Shown: piece by piece, positions 1 through 64,000 of the stretch
Layout: each line of letters starts with the position of its first letter
Position numbering within the stretch: position 1 is the first letter of the stretch
From: Brachypterus glaber
Taxonomy: Eukaryota; Arthropoda; Insecta; Coleoptera; Kateretidae
DNA: 64,000 nt
Assembly (NCBI GenBank): GCA_958510825.1
Contig: OY294051.1
Location: 26,461,265 to 26,525,264 of the forward strand
Direction: 5' to 3'
Translations under genes and position numbers: made by a program
Notes under the pieces: generated by a model
The model's input: only the letters and a program-made list of their open reading frames with translations
The model's database searches: none
What the model was told of the DNA's origin: nothing

Positions 1-23
1 TAAATAAATAATTTTTTCTACGA

Positions 24-87
24 GCGTGCGGAAAGATATCTCTTTCCACACGTATATGCGTGTGGAAAAAAGGTCTTTTCCGCACGC
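24..87. repeat. Hairpin-forming inverted repeat
   Basis: Arms GCGTGCGGAAAGA and TCTTTTCCGCACGC enclose a second inverted pair, TTTCCACACG and CGTGTGGAAA, giving a nearly continuous hairpin. It is probably the end of a MITE, because related GGAAAGAG/CTCTTTCC sequence recurs near 2990-3010. Confidence 0.7.
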
Positions 88-316
88 ATAATTATTTCAT
101 AAAAACAAGTAGCTTGATTATACAAACGTGTAACATTATTAGTTGTTTCCATGGCGACCGATCAACATTATAGTGTCTTAAGTTAATTTTTTCGTGTCAG
201 TTGTGTTATCAATTTTAATTGTAAAGTTTTTATAAAAGAAAATGATAAACCTTAAAGAAGAAGATGAAATCTTAGCTGAAGGAATAATAGAACTGGCAAA
301 TGCAAATGAAAACTGT

Positions 317-720
317 AACAAAGGACCCCGCACCAAATACCTAGGAAATTGGTTGTCGACAGAATCTTTTCAAAATCTAGGAACAGAATCTTTAGGTCAT
401 TCTGAATAAAAGTTGTCATGTACATAAAATCGCTAAGTGCCTTTATTTAAAAAATACAGCAGGTGGTAGCTCCAAAAATCGAAATTTTAAAATCGCGATC
501 AAGAATTTCTTAATTCTATTTTAGTTGAACATTAGTGATAAAGGACCCCGCACCAAATACCTAGAAAATTTTTTGTCGACAGAATTTTTCCAAAATCTAG
601 GAATGGAATCTTTAGGTCATTCTGAATAAAAGTTGTCATGTACATAAAATCACTAAGTGCCTTTTTTAAAAAATACAGCAGGTGGTAGCTCCGAAAATCT
701 AAATTTTAAAATCGCGATTT
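317..720. repeat. Direct duplication of ~180-bp repeat
   Basis: Two direct copies (about 317-500 and 538-720) begin AAAGGACCCCGCACC and end near AAAATCGCGAT. They differ by scattered substitutions. The second copy is also the outer part of the left arm of the foldback at 497-1903. The bases before 317 (88-316) hold no recognised gene. Confidence 0.75.
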
Positions 721-1903
721 TACGTATTTTTTACCAAAATGAACGTATGTATTGGTTTATATGAAGTAGATATATATGTAAAATGCTGTTTAAATATGTA
801 TACTTATGTATTAATTACACCGGCCTTAGTACTACTAAGAGTGTCTTGAAATCTTCGCCAAATAAGTCAAAATCTTTGACCACGTTTTTTCATCTTTATC
901 GACGTTTTAAACCGTCCTGAGCCGAAACCAGTAAAAAAAAATTTCGTGCGTCTGTCTGTCTCTGTGTCTGTGTCTGTCTGTCTGTCTGTAAACTCGATAA
1001 CTCCATTTCTAAAAAAGATATCGACAAGTGGTTTTTTGCATATCGTTTCTTATCGAATTTCGAAGATCTGATTAGATTTTGGGGGTAAACAATTGGGGGT
1101 AAAGGGGTAAGAATGGGGTATTATAACTAGATTAAGTTATGCTTTAAACGCCAATATCTCGAAAACAATGTGTTTTAGGAAAAAATTGTTTCTAACATTT
1201 TTTGAGCAGTTTTAAAATATCTTTTATGTACATGCTTAATTAATAACATACCATAATAATTAACTTAAATATAACCATAAAAACGCTAAAAATAGGAGTT
1301 TTACCCCATTCTTACCCCTTAACCCCCAATTGTTTACCCCCAAAATCTAATCAGATCTTCGAAATTTGATAAGAAACGATATGCAAAAAACCGCTTGTCG
1401 ATATCTTTTTTAGAAATTGAGTTATTGAGTTTACAGACAGACAGAGACAGACAGACAGACGGACAAAAAATTTTTTTTTACTGGCTTTGCTCAGGACGGT
1501 CTAAAATGTCGAGAAAGATAAAAAAAGGTGGTTAAAGATTTTGACTTATTTGGCGAAGATTTCAAGACACTCTTAGTAGTACTAAGTGCCGGTGTAATTA
1601 GGTATACTTATGTATTATATATTATATATCTACTTCATATAAACCAATACATAAGTTCATTTCGGTAAAAAATACGTAAAATCGCGATTTTAAAATTTAG
1701 ATTTTCGGAGCTACCACCTGCTGTATTTTTTAAAAAAGGCACTTAGTGATTTTATGTACATGACAACTTTTATTCAGAATGACCTAAAGATTCCATTCCT
1801 AGATTTTGGAAAAATTCTGTCGACAAAAAATTTTCTAGGTATTTGGTGCGGGGTCCTTTATCACTAATGTTCAACTAAAATAGAATTAAGAAATTCTTGA
1901 TCC
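497..1903. mobile_element. Foldback element with ~600-bp inverted arms
   Basis: The left arm (about 497-1120) and right arm (about 1285-1903) are inverted copies, with a spacer of about 160 bases. Both outer ends carry AAGAATTTCTTAATT or its complement. Both arms contain the GTCGACAGAAT segment, a TCTG/CAGA microsatellite (about 945-990 and 1430-1462) and a GGGGTAAACAATTGGGGG segment. No transposase frame was found. The right arm runs directly into the tandem units that follow, so the foldback and that array may belong to one element. No target duplication was identified. Confidence 0.8.
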
Positions 1904-2776
1904 TTACTCATAATGGAGTTGATTTAAATAAACCATAGAAAAAATGTTATCTCTCCAAAATATAAATTTATTGTCTATTAAACAAGCAGTTGCTGCGGAT
2001 TTAGATTTGTTCTTCGTTCTGACTTGAATAAACTTAGGAAAAACTTTAAGCTTTTTGCAGGACTTTTGGAACCAAATATCCAAAGAAACTTTTTTCCTGG
2101 CGTAGTTTAGTTCTTTGTACCATCGGATCTTTTTGCTACGACTAGCATTAATCAAATTAAGAAATTCTTGATCCTTACTCATATTGGAGTTGATTTAAAT
2201 AAACCATAGAAAAAAATGTTATGTCTCCAAAATATAAATTTATTGTCTATTAAACAAGCAGTTGCTGCGGATTTAGATTTGTTCTTCGTTCTGACTTGAA
2301 TAAACTTAGGAAAAACTTTAAGCTTTTTGCAGGACTTTTGGAACCAAATATCCAAAGAAACTTTTTTTATGGCGTAGTTTAGTTCTTTGTACCATCGGAT
2401 CTTTTTGCTACGACTAGCATTAATCAAATTAAGAAATTCTTGATCCTTACTCATATTGGAGTTAATTTAAATAAACCATAGAAAAAATGTTATCTCTCCA
2501 AAATATAAATTTATTGTCTATTAAACAAGCAGTTGCTGCGGATTTAGATTTGTTCTTCGTTCTGACTTGAATAAACTATGGTACAAAGAACTAAACTACG
2601 CCAGGAAAAAAGTTTCTTTGGATATTTGGTTCCTAAAGTCCTGCAAAAAGCTTAAAGTTTTTCCTAAGTTTATTCAAGTCAGAACGAAGAACAAATCTAA
2701 ATCCGCAGCAACTGCTTGTTTAATAGACAATAAATTTATATTTTGGAGAGATAAAATTTTTTCTATGGTTTATTAA
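1887..2776 (-). repeat. ~274-bp tandem units with a ~90-codon ORF, plus an inverted copy
   Basis: Units begin at about 1887, 2160 and 2434 (AAGAAATTCTTGATCC) with a period of about 274 bases. The third breaks off near 2575, where an inverted copy of the central part (2576-2776, + strand) follows directly. The minus strand of each of the first two units encodes a near-identical protein of about 90 residues starting MSKDQEFLNLI, with a basic centre (KSCKKLKVFPKFIQVRTKN). Copies differ at a few residues and one has a shifted C-terminus. The basic K-x-C...P-x-F-x-x-x-R motif loosely recalls the short conserved stretch ahead of Penelope-like reverse transcriptases, which also form tandem and inverted partial copies. 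That is a weak inference, since no RT is present here. It could equally be a satellite with a chance ORF. Confidence 0.6.
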
Positions 2777-3027
2777 AATAGAATTGGTAATAACTATTAT
2801 ATTTATTCATAAAATAATAAAAATGTTTAAATTTCTTAATTGTTAATTGTTTTTCTACTGGAAAAAAATATAAAAATAACATCCATTCAATTAAGTATAC
2901 TTATATATAAAAGCATATTTTATTTTTAACTCGCTCGTAGAAAAAATACTCGATTGTTTGCCTGAACTCAGGCAAATGTAATCTGCTGCGGGAAAGAGCC
3001 TCTTTCCACACTTGTTAGGAAAATAGC

Positions 3028-3206
3028 TATTTCCTACGACCTAGTTAGAAGTTAGTGCTCATTTTCCACCCACCCACAGCGGTCGGAAAGTAACAATCAG
3101 CTGATTTTAGATATGTGCTGTCAGAGAATGAGTCATATTGAAAAATTAATTTTAAGACAGTTTTTGCGTTTTTTGGATGTTTAGGTATTAGGTCGTAGGA
3201 AAAATA
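3028..3206. mobile_element. MITE with TTCCTACGACCTA termini (copy 1)
   Basis: The left end TTCCTACGACCTAGTTAG mirrors the right end TAGGTCGTAGGAAAAA. The interior shares GCTCATTTTCC and ATCAGCTGATTTTA with the copy at 15012-15228. It is non-coding, and no clear target duplication was read. Confidence 0.75.
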
Positions 3207-5256
3207 ATATACGCACCTCGACGCAAACCTATTTCAGTGCACTTCGAGTTTCTCGTGCACTGAAAACTAGTTTCGCGTACTCGGTGCGCCCTGATTTTTT
3301 AGCCATAAAAAAAAGTCAAGGATCTGCTACCCGGTGAAAGCCAACTTCAACTACTTTTCTGCTCTCGTCAAAATCTGTTAATTTAGTTGATTATTTTTTA
3401 ACCTTTTTATCAACCAATCATTTAACAATATTTCTGACCAAGTGTTTATTTCTGTCCAATCATATTACAGTTATATCGGGCATTTTCTACTACAGAAAAT
3501 TCTACTGGGAATCGCTTCAGTATTTCTCTTTTACAAGATTCCATACCTAAAACTAATTAATAATTAAATATGAATATATTACTATTTATAATTATTGTTA
3601 TTACTTTATTATTTACCAAAAAATACCACAAAATATTCTTTTTATAAAATCTAATGGCAGTTTTTATAGGTTGACTTTTATGAACATGTTGCAAGTCCAG
3701 CGCAGTACCGCGCTAGTACTGCAGTAAGTGACTGAATTAATGACAGAACCATAATTTTGCAATTTAAAAATGGACAAAAAAAGTTTTAGTTTAGCAATTA
3801 AGAATGGAATTAAATTAACCAAATTAAAGATATTACCTGTAAAAATATTAAGATAAGTAATAAAACAATTTATATCATTTTGCGATGAAAAAAAAATATA
3901 AAAGTTGGTTTGACATATTATAAATCGTTAAAAAATAATCTTCCGCTAGCGCTTAAATATTAGATGTCAAAGATTATAAATCAGACAACATATGTTAGTG
4001 TTTTTATTTTAAGTTGTTTAATGTGAATTTTTTGATAAGTAAATGTTTTTCCAAAACTATCTTACACTAATTTGTTTGTAACCAGGTCTGTAATAATAAA
4101 AAAGTTTTGCAGCACACAAAAATACATAGAAAAAATATAGTCTAGTTAATAGGACTTTTTGTGGGCCTGTGTAATTACTTCCAGAAAAAGGCAAAAAGGT
4201 TTTATTTATTTTTTTGCCCGGTGTTGGCAAATTAGTCGTTTGGAAACTTTTGGCCCTTTAGTCGCTATGAGATCTGTAAATTATTTAGTATTGCCTTTGA
4301 TGTTTGTTAGTTTGCGAACGTTTGGTTTGAACTTTGAAAAGTTTATAAACTTCCGTAGAAGCATATTACTGTCCTGGTGGAGACTAATAGCGTGATATCC
4401 GCAAGTGGTGTATGATAGTTTTAAACTATTAGCTTAATTAACTTATAAGATAAACCCGCCAAAGTGTGGCATACTGGAAAGTGCGACTATTTCCTTTGAT
4501 TTAAATTTGAAGTTCATTTTTGGTGGTGTTTATTTAATTTTATAAATCAAACAAGCAAATAGATTTTTTCTCGTGAAGTTTAAAGTGGAGCCTAATTAAA
4601 TTGTATTGGGATATTTCTAATCTTTAAGTGGTTTTTAAATGATTTTTTTTGTAATGTAATCTTGTATTTTAAGGGGGCAAAATGGAGGCAGGGGGCAAGG
4701 GCGAACATTTTTTTAAATGCTTGATCATTTTAAAGCTTATTAAATTATCCACTTAACATTTCAAATGTGCACCAAAAATTATTTGAGTTGGTATTTAAGT
4801 GTTGCAGATTTCAAGTCGATATCTTAAGCTGTTCAAAAGTTAATGGGGTCGGATTTTGACACGCACCTTATATGCGACAGGATCTAAAATTTCTAAAATT
4901 TACAAAATTTATATTTCTGGGACACCTTGCTTGATTTTGCAAAATGAAACCGATGCTCATATCTGCACCTTATATTTTAACGCCCGCAGTATGAAATGTA
5001 TAAAATGTCATATAAATTCTGTATTATAGTATCCAGCCGATATTTTTATTTTTTTTAATGGCCTACTTGCCTTCGTTCCAGTTTGTCCCTTTTTCGAGCA
5101 ATAACGATACAGAAAGGAAAGAATGGCGACCAATTTAATAGTAATAAATAATGAATGATGTCCATTCCAGAACCTCACGTGCGACAGATTGCTGATTTTT
5201 TGCCTTTTTAAGGTTATTATCTATTTCGGAAATTCCGAAGCGGAATACAATAAGCC
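3207..5256. other. Intergenic or intronic, no gene seen; TE remnants
   Basis: No supportable coding sequence. A 78-codon open frame at 4159-4395 lacks codon bias, recognisable motifs or splice context. The stretch at about 4660-4865 (CAAGTCGATATCTTAAGC and GTTCAAAAGTTAATGGGG) resembles the end of the TIR element at 25878-26826 and is probably a decayed relative. Confidence 0.5.
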
Positions 5257-6058
5257 CAGGGGCTTTCCGAGATTTATGTCGTGAGTGGTGTCGAGGTAAA
5301 GTTTACCGCCAGGCGAAAAAAAAATTCCCAAAAAAACTGATTTATAAAAAAGCATGTATTACTCAGAAAATGTCATTGTAATTTTAATACTAAATTTTAG
5401 TTGTAAATACATTTTTGTTATTTATATCGCCACCATTGGTATTTAATACTTTACTTGTGATATTAAATACTGCAATGTGTGTATTGTATACAAAATGTTG
5501 TCATACTAACATAGAGACCGTGCTGGTACATTTGAATACCCACGCAACATGTGTTTATTAATACTAGCATGTTATAGTAAAAATTACTGTAATATTTGGT
5601 AAAGCATATCACACATATGTACAGTATGGTATACTTTGAGTTGTTGTTAAGTTGTATTACGGATGTAGTTTAAAGTATGTTACGGTATTAACAATCGGTA
5701 AATAATACCAAAATTTTGATTAATAATAATATAAAGATTGCAACCACACACAATTACACATAAAATAATCGATCCTTTTTTACTTTTCTCTGTATTATTA
5801 CTAATCCAAATTTTGATACTATTTACCGATTGTTATTTTACTAAATACTGTAACATATATTAAACTAGATCAATAAAACAACTACAACTTAAAGTATACA
5901 CACTATAACTGTGATATAATTTACCAAATAACCATTATTTAACAAATCCTCGTCTAAAATTTGCCGACTACCAAGAAAAAAATTCCCCCTGAAAAAGTAA
6001 TGCCGACTGGATCATTTCGTGGAGGGGGGGCGGGTGGTACCCCCTCAGAACGCCCCTG
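5257..6058. mobile_element. hAT-like non-autonomous element, 802 bp
   Basis: It starts CAGGGGCTTTCCG and ends CAGAACGCCCCTG, the CAGGG-type terminus usual for hAT elements. The flanks are AATAAGCC and AATAAGCA, a 7-of-8 match, as expected for an 8-bp hAT target duplication. An imperfect inverted pair (about 5631-5737 against 5796-5903, around AACAATCGGTAAAT) sits inside. No transposase frame. Confidence 0.65.
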
Positions 6059-6179
6059 AATAAGCAATAGTCAATAAGAGAATAGGGTAGTTAAACCTGT
6101 TTCGGGTTCCTTACAAACGAAAAATGGAACCGTTACAGGAACGCTCGGTTGTCCGTCTATCACAGCAGTTTATCTCAGC

Positions 6180-6600
6180 AACTAAACAAGTTTAACCCCC
6201 CATAACTTTTTTGTTTTTGGGGGGATTACTTTCAAAATTGGTAAAATTTATCCTTATAATAAAAGTATTTTTTTCTAAAAAAGTTACGTTAGTCGGAAAT
6301 TTCTTTCAGCTTTTTTCGATGTTTTTAAAAGTTTAACCCCCCTAACTTTTTTGTTTTTGGGGGGAATAATTTCAAAAACAATAGGAATCTTTCCCTCGTA
6401 GCACTTAATTTTTCCTGAAGTTGATCGGATTATTCGTTCTTGAGTTATCGTGTTCACAGAAATCGCGGACAGACGGACGGACAGATGGACGGACATCTCA
6501 AAAAAAAGGTTGCTTATTTTTTCATAAAACAAATTTATATCCAAGAATTTTTTGTCTAGGACGAATTTTGAAATTTTTTGAAAATTCGAACTTAGTTACT
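6180..6600. repeat. Dispersed repeat with GTTTAACCCCCC...ACAGACGG signature
   Basis: Shares an ordered set of blocks with 8400-8580, 28790-29010 and partly 44360-44620: GTTTAACCCCCCATAAC, TTTTTGTTTTTGGGG, ATCTTCCCCTC, GATCGGATTATTCGTTC, CTTGAGTTATCG, then an ACAGACGG microsatellite. The two open frames here (6284-6544 minus and 6421-6603 plus) overlap antisense in repeat sequence and are not considered genes. It looks like the subterminal part of an unclassified TE. Confidence 0.6.
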
Positions 6601-7233
6601 TAGGAACTTTTTTTCAAAAACTCAAAATACTATGATAAAATCTGAAAAAAAGATATGCAGTAACAAATCAATTTTTTAAAAGATTATTTTTTGATTTTAT
6701 TTTAATTTTTTATAGCTTTTTATTTTTCTTTTAATTGAAATTGCATTTATTTTTTTTATAATCCTATAATAGGTTAAGTATTTTAATAAACCTATAATAT
6801 AGTATTTTTGGAAGCAGTATTTTTAATAAATTTCGTTTTTGAAATAAAGCAGATAACGAGCTTTAAATTCAAAGCGTGGAGATGATATAATTAATACAGA
6901 TCAAAACATCTTTAATTTGAGAGTCCTTTGCAAAGCTTTGTAGTGATTAAAAATTCTTGAATCGATGTTTTTCAACATCAATTTAAAATTTATTAAATTA
7001 ATTCAAAAAAAAACTTCTTAGGGAAAGAGAATGTCACAAAAAAAAAACACACACAGTAAAACGGCTACCCTTTCTAGACGGGCTATTGTATCTTTAAATT
7101 TCTACATCTTGGAAACTTAACCAAAAATTATTAAAAAATTTTTATAATAAAGGAATGATTTTTGTATTAAAGAATATTATTGTCCTACGGTCAATATAGT
7201 TAACTAATATTTTTGAGGATAACTCACTTAGTA
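6600..7233. other. No gene seen
   Basis: AT-rich sequence with homopolymer runs. No supportable gene, RNA or element boundary was recognised before the pogo-type element. Confidence 0.5.
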
Positions 7234-8162
7234 GAGGAAAGGAAGCAAATATGGGCTACCCATTTTATTTTTTCTTGTAAAAAAATAAATAAAAGTTTAG
7301 TTCCAATACCAAACGTACCCAACGATAGCTATATTAATTAGTCACAACCTGTTATAAATTCATATTAATTCTAACAAATAATAAATTCATTATTTCGTAA
7401 ATAGTGAGAAGGTGCACTTTTGTGTCGATTTGAAATTGGCCCTAAATATGGGCTGCCCCCAAAATTGTGTAATGAATATTAGATTTGAAGTGGCAATCAA
7501 TCTTATTGGTCGCAATAAGTTAAAAGTATAAAAGTTATACCTAAAATGAAATAATAAATCAAATAACTCCTAATATAGAACGTGGTATATTAAACATTTT
7601 TAAAGCTTTGAAGGTACCCATGTCGTACTGCCTCATCGCTATTATAGCGCGTTCCGTATCGCCCTCGTTCCATTTTCTTCTATTCTTGGCTGTTGCTGAT
7701 CTTTTCTTGGCCTCCTAGAAAAATTCTAGGCTTAAATATATAGTTTTATATAGCCCATAATAGAAACACAGGGATGGCCCATATTGCAAAAATACTCGGT
7801 GTATACAACAAAAGAGGTTATGTCTAAAACTCAGTAATTACAAGAAAACTAATAAGCACACATCAAAGCCCGATTATGTGGCTTTAATTTGTTGCAGAAA
7901 TGGTTTTGAAAACGTTGTTATCTATCAGGTAACGGAATTTATAAACTTACCTAAAAAAGTTCTGTAGCTTGCTAAAAAGGACAGAAAATAAAAATAAATT
8001 CTCAAACGTCAACGAATGTATGAATTAATTAATCTTTACTGTGGAAGTTTAACTTCGCCATTTACGATTTGCGATAGTCGGATGCAGAGAACTGCATCGG
8101 ATAGCTGAGAAACCCACCTAGCCCATATTACAAGACCTAGCCCACATTTGCTAACCTTCCTC
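7234..8162 (-). mobile_element. Deleted pogo/Tigger-type DNA transposon
   Basis: The left end GAGGAAAGGAAGCAAATA mirrors the right end ATTTGCTAACCTTCCTC, and each is flanked by TA (7232-7233 and 8163-8164), the target used by the Tc1/mariner/pogo superfamily. TAGCCCATATT motifs repeat inside both ends and in the middle. The minus strand retains an N-terminal psq-type HTH reading frame (7559-7714), the hallmark DNA-binding domain of pogo/Tigger transposases. No DDE catalytic region was seen, so the element is a deletion derivative. Confidence 0.7.
7559..7714 (-). pseudogene. psq/CENP-B-type HTH fragment of a pogo-like transposase
   Basis: The minus strand reads 51 residues from GAG at 7714 to a TGA at 7559-7561. 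It contains RRKWNEGDTERAI, then AMRQYDMGTFKALKMFNIPR, which follows the psq HTH pattern W-x-E...AI..V...M....A...F.VPR[ST]L. In families with this domain it binds the TIRs and is followed by a second HTH and a DDE domain; here the frame stops just after the HTH. A TTCTAG acceptor-like sequence lies immediately upstream, so it may once have been an exon. Its position inside a TA-flanked TIR element argues for a transposon rather than a host pipsqueak-type gene. Confidence 0.65.
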
Positions 8163-8164
8163 TA

Positions 8165-8600
8165 TAATAACAAGCCGTGAAGATATGTATATGCTACGAA
8201 TTCCATTACATATTATTCACAATGGTGTATTGCACTTTTCCAAATACTTAAAAAAAAAAATAAAAAAATATATATTTTTTTGAAAAAAAATGCTTTTCGA
8301 AAAAAACAAAAAAAAATCAAAATTTTTCAATTTTTTTATTTTCTTTTCGCGAAAAACGAAAAAAAATTGAAAACTAATTTTTGAAAATGATAGTTTTTAT
8401 TTTTTTAACCCCCCTACAACTTTTTTGTTTTGGGGGGATTACTTTGAAAAACAATAGAGATCTTCCCCTCATACAACTTGATTTTTCCTGAAAAAAGTCG
8501 ATCGGATTATTAGTTCTTGAGTTATCGCGTCTACAAAAAACGTGACATTAGACAGACAGACAAACAGGCGGACATTTTAAAGCTATTTTTAGCCTTTAAC
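8165..8600. repeat. Dispersed family 'X' with the ACCCCCC/ACAGAC repeat
   Basis: 8165-8260 is an inverted copy of a sequence also found at about 28500-28640, 31020-31140 and 61020-61790 (core GGAAAATGCAATATACC; distal CTTCACGGCTTGTT). It continues into the GTTTAACCCCCC...ACAGACAGAC repeat. This suggests one long element family ending near CAAGCC. No protein is encoded. Confidence 0.6.
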
Positions 8601-8942
8601 AAACGAGTTAACGATGACGTTGGTGAGGTGGGTGACCTTTTTATATTTTTTTTAATCAACAATTTTTGTTGCCTCTGGGCTTTAACCATATTTCATGACG
8701 CAAACTACAAATATCTTAAATCTCTGAAATAATTTTTTTAATAGGATTTTTCGTTCAAATTTTATAAGGTTTACATACAAACAAACGGAAAGACAGAACG
8801 ATTTTTTTAACGCCATTTTTTTACATTTTTAAATGAAACAAGGAAAAAAAAGATCTTTCGGTCGTTAAATGATTTAAACAGGTATTTAAATACTTAACTT
8901 AAGGCTCCTTTCGAATAAAAAAACTCTATCAAGTTGTTCTTA

Positions 8943-9098
8943 GGAAACGTTCAAGTATTACGTAACGCTCCTAGGGGGGGTGGGGGTCATTTTGGAGTGT
9001 CACGCCCATGTTAATGGTATAGGAAAATAGCGTTACAGGGAGGGGAGTGGGGATCCAAAATAATCAAAATTTGCGTTACGTAATACTTGAACGTTCCC
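8943..9098. mobile_element. MITE with GGAAACGTTCAAGTATTACG termini
   Basis: Inverted ends GGAAACGTTCAAGTATTACG and CGTAATACTTGAACGTTCC(C) are both flanked by TTA. A G-rich centre lies between. A 3-bp TTA/TWA duplication would fit PIF/Harbinger. The same end recurs at about 40984-41010 without a partner. Confidence 0.7.
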
Positions 9099-9211
9099 TT
9101 AACCATAATTGAAAAAAAATAAAATATACCTATAGGTATGTGTGAGTGAGTTAGATCCGGTCCCGATTTCTTAAAATGCAATTTTTGCTTTGTAAGCCTT
9201 TTTTTGGTCCG

Positions 9212-9480
9212 AAGGTTCTCGGTTATTAATAAAGATATGGGGCTTTTACCATTGTTTATAGTTGCTTGAGTGCGTAACGTCGCCCTGTTTTCGATTTTTT
9301 TTTTGTTTTTAGTAAAATATATTCGACTTTGAAAATTAGGAAATTTTACGTAATTTCAATCATAAAAAATAAAGCAAAAGATTAAAAAAAGGGACGGCGT
9401 CGCGACGTTAGACACTCAAGCAACGCTTTAAATGTAGAACTAAAAACCCATCATAATATCTTTAATTATAACTGAGAATT
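9212..9480. mobile_element. Foldback/MITE around TTGCTTGAGTG
   Basis: Left TTGCTTGAGTG plus GTAACGTCGCCC mirrors right GGCGTCGCGACGTTAG plus CACTCAAGCAA. The inversion extends outward through TTATTAATAAAGATAT and ATATCTTTAATTATAA. It is non-coding. Confidence 0.6.
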
Positions 9481-10614
9481 ATAGGCTTAAAATGTGGTCT
9501 GCCAAGGCGAAATATGTGAGTCAAAATATACATATATCTATATTTACATATTTTTTATTCGATTGATTCTAAAAGCGACACTTTTTGTTCATGTTTTACG
9601 GGCGAAAAGTTGAACTTTGTGGCCCTAGGGCCAAAAAGTTTTTTTCGCCCGCTAACCAAAACTTGTTATTTTTAAGCTTTTTAAAAGAATATGCTTTACC
9701 TTTACTGTAATATTTATAAAGAAATATGACCTTTAGGTCACTTTTGGTCTTGAACTAACTGTTCTTTTTGACCAGATACAGTTATTATAATCATTTTATA
9801 CAAAATAAAAAAAATTCCATAACATAACCTCAAAATATATGTCAACTAATTAATCTGTATTCACCCACTAATATAAATTAAAAACACAAAATTTCAATTG
9901 TAAAATCACTTTCAATATTTATAATATTCATAGAACAGTTCCACAAGTATTATTTTCACAACAGACACATTTTAAGAGAAATTAATCACCAAGCTATAGC
10001 TTTTTTAATCTGAAAATGAAACCGCAAGCAAAAAAAAACGATTTAATTGTTTTTGTAGCGATTTGATTGGACAGAAATGTGTCATGGATAACTATATAAG
10101 TAATAAGACAGTAAAAAGAAATATTTTTTGCATTTTAAAATTAAGTATATTTTAATAAGTTAAATTTCGATTTCGTAGGTTTATTACCCTCGGGCCGGCC
10201 CTATCGGACAGCCCTCGGCTTCTAAAAACCTACTTAATCAAAAAATTTAACTTTTCGCCCTTGTATTATAAATAACTATTGTTAACTTGAAACGACCCTT
10301 AAGGATCTGGAAAGGCTTAACATTAAATGTTTACTAAATTTTTGTAAAAAGTGTTATAATAACGATAGATTAAAAACTTATACAATATAATTATATTATA
10401 TAACGACCCCATTCCCATTTGAGCATCTATTTAACATGCGTCATGAAGGAATTTTTTGCCCTTTTTGTGTTCAGTTATCTATTCGGGAATATAATAGGCA
10501 ATTCAGATCCTTATAATTGGTTGAATAACGTCAAGTGTCATACTGCGCTTCTGAGAAAAATAGTCCTATCCGGTGGCGGACTCATGTTATCATATTTGGT
10601 TATATCCCCTTAAA
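9481..10614. other. No gene seen; possible TIR pair
   Basis: GGGCGAAAAGTTGAAC at 9600 and GTTAAATT/TTTAACTTTTCGCCC near 10245-10260 may be ends of a decayed element. The open frames at 10419-10613 and 10535-10717 overlap in different frames and resemble no protein family. Confidence 0.35.
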
Positions 10615-11440
10615 TAGTCGGAGAGCTGGTGACCATTTTTATTTCATTATTTGCTCCGGGCTATATTTTATATATGTCTTAAAGTACATTCAAATTAAAA
10701 TATTTTCAAATTGCTAGACTCCGGATCCGGTTCCTTTGGGTGCTAGAAGCTCCAAAACTATGGTAATGAGCTACCAAAAAATCTATTTTTAACTTGCCAA
10801 GTCATACGAGGTGAGAAGCCAAGGGGTACAAGTGACATTTTACTGAAACTGAGTTAGGCATGGGACTAGGTTGTACTAAGCCTAAAAAACCTACTCCTAT
10901 GTCTAACTCAATTTCGTTTAAAATGTCATTGTACCCCTTGGCTTCTCACCCCCTCATATACATTTCTTTTAATACATTCAGATTAAGCTATTTTCATAGT
11001 TATACACAATAATTCTGGGGTCAAGGGGTGAGAACAGTCTTTAAAAAGTGCCTTTAAAATATGTGATACTTAATTTTTTAAAGAAATGAGAACTTATGAA
11101 ATTAAATTTTGATTAAATGAAAATTATTGAGACTTTTTACTGTTGACATATGTCAGATAAAGTTTATAAAGTCTCTTTTTAACTTTTAGCCTAGTGAATA
11201 ATTGTGTAAAACTGTGAAAATAGACTAATCTAAATGTAATAAATGTAATTTGTTCGATTCGGTAAGTTAAAAATATATTTTTCGGGGACCCCATTTCACC
11301 ACCTTTGCGAGGCTTCTAGCATCCAAAGGAACCCGATCCAGGACCTGGCGATTTGCAAGTAGCTTAATTTAAATGTACTTTAAGATATATATAAAATACA
11401 GCTAGGAGCAAATAATGAAATAAAAATGGTCACCAGTACT
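10615..11440. mobile_element. Foldback element with nested hairpin
   Basis: The left arm (about 10615-10755: GGTGACCATTTTTATTTC, TGCTAGAAGC) is an inverted copy of the right arm (about 11308-11440: GCTTCTAGCATCC, GAAATAAAAATGGTCACC). A separate, stronger inverted repeat (10806-10963: GAGAAGCCAAGGGGTAC against GTACCCCTTGGCTTCTC) lies inside. No coding capacity was seen. Confidence 0.75.
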
Positions 11441-11787
11441 TAGACTAAAAGTTCCCCCACGCGAAAACTATCTAAAAAAAGCCCTTATCTCCTCCTTAGT
11501 TGGCAAACTCGAAATGCCCAATTAAAAGTTTCAAATTTCCCAACTTTCCAATTTTTGTAGTAAAAAAAAGATTTCTTGGGATAATTATTTTTTTAAGTGA
11601 ATTTATTTTCGTATAGAAAATAATAATAGTTCGCTTAGAAGTAGATATTTTTATTGACTAATGAATTATGTTGGTCTTGACGGGGGGAGCTCTTCCGGTG
11701 CATGTATGAGTTCAAAGAATTAGTACTACACTCGTTGCAGTGCAGATCAATGTTCCTGAAAAAGTCTTGATTCGGATTTGACTGGAA

Positions 11788-11985
11788 TCGTGCAAAAAGG
11801 GGTTAAGTCCTGGACGTAACACCTTATTGAATGAAACGATAAAAAGGGGTATCTTATACACCCTTAGGGGTATCCAATGGAGTATCCATTTTTTGCATAA
11901 ACGATAACGGGACCCCTATAAACCTTAACCTCAGCACTATCTCATATATGCCAAAAAATGGACTTAATCCCCTTCTTGCATGAAC
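11788..11985. mobile_element. Short MITE, ~198 bp
   Basis: GTGCAAAAAGGGGTTAAGTCC-type left end and GGACTTAATCCCCTTCTTGCAT right end are imperfect inverted copies; the centre has a GGGGTATC-type inverted pair. 11441-11787 shows nothing recognisable apart from one CCAATTTT/CCCAACT-type repeat near 11500-11560. Confidence 0.6.
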
Positions 11986-12000
11986 ACAGAAGGTGTTGTA

Positions 12001-12021
12001 ACTTTCGGTTAAACCGAAAGT
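12001..12021. repeat. CCGGTTNAACCGG-type palindromic motif
   Basis: One of four 21-base near-palindromes in the window built as ACTTYCGGT plus three or four A/T bases plus ACCGRAAGT (others at 19401-19421, 19519-19539 and 56695-56715). Function unknown; see findings. Confidence 0.5.
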
Positions 12022-12167
12022 GATATTTTTTTAATAGCTATGCCAAAATGAAAGTTTTTATGGCTCATATAAGCATTGCAAATTTTAGCTATGTATCTCT
12101 TATAATCACAGAGATATTCGTAGGCAATACTTCTTGTCACACCCGGTATATATTTAATCTTTTTCAG

Positions 12168-12377
12168 ACAAAGTACAATGCTGGATAGAGTTTTCTGCTC
12201 CATGGAAATGGCAGCTTTACATGACTCTAGTTTCAATTTCGCTTTTTATTATACCGACAGCTATAATAGCAACGTGTTACGCCATTATTATAGCTACGAT
12301 ATGGTCGAAGAGTGCGGCGGCCTTTAGCACGGCCAGGCCGAAAAAGAACGGAAACAGTTCTGGAATTGGACGTTTAG
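12168..12377 (+). CDS. CCAPR: CCAP receptor-like GPCR, exon encoding ECL2, TM5 and start of ICL3
   Basis: The acceptor TTTTTCAG precedes 12168 and the donor GTAAAG follows 12377; the exon enters with two bases of a codon and leaves with one. It reads QCWIEF, then W-x-WQLYMTLVSISLFIIP (TM5), CYAIIIATIWSK and a basic loop. The ECL2 QCWIE cysteine pairs with TM3 in rhodopsin-class receptors. The match to insect crustacean cardioactive peptide receptors (a Gq-type neuropeptide receptor of the vasopressin/NPSR-related group, at the plasma membrane) is recognised from family knowledge. Exons for TM1-TM4 were not found in 1-12167 and presumably lie upstream. The next exon continues in phase at 17506, and a repeat element begins only ~40 bases after the donor. 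Confidence 0.88.
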
Positions 12378-12418
12378 GTAAAGTATTTTCTTTTATAGTT
12401 TTTCCGTGTAGCTACCCA

Positions 12419-14402
12419 GAGAGCACATGTTTATACAATGGATATCCCCAGATTATCCGTTTTGGGATTTCTGACATCCCCAGGATATACGGTTTCGTCT
12501 ATATATATCCGTAGGACATCCTCAGAATATACTTACTAAACGGGAAGCCGAGCGACTTTCGAACCGTATATCCCAAGGATATCCCGAAGGTATGTCTACA
12601 GGGTGTATTTGAAATAGCGTAGGAAATTTTAAGAGGTGATTCTACATGCGTCATAAGGGAGCTACGCCCCTTTGAAATTGGCTAAAAAAATCGGTTTTTA
12701 TTTAATAACTCAGGAACCCTTTGAGATATATTAACGAGGTTTTGCACGTGAATTAATCCTAATAAGGCCCATCTTTGTATGTCATTTTCACGTAATTATT
12801 TAAACCAGGGGTGTGCGAAAAGGGGGGGCTTTATCAGTTTTTTGTCCCAAACTTTTTTGTGTAACTTTTTTGCAATTTTATTTTTGAAATATGATTCCTC
12901 AGGTCAAAATACAAAAAAAAGGTACTCCTGTTGTAATACTGTAGGATTAACCGTTTTCGAGAAAAGTTCATTTGAAGGTGAAATTTCACGGTTCGAGGAC
13001 TAAAAATTAAATACTAAAATGTCGAAAACCAAAATTTGAATGATGCAATGTTACATAAAAAACTAAGAAAAAAAGTTTCCATACATGTGGTCGAAAAAAC
13101 GCTTTTAAAGCTACCATAATCCTTTAAAAATGGTGCATTTTTTCCTTAATTTTTAATGTACATTCGCCCTGCATCATTAAAATTTTGGTTTTCAACATTT
13201 TAGTATTTAATTTTTCGTCCTCGAACCGTGGAATTTCACCTTCAAATGAATTTTTCTCGAAAACGGTTAATCCTACAGTATTACAACAAGAGTACCTTTT
13301 TTATGTATTTTGACCTGAGGAATCATATTTCAAAAATAAAATTGCAAAAAAGTTACACAGAAAAAAGTTTGGGACAAAAAACTGATGAGCCCCCCCCCCC
13401 CCCGTTTCGCACACCCCTGGTTGAAATAAGTACATGAAAATAACACATAAAAACGGGCCTTGGTAGGATTAGTTGACGTGCAAAACCTCGTTGATATATC
13501 TCAAAGGGTTTCTGAGTTATTAAATAAAAACCGATTTTTTTAGCCACTTTCAAAGGGGCGTAGCTCCCTTATGACGCATTTTTAGACATATGTTTATAGG
13601 AACTTTTTGTCATATTTTATGATGTAGAATCATCTGTTAAAATTTCCTACGCTATTTCAAATACACCGTGTATACTGTACGTCTGTCCTAAAGATAGCTA
13701 CTAATTATGTACAACAGTTACTGTCCCCGACAAATAGTATTGCTTTTATTTTTTTTGTACAATATTAGCAGATTGCACGTAGGTGCAAGTTACATATTTA
13801 AATTTAAGCTAATAGGTTTACAAAAAAATAATAAAAGCATTAGGTACTATTTGATAGCCACTTTTTCGGGGACATTTGTACATAATTAACTTATCTACGA
13901 AATATATTTCCTTTTTCATAAAAGGTACTACGATTTACCTTTGCAAAGTCCCATGGACTCGTCCATAAAAAACGTAAAGCACTTTAGACGGAGGGAGTAT
14001 TACCACTTCCTCAGGGAGGGGAATATATTACCCCGTGAGTAAACTCACGAAATTGACCAACAAAAGAAAACACAATATAAATATTTAATAATAATTGCGG
14101 AAAAAACTTACACACATAAACAGACCACAAACACCGACATCCGCCATTAAAATCACGAAAAACGCGATAAATTTAAAACAATAAAGGAAAAGCCATCGTA
14201 GGACATCCCAGGGATATCCGAAAGGACATCCACCGGAAATCCCTTTGGGACGTCCCTGGGATATACGAAGTATATACCGTATATCCTTCGGATATACGGG
14301 CAGTATATCCTCAGGACATACCTTTCGGCATATCCTTGAGATATACGACTAATGTCCCGGGACATGCGAAATTGAGAGGATATCCGGGGGATATTGTGTG
14401 CT
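12419..14402. mobile_element. TIR element with GGATATCC-type subterminal arrays
   Basis: The left end (AGAGCACATG...GGATATCCCC) mirrors the right end (GGATATCCGGGGGATATT...TGTGCT). Arrays at 12440-12600 and 14185-14395 repeat 8-12-base units such as GGATATCC, GGACATCC, GTATATCC and GATATACG, many of them self-complementary. The CAGGGTG foldback (12599-13670) is inserted inside. It is intronic within CCAPR, starting about 40 bases after an exon donor. No transposase was seen, although 13680-14180 is unexplained. Confidence 0.6.
12599..13670. mobile_element. CAGGGTG foldback element with ~520-bp arms and TA target
   Basis: TA-flanked (12597-12598 and 13671-13672). The left arm from CAGGGTGTATTTGAAATAGC is an inverted copy of the right arm ending GCTATTTCAAATACACCGTG. 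Arms meet near 13140. Frames within (12779-13003, 13228-13437, 13353-13553) are mirror products of the two arms, not genes. Related copies: 16463-17259, 63170-63522, and more diverged ones at 41020-41500, 48110-48620 and 57640-58200. The TA target suggests a Tc1/mariner-mobilised family. Confidence 0.75.
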
Positions 14403-15011
14403 ATTAAATTAAATATACCTTATCTTGGATAAGATAGAGAGAGAGAGAATTTTGTACTAAAAATTTTGGACTTTTTTTGAAAAAAACAAATTTGCTAATT
14501 GTAAGGGAGTTTGAATATTTGTTTAATAATAAAGTTTATAACGTTTATAATTAATTCGTTCGTTATGTTCATTTGTTGTTTTCATTGGGTACCGGTCGTT
14601 ACCTCGTAAAAATTACCTCGTAAACATTTACCTCGCTACTAAATACCTCGTAAAAATTACCTCGCAACGATAAATACATCGCACAATATTTTAGCTCGTC
14701 CGAAGTTGTAAAAATTTACCTCCCCATAAGAATACCTCGCAGAATTTTTACCTCGCAACCTGAATACCTCGCGGGTATGAAGATCACCGTAAAAAAAAAT
14801 ATTTTTAACGCATCGTTTTGTATTATTTAACTTTATACTTTTTTTTCTCTTTTAGGTGTTTGATATTTATGTACCTACGCAAATGATTTTATTTCAGTAT
14901 GTATTTAGCAGTTAATAATTATAATTAATAATTAAACAAGCTCACAAAAAAAGTTGTCTGTATTTAATATTCTTATTAAGTCTATATTTTTTATTCTTAT
15001 TATAATAACAA

Positions 15012-15228
15012 TATTTTCCTACGACCTAGTTAGTAGTTAGTGCGTATTTCCCATCCGTTTCCTGTGACAACGGATGGGAAGTGACGATCAGCTGATTTTA
15101 CATACCTGCTGTCAGAAAATTAGTAAAAGTCAAACACATAACCTCAAATTGACAAGATAATTTTCGAGATAATTTTAAGATAATTTTTGAGTTTTTTTAT
15201 GTTTAGGTGTTAGGTTGTAGGAAAAATA
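15012..15228. mobile_element. MITE with TTCCTACGACCTA termini (copy 2)
   Basis: Ends TTTTCCTACGACCTAG and TAGGTTGTAGGAAAA are inverted. The interior shares GATCAGCTGATTTTA with 3028-3206. It is inserted in the ACCTCG foldback. Confidence 0.75.
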
Positions 15229-15237
15229 GTATACTTA

Positions 15238-15552
15238 GTAGAATAGTATGAAATTAAACATATAATAAGAAATTAAACATAAACATATAAACAATAACAC
15301 AGGCCCACAAAAAAAAGTTGTCTGTGCTAGGGTTGATACTCACGGGCTTATTTTTTTGCTACACTGAAAAAACTGGTGAAAATCTCATATTATTAGTCTC
15401 TTTTATGACAGATTCGTTCAGCATCCCAAATTACATAAGAATAGGTGGGTCTCAACCCCAGCACAGACAATTTTTGTTTGTGGACCTTTGTTATTGTTTA
15501 TAAGTTTATGTTTAATTTCATATATGTTTATATTTAATTTCATACTATTCTA
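15238..15552. mobile_element. Foldback MITE, ~315 bp
   Basis: Left GTAGAATAGTATGAAATTAA through AAAAAGTTGTCTGTGCT is an inverted copy of right AGCACAGACAATTTTTG through AATTTCATACTATTCTAC. A shorter related GTTGTCTGT end lies at about 14940-14965. The frame at 15318-15503 spans both arms and is not a gene. Confidence 0.7.
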
Positions 15553-15644
15553 CCTAATGAAGTATAAATATTGTTATTATAATAATAATAATAAATAGAA
15601 ATGTTATAAATTTTATTTTGTTTAATCAATAAAAATATATTACC

Positions 15645-16205
15645 CAGTAAAGAGCTTTCCCATTTTTCACCTCCGAGCGTGAAATGAATTTTTTTATTAT
15701 CAGATTCACTTTCAGCAAAATCTCAATATACCAGTTTTCAAGAAAACTACCCGCCACCCCTTAGGGGGTGGAGTAAAAAAAATTTATTATCAGATTCATA
15801 TTCGTCAACCCCAAAAACCCTATATACCAATTTTGACGAAAACATTGAAACTATTTAAAAATATTTCCCCCACACCCCCGCGGGGGTGGAGTTAGAAAAA
15901 TGTATTTTCCCCATTTGCCCCCCTTGCCGAACCCCAATGTTCAACAAAAACTATCCCGAGCGATAACTTTTGGTAACATACCTGTATGCCAAATTTCAAG
16001 TCTAGCTTAAAGCGTTCTTAAGTTATCGTGCTTACAAGATTTCCAAACGATCGACCGACCGACCGACAATTTTTTTTTGCTCGAAATTGATTTATATTGA
16101 CATACAACGTCAATAAAACGTAAAAATGCGGAAACCAAAATTTTGAAAATTTTTGCACAAATCCAAGGCTTTCCCGAAATTTTGAAAATTTTCAAAATGG
16201 GTAAG
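15645..16205. repeat. Dispersed repeat with CCCC...GGGGGTGGA blocks (copy 1)
   Basis: Shares ordered blocks with 49083-50235: AGAGCTTTCCCATTTTTC, AGATTCACTTTCAGCAA, CCACCCCTTAGGGGGTGGAG, GGTAACATACCTGTATGCC, a GATCGACCGACC stretch, then GACATACAACGTCA. It is of unknown class and non-coding. A copy this ordered suggests a real element or a former retro-derived repeat. Confidence 0.65.
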
Positions 16206-16462
16206 CAGTTATTAATAATTTAAAATAAACTAATAACTAAATTTAATAATTATAATTAATATCATATATTTGGTTTGATTTTGCATAAGGGTTGGGTTCA
16301 GATTGACTCATAAAAGTTAAAAGTATTAGGGGAAAGGGGGAATGGCGGCCGCCTAAGGCTTTTTGTAATTTTTAGCTTTAATAATGTTTTTTTTTTATGG
16401 AAATGAGTTAAATGAAACTTAAAAGTATGCTTTATAAAACCTTATTCTCAAAAAATATTTAA

Positions 16463-17259
16463 ATGTATTTGAAATAGCATAGGAAATTTTAATATGATAA
16501 AATATCACAAAAAGTTCCTATAAATATATGTCTAAAAATGCGTCATAAGGGAGCTACGCCCCTTTGAAAGTGGCTAAAAAAATCGGTTTTTATTTAATAA
16601 CTCAGGAACCCTTTGAGATATATCAACGAGGTTTTGCACGTCAACTAATCCTACCAAGGCCCGTTTTTATGTGTTATTTTCATGTACTTATTTCAACCAG
16701 GGGTGTGCGAAACGGGGGGGCTTATCAGTTTTTTGTCCCAAACTTTTTTCTGTGTAACTTTTTTGCAATTTTATTTTTGAAATATGATTCCTCAGGTCAA
16801 AATACATAAAAAAGGTACTCTTGTTGTAATACTGTAGGATTAACCGTTTTCGAGAAAAATTCATTTGAAGGTGAAATTCCACGGTTCAAGGACGAAAAAT
16901 TAAATACTAAAATGTTGAAAACCAAAATTTTAATGATGCAGGGCGAATGTACATTAAAAACTAAAAAAAAAATCCATATACAGGTACTTCCAAAAATCAA
17001 TCCTAATGGAGCTATGGTCTCCTAAATATGCACCATTTTTAAAGGGCTATGGTAGCTTTAAAAGCGTTTTTTCGACCTACATGTATGGAAACTTTTTTTC
17101 TTAGTTTTTGATGTAAAATAACATTGCAACATAGCCACTTTCAAAAGGGCGTAGCTCCCTTATGACGCATTTTCAGACATGTTTATAGGAACTTTTTGTC
17201 ATATTTTATCATGTAGAATCACCTGTTAAAATTTCCTACGCTATTTCAAATACACCCTG
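16463..17259. mobile_element. Second CAGGGTG-family foldback, left end truncated
   Basis: Left TGTATTTGAAATAGCATAGG and right CCTACGCTATTTCAAATACA are inverted. The right terminus CACCCTG is followed by TA (17260-17261); the left lacks the CAGGG bases. The left arm (about 16520-16970) closely matches 12640-13030. Open frames in it are arm artefacts. Confidence 0.7.
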
Positions 17260-17505
17260 TAGAGGTAAAATTTTGCAAGATATTAGTTCTGCGAGGTTAA
17301 GACCTATACGAGGTAAACTCATCGCGAGGTAAAATTTTGCAATATGATTTGCGAGCTTATGACCCATACGAGGTTAACGTACCGTGAGCCAAAAATGTGC
17401 AAGGTAAAATCTGCGAGGTAATGAGTCACAAGGTAACGACCCCTACCCGTTTTATTAGTTTTGTCATTTTGCTCAAATTTACTTCTCAGGTGTTTTGAAT
17501 TTAAG

Positions 17506-17595
17506 GTTCCGATAATTCAAGAAGAGCATCTTCAAGAGGTATTATACCAAGGGCCAAAATCAAGACGGTCAAAATTACTTTTGTGATAGTTACGG
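17506..17595 (+). CDS. CCAPR: CCAP receptor-like GPCR, 90-bp exon for end of ICL3 and start of TM6
   Basis: The acceptor is AG at 17504-17505; an earlier CTCAG at 17485-17489 would force a stop. The donor is GTAAGT at 17596. Phases fit both neighbours: the codon begun by the last base of 12168-12377 is completed here, and one base passes to 40713. It reads RASSRGIIPRAKIKTVKITF followed by VIVT. The SSRGIIP-x-AKIKTVK block at the ICL3/TM6 boundary is a signature of CCAP receptors and lies where G-protein coupling is determined. The exon is too short for ordinary ORF detection and was found from the missing ICL3 sequence. The neighbouring introns are about 5.1 kb and 23.1 kb. Confidence 0.88.
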
Positions 17596-17735
17596 GTAAG
17601 TGCACTTAACATGTTAATTAAATATAATAATTATTTTTGGTAGTAATTGGTGTACTGGATGGATAAGGTAGCTTACATCTATCCTACCTCTCCAGTGCTT
17701 CATTATACTACAATTACGGCAAACTAACATCCTAT

Positions 17736-18061
17736 TAGGGATGGTAAACTCGTACCTGGTTATTACGAAAAAAAAACGCTCTTTTGTGACCGGTTACGAG
17801 TATTTAGAAAAACGGGTTATTGTTGGATTTTAACCGGTTTTTGGCAAAGTGACCAAATCCGAGGGGAAAACTCTTTCAAGATAGGTGAGGTCCTTTTTTT
17901 TAGTGATTAACATTTCTGCTAGGGATAAAACTTATTTGTTTCATGAGACTAGTCGTGAGAATGTGTACAGAAAATCGGTTTAAACCGCTTATTGCTTTTG
18001 AGTTAATTTCCGTAACCGGTTAACCAAAAACCGGTTATTGGCTATGGTTTTCCGTCCCTAC
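17736..18061. mobile_element. TAGGGATGG MITE
   Basis: Left TAGGGATGGTAAAC mirrors right GTTTTCCGTCCCTA. Several ACCGGTT/AACCGG repeats lie inside both halves. Probably hAT-type by its ends, but no clear target duplication was read. A separate imperfect hairpin lies at 17638-17725. Confidence 0.55.
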
Positions 18062-19650
18062 TTTCAAGTGCGAAGAAAGGTTATTGCGGAGTATGGATGT
18101 TAAAGACCCCCATTTACCCTACCAACCCAAACCAAATTTAACCCCCGCCGCACATTGATCATTAGCGTCCAAAAAAAAAGTCCAAACCTAGGGATTTCTT
18201 GCATTTTTCTAAAATTTTAACTGTTTTAAAACTAAAATATCACCATCTTTTTACAATTTCCCACATTTGTTTTAATTTAAGATTGTAAAACTTTTTTACT
18301 AAAAATAGCGGCCAAAAGTAAGGTTTTAAAGTTTAAAATTTTCCAAATTTAATTTTATATTTTGTTTAACAATACTTTAATGTATTTAGAAAGTATAGTC
18401 TTAAATGTTTAAATCACGTCCATATTTTTGATGCAACAATCAAATAGGCAAATTTATTATGCACTCTAATCTCAAAATTATACTAAATTTAATGACCCCT
18501 AAAAAGAGACAAAGCCTTATTATAAAGAATATTTTTAAAGCAACTAATAGAATTATGCTTTGTCTTTATAAAAAATTAAAAATATTAATAACTTTGAAGG
18601 AACTTGTGGTAAAACCTGTCATGTCGCACATATGCGACTTTCTTTGTTTAACCTTAAAAAATAGCACTTCCAATTTTTCGCACAATCCGATCGCACCCGG
18701 TCAGACCAAAAAATATAGTAATTTACGTTAGATAGTTATTAATAACATATAAATAATCGAAGTTAGCTAGAGTTAGCTAGGAAAAAGTTATGTGCCTTTT
18801 TATGAAAAATAAACGTTAATCTCTAAACTTAATATATTTATAGTGATTTGGAAGGCTAGGTGTCGTTAAAATGAACTAATTTTAAACTTATTTTACAGAT
18901 ATTAATTAATATGTACTAATATACAATTTTAAAATGTTTAACAATGGTTATGCAAAAAGGAACCAACCCACAATTTTATTTTTATAACTTATTGAAGAAC
19001 TTTAACTTAGTTTGCCATACCATCAAATAAATTAAATAAGTTAAAAACATATTTAATTACTACAGGATCTTTTAAAAATTACGTAACACAAAACACTAAA
19101 ACAAAATAAAAATAATAATGACAATAATATAAACATGTTTATCAGTCAGAAATATTATATGAAGACAGTTTTAATATAAATAAATATATATTTATTATTT
19201 TTTCCCCAATTTAACTATAATAGTTATAATAAATGTGGTTATAAATTTTATTTTATAATGGTAAAGATATAGACAATGTTTGGTTTAATCGAAACTAGTA
19301 CAAAATTAAGATCATTTTTGATTAATTTATCAATTTACAAAACTGAATAAATTTAGTCAACAATTGGGAAAATAATCTTAAAAACAACAACAAAATACGT
19401 ATTTCCGGTATAACCGGAAGTTCTGAAAACTTTAAATTAAGTCAAAAAAAGAAAATGCAGATCTCTGATATTATATTCTAAAAGTCATTAAATAAGAATA
19501 AAAATCATCAAATCTTATACTTCCGGTATAACCGAAAGTGCTATATCTTAACAACTTGTCAAAAAGAGTCCTATAATATGCTGATAATTTTGTCAAAAAT
19601 CTAAGAACTTATATAAACAATTACAGAAGATATAGACTTTTGGCCGCTAA
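18062..19650. other. Intron, no exon or gene seen
   Basis: AT-rich. The 90-codon frame at 18459-18731 has no family resemblance. Two CCGGTATAACCG motifs occur at 19401-19421 and 19519-19539, about 118 bases apart, within a diverged direct repeat. Confidence 0.5.
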
Positions 19651-19706
19651 TGACCACTGTGCGCCGTAATAATAATTATTATTATTATTACGGCGCACAG
19701 TGGTCA
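19651..19706. repeat. Perfect 56-bp palindrome (26-bp arms, 4-base loop)
   Basis: TGACCACTGTGCGCCGTAAT starts the left arm, and the right arm is its exact complement ending GTGGTCA. The sequence between is only ATT repeats. CACTGTGCGCCG ends resemble those of some insect DNA transposons, so this may be a transposon reduced to its two TIRs. Confidence 0.8.
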
Positions 19707-19867
19707 TTTTATAATTATTATAATTATAAAATATTAATAATTATAATAAACCCTTTGAGCCAGCATATAAAAGGTTCCAAAAGCGTCCTTATGGCCGAAT
19801 ATTATTTTTTTATTTTTATAATTGGAAATGATTAGGTTTAAAAAGACTTAAATTTTAGCTAATATCT

Positions 19868-20070
19868 ATGTCATTTAGTGTCGAAAAATTGCATTTTTTT
19901 TTGGTGGGTTACATTAACCACGGCCTATATAATAAGGAAATACCATATTTGCGGTGGTACGGTCTGAAATTTTGTGTAATATGTGAAAAGATAGCATTTT
20001 TTTTGGTGGATTACATCAAACCCACAGCCTATATGACAGGAATAATCCATATTTGCGGTGGTAGACAGCC
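19868..20070 (+). repeat. ~110-bp tandem duplication
   Basis: Two diverged copies share GCATTTTTTTTGGTGG, TTACAT, CCTATAT and CATATTTGCGGTGGTA. The 84-codon frame across them follows the repeat and shows no domain. 20160-20340 holds irregular TACTTCCATGTACTTCCA repeats. Confidence 0.6.
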
Positions 20071-20355
20071 GCGCCCACCAAGAAATTGGACTTTTGAAAT
20101 TGGACTTTTATCTAAGCCCTAAATTAATAACATCCAATAATAATTAATTTAACGAGGGGCGAATTAATCGTCGAAAAATTTACACCTACTTCCAATTTTT
20201 GGTTTGGACTTTTAACCTATTTACTTCCATGTACTTCCACATTTTTTGCAAGTACTTCCATATACTTCCACATTTTTGCCAATACTTCTATGTACTTTCA
20301 AGTTTTTTCAAGTACTTTCGTGTACTTTCACGGCAATGTCATGTAAATTAAAGTT

Positions 20356-20600
20356 TTATCAGGGGTTCCTCAATGTTTACACTGTGCTCCGCTTTCATTT
20401 AATACTTTTATAAATGATATGATTAAAAAGTGGGAGTTTAGTGAAGGCCTTATTTTTGCGGATTATTTAATTATTTTTAATTAAATTAAAAAAATTAATT
20501 ATTAAATATGTAGAAGACTGGTTTAAATTACAACGAGATATTAATAGTATTTTCAAATGGTCTGGTGACAATCATCTTATGTTAAACATAAATTTTAAAT
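20356..20600 (+). pseudogene. LINE A reverse transcriptase fragment (broken)
   Basis: Reads SGVPQ followed by a degenerate CAPLSFNTFINDMI, then FADY where the catalytic ADD would be, stop codons, and EDWFKLQRDINSIFKW. This is the RT palm order of Jockey/CR1-type non-LTR retrotransposons. It stops where a second, different RT begins at 20633. The C-terminal continuation of LINE A probably lies at 25222-25713, after the LINE B insertion. Confidence 0.65.
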
Positions 20601-20632
20601 TCACGTAACCTAGGTAAACTAACACTAGCAAT

Positions 20633-21339
20633 GTGCATCGATATGCTGATGATATAACCATGATAATTAGTGAAAAAGATGAAAATGTACTATTAACAAA
20701 AACAGCAAGTTCTTTAAATCTTTTAGAAGAATATTTTACCACAAATGATTTAACTTTAAACATTGAAAAAACTCAAATTATATCGTTTAGTAATAGAGAC
20801 AAAAAAGACCTAGTTTTACCATACAAGGAAATAAATTTAAATTCTGTAGAAGAAGTAAAGTTCTTAGGGTTACACATTGATAGAAGGTTGGATTGGAAAG
20901 CGCATGTTGATTTTGTTGCTAAAAATATCTCAAAATACTGTTATGCACTTAAAATTTTATCAGAAAGTGTTGATTCAAAAACAGCGCTTATCGCATACCA
21001 CGCATATATAAATTCTAGAATCAGATATGGCATAATATTTTGGGGTAACTCGGTAGACAGTGACAGAATATTAATATTACAAAAAAGATGTATCAGAAAT
21101 ATTTACAAACTAAAAGTTACAGACAGTTGTAGAGATATTTTTAGCAGCAACAACATTCTGACTCTGGTTGGCTTATATGTGTTTGAATGCGTTAAGTTTG
21201 TAGTCGAAAATAAGGATTTATTTATTGATTGTAAAAGCCAAGAGGTATATGATACAAGAAAAAAGGTAGAACTTGAAAATGTTAAATGTAATTACACCTA
21301 TATTCAAAAAAACGTTCACTATAGTATAATTAGGATCTA
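20633..21339 (+). pseudogene. LINE B reverse transcriptase, 5'-truncated
   Basis: Open for about 235 codons: YADDITMII (catalytic YADD), then the thumb region KVTDSCRDIF, RRLDWKAHVDF and ILQKRCIRNIYKL, typical of Jockey/RTE/CR1-like LINEs. The 5' end is missing, which is usual for LINE insertions. The frame is interrupted at TA (21338-21339) by the Tc1-like element and resumes in frame at 24812. The GTG at 20633 is not a real start. Codons before and after the insertion remain open, so the DNA transposon arrived while the LINE frame was little decayed. Confidence 0.8.
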
Positions 21340-22106
21340 CACTTCTGCTCAAAAATATCGGCCCACCTAAAAAAATACACATTTTTGAATGCAAATATCT
21401 CCAAAACTATTTAATGGATTTATTCGATCTTTTTTTTATTTTGAAGCTTGAACTTTTAGCTCTTACTTACTGGAATAAAAATTATCAAACATCTTTTTTT
21501 ATACCGGCAGCAATGAAAAGTGCACAGCTATGTTTTTTTACTGCACCTTTCGATATGCGCATGGTTCGCCACTGCATATTTTTTTACAATTTAATTAATT
21601 GATTTTATAGCCTAATTAAATGGAAGTAATCTCTTTTTAAATTTTTTAATTTTCCTTTTCTCGTTTAGGAGATATAAGGTTTTTTCTAAAAATTTACATT
21701 TTTGCAAGTAACAAAAAAACTACGCAATGGATTTAATTGATTTTTTTTTTAATTTGAAGCTTAAATCGTAAACTTTTATTTATTTAATTTAGGTTTCTGT
21801 TGGAAACATGTTTAAACTGAGTTTACATTGCTTAAATAGTCATGTTTTTTTACTCGATCTTTTTTGTTGCAATTTAAACACAAACTCAAATCTCAAGTTT
21901 TAAAACTTATTCTAATAGCCACACTTATTGTGACTGATTCCGTCTTTTATTTTTTATCATAAGTCTTCTCATTTAGGAGAAATTATGTTTTTTTGGTAAA
22001 TAAGGACTTTTTAAGTGGTGGGCTAGTGCCACCCCTGTAACTAACTTTTTTATGATTGACAATACTTTTTTAACTCGTTAAAATTTTATTTAATTGTATT
22101 ATTTAA

Positions 22107-22271
22107 ATGGAAACAAGTCCGGAAGTAGCTGCCCAAGCTGTAGCTCTGCTACAAGAAGGGCACAGTCAGCGTTATGTTGCTCAACAGTTAAATATTACGA
22201 GAGCAGCGGTAAGAAGAGTATTCCAACGTTTTGAGGAGACCGGTTCCTTTAGTCGACGCCAAGGAGCTGGC
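22107..22271 (+). pseudogene. Tc1-type transposase, N-terminal HTH part
   Basis: Starts METSPEVAAQAVALLQEGHS, then QRYVAQQLNITRAAVRRVF, a helix-turn-helix of the Tc1/paired-like class that binds TIRs, then FEETGSFSRRQGAG. The ATG at 22107 sits just inside the left TIR. The frame is cut at the GAGCTGGC target (22264-22271) of the P-like element and continues at 23554 with RHR, as expected for the linker (GSGRPR in relatives). Confidence 0.85.
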
Positions 22272-22524
22272 CATATAAGAAATACACTATAAGAGAAAGT
22301 CAAATACGTGACCGTGAAAAGTATTCAGGACCCGAACCTGTGTTTTGGCTTCTAGGTACGACTGAGCGATGGCGCCAGCTGTATATGAACTTGATTGTTT
22401 AGTGGGAGTGGGGTGAGGGGTAGTATATCTGTCAAAACAATTGAAATTTTACTCGTGAAATTTTACTCGTGATTTGCAATTTATTGTGCTTTTATACCGA
22501 ACTTTTATTGTGATGTAATACAAA

Positions 22525-22659
22525 ATGTGTATTGTACCGTTTTGCAAGGATCAGTTAAGTAAACGTCACCGTTTTCCTAGTGATGCAAACTTATTTAATG
22601 TGTGGGTCAAAAACATTAATAGTGCCAAGTTAAATAAAATGACTAAAGGCAGGGACTGA
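22525..22659 (+). pseudogene. THAP-like zinc-finger N-terminus inside the P-like element
   Basis: A 44-codon frame starting MCIVPFCKDQ, then KRHRFPSDANLFNVWVKNI, ending at TGA. C-x4-C near the start, HRFP and the tryptophan about ten residues later follow the THAP pattern (C2-4C, H-x-FP, W). THAP domains recognise DNA and form the N-terminus of P transposases. The later Cys and His zinc ligands are lacking because the frame stops or is spliced here. A host THAP gene is unlikely given the element boundaries. Confidence 0.65.
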
Positions 22660-22925
22660 CCCTGTCTTGAAAAGCTTCTTATTATTTTGACTGAGCTATT
22701 TAGGGCAGGGACAGCCCCTACACAAAAAAAACTTATTGATTTGACTGAGCTGTTTAGGGCTAGGACAAATGCCCTAAAAAGCTTCTTACCATTTTTACTG
22801 ATATGTTTAGGGCAGGGATGGCCCCTATCGAAAAGAGCTTATCAGTTTGACTGAGCTAGCCTTAAACAGCTGTTTAGGGCTGGGATAGCCCCTGGCCAGA
22901 GAAGCTTATCGGTTTAACTGATTCA
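22640..22925 (+). repeat. ~65-bp minisatellite inside the P-like element
   Basis: Four to five diverged units, each with AGGGCAGGGACAGCCCCT (self-complementary GGGC...GCCC), AGCTTAT and TTTGACTGAGCTG. Together they would form a row of small hairpins. They start just at the end of the THAP-like frame. Confidence 0.75.
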
Positions 22926-23553
22926 TATTGTTTATCTGTTAAATGTAGGAATACTAATTATAAAAACTTTGCAAATGTGCTCTGCCCTTAGGCAGTATAT
23001 TCTGTATGACACTCAATTATATATGAAGGCAAATGTTTACTCCTCATATATATTTATTTATAATAAAAAGTTAACTGTTAAAAGTACGACATAATTTTTT
23101 TAATTTCCTATTTACGTTTAAAATAAAATATATAAAAATCAAAGCCAAGTGTTTTTTTTAATTATATAGGTTTATTTAGCAAAAGATAAAATTTCATATT
23201 TTTAAAGTTTAACAAATTTTACATTTAATTAAAATTTCGATTCATATATTGTTATTTTTAATTAATGTGCGGGTTAGATAACCCACTTGTTAGACTTTAA
23301 AAATTTGTTTTATCTTTTGGTGAATAAACTTAGTTTTAAATAAAAATACAGAGCTTTTCCCCATTTTTACAAAATTGATTTGGGAAAGCAATAGTAATCT
23401 TTATTACCGACTTCCGTAGGTTATCTGTATTATCGGCTGTCGTTGACCGTGAATTTAGTGAATTTTAAAAAACAACGGCTAATGGCGGTACAATAGTTTT
23501 CTATCTCTATCATTTGACTTTCTCTTATAGTGTATTTCTTATATGGAGCTGGC

Positions 23554-23652
23554 AGACATAGGTGCACGTCCGCTCGGGATGACCGATTTATCGAGCTTAA
23601 TTCCCTGCGGAATCGTCGTCTAAATTCAGTTAATTTGAGATCAACCGTGTAA
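23554..23652 (+). pseudogene. Tc1-type transposase, continuation after the P-like insert
   Basis: In frame with 22107-22271 once the insert and one target copy are removed. It reads RHRCTSARDDRFIELNSLRN, then RRLNSVNLRSTV and TAA. ARDDRFI-x-x-x-x-LRNRR is the conserved segment joining the two HTHs of Tc1 transposases. The frame ends before any DDE motif, so the rest was deleted before or after the insertion. Confidence 0.8.
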
Positions 23653-24811
23653 TGTTGGTTAGTTTTAGTGTTTTGTTAAATTAAATTGAATGTTTTATTG
23701 ACCATAATGTAATGTAACTAATAATAACGAAAATCAGCATTGTTGTAAAAAAACATACACGTCTAATACGTTTTTTTGTGTTTATAATTGTTATTAAATA
23801 ATTTTAATAAAATTTAAAATTTGTTTATTGTTATTTTATTTGGTAAAATATTTTGTTTAAAAAAAATTAAAAAGCAAAAAGTCCTTAAAAAGACGTTAGA
23901 ACTTGTTTTTGGAGTACAATTAGAGATTTAAACAGTCTGTGCAAAGTTCGTTCGACATATATGCCTCCAAACGCAGTCTGAGCTGGGAACCAAAAAGTTG
24001 CTAACGCAGAAAACGTGTTAATTAAATGTATTTATTTAAGCTAAAGTTATAGAAGTGCAATAGATCTTTATATTCTATCGACGCTTTTCCGTCATATACA
24101 GTTTTGCAGGGGTGGCACTAGCCCACTGATTAAAAAGTCACTTTTTCCGAAAAACTTTAATTTCTCCTAAATGAGAAGACTTATGATAAAAAATAAAAGA
24201 AGGAATCAGTCACAATAAGTGTGGCTTTTAGAATAAGTTTTAAAACTTATGGAAACATTTGAGTTTGTGGTTAAATTGCATCAAAAAAGATTGGGTAAAA
24301 AAAACATGACTATTTAAGCAATGTAAACCCAGTTTAAACATGTTTGCACCAGAAACTTAAATTAAATAAATAAAAGTTAAGGACTTAAGCTTCAAATTAA
24401 AAAATAAATCAATTAAATCCACTGTGTAGTTTTTTTGTTATTTGCAAAAATGTTTATTTTCAGAAAAAACCGTATATCTCCTAAACGAGGAAAGGAAAAT
24501 TAAAAAGTTAAAAAATAAATTACTCCCATTTAATTGGCCTATAAAATCAATTAATTAAATTGTAAAAAAATATGCAGTGGCAAACCGTGCGCATATCGAA
24601 AGAAGCAGTAAAAAAACATAGCTGTGTAATTTTCATTGCTGCCGGTTTAAAAAAAGATTTTTGATAATTTTTATTCCAGTAATTAAGAGCTAAAAGTTCA
24701 AGCTTTAAAATAAAAAAAAGGTCAAATAAATCTATTGAATAGTTTTGGAGTTATTAGCATTTGAAAATGTGTATTTTTTTAGGTGGGCCGATATTTTTGA
24801 GCAGAAGTGTA

Positions 24812-25116
24812 TAATAGTTTTCCTAGTCATGTAAGAAGTCTCCCAAGTGACAAACTAAAACGTGTCTTGAAATCGTACCTGGTCAGTAAATCCTTCTATA
24901 CTCTCAGCGAATTTTTCGAGGATAAAGGTAGAGAAAACATTTAAAATTTAACTTTCTAGATCTAGATATTTTCTTCTTTTGTATGTACTATAATTTTTAA
25001 GTAAAACAAGTTTATGTATTAATATTGTAATAATTATATTTGTAATTTTGACATGTTCACCACCCTCCGGGGTATCTCTGAGCAAATAAATGATAATCTA
25101 ATCTAATCTAATCTAG
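24812..25116 (+). pseudogene. LINE B C-terminus, 3' UTR and CTAAT tail
   Basis: Continues the LINE B frame directly after the right TA: NSFPSHVRSLPSDKLKRVLK, then SYLVSKSFYTLSEFF, stopping at TAA (24942-24944). A 3' UTR follows and ends GATAATCTAATCTAATCTA, a short tandem tail typical of several LINE clades. 25117-25221 is unassigned and probably belongs to LINE A. Confidence 0.8.
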
Positions 25117-25221
25117 ATAAATGTTGCTGCATAAGTTTTTTTTAGGGGTCAAATAAAATTCGTTACCTCGTATTTAATGAATAATGCTCCCCTTAATCGG
25201 GTTAGTATAGTAACGCTATAG

Positions 25222-25713
25222 CGTCAAAGATTTGGGTGTAATTTTTATTGAAGATTTAAAATTTTCCGAAAATATTTAAAAAATGTCTTTAAAAGCAAAT
25301 AAACACAATTAAAACACTATATAAATCATTAGTAAAGTCCAACCTTGAATATTCTATATTAATTTGGTCTCCATATACCTTGCAAGATAAAGCAATATCA
25401 GAAAAAATTCAAAATAAATTCTTACGAATTATTGTATACAAGATTCATTTTACTGTAAGTAACCATGGTTACACTACAATTCAAAGAATCACAGGCATTG
25501 AGACATTAGAATCAAGAAGAGTTTTAGCTAATGTGTGTTTTATTTATAAATTATAATAGTAAATGGGTTTGTCGACTGTCCTGAGTTATTATATATAAAA
25601 AAAATTTTAGCGTATATATAAGCTAAATTTTTTTGCTCCTGGCAAAAATCTTCGTGCTAACCATTATAAATTTTTTATCTCTCGCCATAACACAAATTAT
25701 GCTACCTTATCTT
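25222..25713 (+). pseudogene. LINE A C-terminal RT region, degenerate
   Basis: VKDLGVIF and LKFSENI (the KFLGV/LGV segment after RT), a stop, then from 25309 an open stretch: IKTLYKSLVKSNLEYSILIW, SEKIQNKFLRIIVYK and IETLESRRVLANVCFIYKL, stopping at 25554-25556. A further in-frame scrap, LRANHYKFFISRHNTNYAT, lies near 25650-25700. This matches the order of Jockey/CR1-type ORF2 C-termini. It is interpreted as the continuation of 20356-20600. Confidence 0.7.
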
Positions 25714-25877
25714 TACCCCTGCCGGAAAATTTAAGTAAAAAAAAAACAAAAACTAGTGAATCGTCCCTCGTAATTTTGCCTAAATTTTTAAAATAGGAGT
25801 TTTTCCCCATCCTTACCCCTAATCGTTTACACCCATAATCGACCTTCTGCCGTTTCTTTTCTTTTCCTTTCAATATA

Positions 25878-26826
25878 CAGTGTGGTCCAAAAGTCACCCC
25901 CCCCCCCCTCTTAACTTTTGAACGAGTTGAGATATCGATTTCAAATTTAGAACTCTTAAATAAGACAACTTAAACTATCTTTTAACATATATTTAATACT
26001 TTCAGCTCTTAAAATGTGGGCAGAGGGGCATGGGGGGACTTTTTTTAAATAGAAAGGGGGGTCGTGTGATTGTAAAGCCTTTAAAATTATCTATATAACC
26101 ATACATTTTTAAATTTTTTAAACATGTTTTTTAAGGTTTTGATTTTTCAGTTTTTTGTGCTAAAAAAATAAATTTTTAAGTTTTTTTTTGTAAGACAACT
26201 TAAACTATCTTTTAGCATATATTTGATACTTTTATCTCTTAAAATGTGAGCAGGGGGACATGGGGGGAAATTTTTTTAAATGGAAAGGGGGGTCGTGTAC
26301 ATCATTTTAAAGCCTTTAAAATTCTCTATATAACCATATATTTTTAAAATTTTATACATGTTTTTTAAGGTTTTGATTTTTCAGTTTTTGTGCTAAAAAA
26401 ATAAATTTTCAAGTTTTTTTTTGTTAATTTTTATTTATGTCAACTAAAATTAGTTTAAAAGTATAATTTACTTTTTTTCATTATGAAATTAGGCATTTTT
26501 AAAAAATTGTTTGGACTTTTTAGAGAAATTTTTACAAAAATACCCATTTTCAACCCTATTTTAAACCCAAAAAAAATGTTTAAAATAAATAAAAAATATA
26601 CATTGAAATAGAGAATTTTATAAGCTTTAAGATGATGTATCACACGACCCCCCTTTCCATTTAAAAAAATGTGCCTCCATTCCCCCCTGCCCACATTTTA
26701 AGAGCTGAAAGTATTAAATATATGCTAAAAGATAGCTTAAGTTGTCTTATTTAAAACTTCCAAATTTGAAGTCGATATCTCAACTGGTTCAAAAGTTAAG
26801 AGGGGGGTGACTTTTGGACCGCTCTG
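25878..26826. mobile_element. TA-flanked TIR element CAGTGTGGTCCAAAAGTCAC
   Basis: TA at 25876-25877 and 26827-26828. The left end CAGTGTGGTCCAAAAGTCAC mirrors right GTGACTTTTGGACCGCTCTG; TIRs continue for at least 130 bases (ATCTCAACTCGTTC and complement). A GGGGGTCGTGTGAT segment occurs twice on the left and inverted on the right. The 79-codon minus frame at 26455-26694 is low-complexity and not a gene. Fragments of the family occur at about 4660-4865, 32562-32640 and perhaps 47283-47297. Confidence 0.78.
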
Positions 26827-26828
26827 TA

Positions 26829-27108
26829 TATAAAAAAAATAGCGTATATATAGGCAATTTTTTTTTGTTCCTGGCAAAAATCTTCGTGCTAACCATTATA
26901 CATTTTTTATCTCTCGCCATAACACAATTTATGCTACCTTAACACAATTTTAAAAGTTTTAAATCATCTGTCCGCTCCTTAAAAAATACAAGTGTATAAT
27001 TTTTTTTTTCTTAATTATAATTTCATTAACATACATGGGTTTAATTTAAACTTTGATGTTTTTACTGTAATGGGGTTTTCCCGTATAAATAAATAAATAA
27101 ATAAATAA
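26829..27108 (+). pseudogene. LINE A-type 3' end with AAAT tail
   Basis: A copy of the LINE segment at 25584-25713, then FKSFKSSVRSLKNTSV and stop near 27000, a 3' UTR, and TAAATAAATAAATAAATAAA. This is the intact 3' terminus missing from the first copy. Confidence 0.65.
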
Positions 27109-27312
27109 AGATGCGCATTTCCACCTCTAAGTACTTCCATGCACTTTTGCCTCTAAAAAAAGCTCTACCCCTGAAAAGTTACGTCCAAAAAAAACGAAAA
27201 TTAGTGAATCGCCCCTCGTAGTTTTGCCTAAAAATGGAGGTTTCCCCATCCTTACCCCTAATCGTTTACACTCATAATCGACCTTTTGCCATTTCTTTTC
27301 TTTTCAATATAT

Positions 27313-27784
27313 GTGGCCACCTTAACCCTTTTCCTGGTAGGCTTTTCACTGTTTTAATTCAAAACAGCGAAAATACTTTTAAATCTGCATTCCTTTATTT
27401 AGGAACAGGAAGAATGTTTATTGTCTGCACAATTACCAGACTAGACGCAATAAATTCTGTACAGATTCTAGATAAAATTTGAATGCGTACTTAAACTTAT
27501 TTATTAATTCAGGGAAGCATTGTTTTCGTTTAGTCGCCGTAGTGAAGCGTTGAACTAATGTTAAGGGAATATAGCAGGATTTACTGTTCTACGATAGAAT
27601 ATCCGTTCACAAAATAAATAAAAATAATTAAAATGCGGTGTGATCACCACTGTTAGGAATTGCTTTAACAGCACCGCACTAAGGAGCGTGAGATTTATTT
27701 TATAAATATAAACATATTAATATATCGCAATAGGCTTGTATGCACACAAGTCTATTGCGATAACAAAATCGATAATAGTTATTT
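27313..27784. other. No gene seen; one hairpin
   Basis: A perfect-type hairpin lies at about 27722-27766 (TATCGCAATAG against CTATTGCGATA). No coding evidence; the frame at 27234-27482 lies in repeat block 2. Confidence 0.5.
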
Positions 27785-27896
27785 ATGGTACTAGTGGGTA
27801 AAGTAAGATATTGCCCATGAGAAAATTAACCTGCGAGGCGTCAGCCAAGCAGGTTAATTTTCGAGAGGGCAATATCGGTTTACCCATGAGTGCCAT
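27785..27896. mobile_element. 112-bp palindromic MITE
   Basis: ATGGTACTAGTGGGTAAA mirrors TTTACCCATGAGTGCCAT. Inside, GATATTGCCC pairs with GGGCAATATC and AAAATTAACCTG with CAGGTTAATTTT, leaving a short GC-rich loop (GAGGCGTCAGCC). Confidence 0.75.
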
Positions 27897-29010
27897 ACAA
27901 GGTTTTTGTCCAATAAACAGCTTAGAAATTCATATTTTTATTAAAAATTTTAATGACATTTACAAGAAAATAATTTGACAGGTGACAGTTGAGTGGGTAA
28001 AATAAATAATTATCCACTCAATAAAGTAAAAGCCACGCGGGGGTTATTATTGAGTTTATGTATTTAAAATAAAGCTGGTATTTGTCTCATTATCTGTATG
28101 TATTGGATAAATATGATTATCGATTTTTTTATTATATAGTTAAATAATATTTTTTTGTTGTGGCATGTTTATGTTAAAAAAATTAATAATAACACACTCG
28201 AATATAAATGTTTAAAATCAAAAACTCAAAACTCAAAAAACTCAAAACTCAAAATCCAAAACTCAAAATTCAAAACTCTGCAAAAAAAAAACGGAAAAAA
28301 AACTTTTAACTCAAAAAAATGTCAAATCTAACGCAAAGTTTATAAAGTAATGTACTAATAAGGGCAGTTACTAAATGATCAATAATGTTCAATAAATTTA
28401 AATTCGAAAAAAATAAGAATCATAAAGAACAGCATTGTTTTAGGTAATAAATTTCATTTTATTAAATTTTTAAATTTTTATTCGCGAATAAATTACCTAG
28501 GAACAACACCGATTTTTTATTAGAATTTACGAGTATTTGAAAAGGTTTTTGTTTAGCTGTAGCTATAGGTATACCTAAACAAGACCGGAAGATATATAAT
28601 GGTAAATGGTAAATTGCATTTTCCCAAATACTTTTAAAATAATACAAAAAAATAAACTTTTTTCTCAAAAGAAAATCTTGTCTTGAAAAACGCTTTTTTT
28701 GCAATAAGAAAAAAAAATTAAAAAACAAAATTTTATCAATTTTTTTAGGAAAAACCTAGCGAAAAAAAATTAAAATAATAGTTTTCTTTCAATTTTTCTA
28801 AAAGTTTAACCCACCATAATTTTTTTGTTTTTGGGGAATTACTTTTAAAGATAACAGAGATCTTCCCCTCATAGAACTTAATTTTTTCTGAAAATTTTGA
28901 GTCGATCGAATAATCCGTTCTTGAGTTATCATGTAAACAAAAAACGTGACATCGGACGGACTTTTTCAAAGTTTTTTATTTTTTCATGAAACATATTTGT
29001 ATCCAAGATT
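27897..29010. repeat. Repeat-rich, no gene: AAAACTC microsatellite and family X
   Basis: 28218-28280 is an AAAACTC/AAAATTC microsatellite. About 28500-29010 is a long copy of family X with the GTTTAACCC...ACGTGACATCGGACGG repeat, matching 8165-8600 in the same order. Minus-strand frames at 28462-28728 and 28745-28969 lie in this repeat and have no domains. Confidence 0.6.
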
Positions 29011-29321
29011 TTTTTGTCTAGAACATTTTTTCAGCGATTTTTGAAATTCGAAACTATGGTATAATACTATTCTACCGTATAAGTATATATTATATATTCT
29101 ATAGCATAATAACAATCATAAAAACATGATGTGTGCCCTTAGTTATTAATTGCCTTTTAATTAATAAATGTTTATTTTCCTAAGTGCGGACCTATTAAAC
29201 CATTGGAATTCCTTTCAATGGTGATCACTGAAAAAAATAAATTAATAGTAAAAAAACATTTTTAAGAACAAGCTTTTATTTAAGTGCACTAAAAAGAAGA
29301 AAATAAATTTTCAAGTAAATC

Positions 29322-29468
29322 AAACCCATCATTTTGTTACATTATACAATTTTATATGATATAAAAGCTTGTCGCGAGATTTTTTATAAAAAAAAAGTTA
29401 CAAAGGAAAATCTCGCGACAATCTTTTATATCATATAAAATTCTATAATGTAGCAAAATGATGGGTTT
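29322..29468. mobile_element. Palindromic MITE, ~147 bp
   Basis: AAACCCATCATTTTGTTACA mirrors TGTAGCAAAATGATGGGTTT. Pairing continues through TTATATGATATAAAAG and TTGTCGCGAGATTTT to a short A-rich loop. Confidence 0.8.
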
Positions 29469-29639
29469 GGGTCGTCAAAATTTTGTAGGATATAAACTTT
29501 TTTTCAAATATGGGCGCCGAACCAGAGCTTGCTTCGGCGAATTCGCCGAAATGCAGTCCGGCCCTGAGTGTTATTCAATACATGGTAATCCTTACATGTA
29601 TATTTGTTTATGTTTGACTGACAGAAATTTTGATGACTA

Positions 29640-30628
29640 AAAAAAAGGTCTCACATCTATAAAGATGTGGGTAAATAAAAAAAGGGACTCTTTAAATTTT
29701 AGGTGGGGAGGTTGGGGGTAATTTTTATATAAAATTGTATTGTCATCAGACATAGGCATGTGTAACGAATTTAAGCTCTCTACGTTTATTCTAAGCGGTT
29801 GAAACAGAGAGAGGGTAAACTTAGCCTTATACGAGTATGGGGGGTGATGGGGAGACAAGGGGGTATCTCAAAATTAATTTTAAAATTTTATTATCACTGA
29901 GTAGGTAACCCAATTTTAGTTTTAACTTATCTCATGTGGGTAAAAAAATAGATTTTTTTAATTTTAGGGATTGGGGGAAATTTTTATATAAAATTGTTTT
30001 GTCAACCGAGTTAATCATGTGTACTAAATTTTAGCTTTCTAAGTATATTTTAAGTGAGTGAAACAGAAAGACGGGTCAACTTAGCCTTATACGCGTATGG
30101 GTGATGGGGAGACGAGGAGGAGAGCCTAGTATTTACGGTTGCACGACAGAATATCCTTTCCCGAAATATGGTGCGGTCACTTCAGGGATACTCCGAAGGG
30201 ATTTTATTGAGGGCGGGGCGGACCGAATATTTCCCAACTTAGAATTAAGAAGTTTTCCAAATCCCAAAAAAACCCTTACCCCTGCAAAAATTTTTGAAAA
30301 TTTTGATGACTAAAAAAAAATAAAAAAATGTCCTCACCTCTGCAAAATACCCAACTGTACACTTCCAATTTTCCCAACTGTTCTCCAATTTTCCCAACTC
30401 TACTCCAATTTGCCCAACTAAAAAAAAGCTTTACACTTACCGGAATTTACTGACCAATTTCCCGACTGTACCCCTCAATTTTTCGAACTTTTCTACCAAT
30501 TTCCGAAATCTCCCACTCAATTTACTTAATTTTAACAACTGAACAGTGGATTTTCCCAACTGAACAGTGGATTTTCCCAACTTGAGCAGGGTTGGGGGGG
30601 GGCTTCCCCCATGAGAGCAGCCCTGGGT
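29640..30628. repeat. Duplicated repeat blocks, no gene
   Basis: 29655-29865 and 29925-30115 are diverged direct copies (TTTTTATATAAAATTGT, CTTAGCCTTATACG, GTGATGGGGAGAC). 30330-30560 carries irregular CCAATTTTCCCAACT units, also seen at 59560-59720. Frames here follow the repeats. Confidence 0.55.
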
Positions 30629-30882
30629 CACTGAAAAAAAAACATATCTGGTTCGGGTAATCAGATCAATACGAAACAACTATTTTTCTGGTTGCTGCAA
30701 CCAGAAATCTGGCAAGGCCAAAGGAAAAAATTGTTGAAATCTAAGTTTTGTATCTGCTAACCACTACAAGCTGTTTTGTTGCTCTTGTCAGATTTCTGGT
30801 TAACGTTAACTAGAAATCTGGCCGCTTGCAGCAACTAGAAAAATAGTTTGGTTGGTGTCCCAACCAGAACGTTTTTTTGTGG
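30629..30882. mobile_element. Foldback MITE with AACCAGA repeats
   Basis: AACATATCTGGTTCGGG on the left pairs with CCCAACCAGAACGTTTTT on the right. Several ACCAGAAATCTGG-type palindromes lie inside, including CAGATTTCTGGTTAACG. No coding sequence. Confidence 0.55.
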
Positions 30883-31014
30883 TATTATATTTTTAAGGAA
30901 ATATATTTACCGCCGCGCGGTAGTAGTACGGCTAGTATGGTAAAATCTAGGCGCGGTAAATATTATCTCGCAAATACTTGCGCTGTTATTTTTTTGCGGA
31001 TCATTTTATTATCC

Positions 31015-31140
31015 AGCTATTTTTTTATTTTTTTTTAACTTTTCGCTTGGTTTAGGTATTTGGGAAAATGCAATATACCATTTACTGTAAATAGTATATA
31101 ATGGAATGCGTAGCATTACAAATCTTCACGGCTTGTTTAA
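31015..31140 (+). repeat. Family X copy (empty-site reference)
   Basis: Contains GGAAAATGCAATATACCA, ATTTACTGTAAAT and CTTCACGGCTTGTT, uninterrupted. It shows the site that the element at 61053-61723 split. 30883-31014 has a short GCGCGGTA-type inverted pair and no gene. Confidence 0.6.
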
Positions 31141-31318
31141 CCCCAATACACAAAATGTCATGACTTTTTAAAAAAAATATTAGGTATTGAATTGTATTTA
31201 TTTTTACTTTCGAGCGATCCCATGAGAGACAAGGGCGTATCCAAATATTTTATCTGAGGGTGAGGGTGTACACGCATAATAATTTTGTATTTTAAAATTT
31301 TAAAATAGCTTATGTTGG

Positions 31319-31975
31319 GTGACACACATCTCTACTCATCACATCTCTACTTACGCACATCTCTACTCACGCACATCTCTACTCACACACATCTCTACTC
31401 ACACACATCTCTACTCACACACATCTCTACTCACACACAACTCTACTCAAACACATCTCTACTCACACATATTTCTACTCACACACATCTCTACTCATTG
31501 TCATATACTTTGACATTTATTTAATTAGAACTAGGATACCATGGCGGAACAAGCACTAATCTAAATTATTTTAATATTTTTTTTCTGTAATTCAGCTTAT
31601 AAGTTGTTTATTGCAACCAAAATTTGTTATGAGGTTTATTACTACTAATAGTAACATGGAATAAGGTAAAAAAAAATTACAATAAATAAAATTATAAGTT
31701 ACGAAAAAAATATTAAATAAAATTTAGTTAGTGCTTTGTTCTGCCATTGTATCCTAGTTTTAACCAAATAAATGTAAAAATATGAATAGAGATGTGTGTG
31801 AGTAGAGATATGGGTGAGTAGAGATGTGTTTGAGTAGAGTTGTGTGTGAGTAGAGATGTGTTTGAGTAGAGTTGTGTGTGAGTAGAGATGTGTGTGAGTA
31901 GAGATGTGTGTGAGTAGAGATGTGCGTGAGTAGAGATGTGATGAGCAGAGATGTGTGTCACTCCTTATGTTACCA
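31319..31975. mobile_element. Foldback with CTCACACACATCTCTA minisatellite arms
   Basis: The left arm (31319-31500) has about ten 16-bp units CTCACACACATCTCTA; the right arm (31790-31960) has the inverted units TAGAGATGTGTGTGAG. Outside, GTGACACACATCTC mirrors GAGATGTGTGTCAC. Inside, GGATACCATGGCGGAACAAG pairs with TTGTTCTGCCATTGTATCC around an AT-rich centre near 31640. Frames rich in THTHLYS repeats on both strands are translations of the minisatellite, not genes. Confidence 0.8.
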
Positions 31976-33154
31976 ATTGAGCTAATTTTTGCCTTTACTG
32001 AGCGACATTTATATTGACTACTTAACATGTTCAAATATTCCTTGACCGCCATGGCGCTTAATCTGTTTAATTAATTCTTAATAGTATTATACAAAATGTA
32101 CTTAAGCCCCTTAACGTTGGAGCAAGAGAGAGCACTTTAGGTATAGAGGATATTTTAACAGAGATGAATCTGAATTAAAAAAGAACGCCTCGCTGTAATG
32201 GGGAATTAACAGTGCACACAAAAACGGTATATCATTGTGATTTATTTAAGGTTCATCATCTGAAAAGATTATGAAAAAAACCTGCATTTTTACCGAAAAT
32301 CTAGAATATAATTTAATTTACGGCATAAAATCATATTTTTGGTGTAAAGGAAAATGCGGGAAAATCATCAAGTCGGTAATATCGCGCATGCAAGGAGTCT
32401 ATTTGTTTACCAATACAAATAGGTAGGTATCTAACTATATATATATATAGACTATACCGTATAGGTTTAGGAATGAATTTAATAAACTTGACGCCGCGGC
32501 GCGCCGTAGGCAATAGATAACATGCCTTTCCCCCAAACAGAAAATGGAGAACGAAATTTCATACAGTGCGGTCCAAACTTTTGAACGAGTTGATATATCA
32601 ACTTCAAGTTTGAAATTCCCTAAGTAATCTATTAGTGTATACGACACATACAGACAGGGATCCTCCCCCCCATCTATCTTGAAATAAAAAAAAGTTGCAT
32701 ATTTCATGGATTAAAAATATAAAAGTTGCATATTTCATGGATTAAAAATATAAAAGTTGCATATTTTTTGAGTTCTGAGAAAGGGTGGGACATTTTTTTT
32801 AGTCATGAACTTTTTTTTTGACGAGGAAAAAAGTTGTGTTTTTAGGCTACAAAAAGTTGCAATTTTTGACTGGCTTTTCCGGAAAAAGAAACGTTCCGCA
32901 CTTTTCTGAAAAAAGTGTCTTTGTTTGCGGGTTGAATTTTTTGTAGCCAGTATATTACGTCGCGTGAATATAATGTAAACAGGACTTTGTCACATGATAT
33001 TTTTTCGCCACAATATTTTTCCGCACCTATTTCTAAGTGCGACAGCACACAGTCACGTGCGCAAGTGTTCCCTAACCTTGATTTTTGACCAATTACAAAC
33101 CACCGATCCCAAGTGGAGTTAAAAAAATTAACCACACTAGGTGTTGCTGGCCTG
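31976..33154. other. No gene seen; TE fragments
   Basis: 32562-32640 (TACAGTGCGGTCC, TTTTGAACGAGTTG) is one end of the 25878-type TIR family. 32690-32880 holds irregular AAAATATAAAAGTTGCATAT repeats shared with 33200-33540. The frames at 32435-32707 and 32842-33135 (minus) show no recognisable domain. Confidence 0.5.
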
Positions 33155-34093
33155 CAGGGCCGTAGCTATGGGGGGATGGGGGAGCCTTCCCCCCCACCTA
33201 TCTTGAAATCAAAAAAATTGCATATTTCATAGGTTAAAAAAAATAATAATTTTTTAATTTTGGGAAAAAAAGTTTCAAATTTTATAGCTTAAAAATATAA
33301 AAGTTGGGATTTTTAAACCTTAAAATAAAGAAATTTGCATATTTCATGGATAAAAAATATAAAAGTTCCATATTTTTTCATGGGATAAGCATAATAAAAT
33401 AATACATTTTTAATTTTGGGGAAAAAAGTAAATTTCATGTATTAAAAATATAAAAGATGTGATTTTCAAAAAACTTGCATATTTCGTGGATTTAAAATAT
33501 AAAACTTGCATATTTCATGGGTTAAAAATAATAAAATTATAAATTTTTAATCTTGTGAAAAAAGTTAACCAGAAGGTGTAATTTGATAACTTTTTTTTTA
33601 ATTAATAAAAATTACAACTTTTGGTTTTGAAATAGGTATACAAATTAAATTTTACAACTTTTTTTTATTTGAAAACAATAAAATAACGAATTTTGGAAAA
33701 AAGTTGTAAATTTCATTGACTAAAAATATAAAACTTGTTTTTTTCAAATATTCTTACAAAGTGTACCTACTTATTGTATTTATTGTTTGTTACTATGTAA
33801 AATAAAATGTTTTTTTCGATAATAAATAGAATTTAAAAATTTAAATTAATCCTCTTTTTTTAAAAAGCTTTAAAACTTAAAAGCATCAAATTTTTAAAAC
33901 AACGTTTATTTTGTTAATTAGAAAGGGGTGGGGACTTTTTTATGAATGAACTTTTTTTTGAGAAAGGGTGGGACCTTTTTTTTTAGTCATGAACTTTTTT
34001 TTGTCGAGGAAAACAGTTGTGTTTTTAGGCTAAAAAAAGTGGTATTTTTGGACCTCCTTCCCCTCCCACCAAATCTCCTTCGCTACGGCCCTG
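33155..34093. mobile_element. hAT-like element, 939 bp, CAGGGCCGTAGC ends
   Basis: Starts CAGGGCCGTAGCTA and ends GCTACGGCCCTG. The flanks CTGGCCTG and CTGGGCTG match at 7 of 8 positions, fitting an 8-bp hAT duplication. The interior is dominated by diverged AAAATATAAAAGTTGCATAT units. No transposase. Confidence 0.7.
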
Positions 34094-34273
34094 CTGGGCT
34101 GATTGGTTAACATAGGCTGTCAAAAAGTGACGCTGTCGCGTTCTCTAAACCATAATTTAGTCAGATTTTGGCTCTTAATAGTTTTTCGTCTAGATATTTT
34201 GTCGCTCTTGTTTTTCAGAGTATTTTGGCATAGATATTTTGGACTAGGTTATTGTGGACATGGATATAATATA

Positions 34274-35133
34274 GGGGAAGAGGAGGATAGTTCAACCACT
34301 TTTTTGTAAAAAAATCATCTTTGTAAAATATGAATATTTAGCTGTAGTTTAATTTTTTATAAAATAAATATTTAATTTTTTTTTTGCTGTTTAAATGACA
34401 AGCTGCAAAATGGTTGAATCTGTCCCAGAGCGAGGCAGATTCAACCAAGAGAAGGGGCAGTTTCAAACATCAATAATATTAAAAGATGCTTTAAGTTTTT
34501 ATTACATGTACATGTATTAAATAAACTTTAATATATAGGTAAAAACATGCAGCTTACAAAAACTTTAAACACATAAAATAAAATATCACTAAAAAAATAT
34601 AACTTTAATAAATAAAATTCAATATGAATAAAACTTCTTCTTATAAGTTAGTGAGATGAAACAAAAAGAAAGGAAGGCACATATATTTAAAACAGAAGTT
34701 TAAAATAGAAATAAACTACACTATAGTATAGTTAAACTTTCTTTTGTTTTTCACCATATGCAAAAACCATAGGTTGAATGTGCCCCAGTGCGTTTGGCTG
34801 AATGTGCCTCATGCGTACTTTTTGCACATAAAAATTATTCGCTGCAAAATTTCTTGTTTCAAGGTTAAAATGCATCAGATTAACAAATTGTTATAATTTT
34901 GTAAAATAGTGAAACTTGTAACGTAAGGAATATATGGAATATATGAAATTACAAAAACCACATTTTTTGTTTCACTCGACACTAAATGAGATAAATCTGC
35001 CATATTACTAATGGAAGTAGATTTTGCAAGGAAGAGTGTTATGTGCCTTATTTGGGCGCTTAATTCAAATAGTCTTGGAAGTTAGAGCGAGTGGTTGAAT
35101 GTGTCCCTTGGTTGAACCATCCCCCTCTTCCCC
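34274..35133. mobile_element. TA-flanked TIR element GGGGAAGAGG, 860 bp
   Basis: TA at 34272-34273 and 35134-35135. Left GGGGAAGAGGAGGATAGTTC and right GAACCATCCCCCTCTTCCCC are inverted. GGTTGAATGTGCC-type segments repeat at 34410, 34770, 34795 and 35093. It is non-coding. Confidence 0.72.
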
Positions 35134-35845
35134 TACCTATTATGTTTTAGTCGACATAATTTGTCGGCGGATATATTGTCTCCGGATATTTTGGTTCATG
35201 ATATTTTGCCGGTAAAACTATACCCTAAGTTTCAATGAAACGGGCTCCGGACTTTACAGCGAAAAAATTACCGCGAAGAGCATTACCGCGCAGTCCATTA
35301 CCGCACATGACTTTTACAGCAAACATCGTTTATTGCGCAATTTTTTATATTTTATTTTTATGTAAGGGTTTCTGCGCGGGATAGTAGTTTGGTTTAGGTT
35401 TTCAAAAAAAAACCCGAGGGCGAATATTTAATTTGTATTTTTATTGATAAAGTGAAAAGTTTACTAAATGTATACATTTTGAAATGTGGGTATACCCACA
35501 TTTCTGTGTTTGGTTTTTTGTTTTTGTGTGTTTGTTTTTTTCTATTAAATTTATATCGGTTAATTTTTATTAATCGTCATGTCGATCGAAAATTTTGATT
35601 CGAAATTGTGAAAAGACCACGCTGTATATAGAAATTTTATATACATAAAAGAAAAGACTGTTTAAAATAATTGTTTTTGGAAGTGCCTAAGTTACGACGT
35701 TCTTTGCTGCAGGGGCGTTCGCATACTTTTGATGGAAATGTTTTAAAGGAAACTAGCCATACCCACAACCCGGACCTAGCAGCTATATCGTGTAAAAATG
35801 TTTTAAATAATGTAAATAAATGTATTTTGTTTTATTTTTGAACTA

Positions 35846-36270
35846 CACGGAAAAAAAAAATTATAGCTAGGAGCGCTATAACACACATACCAAGCAAATT
35901 ATAATCGCTTATTATATAAATACAAGGCTTTCTCTTACAATAATGGCAGTCAGTGTAAAAATTTATATGAAATACTTTAATTGTTTAGTGAATAATAAAA
36001 TATAACAAATAGTATGGCATTTATAGCTTAAATAGATTTAATTATTGTCCGTGCTAATAATTTTTATAATATAATAAAATTTCTGTAAATTTATAATAGT
36101 GCCTGTAATAAATATAATCGTGTCTGTAATATATATAATCGTTTCCAATTTATTTTTAACATTATTAGTTATTGTGTCCCTTATAATCTATAGCTTAAAT
36201 CACTATAATTTGCCACTGTTACCAAATATCTTATAATGTATAGCGCAGAGCCCACTAATTTCTTTCCGTG
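35846..36270. mobile_element. CACGG MITE with TA target (copy 1)
   Basis: TA-flanked (35844-35845 and 36271-36272), starting CACGGAAAAAAAAAATTATA and ending CTTTCCGTG. Its right half (36040-36272) is repeated almost unchanged at 37590-37832. Confidence 0.72.
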
Positions 36271-36504
36271 TATTCTTCTGGTTACAATAAAATGTTTATT
36301 TGTTTTCCTGCAAAATAATTAAAAAACACAACAATTTTAAAGTTTAATATTTTTTTCTGCTAAAAAATACAAATAATTATGAGCGGTAATGGTTTTCGCG
36401 GTAAAGTCTATGCGCAGTATTGACCCCCTCGCGGTAATTTTCTTCGCGGTAATGGCTTTGGCGGTGAAGTCTATGCGCGGTAAAGTCTATGCACGGTAAC
36501 GGTG

Positions 36505-36898
36505 CACAGAGGGCCAGAGAAAAAAAAAGTGGACAAAATTCTGAATTTTTGCATACGGCAATTTTTGATACCGCTGATTTCGAATAAAAGACTTTTCAAA
36601 AAAAAATAGCCCTGATTTCGTGCAAATACAGTAAAGGTTCAAAAACCGATGAGTCATATTGACTCCGCCATTTTGAATTTTTAGGTTATGAACATTGGTC
36701 TACATAAACATAATCAAAAGAAGACATTTGACACATTTTTATAAAGATCGAAAGAAAAATAAAATTTTGGACCACCCTAGTGGCGCGGAAAAATTTTTTT
36801 GAATTTTTTCATTATTTTATTCGAAATCAGCGGTATCAAAAATAGCCGTATTCAAAAATTCAGAATTTTGTCCACTTTTTTTCCTCTGGCCCTCTGTG
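36505..36898. mobile_element. CACAGAGGGCCAGAG TIR element
   Basis: Left CACAGAGGGCCAGAGAAAAA mirrors right TTTTTTTCCTCTGGCCCTCT (GTG). Pairing continues through AATTCTGAATTTTTG and GATACCGCTGATTTCGAA. It is inserted in the right arm of the ACCGCG foldback, splitting its array. Confidence 0.75.
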
Positions 36899-37045
36899 CG
36901 GTGGCGCGCAACGGTGTCGCGGTAATGGACTGCGCTGTAAAGACCCCTACCCCAATGAAACTGTTTCATGTTAGACTAGCAACATTTGGGCCGTTTTCTC
37001 GGTGTACTTTTCATGCAGCATAAACTAGAGGAATCTGTAAAAAGC

Positions 37046-37832
37046 TACACGAAAAAAAAATTATTTTTTAAACATTTTTTTTCATATAGAAAGAAAAAAG
37101 ATATCATTGTGAAATTTTGTAGGTATGTTTATTTATATTCAAAGAATACAAATTAGATAGATAGATAGATTTTTACAGTGCCATTTTCTGGCCATAATTT
37201 TTTTTGAAAAAAAAACATCAAAAAACGGTGGTCGCCATGATTCCGGCCGTTTGGATCGAAAAAAACAAAACGGGATATTATTCAGTATTAAAGTCACTAT
37301 AGCCCTATCTCAAAGAAAAAAATTTGGCCAAAAAAAAACAAAATGGCTAACGTTTATCAAAAAATTTCAAACATTTTCAGACGACCACCGTTTTTTGATG
37401 TTTTTTTTTTTTCAAAAAAAAATTATGGCTAGGAAATAGCACTTTAAAAGCCTGAAGAAATTTTATTTGTATTCTTTGTATATAAGTAAACATACCTAGA
37501 AAATTTCACAATGATACCTTTTTTCTTTCTATATAAAAAAATGTTTAAAAAAGATATTTTTTATAGATTTATAAATTTCTAAGACCCCTTAAATGATTTA
37601 ATTATTGTCCGTGCTAATAATTTTTATAATATAATAAAATTTCTGTAAATTCATAATAGTGCCTGTAATAAATATAATCGTTTCTGTAATAAATATAATC
37701 GTTTCCAATTTATTTTTAACATTATTAGTTTTCGTGTCCCTTGTAATATATAGCTTAAATCACTATAATTTGCCACTGTTACCAAATATCTTATAATGTA
37801 TAGCTCAGAGCCCACTAATTTCTTACCGTGTA
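37046..37832. mobile_element. CACGG element copy 2 with an inner foldback
   Basis: Starts TACACGAAAAAAAAATTAT and ends TTACCGTGTA; 37590-37832 is a direct copy of 36040-36272. Between the ends lies a ~495-bp near-palindrome (37062-37556) with AAACATCAAAAAACGGTGGT pairing with ACCACCGTTTTTTGATGTTT. The frame at 37251-37439 follows this palindrome and is not a gene. Confidence 0.65.
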
Positions 37833-39389
37833 CTATAAAAATACTGCTTTCACAAAATATAGAGTTTTATTGTAAAATGTATAATTACAGAAATAAAAGT
37901 GTTAAGATAATAAAAAAAAAATTAAAATCTAGCGAGCGACTCATGGTGTTAAATTAATTTTTTTTATTTGTTACATTTTTGTATATCATTCATGTTTTAC
38001 GACCAAACCTTTTTATTTTCTTCTTTACACATTTACATTACTGTTTGAACCCAGTGACTTATATATTTCCAAAGGATGACCAAACCTGAAATATTTTATA
38101 AAAATTGGATTTTTAGTAGGTACCACATTTCGATTTCCACTGACAAGTTTTTCCACAAAAAAATGAGTGGAGTGTTCCTCAAAGACCAAGTGGATTATAT
38201 GTTTTTTGCTGAAACCGAATCTGACCTCAGAATTGCTCTATCAGGTCACATTTAAGAAAAGGGTGCGAAAATTCAGATGTTTTTAAGTGTAGAAAAAAAA
38301 TGTGACCTGATGGAGCAATTCTAAGGTCGGATTCGGTTTCAGCGACCCCTAAAATTATATATAAATTATAAAAATGAGTTGGTCTGGCACATGGATTTTA
38401 TTTTGGGTAGCTTGGCACAGCCAACCAAAAAAAAATTTAAAAAAAATCATGTCCAGAGACTAGACCAACGCATTTTTATATTTTCCGGGTCGCTGAAACC
38501 GAATGTGACCTCAGAATTGCTTCATCAGGTCACAATTTTTTTCTACACTAAAAAAGGGTGCGAAAATTCCTTAAATTCAGGTGTTTTTATGGGTGGAAAA
38601 AAATTGTGCTGAGGTTTCAGCAGAAAGTTATAAGGATCAATTCTGCCAGTTTTAAAAGTAATCCACCTAAAAACAAGAAAGTTATGGGGGGTTAAACTTA
38701 ATTGTTATAAAAAGTTAAAATTTTCGCCTGTGGCTTACGTTTTTATATAACTTAAGAGTGAAATTTGTAAAAAAAATTGCCTGCGGCGCTACAGGTTCTT
38801 ATATTTTTGTGAAATTTTAAATTTAATTAATTATGATTTAAAAGACTGGTTTAAAATTAAAATAGCACATCATTTTTGTAAAAATCTTTGCCTGCTGCGT
38901 TAGGGCTTTCTTACGTTTTTTCTTAATTTAAGAATATAAAATTTTAGTTTTTGGATTTTACACCCCCCAGGACCATTTTATGGATCCGCCACTGATAAAA
39001 AACTTTAATTATTTCAGTTTTTTTTGTATTGGATAGGGGGCGCAATGTGATAACCTACCAAAGGCACAAACAGCTCTAGTTACGGCTCTGGTAAGAGGGT
39101 TAATCTGGTGAAAAAGCGTAAATTTTGTTTTTTTTTTGTCGTAAAGTCGTTTTAAGTGTTATTTTTTCAAAAAAAAAAATAGGTGTAGGTATTTGCAAGA
39201 ACATTTTTTAAAAAATATCCGAAGGGTTTAAGAGAAAGTACTCTCGCTCAACCGAGACAGATATTTACCATTAATATTAAAAAATACATGGTATTCCAAT
39301 AAACTTTTAATGAATGTAGTTATGAAAAAAAGCTTAATAGCAATCAATTCATGCATCATTAAAAGTTTTACAATATAATGAGTATTATA
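37833..39389. other. CCAPR intron, no exon seen; AAACCGAAT repeats
   Basis: 38212-38340 is an inverted pair (GAAACCGAATCTGACCTCAG and complement). A third copy at about 38492-38620 starts GCTGAAACCGAATGTGACC. The rest is AT-rich, without codon bias or domain. Confidence 0.5.
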
Positions 39390-39941
39390 CAGGGTGTTCC
39401 ATGCATTTATTATGACGATCCTTAATATTTTAATAACTTCTAGATATGTATAAAAAAGTTTTCAACTAAACTTATAAGAGCCTAATGGGTATATTTGATA
39501 TGTTTAGGGGGCACAATGGATGCAGGGGGGAAAGGGATACATTTTTTTAAATTTTGAGGAAGTTAAAACTTATTGAAAAAAAAATGAAACAGTTTTTGAT
39601 TAATTTTATGATACAAAAACGTAAATCATACTTTTAAAATAATGTTAAATGATAAATGAAAATTTCAAAACAAAATCCAAAAACATCGCACTTTTTAGCA
39701 AAAAAAATGAAAAACCTAGCAACTTCAATTTTATTTTAAACATTAAAAATTATATGTTAATTTAATTAGCTTTAAAATAAAAAATGTTCCCCTTGCCCCT
39801 TGTCTCCATTGTGCCCCCTAGATATATCAGATATTCACCATTTTGTGCCCATATTAAGCTCATAACTTTTGTTTATTTTTTTTATATATACCTAGCAGAT
39901 ATTAAAAAATTAGGGATTATCGTGATAAATGGACCACCTTG
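39390..39941. mobile_element. TA-flanked CAGGGTGTTCC MITE, 552 bp
   Basis: TA at 39388-39389 and 39942-39943. CAGGGTGTTCCATGCATTTA mirrors AAATGGACCACCTTG. A second inverted pair lies inside: AGGGGGCACAATGGATGCAG and GTCTCCATTGTGCCCCCTA. A similar lone end (CAGGGTGTTCCATTT) lies at 56648. Confidence 0.72.
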
Positions 39942-40712
39942 TATAATAGGTATTCCTTGATTTAAAAGATGCTTGCGGTTAGGCAACCCATTAAACAGTG
40001 TTGACCTTCCATAATAATATGTTATATTAAATATAAAACCAAGAAAACTAAAGGTAAATAAAAAACATATTTCCTGTTGACATACATATATAAATTTCTA
40101 TGCTATTTTGTGTTTTGCTTTTCTAAAAAATTCTCGGAATAAGTAATAAAAATTAGAAAATATTAAATTAAGAATTCTTAAAGTTTAAACTTTATATTTT
40201 TTTGGGATCGTAGGAAAAATAGTGTACATGACTCGTTGGAAAGTGTATTTCATGCACTCGTGGGGTTTTCTCACACCCCTGGCGGCTCGTTCGTAAACCT
40301 TCCCACTCGTGTGAAATATGTCACTTTCCACACTAGTTATGTAATATACTATTCGGTAGTCGGCAAATCTTACACGAGTTGAAAAATTTTCGAAGGTGGT
40401 GATCTTTTTTTTTAGTAATCTGTTTCTTTCGGGGGGGGGGGGGCAACAAAAACGTTTCCCCCCACGAGAAAAACCTCGGAACGCCCCTGATGGTATTGAT
40501 GCTTAAAATTCGTTTCCTTGATAAATAAATCCATCAAATAACGAAATTTTATTAATTAAGTAAATTCAACATTAATATAACAATTTTAAACATTGATATG
40601 ATAAAATTTTCTTTGTTACAATTAAAAACATTATTCAGCTCAAAATTATTGTGGTTTTTATGCATATTACCTAGCTCAGTGTATAGTTGTTGCACATAAT
40701 TGTTTTTTTCAG

Positions 40713-40893
40713 TGTTTATTCTATGTTGGGCACCCTACATTCTATTTGATTTGATGCAAGTTTATGGGCAAGTTCCAGTAAACCAGACGAACATAGCCAT
40801 AGCCACGCTGATACAGAGTCTAGCACCTTTAAATTCTGCTGCAAACCCCATTATTTACTGCATCTTTTCAACACATTTCTGCAAAACTCTTTG
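40713..40893 (+). CDS. CCAPR: CCAP receptor-like GPCR, exon for TM6-TM7
   Basis: The acceptor TTTTTTTCAG and donor GTATGT fit the neighbouring phases (one base in, two out). It reads [20 protein letters not shown] (TM6 CW-x-P motif, ECL3), then [20 protein letters not shown] and NPIIYCIF (the NPxxY motif of TM7), ending FCKTL at the start of helix 8. ECL3/TM7 sequence of this type ([22 protein letters not shown]) is characteristic of insect CCAP receptors rather than the related AKH or inotocin receptors. The intron before it is about 23 kb and filled with the nested elements described above. Confidence 0.92.
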
Positions 40894-42403
40894 GTATGTA
40901 TAAGATATCGTATTACGATAATAGTTGATATACCATTCACATCGCGTGAGGTAGTATTAAATTTTCCAAAATCGCCAAAGAAGGGAACGTTCAAGTATTA
41001 CGTAACGCAAATTTAGATCATTCTGGACTTTTTGCAAGTATACTAGTATTAATAAGGGCACTAAGTTTATTTTTAAGGAAAAACGTACAAGGCTTAACAC
41101 ATTTTTGCCCCCAAACTTGTGTGTATTTTTTTTTGATTTTTGTAAAAAAATTAGATTCCTTGAGTAAAAATACATAAGTAGGAGCATCCGTTTTCAAAAA
41201 CAAAAAAAAATGCAATTAAGTGGAAGTAACATTTTGTGCCTCCAAAAACGTTACTTTTTAAAAGGCTATTACTCCTTTAATATTAAATTTAGGTGTTTTG
41301 GTGAAGAATACTTTTTTACTAAGTTTTAAATGAAGAATCAGCATCAAAATTTTATTCATGGTTGTTTTAGTTCCCCATTCAATATGTCATCTTCGAAGGG
41401 CCGTAGCTCCCTTAGGGCTCATTTCCGGACCAACCTTCATAGAAACTTTTTTTCATATTTTTGGATGTAAAATCATCTCTGGCATGGCAGTTACTGATCA
41501 CCCTGTATATACTCATACTCATAAATTTGCCGACGCCATTTTAGCTGATTCTGGACCTATTTGATGCGCTGTTTTCGGAACCTTGCTTCGTTTTTTTCGA
41601 TCAGATCGTTTTTTTGAGATATAGTGTTTTTTTGCCTATAATTGTAGTAAAAAAAATTGGTCTATTTAATAATAGAGAATTTGGCAGAAAAATCGAAAAA
41701 AACAATTTCACCCCAACATGGCTATTTTTGAATATTTATAACTTGATTCTTATTAATATATTTAAAAAACAATCCAAACAAAAATTTCCTCCTTAACAGA
41801 ATTGGTTATATGAACTTTTATTGTAAGAGCGTTTCCACATTTACCGACACAGACACCGGCACGACACCAGCACAGTATCGACATAAGCACATGCCGTGTG
41901 AATCGTCATGACGGTGTTAACAAATTGTATTTGCTATATTTGTTATATTTGAGGTGTAAAAACGAAATAAGCAAAGGCATTTGTGGGTACATCCAATTAT
42001 AAAAGTAAGATATTTATCCCAAATACGGGTCTTAGATTCTACTTATTCAATTAAAGTAACTACATCGTATTTAAAACCGACCATTTTTTTAGTTTCAACC
42101 AAAAAATTCTAAACCGCTCACAAAATATAAAAATAAATATTAATGTCGCCTGAAACGACACGAAACCGACATATCGGCCAGTCTGAAAGCATTCCATTTA
42201 TTTAGATGAGATTATGCATCCACCGGCATCGTTGTCGTTGTCGTACCGGTATCATGTCGCCTAGTGTGAAAACGCCCTAAGATGTATATTTAGCGAGATA
42301 ACCGCACTCACCTCTAAGATTCAAGATAGTGGACACCCCTTGCGCAAATCACCGGGTAAAAACTAACAGAAGTGTTCTGTTACCAGCCACTCCTACGCTT
42401 TAA
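40894..42403. other. CCAPR intron, TE remnants
   Basis: 40984-41010 matches the GGAAACGTTCAAG MITE end. 41020-41500 is a diverged relative of the CAGGGTG foldback arm (GGGCCGTAGCTCCCTTAGGG). 41824-42280 is a separate element, with AGAGCGTTTCCACA at the left and TGTGAAAACGCCCTAA at the right plus CGACACCGG-type repeats. The frames here lack domains. Confidence 0.55.
41824..42280. mobile_element. MITE with AGGGCGTTTTCACA-type ends
   Basis: AAGAGCGTTTCCACATTTAC at the left is the imperfect inverse of CTAGTGTGAAAACGCCCTAA at the right. CGGCACGACACC and GTCGTACCGG also pair. The ends are hAT-like; the target duplication is not clear. Confidence 0.6.
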
Positions 42404-43515
42404 CCTCTAAAGGACCGGAAAACCGATATATCGCCTTTGGAGGAAAATCAGCATATTTCTGCTATTAACAAGATCCGGGGGTTTTTGAGGTCGCTGATCA
42501 CGAATCTGGGGTCAGATTTGATAAATTCAAAAATCCAGTTTTACAATCTACTAATTTAAAAAATTTCAAACCAAAGCGGTGTCTTTTCAAGGGTAGAAAT
42601 TGTTTCATCAAATTCTCATCGATGCAAAGGTTTTTTCCAGGTTCTATCGTAGATGAAAATTGTTCATTTAAAAGGTCAATTACAGGTTTGAATTTTTGCA
42701 AAGGGTGATTCATGATTTCTTCATTGTTCAAAAACTGTTAACTACGTAAAATTTGAAGATATCGATTACGGGACATTATATGTCCAAATATTGTAGTATA
42801 GGATCCTTAATCCAATATTTTTTAGATCACCTTTGATGATATGTCCCATGTTGATCCATAAGCCAAGAAATAAACGCAATTCTTCACTATCTACTTCTTT
42901 CCACGGTGCCATTTTACTATGAAACGGTTCAGGATTTTGCATTTGATAAAGATTAGTTTGTTGAACAATCAAGTTCAAAAGGGTTGAGTTGAAGAAATAA
43001 TCGAAATAATCTAAAGGTATATTTCCTGATATAGTGACATTGTCACAGATACTAGATTGTCCGATGAAATCTTTTATAGATGGATGGTCTATTGAGTCAA
43101 ATGACAGACTGGGAGTATCTTCGTCCTCATTATCTATTGATTGTAATGGATCAGCAGGTTCAGAAGCACCAGTATAATCTTCGACTTGTAGTTCATCTGG
43201 TTCCGATTCACCACTACTCAAATCCATAATAGTTTTTGTTCAACCCAAACAAAATTTTTATAAAGTATGAAAAAAGTTTGTATCGTTTGTATCACGTTTT
43301 CACCGAGTTTTGAGAGTGCCAAAAAATTGACGATTTGGTGGGTGGGGGCAGGGTGTGTGAATTAATCAAATCTAACCCATGGTTTGTGATCAGTGACCCC
43401 GAGAACCCCCAGAGTCACATTTTCACCGAATTTCGGCAATTTTAGCAAATTTTATACGAAACAAATATTTCTATACCTTACCGGACCGGAAAGCCGATAT
43501 ATCGGCTCGCCCCGT
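42404..43515 (-). mobile_element. piggyBac-type element remnant
   Basis: TTAA (42400-42403) precedes CCTCTAAAGGACCGG and CCGATATATCG, a plausible piggyBac end. Near the other side, GACCGGAAAGCCGATATATCGG occurs at 43487-43510. Subterminal inverted pairs lie further in (CGGGGGTTTTTGAGGTCGCTGATCA against TGATCAGTGACCCCGAGAAC, left and right). The right TTAA could not be located. The minus strand encodes the first part of a PGBD-type transposase (43227-42498). It lies ~200 bases upstream of the last CCAPR exon. Confidence 0.7.
42498..43227 (-). pseudogene. piggyBac (PGBD-like) transposase, N-terminal part, frameshifted and truncated
   Basis: ATG at 43225-43227 with an acidic N-terminus (GESEPDELQVEDYTGASEP), then PLDYFDYFFNSTLLNLIVQQ, WKEVDSEELRLFLGLWINMG, and a stop near 42766. 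After a break the frame resumes upstream of 42731: NNEEIMNHPLQKFKPVIDLL, then IDENLMKQFLPLKRHRFGLK, the 'DE' start of the piggyBac catalytic domain (SIDE-x-M). It ends about 230 codons in, whereas family members are about 550-600, so the rest of the RNase H-like catalytic core and the cysteine-rich end are missing. It is inactive. Confidence 0.8.
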
Positions 43516-43719
43516 GATCTCAGTTTTGTACATAGTTGATACATGATACAAGACACTAATTTGGTTGCTTTTTAAGGGCAGTTCTAACTTTAAAATCTCG
43601 GCCGTCTAAAGTTTAAAATATCAGCCCGTGTACATTTATTTCAATTTCAATATAGAAATTCCTCGTTATTTGACTGGACTATTAGCCAAACTATTAATTA
43701 ATATTTTTTAATATTATAG

Positions 43720-43951
43720 TTCGCTACCCCCGTTCAAGTGGATTTGCAAAAAGAAGAAACGGGGAGTGGAATCAACAACTCAGAGCAGTTCTTTGAGTGA
43801 ATTTCTGACGAATAACACAAACAAGAAAAGGATGGAGGACCTTTCTCTGGGAAAGTATCAACAGAATTCAATAGATAGTAGTAATTTACACAGTATTAGA
43901 AAAAAAAGTAGAAATAATTTTTATTCTGAAGTTTCTACTTCACTTTGTTAG
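43720..43951 (+). CDS. CCAPR: CCAP receptor-like GPCR, last exon (cytoplasmic tail)
   Basis: The acceptor is AG at 43718-43719 (ATATTATAG). The first base completes a Cys codon begun at 40892-40893. It reads SLPPFKWICKKKKRG, then a Ser/Asn-rich tail and the stop TAG (43949-43951). The PPFKW segment after helix 8 is shared with other CCAP receptors. The final STSLC and the serine-rich stretch could be phosphorylation sites (inference). The intron before it (about 2.8 kb) carries the piggyBac remnant. Confidence 0.85.
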
Positions 43952-44006
43952 TTTTATTTATTTATTTTTATTTATTTTTTTGTTACTAAGGTTTTTTTAT
44001 AATTTA

Positions 44007-44012
44007 AATAAA
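44007..44012 (+). terminator. Polyadenylation signal AATAAA of CCAPR
   Basis: AATAAA 56 bases after the CCAPR stop, followed by an AAACAACAAAATTGTCTT stretch. It is the first canonical signal downstream. Confidence 0.6.
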
Positions 44013-45083
44013 CAACAAAATTGTCTTCAAATTTTTCTATCTAATCCATTTTCTAACAACTGATTGATATCAGACCTCTGAAACAAAACTTACACGGACA
44101 GAAATAATTCTAGAAAAATAAATAATATTTTATATGATATAATTATATATAGTTTACTGATAGTCACCTGAAATATATTTTCCATTTGCTCCAATTATTA
44201 TATTGTTTAGCACAAGAAAAAAATTGGAACTATAGTTATCAATAACTATAGATATATCTATATTTATCGTAGCTTCACAGCAGAGGAGTGTTATAACTGG
44301 GTTTATTTCGGTTCCTGAAAAAAGTAAAAGTTTGTCTAAAATCAAAAATTTTTACCTAAGTGCGTTATGTACAGTTTAAACAAATTGTCCGTCTGTCTGT
44401 CCTTCTGTCTGTCCACCCGTCTGTTCGTATGGCATGTTTTCTTGTCCGCACGATAACTCAAGATTTAAAATTCGATTTATTTTCGGGAAAAATTATTCTT
44501 GGTATGGACACGAATCCTATTAAAATTCAAAAGAATCCCCCCGAAAATAAGAAAATTGTGGCTAAACATTTAAAAAAATCTAAAAAAGTGGAACAATATC
44601 TACGATCAGCTTCATTTAATTAAAAAAATATATATTTATTAAAAGGTTACTCGTGCCAAATTTGAAAATATCCCCTCCAAAACAAAAAGCTTGTAGGGGG
44701 CTAAACATAATTTTTGATCCTTGAAAAAAAAATCAAAAAAAAAACAAAAGGAAACGTGCTATCAATGTATTTTTTTTTGAAAAGTTACCTTAATTTAAAA
44801 AAGAGTCCCTATATTATAGAACGCAAAGAATGTTTTAAGTAAAATTTTAAATTTTTCAAGTTAATAAATAGTAAAAAAATATTTACTGGAAACGAAAAAA
44901 AAATATTATTTCTGTTCGTATAGTTAAACCTAATACAACATAGAATTATAATTTTTATTAAAATTGATTTATTTAAATATACGGTTAGAAAATGTTAAAA
45001 ATTTTATGCAAACAAATAAATCAACCTGGTAGAAATTATATTAGGACGTTATATGTATTAAGAACCTTAATATGTATTAAGTA
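44013..45083. other. Intergenic, no gene; ACCCCC/GTCTGTC repeat
   Basis: 44360-44620 is a short form of the GTCTGTCTGTCC-type dispersed repeat, and the 87-codon frame across it is repeat-derived. The rest is AT-rich with no recognised feature. Confidence 0.5.
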
Positions 45084-45329
45084 TAATAATCAGAGTTGAT
45101 ACTTTCATTAAAATAACAAGGTCGGACAACAGGAATTTTAAATTATTTATTATTTTTGATGAGTTTCTTTAATACATACCTATGCCGAATAAGATTATAT
45201 GTCTGTATACAGACATATAATCTTATTCGGCATAGGTTGTATTAAACAAACTCACCAAAAAATAGAAATAATTTAAAATTCCTGTTGTCCGACCCTGTAA
45301 TTGTAATGAAAGTATCAACTCTGATAATA
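45084..45329. mobile_element. Palindromic MITE, ~246 bp
   Basis: CAGAGTTGATACTTTCATTA mirrors TAATGAAAGTATCAACTCTG. Pairing continues through GGTCGGACAACAGGAATTTT and its inverse to a centre CTGTATACAG near 45205. It is almost a complete hairpin. Confidence 0.82.
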
Positions 45330-45490
45330 ATACCTACTTAAGCTATCGGGACCAGGTAGAGACAACATTAAAAAATAAGAGAAATACAACTGAAAAAAAA
45401 ATTATACCCTCTTATTTTGTACTATTTGAGAAGTAGGTATATATACTTATAGCTATATCTATTTAAAAGCAGTTCGTGCAGTTACCTTAA

Positions 45491-46080
45491 CACGTTGAGC
45501 CCCGGTATGGTAAACTTTTTCGCGACCCATGGGCCCGCTATTTTTTATTGCATATATCTTGAAATATTTTTATAAAAAACACACTTTTATACATATTTTT
45601 TCTTAATTTTGAGGAACAGGTATATCCCTCCCAGGCGGAACTTGTTATTTACCTACTTTTATTGAATGTTACATATTTTTACTAAAATTACTAACCTCGA
45701 ACCCTCGAATATCTTCATGTGATAAAGAATAATATGTTTGAGCTCAGAAGATACTAAAAATTTGAAGAAATCTTTGGAAATAGTATTTGCGCCTTCGCCA
45801 TAATTGTAAATATCGACGAAGCCTATCGTCATGTGAGGATTATAGTGTTCTATATGCATACCCCCCAAATGTGATATAGAACACTATAATCCTCACATGA
45901 AGATATTAGTAAAATCCCTTTTAAAATTTTACTCCCTTTATCCACGGCCTGCTTACATCGATGTGTTCTGTAAACCCAGTTGATATAGTTTTTACAGATT
46001 AGGTACATCGGCACTTGATAAAAGTACCGAAAGGGTTTTCTTGTATGGGACATATATGCCCCTCGCGAGGCACAACGTGT
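45491..46080. mobile_element. piggyBac-like MITE with internal 60-bp palindrome
   Basis: TTAA (45487-45490) precedes CACGTTGAGCCCCGG. The right side ends GAGGCACAACGTG followed by TTGA, a one-base change from TTAA. A long palindrome lies at 45829-45898 (CATGTGAGGATTATAGTGTT and complement). Minus-strand frames at 45659-45868 and 45850-46053 meet at the palindrome. They look coding-like in places but match no family I can name. Confidence 0.6.
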
Positions 46081-47234
46081 TGATAACTAAACCACAAAAA
46101 AATAATAGACGCCCATCCAACACATACCCACTTAGGTGGGTAACGGTAAGCTAAAAAGGGTGACTTACCCAAGTACCTCTATACAATAATAGAATCACAA
46201 TAATGAACAATGTTCATTTATTGAACATGTTTTGTTTATACAAAAATATGTATGTTAAAATATTCATTTTTACATTTTTTTTAGCAAAATTATGTTTGAA
46301 TACGAATATATTTAATTAATATTTGTGGTCAAAAGGACCTGAAGAGAAAAAAATATGTCTGGGTGTAGAAACATCAAATGCATCAAAAAAAAAACGAAAA
46401 AACTAAAAATAATTTTTTTGCGCGTTCGATTTTACATTTCTACCAGGTTTGATATTGGATAAGGTAGACTAAAATTTGTACTACAGATTTTTTTTATATA
46501 CACTAGGCTGACCCACCAAATTTTTAAATTAAAAAAATTGGCGGTCTCACCCCTTAAATTACTTTATTGAGGTAAGAGTATCATCCCTGATTTTTTTCAG
46601 AATTTATGAAAAAAATCTAGAGGTCGCTCACAGTCATTTAAAAAAATGTTTCTTTAGCTTTTTTATTTTTTTTATGCCGAAGGATTTTTTTTTATTTTTT
46701 AACACGACACAGTATAAAGGGATAGTAAATGGATAACCTAAAAAAAATGGCGGAGCTGTTCCCTTTTAAGTTCGAAAATTGCTTCATTTTAGGCGTAATA
46801 ACCGGCACAATTTTTTATTTTTTTTGTTGTCTTTAAACATTTTGTGGGTAGCCCAATGTCCCCACATAAAAAACACTATAAATTTTTTTATTGGTTATTC
46901 AGTTTTATTTTTTTAAGTTTTTTTTCATCTCTAGACTAATTCTGATATATACACACATAAAAGTAGTAATTTTTTTATTGGATGTATACATTTAAATTTT
47001 TATTTTCTGAACAATATATCCAATAAAAAAATACTACACATTGTATGTGTGTATATTTCGGACTTCGCAATGAATGTACTATTCTACCATTAATTTGGTA
47101 ATTAAAATTATCTGTTAATAAATGTATTTATGTACCTACCTAAGTATTAATAAATGTACCTATTTGTTTTATATGCAATTGCAAGTAAATGTATATTAAT
47201 CTGAAACAGGCGTTTATATTCCAAAACTTACTTT
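46081..47234. other. Intergenic, no gene; one palindrome
   Basis: 46943-47054 is an inverted pair (TATATACACACATAAAAGTA and TACTACACATTGTATGTGTG with TATCCAATAAAAAAA inside). No coding sequence; many T-runs. Confidence 0.5.
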
Positions 47235-47425
47235 AAAGCTACCCTAAATCCCATAGATACCCTGTTGTAAAAGTCATACCACGCGGTCCAAAAGTCACCA
47301 CCACCAGATAACCAAACTCTTCTGGGAAACCCAAAGAAAACGCGTTGCGTCAATAAAATGCTGGCAAATTTCAAATTTCTTGCAACAGTAGGCCAATAAG
47401 TTGTTGTTATGATGGTGGAATCCAT
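47235..47425 (-). CDS. Candidate first coding exon, unknown product
   Basis: On the minus strand an ATG (47423-47425, preceded by CTAAA) opens 63 codons: MDSTIITTTYWPTVARNLKF, then LLTQRVFFGFPRRVWLSGGG and FWTAWYDFYNRVSMGFRVAL, ending at AAA followed by a consensus donor GTAAGT. Base composition is less AT-rich than the surroundings and the residues look like a real protein (several W, G and aromatic residues). I do not recognise the family and found no matching acceptor downstream. Against it: 15 bases (GGTCCAAAAGTCACC) coincide with the 25878-type TIR, so this could be a decayed element. Confidence 0.3.
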
Positions 47426-47670
47426 TTTAGTTAAGAAATGTTTATTTTCTAAGTGGATTAACCTTTGTATTTTATTCCGAAAATATATGATCTATTTTGA
47501 AAGCACTGTATATTTTTAAGCAGTAATAATTAAATATCTTTCGGCGATACCCGGTGATACAATGTATGCATTGGGTGACCTAGTTAGATAACAGAGAGGA
47601 CAATGAATGATGACATTATTTTAAATTGCACTATTAGTGCAATTAAGTTTAATATTATAACTTGTTAGAG

Positions 47671-47677
47671 TATAAAA
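47671..47677 (+). promoter_or_regulatory. Possible TATA box
   Basis: TATAAAA in a relatively unique, less AT-rich stretch (47540-48060). About 130 bases on, TCTGTAAGAAAT could be a splice donor. This may be an untranslated first exon of the PHETA gene 9.4 kb away or a solo LTR promoter; neither is shown. Confidence 0.2.
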
Positions 47678-49082
47678 ACCCAGGTTTTTAATCGAACGGG
47701 GCCAATATATTCACGAAGATAGTCCACGACACTCAATTTTCTGATTCAGTTTTGTTCAGAGTGTCTCCATGTCCATTAAAAAGTGCTAAGTGAAAATTTA
47801 GTTTCTGTAAGAAATAGTTTTGGGAATTATTCTTTAATTAAAAATAGTTTTTAAACTTTGAAAGATTTTGGGACTTAAAATAATTACAACATTTTGAACA
47901 CTTACAAATATTATTAGTATGAACAGTGTTCATTGAACACTGATAGAAATTTAAACTTATTTAAAGGACTTATACGTACCAGTTTTAATATTTACACTGA
48001 GACTTTCTGTAAGCTGCCAGACCAATCCGAAGGCCAAACATCACGCCAGACACGATAATAGGTAGGTCTGAAAAGTAGTTTTTATTAAATATCTTTGGAA
48101 CCCTATCAACTACAGTAAAGATTTTTTGCACATGTTTTAGCCTTGATAAAGGCTATTCTTTTATGTAATTTTTATTTGGTAATTTTATCCACGGGCGTGC
48201 AAAATGGGGTGGCGATGTCATTTTTTTGTCCCAGACTTTTTTATCCATATACTTTTTGACATTTTCTCAATAAAATAGAATTCTTTTGTTAAAAATACAT
48301 AAAAAAAGTTACTCTTTATGTAATACCGTAGGGCCAACTGTTTACGAGAAAATTGCAATTTTACGTTCTGAGTATCAAAAATAGGAACTAAAAAATGCAC
48401 CAATAAAAATTCAATACTGCAAGGTGATTCTACATTAAAAGCTACAAAAAAAGTTCCCATATACAAATATCCACAAATTACTTTTAAGGGACCGTAACTC
48501 CTTTAAAAGCGATTTGTGGATATTTGTATATACTTTTTTATAGTTAAAAGCTATAAAAAAAAGTTCCCATATACAAGTACCCATGAATTGCTTTTTTTTA
48601 TAGTTTTTAACGTAGAATCACCTTACACGCAATATAATATATATTTCTTCTCATTAAATATCATTAGTTTGAAAAAAAAATAACATTTTTAAAGAATTTA
48701 TTTATTTTTGAATATTTTAAAAGAAAAGCCTCATTCAGTATGTTTTTTAACCTATTTAAAGATACTATACTATTAAAAAACAATATGATTGGATATTATA
48801 GAGAAACCAATATGAAAATTTCCCAAGAAAATATCATAGAACTCATCAAATATTTACCGCATAAAAAATATTAAAAAATAAAATAAAATAAAAAACATTT
48901 TAAAATATTATTCAATGTTTAGCATTTTCTAGATAAAAAATATTGTTAAATTTATTATGTATGTTATCCTATTTAAAAATATAATATATTATTAAAATTT
49001 TAAATTTTCATAACATGTAAGACATACTAGAAACCTTTTAAAACATTCTATAAAAAACAACATTTCTATAATAATCAATGCC
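47678..49082. other. Intergenic, no gene; CAGGGTG-family relative
   Basis: 48110-48620 is a diverged relative of the 12599 foldback arm (GGGCGTGCAAAATGGGGTGG, TTTTTTGTCCCAGAC). A local pair at 48450-48620 repeats AAAAAAAGTTCCCATATACAA. 48650-49080 is AT-rich without features. Confidence 0.5.
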
Positions 49083-50235
49083 CTGTAAAAGAGCTTTCCC
49101 ATTTTTCACCTCCGCGTGTGAAATGGATTTTTTGTTATCGGATTCACTTTCAGCAACCTCAAAAACCCCAATATACCAATTTTCACAAAAACTACCCCCC
49201 GCCCCTCGGAGGGTGGAGTTAGATTTTTTTATTATTAGATTTACTTTCATCAACCTCAAAAACCCTAAAATACCATTTTTCACGAAAACTACCCCCTGCT
49301 CCTGCGGGACTGGAGTTTGATTTTTTTTATTATCAGATTCACTTTTAGCAACCTCAAAAACCCCAACATACCAATTTTCACGAAAACTACCCCCGCCCCT
49401 CAGGGGGTGAAATTAGAAAAATCATGATCATCATGATGATAAAATCTGCAGATTCAGATTCGTGGACCACAAAAACCCCTATATTCCAATTTTGACGATA
49501 ATATTGAAAGTATTTAAAAATATTTACCCCCTCACCACCGAGGAGGTGGAATTAGAAAAATTCTATTACCAGATTCAAGTTCAGCAACCTTCAAAATCAT
49601 TATATAGCAATTTTCAATTTTTTGTAAAAAAAATGTATTTTTTCCCATTCTCTCTTGCCGCACCTCAGTGTTAACCAAAAACAATCCCGAGCGAGAACTT
49701 TTGGTAACATACCTGTATGCCAAATTTCAAGTCTCTTGCTCAAAGCGTTCTTTAGTTATCGTGCACACGCGATTTCCCGGACAGACCGATCGACTGCTCA
49801 AAAGGCAAAAAAGCCATATCGACATAAAACGTCATAAAACGTAAAATTAGGAAAAAAAAATAAATTTTTTGCACGAATACGAGGCTTTTCAAAATTTTGA
49901 AAATTTTCAAAATGGGAAAAAAAGCCATATCGACATAAAACGTCATAAAACGTAAAATTAGGAAAAAAAATAAATTTTTTGCGCGAATACGAGGCTTTTC
50001 AAAATGGGAAAGCAAAAATATGTATTTTTCCCATCTGTCCCCCTTGCCGCGCACCAATGTTCACCAAAAACAATCCCGGACAGAACGACCGACCGGACAT
50101 TTTTTTGCCCGAAATTGATTTTTATCGACATAAAACGTCATAAAACTCAAAAATGCGCAAAAAAATGAAAATTTTTGCATGAATACAAGGCTTTCCCAAA
50201 ATTTTGAAAATCTTCAAAATGGGAAAGCAATTGTT
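49083..50235. repeat. Array of ~115-bp units plus CCGACCGGAC end (copy 2 of 15645 repeat)
   Basis: Four to five units of AGATTCACTTTCAGCAACCT, AAAAACCCCAATATACC and ACTACCCCC...GGGTGGAGTTAGA occupy 49083-49560. Then come GGTAACATACCTGTATGCC, a CGGACAGACCGATCGAC stretch and two direct copies of CATATCGACATAAAACGTCA (49816 and 49926). It has the same block order as 15645-16205. Frames on both strands are repeat products. Confidence 0.65.
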
Positions 50236-50328
50236 TACTTTTAATTTTACAGAAAACTAAACTTGGAAAGAAACATTTTTTTATTTTACTCGAATTTTTG
50301 CTTTATTAAGTCAATGGCTCGTGGATCC

Positions 50329-50362
50329 ATCTTTTTAGTAATATCGATATTACTAAAAAGAT
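50329..50362. repeat. Perfect 34-bp palindrome
   Basis: ATCTTTTTAGTAATATC followed directly by its exact complement, without a loop. It may act as a small hairpin or be the remnant of a MITE. Confidence 0.8.
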
Positions 50363-50579
50363 TTTTGTTTTTTCAAAAAGTTAATAATTATTTTTATAAT
50401 ATCTTTAACATAAAAGAAATTTCAAAAAATAAAATAGGCTCGCAAGCACGCTTATGTCTAGAGGCATTTGCTTTGCGGCATAATCACTGGAACTCGTGTT
50501 ACCTGCACCGACCTAGGTCCGTGCAGATAAGCGTATATTATTTTAAATAATTTATTTAACAAAATTATATTATTTTTAA

Positions 50580-50584
50580 GATAT
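50580..50584. repeat. 5-bp target duplication GATAT (left)
   Basis: GATAT precedes the 5' LTR and follows the 3' LTR (56109-56113), confirming a complete integration event. Confidence 0.85.
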
Positions 50585-50792
50585 TGTAATGTACCGACGC
50601 GCATGCGTCAAAACCGCTAAGTCAAGTCGGCACGCGGCGCACGCCAGTTCGAGCTTCCGCCTTAGTAAGCTATGTTGTATGTATTCCCGGATAACTATAT
50701 GTCGGCAATAAACTGTGATATTAGGATAACTAATGGTGTTAATGTATCGCATTAAAAACCCTCTCACCTCTACCCTGTCCATAAACATTACA
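50585..50792 (+). repeat. 5' LTR of the Ty3/gypsy element (208 bp)
   Basis: Begins TGTAATGTACCG and ends ACATTACA (TG...CA). By eye it is identical to 55901-56108. It contains AATAAA at 50707-50712 as a likely R-region polyadenylation signal. The minus-strand frame inside is not a gene. Confidence 0.93.
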
Positions 50793-50804
50793 TGGCGACA
50801 GGAT
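50793..50804 (+). other. Primer-binding-site candidate
   Basis: TGGCGACAGGAT begins with the TGG complementary to a tRNA CCA end and abuts the LTR, as in other Ty3/gypsy elements. The priming tRNA cannot be named from memory with confidence. Confidence 0.6.
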
Positions 50805-50857
50805 TGTGAGATTAAAACAAAAAAAAAGTTTTGTGAACCTCGCGCATAACCAGCAAG

Positions 50858-53800
50858 ATGGCTTCCGCGTTATCTTCGAAGATGGACGAGTTCAATTGTG
50901 AGGAAATCGATTGGGAAATCTACAGCGAACGGTTGCAGCATCATTTCAACGCTTTCTCCGTAAAAAATGAGGTACGTGTACCTATGTTGCTAAGTTTAAT
51001 GGGAACGAAAACCTATAAACTATGCCGCGATCTGTGTTTTCCGGACAAACCAAGTGACAAATCCTTTGAACAGTTGAACGAGTTATTGTTGGAACATTTT
51101 AATAAAAAAGTTTCGGTTTGGAAAGAACGAACTAAATTTATGGATATTTCTCAGGGTGACGGTGAGAAAATTAGCGATTATTACGCACGTTTGTGTGGAG
51201 CCGCCAGCGAATGCAATTTCGGCGGTAATTTAAAGGACATTTTGAAAATAAAATTCATTACGGGGATGAGAAAAGGAAAGACATATGATAGAGTAGCGGA
51301 AGAGAAAGAAGACACTAGCCTGACGAAAATTCTGGAAATTGCAAAGTCAAAAGAGAGGCAGCATGATGACGAAGTAAATATTAACTACGTGAGCAGGCGC
51401 AGGTTTGATTCGACGAATAAGCGACGAGATTACGGTCACGTGGGACCAACGTCAGCAGCGAGACCAACCGGCAACGTACACGGCTCGACAAGGCCAGCGA
51501 AAGCGTACGACGATAACCGGACGGAACCGAAGCATCAGTTTGACAAGAGGACAAACATGGCTATCCAAAACAATAACTTCAACAACAAACGCAAGTTTAA
51601 CAAATTTTCGTGCAAAATTTGTGGTTCAAAAGGGCATCAGGCCAAGCGATGTTGGAAGAAAAAATTTAATTACGTAGAGAATGGTCAGGAAGATGATTCT
51701 AGTGGAAATTCTAGCGAAAACAACGAAGGAATGTGGTATTTGGGCACGGACTTATGTAATGTTGACAATGTTTGTAACAATGTGAGTGTTAATCAATGTA
51801 AACAGGTAAATAACGAGACAGGTATTAATAGGTTTAAAGTGGATGTAACTATTGACAAAAAAATTCATAATTTTCATATAGATACGGGGGCGAGTATAAG
51901 TGCTATCCCGATCGACGTTTATAACAAGAAATTTGGTAAATATAAGCTAAAATTTGACAATTTGACCTTAAGGTCATACAATAACACTGTTTTTAAACCG
52001 GTGGGATATTTTTATGTCAATATAACTTTTGAAAACAAATGTAAAAATATAAAATTGTATGTTGTAGATAAAGCTGGATGTTGCATCTTGGGACGAAACT
52101 GGCTGGATGAATTCCATGTATGTCTAGGATCAGTGAATCATGTTTCGTCAGCATCATCTACGGCAAAACCCGAGTCCATTATAGCAGATTTTCCGGAGGT
52201 ATTCAGTGGTAAACTAGGCAAATTTAAGCACGCAAAAATCAAGCTTCATTTGAAGAAAGATGCGGTTCCTGTTTTTGTCAAAGCACGCAACGTCCCACTA
52301 GCTTATAGAAAAAAGCTGGACGAAGAACTTTCAAGGCTAGAAGCTGAGGGAGTCATATCAAAAACGTCAACAACAGAGTGGAGTACGGCTTTAGTTTGTG
52401 TGATGAAGGCATCAGGTGAACTACGTTTATGCGCTGACTATAAAACCACGGTAAATAAATCCCTAGCAGAAATGCAATACCCATTACCTAGACACGAGGA
52501 AATTTTTTCAAAATTGTCAGGGGGAAAAAAGTTTTCCAAACTCGATATGAACAGAGCGTATTTGCAATTCGAGGTCGATGATGAGGCCAGTAAGATATTA
52601 ACCTGGAATAGTCACAGGGGGCTTTATAGGGTCCATCGCTTGCCCTTCGGTATAAAAATAGCGTCTTTTGCTTTCCAAAAAAATATAGAATCTTTGCTTT
52701 GCGATATAGAGGGGGTAGCCGTCTTCCTCGATGATATTATTATCACAGGAAAAAACGATGAGGACCATAAAAAAAACCTTTACAAAGTACTCGACAGGTT
52801 CAGGGAGGCAGGGCTCACTTTAAAAAAAGAGAAATGTAAATTTTTTAGTGACAATTTAGAATTTTTAGGACATAAAATTGACAAAGAGGGCATTTCGAAA
52901 AGTAAAAAAAAGGTAGAAGCTATTTTAAAAGCACCTAGCCCAACGAATTTAACGGAGACCAGAGCATTTTTGGGGTTAATTCAATATTATGGAAAATTCA
53001 TACCCAACTCTGTGAGCATATTAAAGCCTATTTATGACCTATTAAAAAAAGATAAAAAATTCAATTGGAATAAAGAATGCGAAAAAAGTTTCGAGACGGT
53101 AAAAAAGATAATTACATCAGATTCGGTACTTGTTCATTTCAATCCCGAGCATCCCGTAATTCTTACCGTAGACGCGAGTGAAAAAGGAATCGCTGCCTGT
53201 TTGGCGCATTTAATTAGGGGGACGGAAAGGCCTATAGCGTTCATTTCAAGAACCTTACAAAAAAGCGAAGCTTTATACCCCATTGTTCACTTAGAAGTGT
53301 TAAGTATATATTATGCGTTGCAAAAGTTTTATCCCTATCTCCAAGGTTTAAAATTTACCATAAAATGCGATGCAAAAACAGTCGTAGGCATGTTTAGACA
53401 CGACAAGAAATTACCTGTAATGTACGCGAACAGATTACAGAGATATGCAGCTTTCTTATCAAATTTTGATTACGAAATAAAACATGTGAGCGGAAAATCT
53501 AACTTAGTTTCAGATTTTCTAAGCCGACTACCAGTAAAAATAGCAAAAGAAGAAGAAGATAAAGGAGAATATCTAAACTTCACCGAGCAGATTGAAGAAT
53601 GGCCCTTGATTAATCAAAATGTGAGAGAAGAAACAGAAAAAGACGAAAATTTGCAAGAAATAATAGAATATGTGAAGAAAAATAAATGGCCAACAAATAT
53701 CAGGGAGGAACTTAAAAATTATAAAAACAGAAGAGATGAATTGGTGGTGGAAAACGGAATTTTAATGGTTGGCTATAGAATAGTCATTCCAACGACTTTA

Positions 53801-55300
53801 AGAAGACAATTATTGGAAGAAATCCACAGTCACCATTTTGGGATTGTTAAATCTAAAAATCTCGCAAGATCTTACTTGTATTGGCCAAGTCTGGACAATG
53901 ATATTGAAAAAACCTGTAAAAGCTGCGAATATTGCCTTCAAAATAGTAAGTTACCACCAAAAAGCATACTTACACCATGGAAAATAGAAAAAAAACCATG
54001 GAGTAAAATAAATATGGATTACCTAGGCCCAATCAATAACCAGAGATTTTTGATTGTCACAGATAGTTTTTCTAAGTGGGTCGAAGTTTTTCCAGTGAAA
54101 ACTATGACGTCACTAGAAACCGAAGAAAAATTAAAGGAATTGGTATCAAGATTTGGATTTCCAGTCAAGGTCACGTCAGACCAGGGTACCCAATTTATGG
54201 CCGAGAATGTGCAGAAGTTTTTCAGACGAAACGGAATAGAGCACATAACATCACCAGTAGCAAATCCCGCCAGCAACGGCGCCGCTGAAAATAGCGTGGG
54301 AACTTTCAAAAGAAACCTAAAGACGAGACTTTTGGATCCGAAAAACAAAGGTAAATCTCTAAATATGATCGTTTCTGAGTATTTATTCTCATACAGAATA
54401 ACCCCACACTGTGGAACCAAAGAAACCCCAGCAAAATTAATGCTAGGACGAGAATTACGATCAAGGTTAGATTTACTGAGGGAAAAACCAGGACCAAATA
54501 TGGTAGAAAACAATATAACAACAATAAATCACCAAAAAGAACAAGAAAGACAAAAAAAATATCATAAAGGGAGAATCAGAAACTTAGAAGTTGGAGAAAA
54601 GGTTATGGTCACAGATTATAGAATACCTAACAGGAGAAAATGGACAAAAGCCGAAATTATAGAGAAAATTGGCAGTTCCGTGTACAACTGTATGTTAGAC
54701 AACGGAAAAATATGGAAAAGAAGTATAAACCAAATAATAAGACGCGAAGAAAAACAAGAAAAACCACCGATAAGGAGCGAGATAACACAAAAAAGGACAA
54801 ATTTCGAAGAAAAACGTAAATACGCAACATTTTACGAATTTCCCAGAGACACGGACAAAAAGGGAAAGTCAGAACAGGGGAATATTCAGGAAAAGGACGA
54901 CACAGAAAGAAATTTCGAAGAAAATGCAAGGCAAAATGACCCAGAAGAAGATTTCGAAGGAAATGCTGGACGTAGCAGCCCGAGAAAGAGGGAAAAGCTA
55001 AAAATAAACGAACATGATTCACGGATATCTGGACAGCAGGAGCGCATTCACCCGGAAAACTCCCAGGAGGCAGGACCCAGCCTACAGGGTAAGAAGTCTG
55101 AAAATGTTCCACCTAAAAATAAAAAGGGAGAGGGGAAGGGATGTGTGAATACTTTACCTGAAAAATTAATACCTGAAAAATTATTACCTGAAAATGAAAA
55201 CCCGGAAAATAATAAAAAAAATATAGATTCTAGTAGAACTAAAAGGGAAATAAAAAAGCCAAATAGATTTAGAGATTTTATTACAGATTTTATAGATTAG
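50858..55300 (+). CDS. gag-pol polyprotein of the Ty3/gypsy retrotransposon
   Basis: 1480 residues without a stop or frameshift, with gag and pol fused in one frame. Order: gag capsid-like region (about 1-200); CCHC zinc knuckle CKICGSKGHQAKRC (252-265), which binds genomic RNA; aspartic protease with DTGAS (D342); reverse transcriptase with LDMNRAYLQ and catalytic FLDD (623-626); RNase H beginning TVDAS (D772); integrase with an HH-CC zinc region (HSHHFG, CKSCEYC), then D1054, D1108 and E1144, a D,D35E triad; a GPY/F-like C-terminal region (KWTKAEIIEKIGSSVYN); and a charged, repeat-rich tail (about 1270-1480) of unknown role. The ATG at 50858 gives the first in-frame Met after the PBS. All catalytic residues seen are intact, so autonomy is plausible. 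Antisense and +1 frames inside are shadows. Confidence 0.95.
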   Translation: MASALSSKMDEFNCEEIDWEIYSERLQHHFNAFSVKNEVRVPMLLSLMGTKTYKLCRDLCFPDKPSDKSFEQLNELLLEHFNKKVSVWKERTKFMDISQGDGEKISDYYARLCGAASECNFGGNLKDILKIKFITGMRKGKTYDRVAEEKEDTSLTKILEIAKSKERQHDDEVNINYVSRRRFDSTNKRRDYGHVGPTSAARPTGNVHGSTRPAKAYDDNRTEPKHQFDKRTNMAIQNNNFNNKRKFNKFSCKICGSKGHQAKRCWKKKFNYVENGQEDDSSGNSSENNEGMWYLGTDLCNVDNVCNNVSVNQCKQVNNETGINRFKVDVTIDKKIHNFHIDTGASISAIPIDVYNKKFGKYKLKFDNLTLRSYNNTVFKPVGYFYVNITFENKCKNIKLYVVDKAGCCILGRNWLDEFHVCLGSVNHVSSASSTAKPESIIADFPEVFSGKLGKFKHAKIKLHLKKDAVPVFVKARNVPLAYRKKLDEELSRLEAEGVISKTSTTEWSTALVCVMKASGELRLCADYKTTVNKSLAEMQYPLPRHEEIFSKLSGGKKFSKLDMNRAYLQFEVDDEASKILTWNSHRGLYRVHRLPFGIKIASFAFQKNIESLLCDIEGVAVFLDDIIITGKNDEDHKKNLYKVLDRFREAGLTLKKEKCKFFSDNLEFLGHKIDKEGISKSKKKVEAILKAPSPTNLTETRAFLGLIQYYGKFIPNSVSILKPIYDLLKKDKKFNWNKECEKSFETVKKIITSDSVLVHFNPEHPVILTVDASEKGIAACLAHLIRGTERPIAFISRTLQKSEALYPIVHLEVLSIYYALQKFYPYLQGLKFTIKCDAKTVVGMFRHDKKLPVMYANRLQRYAAFLSNFDYEIKHVSGKSNLVSDFLSRLPVKIAKEEEDKGEYLNFTEQIEEWPLINQNVREETEKDENLQEIIEYVKKNKWPTNIREELKNYKNRRDELVVENGILMVGYRIVIPTTLRRQLLEEIHSHHFGIVKSKNLARSYLYWPSLDNDIEKTCKSCEYCLQNSKLPPKSILTPWKIEKKPWSKINMDYLGPINNQRFLIVTDSFSKWVEVFPVKTMTSLETEEKLKELVSRFGFPVKVTSDQGTQFMAENVQKFFRRNGIEHITSPVANPASNGAAENSVGTFKRNLKTRLLDPKNKGKSLNMIVSEYLFSYRITPHCGTKETPAKLMLGRELRSRLDLLREKPGPNMVENNITTINHQKEQERQKKYHKGRIRNLEVGEKVMVTDYRIPNRRKWTKAEIIEKIGSSVYNCMLDNGKIWKRSINQIIRREEKQEKPPIRSEITQKRTNFEEKRKYATFYEFPRDTDKKGKSEQGNIQEKDDTERNFEENARQNDPEEDFEGNAGRSSPRKREKLKINEHDSRISGQQERIHPENSQEAGPSLQGKKSENVPPKNKKGEGKGCVNTLPEKLIPEKLLPENENPENNKKNIDSSRTKREIKKPNRFRDFITDFID

Positions 55301-55900
55301 TATACGTGAATACAAAAATACAAGTTTTAATCATAAAGCTAAAATAAGTATTAGTTTTGACTTAAAATAAATAAAAAAAAAATACCTTAAAACTAATATT
55401 TACTATTTTACATAAAATAGGAGTTTACAGGATAATAACCATCGTCGCACAAAATCGAGGGTTTCGCGTAAAAAAAAGGGCAAAACCACGAGTTTGGGGC
55501 TACAATGGTTAAATAAATCAAAATAAGCACATTAAGAAACCTGAAAGAAAAAAATATTATAGAACATTGCAAATTACATGAATTTCAGTGTACAAAAGGT
55601 AAATAGAACTTTAAGTTGCATAACTCCAGAGTCCAGGCTACCTTTTGGACACGGACATTCAAATTGGTAATTTTCTATAACTAAATTAATTTAAATTAAT
55701 CTTGTAAGAAACCATATATTATTACTTTACAGAAAGGATAAATGAAGCACTGTGTATAAAGAAAACTTTTATTTAGGTAGTTAAAACATTTTAAATTACA
55801 GTGTGTATTCTTATTAGATTAAGCTGAAATATTTAAGATCTAGGTTTAAGTGAAATACTTAAGAAATTCTTTCGGGTATATTCCGGAATTAGCCCGGGGG

Positions 55901-56108
55901 TGTAATGTACCGACGCGCATGCGTCAAAACCGCTAAGTCAAGTCGGCACGCGGCGCACGCCAGTTCGAGCTTCCGCCTTAGTAAGCTATGTTGTATGTAT
56001 TCCCGGATAACTATATGTCGGCAATAAACTGTGATATTAGGATAACTAATGGTGTTAATGTATCGCATTAAAAACCCTCTCACCTCTACCCTGTCCATAA
56101 ACATTACA
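55901..56108 (+). repeat. 3' LTR of the Ty3/gypsy element (208 bp)
   Basis: Same sequence as 50585-50792 by eye. 55301-55900, between pol and this LTR, is non-coding and AT-rich. Confidence 0.93.
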
Positions 56109-56640
56109 GATATTATGAAAAATTTTCTTTGAAAATAAATATTTACTTTATGATATCAAGAACTTTCACCGTGTTGATGAATTAATCCCTGAAGATGTCT
56201 CTGAAGATGTCTCTAGCAGTAAGAGACGATCGTTTCGAAACGTCGAAAGGTGAAAATTTGATGGATTTTCACTTTCACGGTCTAAACCCGAAAGTGAAAG
56301 TTCTTTATATCTTAGTGGCCGTGAAACCTTAAAATCTAAAACTTTTTGATGTCATTATCTTTCTAGTGATCTGGACGAGCCATAAACGCAATAAAGCAAA
56401 ACCATGAGTTAAAGGAAAAAATGTGTTTTTTTTCCAAGTTTAGTTTTCGTGTAAAATCAAAAGTAAACTATTTTTTTAATAAATTATATTTTTTACCAAT
56501 ATTTGTTTTAAAATTAATAGATTTAGTGACTTTCCAGATAAAAAATCTGAAACATTTTATTAAAAAAATGACAAAAGCTGGCAAAATTTGACAAAAACTT
56601 AGGATAATACACAAATTTAATGGAGAATTAAATCATATAA
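56109..56640. other. Intergenic; ribozyme-like motif
   Basis: Starts with the right GATAT. 56201-56244 holds CTGAAGA, a GTCTCT/AGAGAC hairpin, then CGAAACGTCG (see findings). The 97-codon frame at 56751-57044 further on is basic, shows no family and overlaps a repeat. Confidence 0.45.
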
Positions 56641-57145
56641 AAATATACAGGGTGTTCCATTTAAAAATCAAAAGTAGGAGTCCCAGTAGGAGTCGTTTCC
56701 GGTTAAACCGGAAGTAAAAAAAAATTAGGTTAGGTGATATAATTCAAAATATGGTCTGCCAATTTTATATCTCTAGGAATAAAAAAGTTATAGGGGCGAA
56801 AAACACCCGGTATAAACTGAAGAAAAAGTTTATCAAACGTAGGCTATTCACAAAACAGGGAGTGTTTAATGGGTTGCCTAAAAAGAAAAATTATAGGTTG
56901 CATTTTTTATTATTTTGGGATAAATTATTGCTTTGTATCAGAAAATTATATAATCTTGGCAATATTGCAAGTGTAAATTTCTCATTTTTTATTGTGTTAA
57001 ACATTTTTTTATTCATTTATCCAACTTCGTATTTTGATGAGTAGTTCAAATATACCATAATTTTCTAAACGTCAAAGTAAGTACATAACCCAACAAAAAT
57101 ATCTATTTATAATTAGTCATTTTAAAAGTGATATACAAGGAAAAT
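56641..57145. other. PHETA upstream region with CAGGGTGTTCC remnant
   Basis: TACAGGGTGTTCCATTT (56646-56662) is the terminus of the 39390-type MITE family. CCGGTTAAACCGG lies at 56695-56715. No TATA box close to the start codon was recognised. Confidence 0.45.
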
Positions 57146-57350
57146 ATGAAAATAAACGATAAAAATTTGTGTGCATTTGCCGTTTCCGCTACTCCAATCG
57201 ACAAAGAAGGATATTTAATCAAAAAAGGCGAAGTAAATAAAAGTTTTCAAAGAAGATTCTTTGTTTTAAAAGGGAATTTGCTGTTTTATTTTGAAAAAAA
57301 AGGTGATAAAGAACCTTTGGGAGTAATAGTTTTGGAAGGGTGTACTATTG
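57146..57350 (+). CDS. PHETA: Sesquipedalian/PHETA-type PH-domain protein, exon 1
   Basis: ATG at 57146 (an upstream GTG at 57128 is not used). 68 codons: MKINDKNLCAFAVSATPIDK, EGYLIKKGEVNKSFQRRFFV, LKGNLLFYFEKKGD and PLGVIVLEGCTI, then the donor GTAAGT with one base carried over. G-x-L, RRFFVLKGNLLFYFE and IVLEGC are strand motifs of the first half of a PH domain. The start and the LKGNLLF...LEGCT block agree with vertebrate PHETA1/2 (Ses1/2, FAM109). Those proteins bind OCRL through an F&H motif and act in endosome-to-Golgi recycling. Confidence 0.9.
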
Positions 57351-58251
57351 GTAAGTTTAATTTATTGGAATATTTACTTTTATAATTTTTATAATTTGAA
57401 ACAGCTTTTTATGTTTTAAAATTTATGATCACTCAGGGCTTTAACCAGCAGTGAAGGGGGGCTCTACCTTCCTTTCCCACCCTTGGTTTGAGGCCCCCTG
57501 GTGTTTTCATTGAACCCCCTATATATTCACTTCTAACATTAATGGTCCCAGTAGTGTAGTGGATAGCAGGTCTGCCTATAGTGCTAGCGATTGTGGGTTT
57601 GAGTCCCACTTGGAGTATTTAAAACTCCAAAAAAAAAAACTTCCCATACACACATATTCACAAATCGCTTTTAAGGGCATTATACTGTTAAAATTGATTT
57701 TCAAACCTAGATGTATATGAGCTTTTTTTCACAGTTTTTAATTTAGAATCACCCAGCAGTATTATAATTTTTATTGGTGCATTCTTTAGTTCCTATTTTT
57801 GATGCTCAAAGCTTGAAGTTGCCTCTTTAATTGCAGTTTTCTCAAAAACAGTTAGCCTTATAGTGTTTCATAAAGAGTACCTTCTTTATTTATTTTTAAT
57901 TTCAGATTAATATTTATCTACGGATAAAAATGTTTGGGGCAAAAAGTGACGTCACCCCAAGTTTAGCATGGCCCTGGTTAAAATTGCCAAATAAAAATTA
58001 CATGAAATAATAGCCTTTATCAACCCATGTGCAAAAATTCGTTACTGTGGTTTATAGGGTTCCAGAAATATTAAAAACTACTTTTTAGATGTACCCTTAG
58101 GAGGGGTGTAGTAGCTCCCTTAGGGCTCATTTCCACACCAACCTTTATAGGAACTTTTATTCATATTTTTGAACGTAGAATCATCTCTTAAATTTCTCGA
58201 ACCTATTTCTAAATAACTCCTATATTAAACATAACTTTTGATTTATTTTAG
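57351..58251 (+). other. PHETA intron 1
   Basis: GTAAGT...TTTTAG intron of 901 bases. It holds a tRNA-like SINE head (57544-57618) and a diverged CAGGGTG-foldback relative (about 57640-58200, CTCCCTTAGGGCTCATTTCC). A lone CTCAGGGCTTTAACC end lies near 57434. Confidence 0.7.
57544..57618 (+). repeat. tRNA-derived SINE head or tRNA pseudogene
   Basis: The A-box-like TAGTGTAGTGG and the B-box-like GGGTTTGAGTCCC are about 40 bases apart. The T arm is perfect (GTGGG/CCCAC with a 7-base loop). The acceptor stem pairs at only about five of seven positions and no sound anticodon arm is apparent, so this is not a working tRNA. A-rich sequence follows. Confidence 0.6.
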
Positions 58252-58440
58252 AATTAGCTGAGGAGGAAGAGTTATTTAGTTTTAAAATTGAGTTCCATGG
58301 CTCACATAATCGAAGTTATGTTTTGGGAGCTGAATCTCAAGAATCAATGGAACAGTGGATGAAAGCATTAGCTTGTGCAGGCTATGATTATATGAAATTA
58401 ATGGTGGCAGAGTTACAAAGGCAATTAGATGATACAGAAG
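58252..58440 (+). CDS. PHETA: Sesquipedalian/PHETA-type PH-domain protein, exon 2
   Basis: Acceptor TTATTTTAG, donor GTAATT; one base carried in and one out. It reads ELAEEEELFSFKIEFHGSHN, RSYVLGAESQESMEQWMKAL, then ACAGYDYMKLMVAELQRQLD. It completes the PH fold: FKIEF, YVLGAES and the C-terminal helix with the invariant Trp (EQWMKAL). GYDYMKLMVAELQRQLDD is the helix that follows the PH domain in PHETA proteins. Remaining exons, including the OCRL-binding F&H motif, were not found before 64000. A 227-bp tandem duplication begins 26 bases after the donor. Confidence 0.9.
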
Positions 58441-58465
58441 GTAATTATTATCATTATTATTATTA

Positions 58466-58912
58466 TACTCTTCACAGCTCTTAAGAGATAAGGACACTAA
58501 ATCAGTGCACTGACACAGGTCCAGGATTGCTTCAAAAGTGACAAAAAAATAGTTTCCGTTAATTTTTGGTTATGTTTCATATGAGGATGCCTTATTTAAA
58601 AATAATATAATGTATTTTAAGTATATTAGTGATATTAAACTGCCAACTGCCATGTAACACAAGGAAAAAATTATCGGAAGCGTTAGGTGCTGTACTCTTC
58701 ACAGCTCTTAACTGATAAGGACACTAAATCAGTGCACTGACACAGGTCCAGGATTGCTTCAAAAGTGACAAAAAAATAGTTTCCATTAATTTTTGGTTAT
58801 GTTTCATATGAGGATGCCTTATTTAAAAATAATATAATGTATTTTAAGTATATTAGTGATATTAAACTGCCAACTGCCATGTAACACAAGGAAAAAATTA
58901 TCGGAAGTGCTG
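58466..58912 (+). repeat. 227-bp tandem duplication
   Basis: Copies at 58466-58692 and 58693-58912 are nearly identical (TACTCTTCACAGCTCTTAA, CACTGACACAGGTCC, ATCGGAAG). It lies in the intron following PHETA exon 2. Confidence 0.85.
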
Positions 58913-58933
58913 TTTTGAGAGTTTATAGGGATG

Positions 58934-58935
<2 letters not shown>

Positions 58936-58981
<46 letters not shown>
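58936..58981. repeat. (AT)n microsatellite
   Basis: About 23 AT units between two GATGCGATAT / ATATGCGATAC flanks, which are themselves short direct repeats. Confidence 0.95.
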
Positions 58982-58984
<3 letters not shown>

Positions 58985-59239
58985 ATACTCTGGTGAAAAT
59001 ATAATTTTATATAGAATAACCCCCCAAGATAGCCCATACAGCTAAATAAACCTCCTCTCAGTTTTGACCACTTAGAAAAAAACTTAGAAAGCTGAAATTT
59101 AGTATGCATGCTTATCTCCATTAACAATATAATTACGTAAAAAACTTGAAAATAAAATTATATAAAAAACAAGTTTTTAAAGTTAAAACCCTTCTACTAA
59201 TAATATGAACAACTAAAAAGTAGAAAACAAGATATTTAT

Positions 59240-59510
59240 ATTTATATCACAACAAAAATCGTGATAATTGCGATAAATTCGTCAGAAATCGAAAGGAAAA
59301 TCCCGACAAAAATCGTGATAATTGTGATGAAATTATGAGAAGTCGTGAGGAAAATCCCAACAAAAATCGTGAGAAAAATCCCAACAAAAAACGTGACAAA
59401 ATCGTGAGAAATCATGGGGAAAATCCCAACAAAAATCGTGATAATTGTGATAAAATCGTCAGAAATCGTAAGAAAAATTTCAACAAAAATCGTTACAATT
59501 GTGACAAAAA
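59240..59510 (+). repeat. AAATCGTGATAATTGTGA minisatellite
   Basis: Irregular 25-40-base units combining AAAAATCGTGATAATTG, TCGTCAGAAATCG and AAAATCCCAACA. The frames at 59335-59680 are low-complexity translations of it. CCAATTTTCCCAACT units follow to 59720. Confidence 0.65.
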
Positions 59511-59719
59511 TTTATGGTTCAAGCCATCAGACATTTTCAATGTCAAAAGGTCCTCTGAAAGAATTCCCAACTGTACTCCAATTTTCCCAACTCCAAAATG
59601 GATGCTTTATAGCTAACAGAAGAAAGGTCTTAAAATCCTGTACTCCAATTTTCCCAACTCAAGAAAAAATGCTTTTTTAGTCACCAATTTCCCAACTGTA
59701 CCCGTCAATTTACCCAACT

Positions 59720-61052
59720 ATTCTACCAAGAAGGAGGCACCTTTTTATTGGGTTTTTGGAGGTCGATAAATTTTCCTGAAATTTTGCTTAAATATAAATG
59801 TGACCATCCTTAAGACGATGGTGTGGTCGCCAACATCCTAGATCTTTTAGGCGCTAGAAGGCACTATATTTAAAAACTGAATTTAGCTTAACTCGAAGAT
59901 AGCACACATTTTTATGCTAAACATGTACTGATAGTTATAGCCCCACCAAAAGCTTAAAATACAAGACATAATTTCAGCGGCGTAGAAAAAAAGGGTCTAT
60001 TTAAAAATATATATTAAAATAAAAATGAGGACGATTTTTATCAAATTAAAAAAGGGTAACAGCCGCGCCTGAATCTTTATATGTGAAAGCTTATACCACT
60101 GGCGTAGCAAAACAGTGATTGAATTTTGAAAACGGGTGCACGGTGCTCTGAAAATAGTTTTAAGCGAATTACTATATGGGTGTTATTTTATGAAGAGTAC
60201 TGACTAAAATAAGACCAAAATTAAAATCTTCCCCGTAGCCTTTTTTGAGAAAATCGATTTTTTTCAAAATTGCAGCAACAGGTGCTATTTGTTGATTGTA
60301 TTTTTCATTTAAAGGTAGCAAAACCATAAAATGGTTGACTGCTGTAATGGTTTAAAGACATAAGAAAGGATTTTTTTATTTATTAAGCTGTGGTAAAGAT
60401 AAAACAGTGAGACAAAGAAAAAAGAATACTGCTGCCAACCAAATAATAATTTTTCCCATAATTCTTTGTTCATTAAAACATTTTTTTTTAGAAAACGATA
60501 ACATTTTTAAAAAAGTTTATTTTTTTTTCTAAATTTGTTTTTGTTTTTTTTTTTTAATTTTTTGGTTTTTTAAAAAAACTGTTTTAATGAACGAATAATT
60601 ACAGGGGAAAGTATTATTTTGTTGGCAGCAGTAAGTTTAATTTTTTTTAATTACTCATTAAAATCGTACAGGAAAAAATTAGCACAATGTTTAGTGGTAA
60701 ATTTGAAAACAGTTTTAAAATACCACTGAAAACACATTTTATGCAAACTATATTTAAAAAGATAATAGATCTCTCTTAAAAAATGCCCAAGTTAACCGAC
60801 AACAAAAAGCATATAATTAAAACCAAGGCTTTTTATTATTATTTTGTTATTTTGTTCGGCGCCCCCTGAAAGCGTAACCGATTTTCAAAAAAATTGCATT
60901 TACGTAATCCCCACACTCTAACCCACGATTAAAATTTTTCCTCTGATGAATTCAAAAAAGTTTACTTTTTTGGGCTCGTATAGCCGACCTCTATTTTTAA
61001 TTATTTTTTTTAACTTGTTTTTTTGTAAATAGCTATTTGGAAAAATGTGATA
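59720..61052. other. No gene seen; one foldback
   Basis: 60425-60640 is a foldback (TACTGCTGCCAACCAAATAAT against TTATTTTGTTGGCAGCAGTA). The remainder has long T and A runs and no PHETA exon that I could recognise. Confidence 0.5.
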
Positions 61053-61723
61053 TGGGTCATTCCGCTCCAACTGCTACCACAACTACACACAAAAATTAAA
61101 TATTATTATTTATTTATTTATTTGAGTAAGGTAATATTTTAAAATTTATCCAGCATGTCCAAAACTGTTGTGATGAAATACTAAGTCCAAAAAAACTTTA
61201 AAATACCCAAAATAAATTGAAAGTTTAGGTCCCCTAAACGACCCCTAAGTGAACCACGATCAACTGCAAAACATTTTTATAGTATATTGCCCTACAGTTT
61301 GAAATTTGGTAAAAACCCTCAGGTAATGTACATAACGTTTTTGGGTAACATACGTAACAACTATAATAATTTCTGAAAATCATATTTATTTATTTTTTTA
61401 TCAAAACATATGCCTATTAGAAAGTACATCTTTCACAAGTTAAGCAAACATAACTAAAAAAACAAAAAATAAAATCAGATTAGCAGATTTTCATTATCAT
61501 TTACTTAAATGCAGTGTACTTCCAAATTTTGTACGAAACGCGCACATAAGCTGCATTATTTTTATTGCCTAATTGATTATTAAATTTATACGTTCACTAA
61601 AGGATGTAAAAAAGTGCCTGTAAGGATTACAACCTGAAATAAAAAAAATGAACTGTCAAGTATTTTTCTGAGTCCTAAATTAAGGTGTACGAATGTAACG
61701 TACGTAACGACGGAATTACCCAT
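61053..61723. mobile_element. TIR element ATGGGTCATTCCG inserted in family X
   Basis: ATGGGTCATTCCG at the left mirrors CGGAATTACCCAT at the right, with TAT bases on both sides. The flanks join to GGAAAAATGTGATAT|ACCATTTACTGTAAAT, matching uninterrupted family X copies (31062 and inverted near 28610). No transposase. Confidence 0.65.
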
Positions 61724-63169
61724 ATACCATTTACTGTAAATATTATACTGTACTGTTTAATCTTATCTTTGCGGCTTGTTTCAATATTTGATTTCTAAGC
61801 CCAGTTGAGAAAGATGAATTAGGCTGATTTATTTTATCAGTTTTTGCGCCAATATTAATTATACAGTCCGGCAAAATAAAATTGTTTGCATTCTGATAAG
61901 CTATCAGTAGTAATATCATAAGTGCATGTTGAATTATCGATAATTTTTTTACTGTATTAAAAAAATATTTTGCTTGGCAATTGTTTGAGTGCATTTTTCG
62001 TGATACAAAATTCCAAGACCGCAGGTCGAGGAATATTGATGAAAAATGCACGAAATCAATTTTCTTAAGCAAAATATTTTTTTACATACAGTAAAAAAAT
62101 TATGTATAATTCAACATGCACGAATGGTATTTTGAAAGACTATTTCACAAACAAAATAAGGAAGTATATAATTTTACAATGTTTTATTGTGTTTCATAAT
62201 TAAATTAAACATTTAAGAACTAAACAGCACTATTACTTTACAACTATACTTAATTAAAAATTTAAATCACAAATTTGCCACGCTTTTTAAATCCATGATT
62301 TTCACTTGTTCGCTAATGTTGCCAAGTCTAAACTTTTAAGCATTTATATTGCTTATAATTAAAAATAAATCAACTAAAGGTAAGCTTCACAAATTAAAAA
62401 CACATTTTGCAAAAATATAACATTTATTAATATGTCAGTAACTGTCAGTTTCTTGTTTCCATAGTAACCAAGTGATAATTGCATATGTGCAAAAATTATC
62501 AGACTCATTTTGATCTGATTGGTCAATAAACTAAAAATGCAACGTTTTGATTGGCCTACATATTGTTTGTGAAATAGTCAGTGATAACTGTTTCTGATAG
62601 TTTTTGCTAAGCCTAAAAAAATTTTTTTCTTTTTTTGAAATTCCTATTATAGATTTTAGGATAAATAAAAGGTACAAATTTACCGTATAATTTTTCGACG
62701 TTTCGAAAGGGCCGCGACTTTCTTCCTAATATAAAAACAATTGTTAAAGTTACTCCTTATAAAAAATGTCGTATTGAAACGTATTAAAACACATTCAGAC
62801 GATTCCAAATACTTTTCAATACGTATTTGGAATCGTGTGTTTTAATATGTTTCAATATGACTGTTTTTATAAGGCTGTCACTTAATTTTCCTTGAATTAC
62901 AAATATAATATATTAGGTACCCCTACTGAAAATGACGGGTTTGTGTACCATTTATACCCGCCCAGACCCGTCATTTTCAACAGGGACGCATTAAATGTCA
63001 TATTATGACATTGCTTATAATTTTTATAGGACAAAATTCAACAATTATTTGCCAAAGGATATAAAATGAACATGAACATTATAAATTAAGTAATTATATA
63101 AGAAAATAGCACATTATTAAATAAAAACTTAACCATAAAGGGTAATTCAGAAAAAGTCATTAATTTTAA
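61724..63169. other. Foldback-rich stretch, no gene
   Basis: About 61905-62125 is a foldback (TTGAATTATCGATAATTTTT, TTTTGCTTGGCAA and inverses). GACTATTTCACAAACAAAATA (62138) and TATTGTTTGTGAAATAGTC (62561) form a further pair. 62748-62880 is a palindrome (GTATTGAAACGTATTAAAAC and inverse). 62929-62985 is a hairpin (CTGAAAATGACGGGT and ACCCGTCATTTTCA). The 109-codon minus frame at 61743-62072 crosses the foldback and has no domain. Confidence 0.55.
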
Positions 63170-63522
63170 GGGGTGATTCTACAAAGAAAAATATGAAAAA
63201 AAGTTCCTATGAACATGTCTAAAAATTATCGTAATGGAGCTGACCCCCTTTAAAAGTGGATAAAAAAATCGCTTTTTATTTAATAACTCTTTGACTTATA
63301 GCAACGAGGTTTTGCACGTGAACTAATCTTAATAAGGCCCATCTTTGTATGTTATTTTCATGTAATTATTTTAACCAGGGGCGTGCGAAACGGGGGGGGG
63401 GTCTCATCAGTTTTTTGTCCCAAACTTTTTTCCCTGTAACTTTGTGGTGATTTAATTTTTGGAATATTATTCCCTAGGTCAAAATACATAAAAAAGGTAC
63501 TCTTGTTGTAATACTGTAGGAT
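63170..63522 (+). mobile_element. Partial CAGGGTG-family arm
   Basis: Matches 12635-12955 in order (GGGGTGATTCTACA, AATAACTCTTTGA, CGAGGTTTTGCACGTG, CAGGGGCGTGCGAAACGGGG, GTACTCTTGTTGTAATACTG). No inverted partner precedes the window end. Confidence 0.7.
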
Positions 63523-64000
63523 GTACAGCCATATGGCTGCAGAACTGCCAATTTTGGCTTATTTTTTATTTAAAATCTAATGTGATGGAAAAATTCTGCC
63601 TCCTGATTTGGATTTACCAGTCCAAAATTTATAGAAAGCAATATATCACACCCATTACAGAACAGTGTCATAACACAAAATTTTGAAAAATGTGCTTAGT
63701 GTATTATTACTGAGATCTACCGATCTGTATAACTGGTATATTACATATAACTATGCTGGTTCTGTAACGGGTGCGATATCTTAAACCTGTTGGTTACCGA
63801 ATTCATTTTTCTGTTGAGCTGTGTAATTATAACAGTATCTTATCTCAATAATCAGTTTTAAAAGTCGTTGGTATAATGATAGAATTCAAAATCAATAAAC
63901 CATGGTGTTTAACAGAATTAGTATCTTTTTAGTTTACCATAATGCATCCAGTAAATAAGATGCTTTTTGTATATTTATAAAACTTTTTGACTTTTTATCT
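63523..64000. other. No gene seen
   Basis: A small inverted pair (about 63644-63780: CACCCATTACAGAACAG and CTGTAACGGGTGCG) is the only structure noted. Neither PHETA exons nor an element end was recognised. Confidence 0.45.

What the first reader, a model, noticed from the sequence alone, without database searches (positions are those of the whole stretch)
14587..17448. Sister foldback with ACCTCG arrays and the same terminus
The ends GGGTAGGGGTCGTTAC and (at 36952) GGGTAGGGGTCTTTAC are nearly the same, yet the arm unit is ACCTCG here and ACCGCG there, a one-base change propagated through the whole array. This implies concerted change of the unit within each element, i.e. two subfamilies of one system whose arm repeats evolve together. 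Repeat units may be transposase binding sites that co-evolve with the protein.
Basis: inference. Interest (0 to 1): 0.75.

Follow-up and report, generated by a model that had tools for sequence, protein, structure and literature searches.

The report
Jumping-gene family with two repeat dialects
This is a damaged copy of a cut-and-paste jumping gene (Mutator type) from an insect genome, one of hundreds of copies that share nearly the same tips but carry arrays of either ACCTCG or ACCGCG repeats, giving natural material to test how such jumping genes recognise their own ends.

Summary
Window 14587-17448 is an old, insertion-riddled, non-coding foldback element. It and its sister (35242-36952) fit Mutator (MULE) transposons of the Phantom/Tm1 type: FLYWCH + MULE transposase, 9-bp target duplication, 14-16 bp repeats in both arms. 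The window's genome (648 Mb, insect by inference) holds 404 exact copies of the right terminus GGGTAGGGGTCNTTAC (0 reversed controls): 81 run into CTCG, 223 into AGCG/CGCG. In 29 classed elements arrays are nearly pure: T class 189 T, 0 G of 195 units; G class 247 G, 6 T of 265; 25 of 25 two-armed elements agree in class. So the two subfamilies are real. The proposed mechanism, concerted change within each element, is not supported: units keep one core while spacers differ by half or more, and copies keep position-specific spacers. The core is inherited from each subfamily's master and looks selected there, as expected of a transposase-binding site (inferred). Spacers, interiors and FLYWCH-coding remnants also differ between classes, so this is not one propagated base. 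MULE genes flanked by ACCGCG arrays were found; no ACCTCG-flanked transposase was. New member of a known kind.

The parts
14587..17448 (.). Element A: ACCTCG-class non-coding foldback (Mutator/MULE type), with nested repeats
14578..14586 (+). left flank GTTTTCATT, decayed target duplication (inferred)
   Evidence: the right flank looks like it with one base lost; 6 of 9 in ungapped comparison
17449..17457 (+). right flank GTTTTATTA, decayed target duplication (inferred)
14587..14602 (+). left terminus GGGTACCGGTCGTTAC
14599..14771 (+). left arm array, units TTACCTCG mostly at 14-16 bp spacing (10 units with up to 1 mismatch)
17261..17436 (-). right arm array (8 units with up to 1 mismatch, all T at the variable base)
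17433..17448 (-). right terminus GGGTAGGGGTCGTTAC
   Evidence: GGGTAGGGGTCNTTAC has 404 exact copies genome-wide, 0 reversed controls
16464..17261 (.). nested palindromic repeat inside A, relative of window 12646-13672
15238..15553 (.). nested palindromic repeat inside A
35242..36952 (.). Element B: ACCGCG-class sister element
35233..35241 (+). 9-bp target duplication CAATGAAAC, left copy
36953..36961 (+). 9-bp target duplication CAATGAAAC, right copy
35242..35257 (+). left terminus GGGCTCCGGACTTTAC
35254..35305 (+). left arm array, TTACCGCG units
35710..35820 (+). remnant of the FLYWCH (DNA-binding) part of a MULE transposase, 48.6% over 37 aa, E 7e-6
36382..36499 (-). right arm array, inner part, TTACCGCG units
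36504..36899 (.). nested palindromic repeat splitting the right arm of B
36918..36952 (-). right arm, outer part, with terminus GGGTAGGGGTCTTTAC
30905..30960 (-). decayed fragment of an ACCGCG arm (two units)

Best explanation
A and B are non-autonomous copies of two subfamilies of FLYWCH-MULE (Mutator, Phantom/Tm1-like) cut-and-paste transposons. A transposase supplied in trans inserted them with a 9-bp staggered cut (the target duplications are shown, the enzyme is inferred). Each end is a short, left/right-asymmetric terminus shared by the subfamilies, followed by an array of 14-16 bp repeats whose 6-bp core is most likely the repeated binding site of the FLYWCH domain (inferred). The cores of a subfamily's master copy are kept alike by selection for binding while spacers drift (inferred from the consensus); after insertion copies decay, core as well as spacer (shown in the sample). 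The T/G difference therefore marks two transposase lineages that diverged in array, interior and DNA-binding region while keeping nearly the same termini. It is not homogenisation inside each element.
For: 404 exact right ends, 0 reversed controls. Target duplications: 8 of 18 elements with both ends located have 9 of 9, 4 more have 8 of 9, 3 more a perfect 8-mer. Two of 18 MULE matches in the genome (L141/L159, L152/L170) are flanked by inverted TTACCGCG arrays, with MULE (PF10551 E 4.7e-16 in L141, 2e-09 in L152) and FLYWCH (PF04500 E 0.012 in L141, 7.4e-06 in L152); L170 has GCGCGTTTG on both sides. FLYWCH-coding remnants sit in B and in 11 of 17 fetched G elements at E up to 0.04 and, more weakly, in 4 of 11 T elements. 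Class purity and 25 of 25 arm agreement. In the T consensus 12 of 12 cores are identical while spacers differ by 51% between units; in copies the core is not spared (6.4% against 3.0% T; 9.0% against 10.4% G). Left-end consensus: GGGAGCCGGTCTTTAC (T) and GGGCGCCGGACTTTAC (G); right-end consensus GGGTAGGGGTCTTTAC in both, though copies were picked by that terminus, so only its N base is free evidence.
Against: No intact transposase with exactly these termini, and no T-class transposase at all, was found; the T remnant is weak (best E 1.6e-4). 0 of 81 T-type right ends, against 16 of 100 listed G-type ends, have a scored match to the C-family transposase within 2.5 kb (only 148 of 620 candidates were scored). 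Binding was not tested. G1 and G2 share the ACCGCG core yet their FLYWCH remnants are only 39-45% identical, about as far apart as T and G2 (41-46%), over about 41 residues, so core and binding domain do not track each other simply. Element A's spacers match neither class set clearly (17 and 73 of 200 shuffles reach the observed score), so A is not a typical member of the main T subfamily, and no FLYWCH remnant was seen in it. Six T units occur in G arrays. The fetched copies are the first-listed ones of contig C1 with an exact right end, and units were picked by likeness to the core, which flatters core uniformity.
Confidence: 0.8

Rival explanations
1. Concerted evolution inside each element: slippage or gene conversion between units and arms homogenises the whole array of a copy, so one base change spreads through it.
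For: Arrays are nearly pure and both arms agree; whole-unit gains and losses are visible between T copies.
Against: Spacers are not homogenised: 0.49 (T) and 0.37 (G) identity between units of one copy against 0.93 and 0.79 at the same position between copies; the core is not spared in copies, T 6.4% against 3.0% in spacers, G 9.0% against 10.4% (8 T and 11 G copies, right arms only).
Confidence: 0.07
2. Re-amplification in the master lineage: after T and G split, the array of at least one lineage was rebuilt from one founder unit (both arms), then spacers drifted while cores were kept. This is a sub-question of the best explanation, against unit-by-unit replacement in an old array.
For: T spacers are shared between the two arms: mean best match 0.62/0.75 between T arms, against 0.41/0.42 and 0.40/0.22 for the same arm across classes; G arms 0.41/0.54, hardly above the cross-class values.
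Against: Part of the T signal may be A-richness. Weak traces of shared unit order between classes: 103 of 1000 shuffles (right arms) and 34 of 1000 (left arms) reach the observed order score (spacer lists entered by hand).
Confidence: 0.45
3. A different transposon superfamily with foldback arms, such as Galileo (P superfamily), that converged on this form.
For: Foldback form arises in unrelated superfamilies (Tm1 and Galileo papers, passages).
Against: 9-bp duplications; FLYWCH-MULE genes inside inverted TTACCGCG arrays and FLYWCH remnants inside the elements.
Confidence: 0.03

Closest known systems
Tm1, Mutator/Foldback (Phantom) elements of root-knot nematodes (PMC3169594; passages seen)
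   Same: FLYWCH + MULE transposase; mostly 9-bp target duplications; asymmetric 7-bp end motifs outside the inverted repeat, one of them CCTACCC, the same 7 letters as the last 7 of our right end on the + strand (strand convention of the paper not checked); 13-15 bp tandem repeats in variable number; most copies non-coding
   Different: Different repeat unit and left end motif; a purine-rich motif D that was not looked for here; in the passages seen the unit consensus is compared between species, here divergent subfamilies coexist in one genome
Muta1 and Muta5, MULEs of Aedes aegypti (PMC5225508; passages seen)
   Same: 8-9 bp target duplication, 145-151 bp inverted repeats made of an 8-10 bp terminal motif and 9 copies of a 12-15 bp subterminal repeat, many non-autonomous derivatives; FLYWCH domain in 13 of 14 Aedes MULE families
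   Different: Terminal motif and unit letters not compared; left/right asymmetry not mentioned in the passages seen
Galileo foldback elements of Drosophila (PMC3573991; passages seen)
   Same: Subfamilies defined by inverted repeats; tandem repeats proposed as secondary transposase-binding sites
   Different: P superfamily, 7-bp duplications; 12 of 170 copies are chimeric between subfamilies, none of our 25 two-armed elements is mixed between arms

Membership tests
Mutator (MULE) superfamily | 8-10 bp target site duplication | tested here: met
   15 of 18 elements with both ends located: 8 with 9/9, 4 with 8/9, 3 with a perfect 8-mer; misses A (6/9), L135, L190
Mutator (MULE) superfamily | MULE transposase between these inverted arrays | tested here: inconclusive
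   Met for the related C family (L141/L159 and L152/L170), whose genes read in two frames; in A nothing and in B only a FLYWCH remnant was found with the C-family protein and its relatives
Phantom subclass of Mutator | N-terminal FLYWCH zinc finger plus MULE domain | tested here: met
   C family: PF04500 E 7.4e-06 (L152) and 0.012 (L141), PF10551 E 4.7e-16 (L141); remnants in G elements; T remnant weak, best E 1.6e-4. For A itself: no remnant seen
Foldback-type element | long inverted repeats built of tandem direct repeats | tested here: met
   A and B; of 28 fetched copies 23 have at least two units in each arm, L179, L183 and L196 in the near arm only, L136 and L139 practically none
Tm1 family | same motif C repeat and motif D | not tested
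   No Tm1 sequence was aligned; units look different from the consensus printed in the passages
Galileo / P superfamily | P-type transposase | not tested
   no search with a P-type profile; MULE found instead

The most novel reading that the evidence does not exclude
The two classes are naturally orthogonal recognition systems: FLYWCH domains of sister transposases read ACCTCG or ACCGCG (and AGCGC in further MULE families of the same genome), so one lineage can change its address code throughout some 20 binding sites while the cleavage terminus stays the same. Specificity and cutting would then be separable modules, and each array class would be moved only by its own transposase.
Probability: 0.25. 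Interest if true: 0.65.

Novelty: new member of a known kind. Interest (0 to 1): 0.42.

Why it matters
Tandem repeats in transposon arms have been proposed to be extra transposase-binding sites (PMC3573991, passage), but sequence alone rarely tests this. Here a core that is uniform between units, set against free spacers, separates selection on the site in the master from decay in the copies, and sister subfamilies with shared termini give ready material for testing how FLYWCH domains read DNA and how a transposon changes its own address.

Tried and rejected
A literature search for the terminus letters gave 8 papers, by their titles unrelated. Similarity between T and G elements: 6 cross-class pairs with any blastn hit, of which 4 involve sequence beyond the end of at least one element, one is arm against arm (L191/L134, 126 bases) and one is short (L192/L135). 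A spacer-order test was weak. DNA folding of the termini was uninformative. I looked for a T-class transposase with the C-family protein (places compared) and found none; a search with the T remnant was asked 14 times and never answered, nor were patterns for the GTTAC end and for other first units. The array 55154-55210 (TTACCTGAAAAATTA) was considered as a third subfamily and rejected: it lies inside the retroelement ORF 50858-55300.

Rows dropped before counts: L136 (no array) from the class tally; A, L139, L196 and B, L179, L192 from the right-arm consensus, and elements whose left end was not located from the left-arm consensus (7 T and 9 G copies used); A, L139, L196, and B, L179, L180, L183, L188, L189, L192, L136 from the core/spacer test. 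One search used 77 of 81 T-type ends and 131 of 150 protein matches; one search repeats it with all 81 and all 150, same outcome for T. The papers named were seen as passages found by search terms, not whole. Novelty rests on searches and 98 of open-licence papers; the Phantom paper (PMC2927773) is not held, so what I say of Phantom comes from the Tm1 passages.

Full report
What is there. The window is most likely insect DNA (GC 0.31; its retroelement pol ORF has as best match, at 43% identity, a protein of the beetle Anoplophora glabripennis; the species is not established) and lies on contig C16 of a 648-Mb assembly. Element A (14587-17448) has ACCTCG arrays facing inward at both ends, element B (35242-36952) ACCGCG arrays. 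Units are mostly spaced 14-16 bp. The variable base is T in 18 of 18 units of A and G in 12 of 12 units of B once one match inside a nested insert is set aside. TTACCKCG is about twelve times commoner in the window than in shuffles (18 against 1.54).

Correction to the finding. The terminus quoted for position 14587 is the right end of A, read on the minus strand. The left end is GGGTACCGGTCGTTAC. B has the same asymmetry: left GGGCTCCGGACTTTAC, right GGGTAGGGGTCTTTAC. Left and right ends also differ in the position of the second unit, +27 against +28, in both elements. So A and B share an ancestor with unlike ends (inference).

Insertion. B is flanked by CAATGAAAC on both sides. Of 18 elements with both ends located, 8 have 9 of 9 matching flank bases, 4 have 8 of 9, and 3 have a perfect 8-mer; A (6 of 9), L135 and L190 do not qualify. 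This is the 8-10 bp duplication reported for Mutator elements (PMC5225508, passages).

Genome-wide. GGGTAGGGGTCNTTAC has 215 + 189 exact matches and 0 reversed controls. Of these 404, 81 continue as CTCG and 223 as AGCG or CGCG; the remaining 100 vary in the first unit. Among the 100 G-type places listed, the end TCATTAC is followed by CGCG in 12 of 14 and TCTTTAC by AGCG in 85 of 86, so the G class holds at least two groups (G1, G2). Three of the 81 T-type ends carry the GTTAC of element A.

Purity. I classed A, B and 27 of 28 fetched copies (L136 has no array; L139 has a single unit): 11 T and 18 G. T elements: 189 T, 4 A, 2 C, 0 G of 195 units. G elements: 247 G, 12 A, 6 T of 265. In all 25 elements with at least two units in each arm, the arms agree in class, 9 T and 16 G. 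The six T units sit in 5 G elements: L140, L182, L191, L192, L195. Labels come from the same units, so the point is the absence of intermediates and the agreement of the arms, not the label. The copies are those listed first on contig C1 and chosen by an exact right end.

How the arrays evolve. In the T consensus (8 copies, right arms) all 12 cores are ACCTCG while spacers differ by 51% between units; in the G consensus (11 copies) cores differ by 6.5% and spacers by 60% (units were found by likeness to the core with one mismatch allowed, which favours uniform cores). Between copies, the spacer at a given position is alike (0.93 T, 0.79 G); within a copy, spacers of different positions are not (0.49, 0.37). 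Divergence of copies from consensus is 6.4% in cores and 3.0% in spacers for T, 9.0% and 10.4% for G. So arrays are not homogenised within a copy, and inserted copies do not protect the core; the uniform cores must have been maintained in the masters. An invariant core with free spacers is what a repeated protein-binding site would give (inference). Whether the T/G change came by rebuilding an array from one unit or unit by unit is open: T spacers are shared between the arms of the class, G spacers hardly more than across classes, and there are weak traces of common unit order between the classes. Whole-unit gains and losses between T copies are visible.

The transposase. Of 18 MULE-domain matches in the genome, two lie between inverted TTACCGCG arrays (family C here). 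Their product has MULE and FLYWCH domains, their ends resemble those of the G class (right GGATAGGGTCTTTTACAGCG in both, left GGGCGCCGTCTTTTACAGCG in L170), and L170 has a perfect 9-bp duplication; both genes read in two frames. Six other MULE genes (L160, L163, L164, L166, L168, L171; family D) lie between arrays of AAAATAGCGCTGGAC-like units, and L165 and L167 (family E) carry AATAGCGCG-like units, found on one side only in L167; the other 8 of 18 showed no such pair. B and 11 of 17 fetched G elements hold remnants of the FLYWCH-coding end of a related transposase at E up to 0.04; in B it is 48.6% over 37 residues. Among the first 100 right ends listed, 16 of 79 non-T ends, 7 of them among the 10 TCATTAC ends, have a match of that protein within 2.5 kb, against 0 of 21 T-type ends; with all rows typed, 0 of 81 T-type ends and 16 of the 100 listed G-type ends. 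That protein search scored 148 of 620 candidates, so these are lower bounds. Four of 11 T elements hold a different, weaker FLYWCH-like remnant (E 1.6e-4 to 0.036). Over about 41 residues T and G1 are 24-30% identical, T and G2 41-46%, G1 and G2 39-45%, G1 and C 47-50%, two T copies 88%. That G1 and G2 share a core but not a closer FLYWCH sequence tells against a simple one-to-one link between core and binding domain; the pieces are short and decayed.

What it is and is not. I place it among the FLYWCH-bearing (Phantom-type) Mutator elements with foldback arms, closest in form to Tm1 of root-knot nematodes (passages) and Muta1/Muta5 of Aedes (passages). That arm repeats may be secondary transposase-binding sites is already proposed in print for such elements (PMC3573991, passage). 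A 2026 survey of arthropod MULEs notes variable inverted repeats and conserved G/C first bases; the word 'tandem' does not occur in its main text (PMC13359780, passages). What I did not find in the searches is a genome in which sister FLYWCH-MULE subfamilies with the same terminus differ in an array core that is uniform within each; this rests on open-licence papers and on listings and passages only.

Verdict. Observation real with corrected ends; two subfamilies confirmed genome-wide; within-element concerted change not supported; binding-site co-evolution plausible and testable but unproven. Element A itself is an old, heavily interrupted copy whose spacers match neither main class clearly, so it may represent a further T-core lineage.

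Noticed in passing
window 31317-31963: Another foldback-type element with ends GGGTGACACACATCTC / GAGTGACACACATCTC, an 8-bp flank repeat CTTATGTT on both sides, and arms of about 11 copies of a 16-bp unit ACACACATCTCTACTC.
   Followed up: partly
window 12646-13672 and 16464-17261: A long palindromic repeat present twice near each other, the second copy nested in element A beside its right arm; further relatives at 41.4, 48.1, 57.7 and 63.2 kb.
   Followed up: no
L160, L163, L164, L166, L168, L171 (about 3.1-5.1 kb in each): A MULE family with inverted arrays of AAAATAGCGCTGGAC-like 15-bp units on both sides of the gene and ends GGCTCTGGG / GCTCCGCTCC, read in five of the six (not L166).
   Followed up: partly
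window 36027-36272 and 37588-37832: Two copies, 96% identical, of a short repeat, one inside element B and one just outside it.
   Followed up: no
window 50858-55300: Retroelement ORF of 1480 aa (Gypsy-like by its domains, my reading) without a stop, with gag, reverse transcriptase, RNase H and integrase domains.
   Followed up: no
L188, L189 and one search places: A G-class group with terminus GGGTAGGGGTCATTAC, often followed by CGCG, with the longest FLYWCH remnants seen inside the fetched elements, 57.6% to P0094 over 66 residues in L188.
   Followed up: partly
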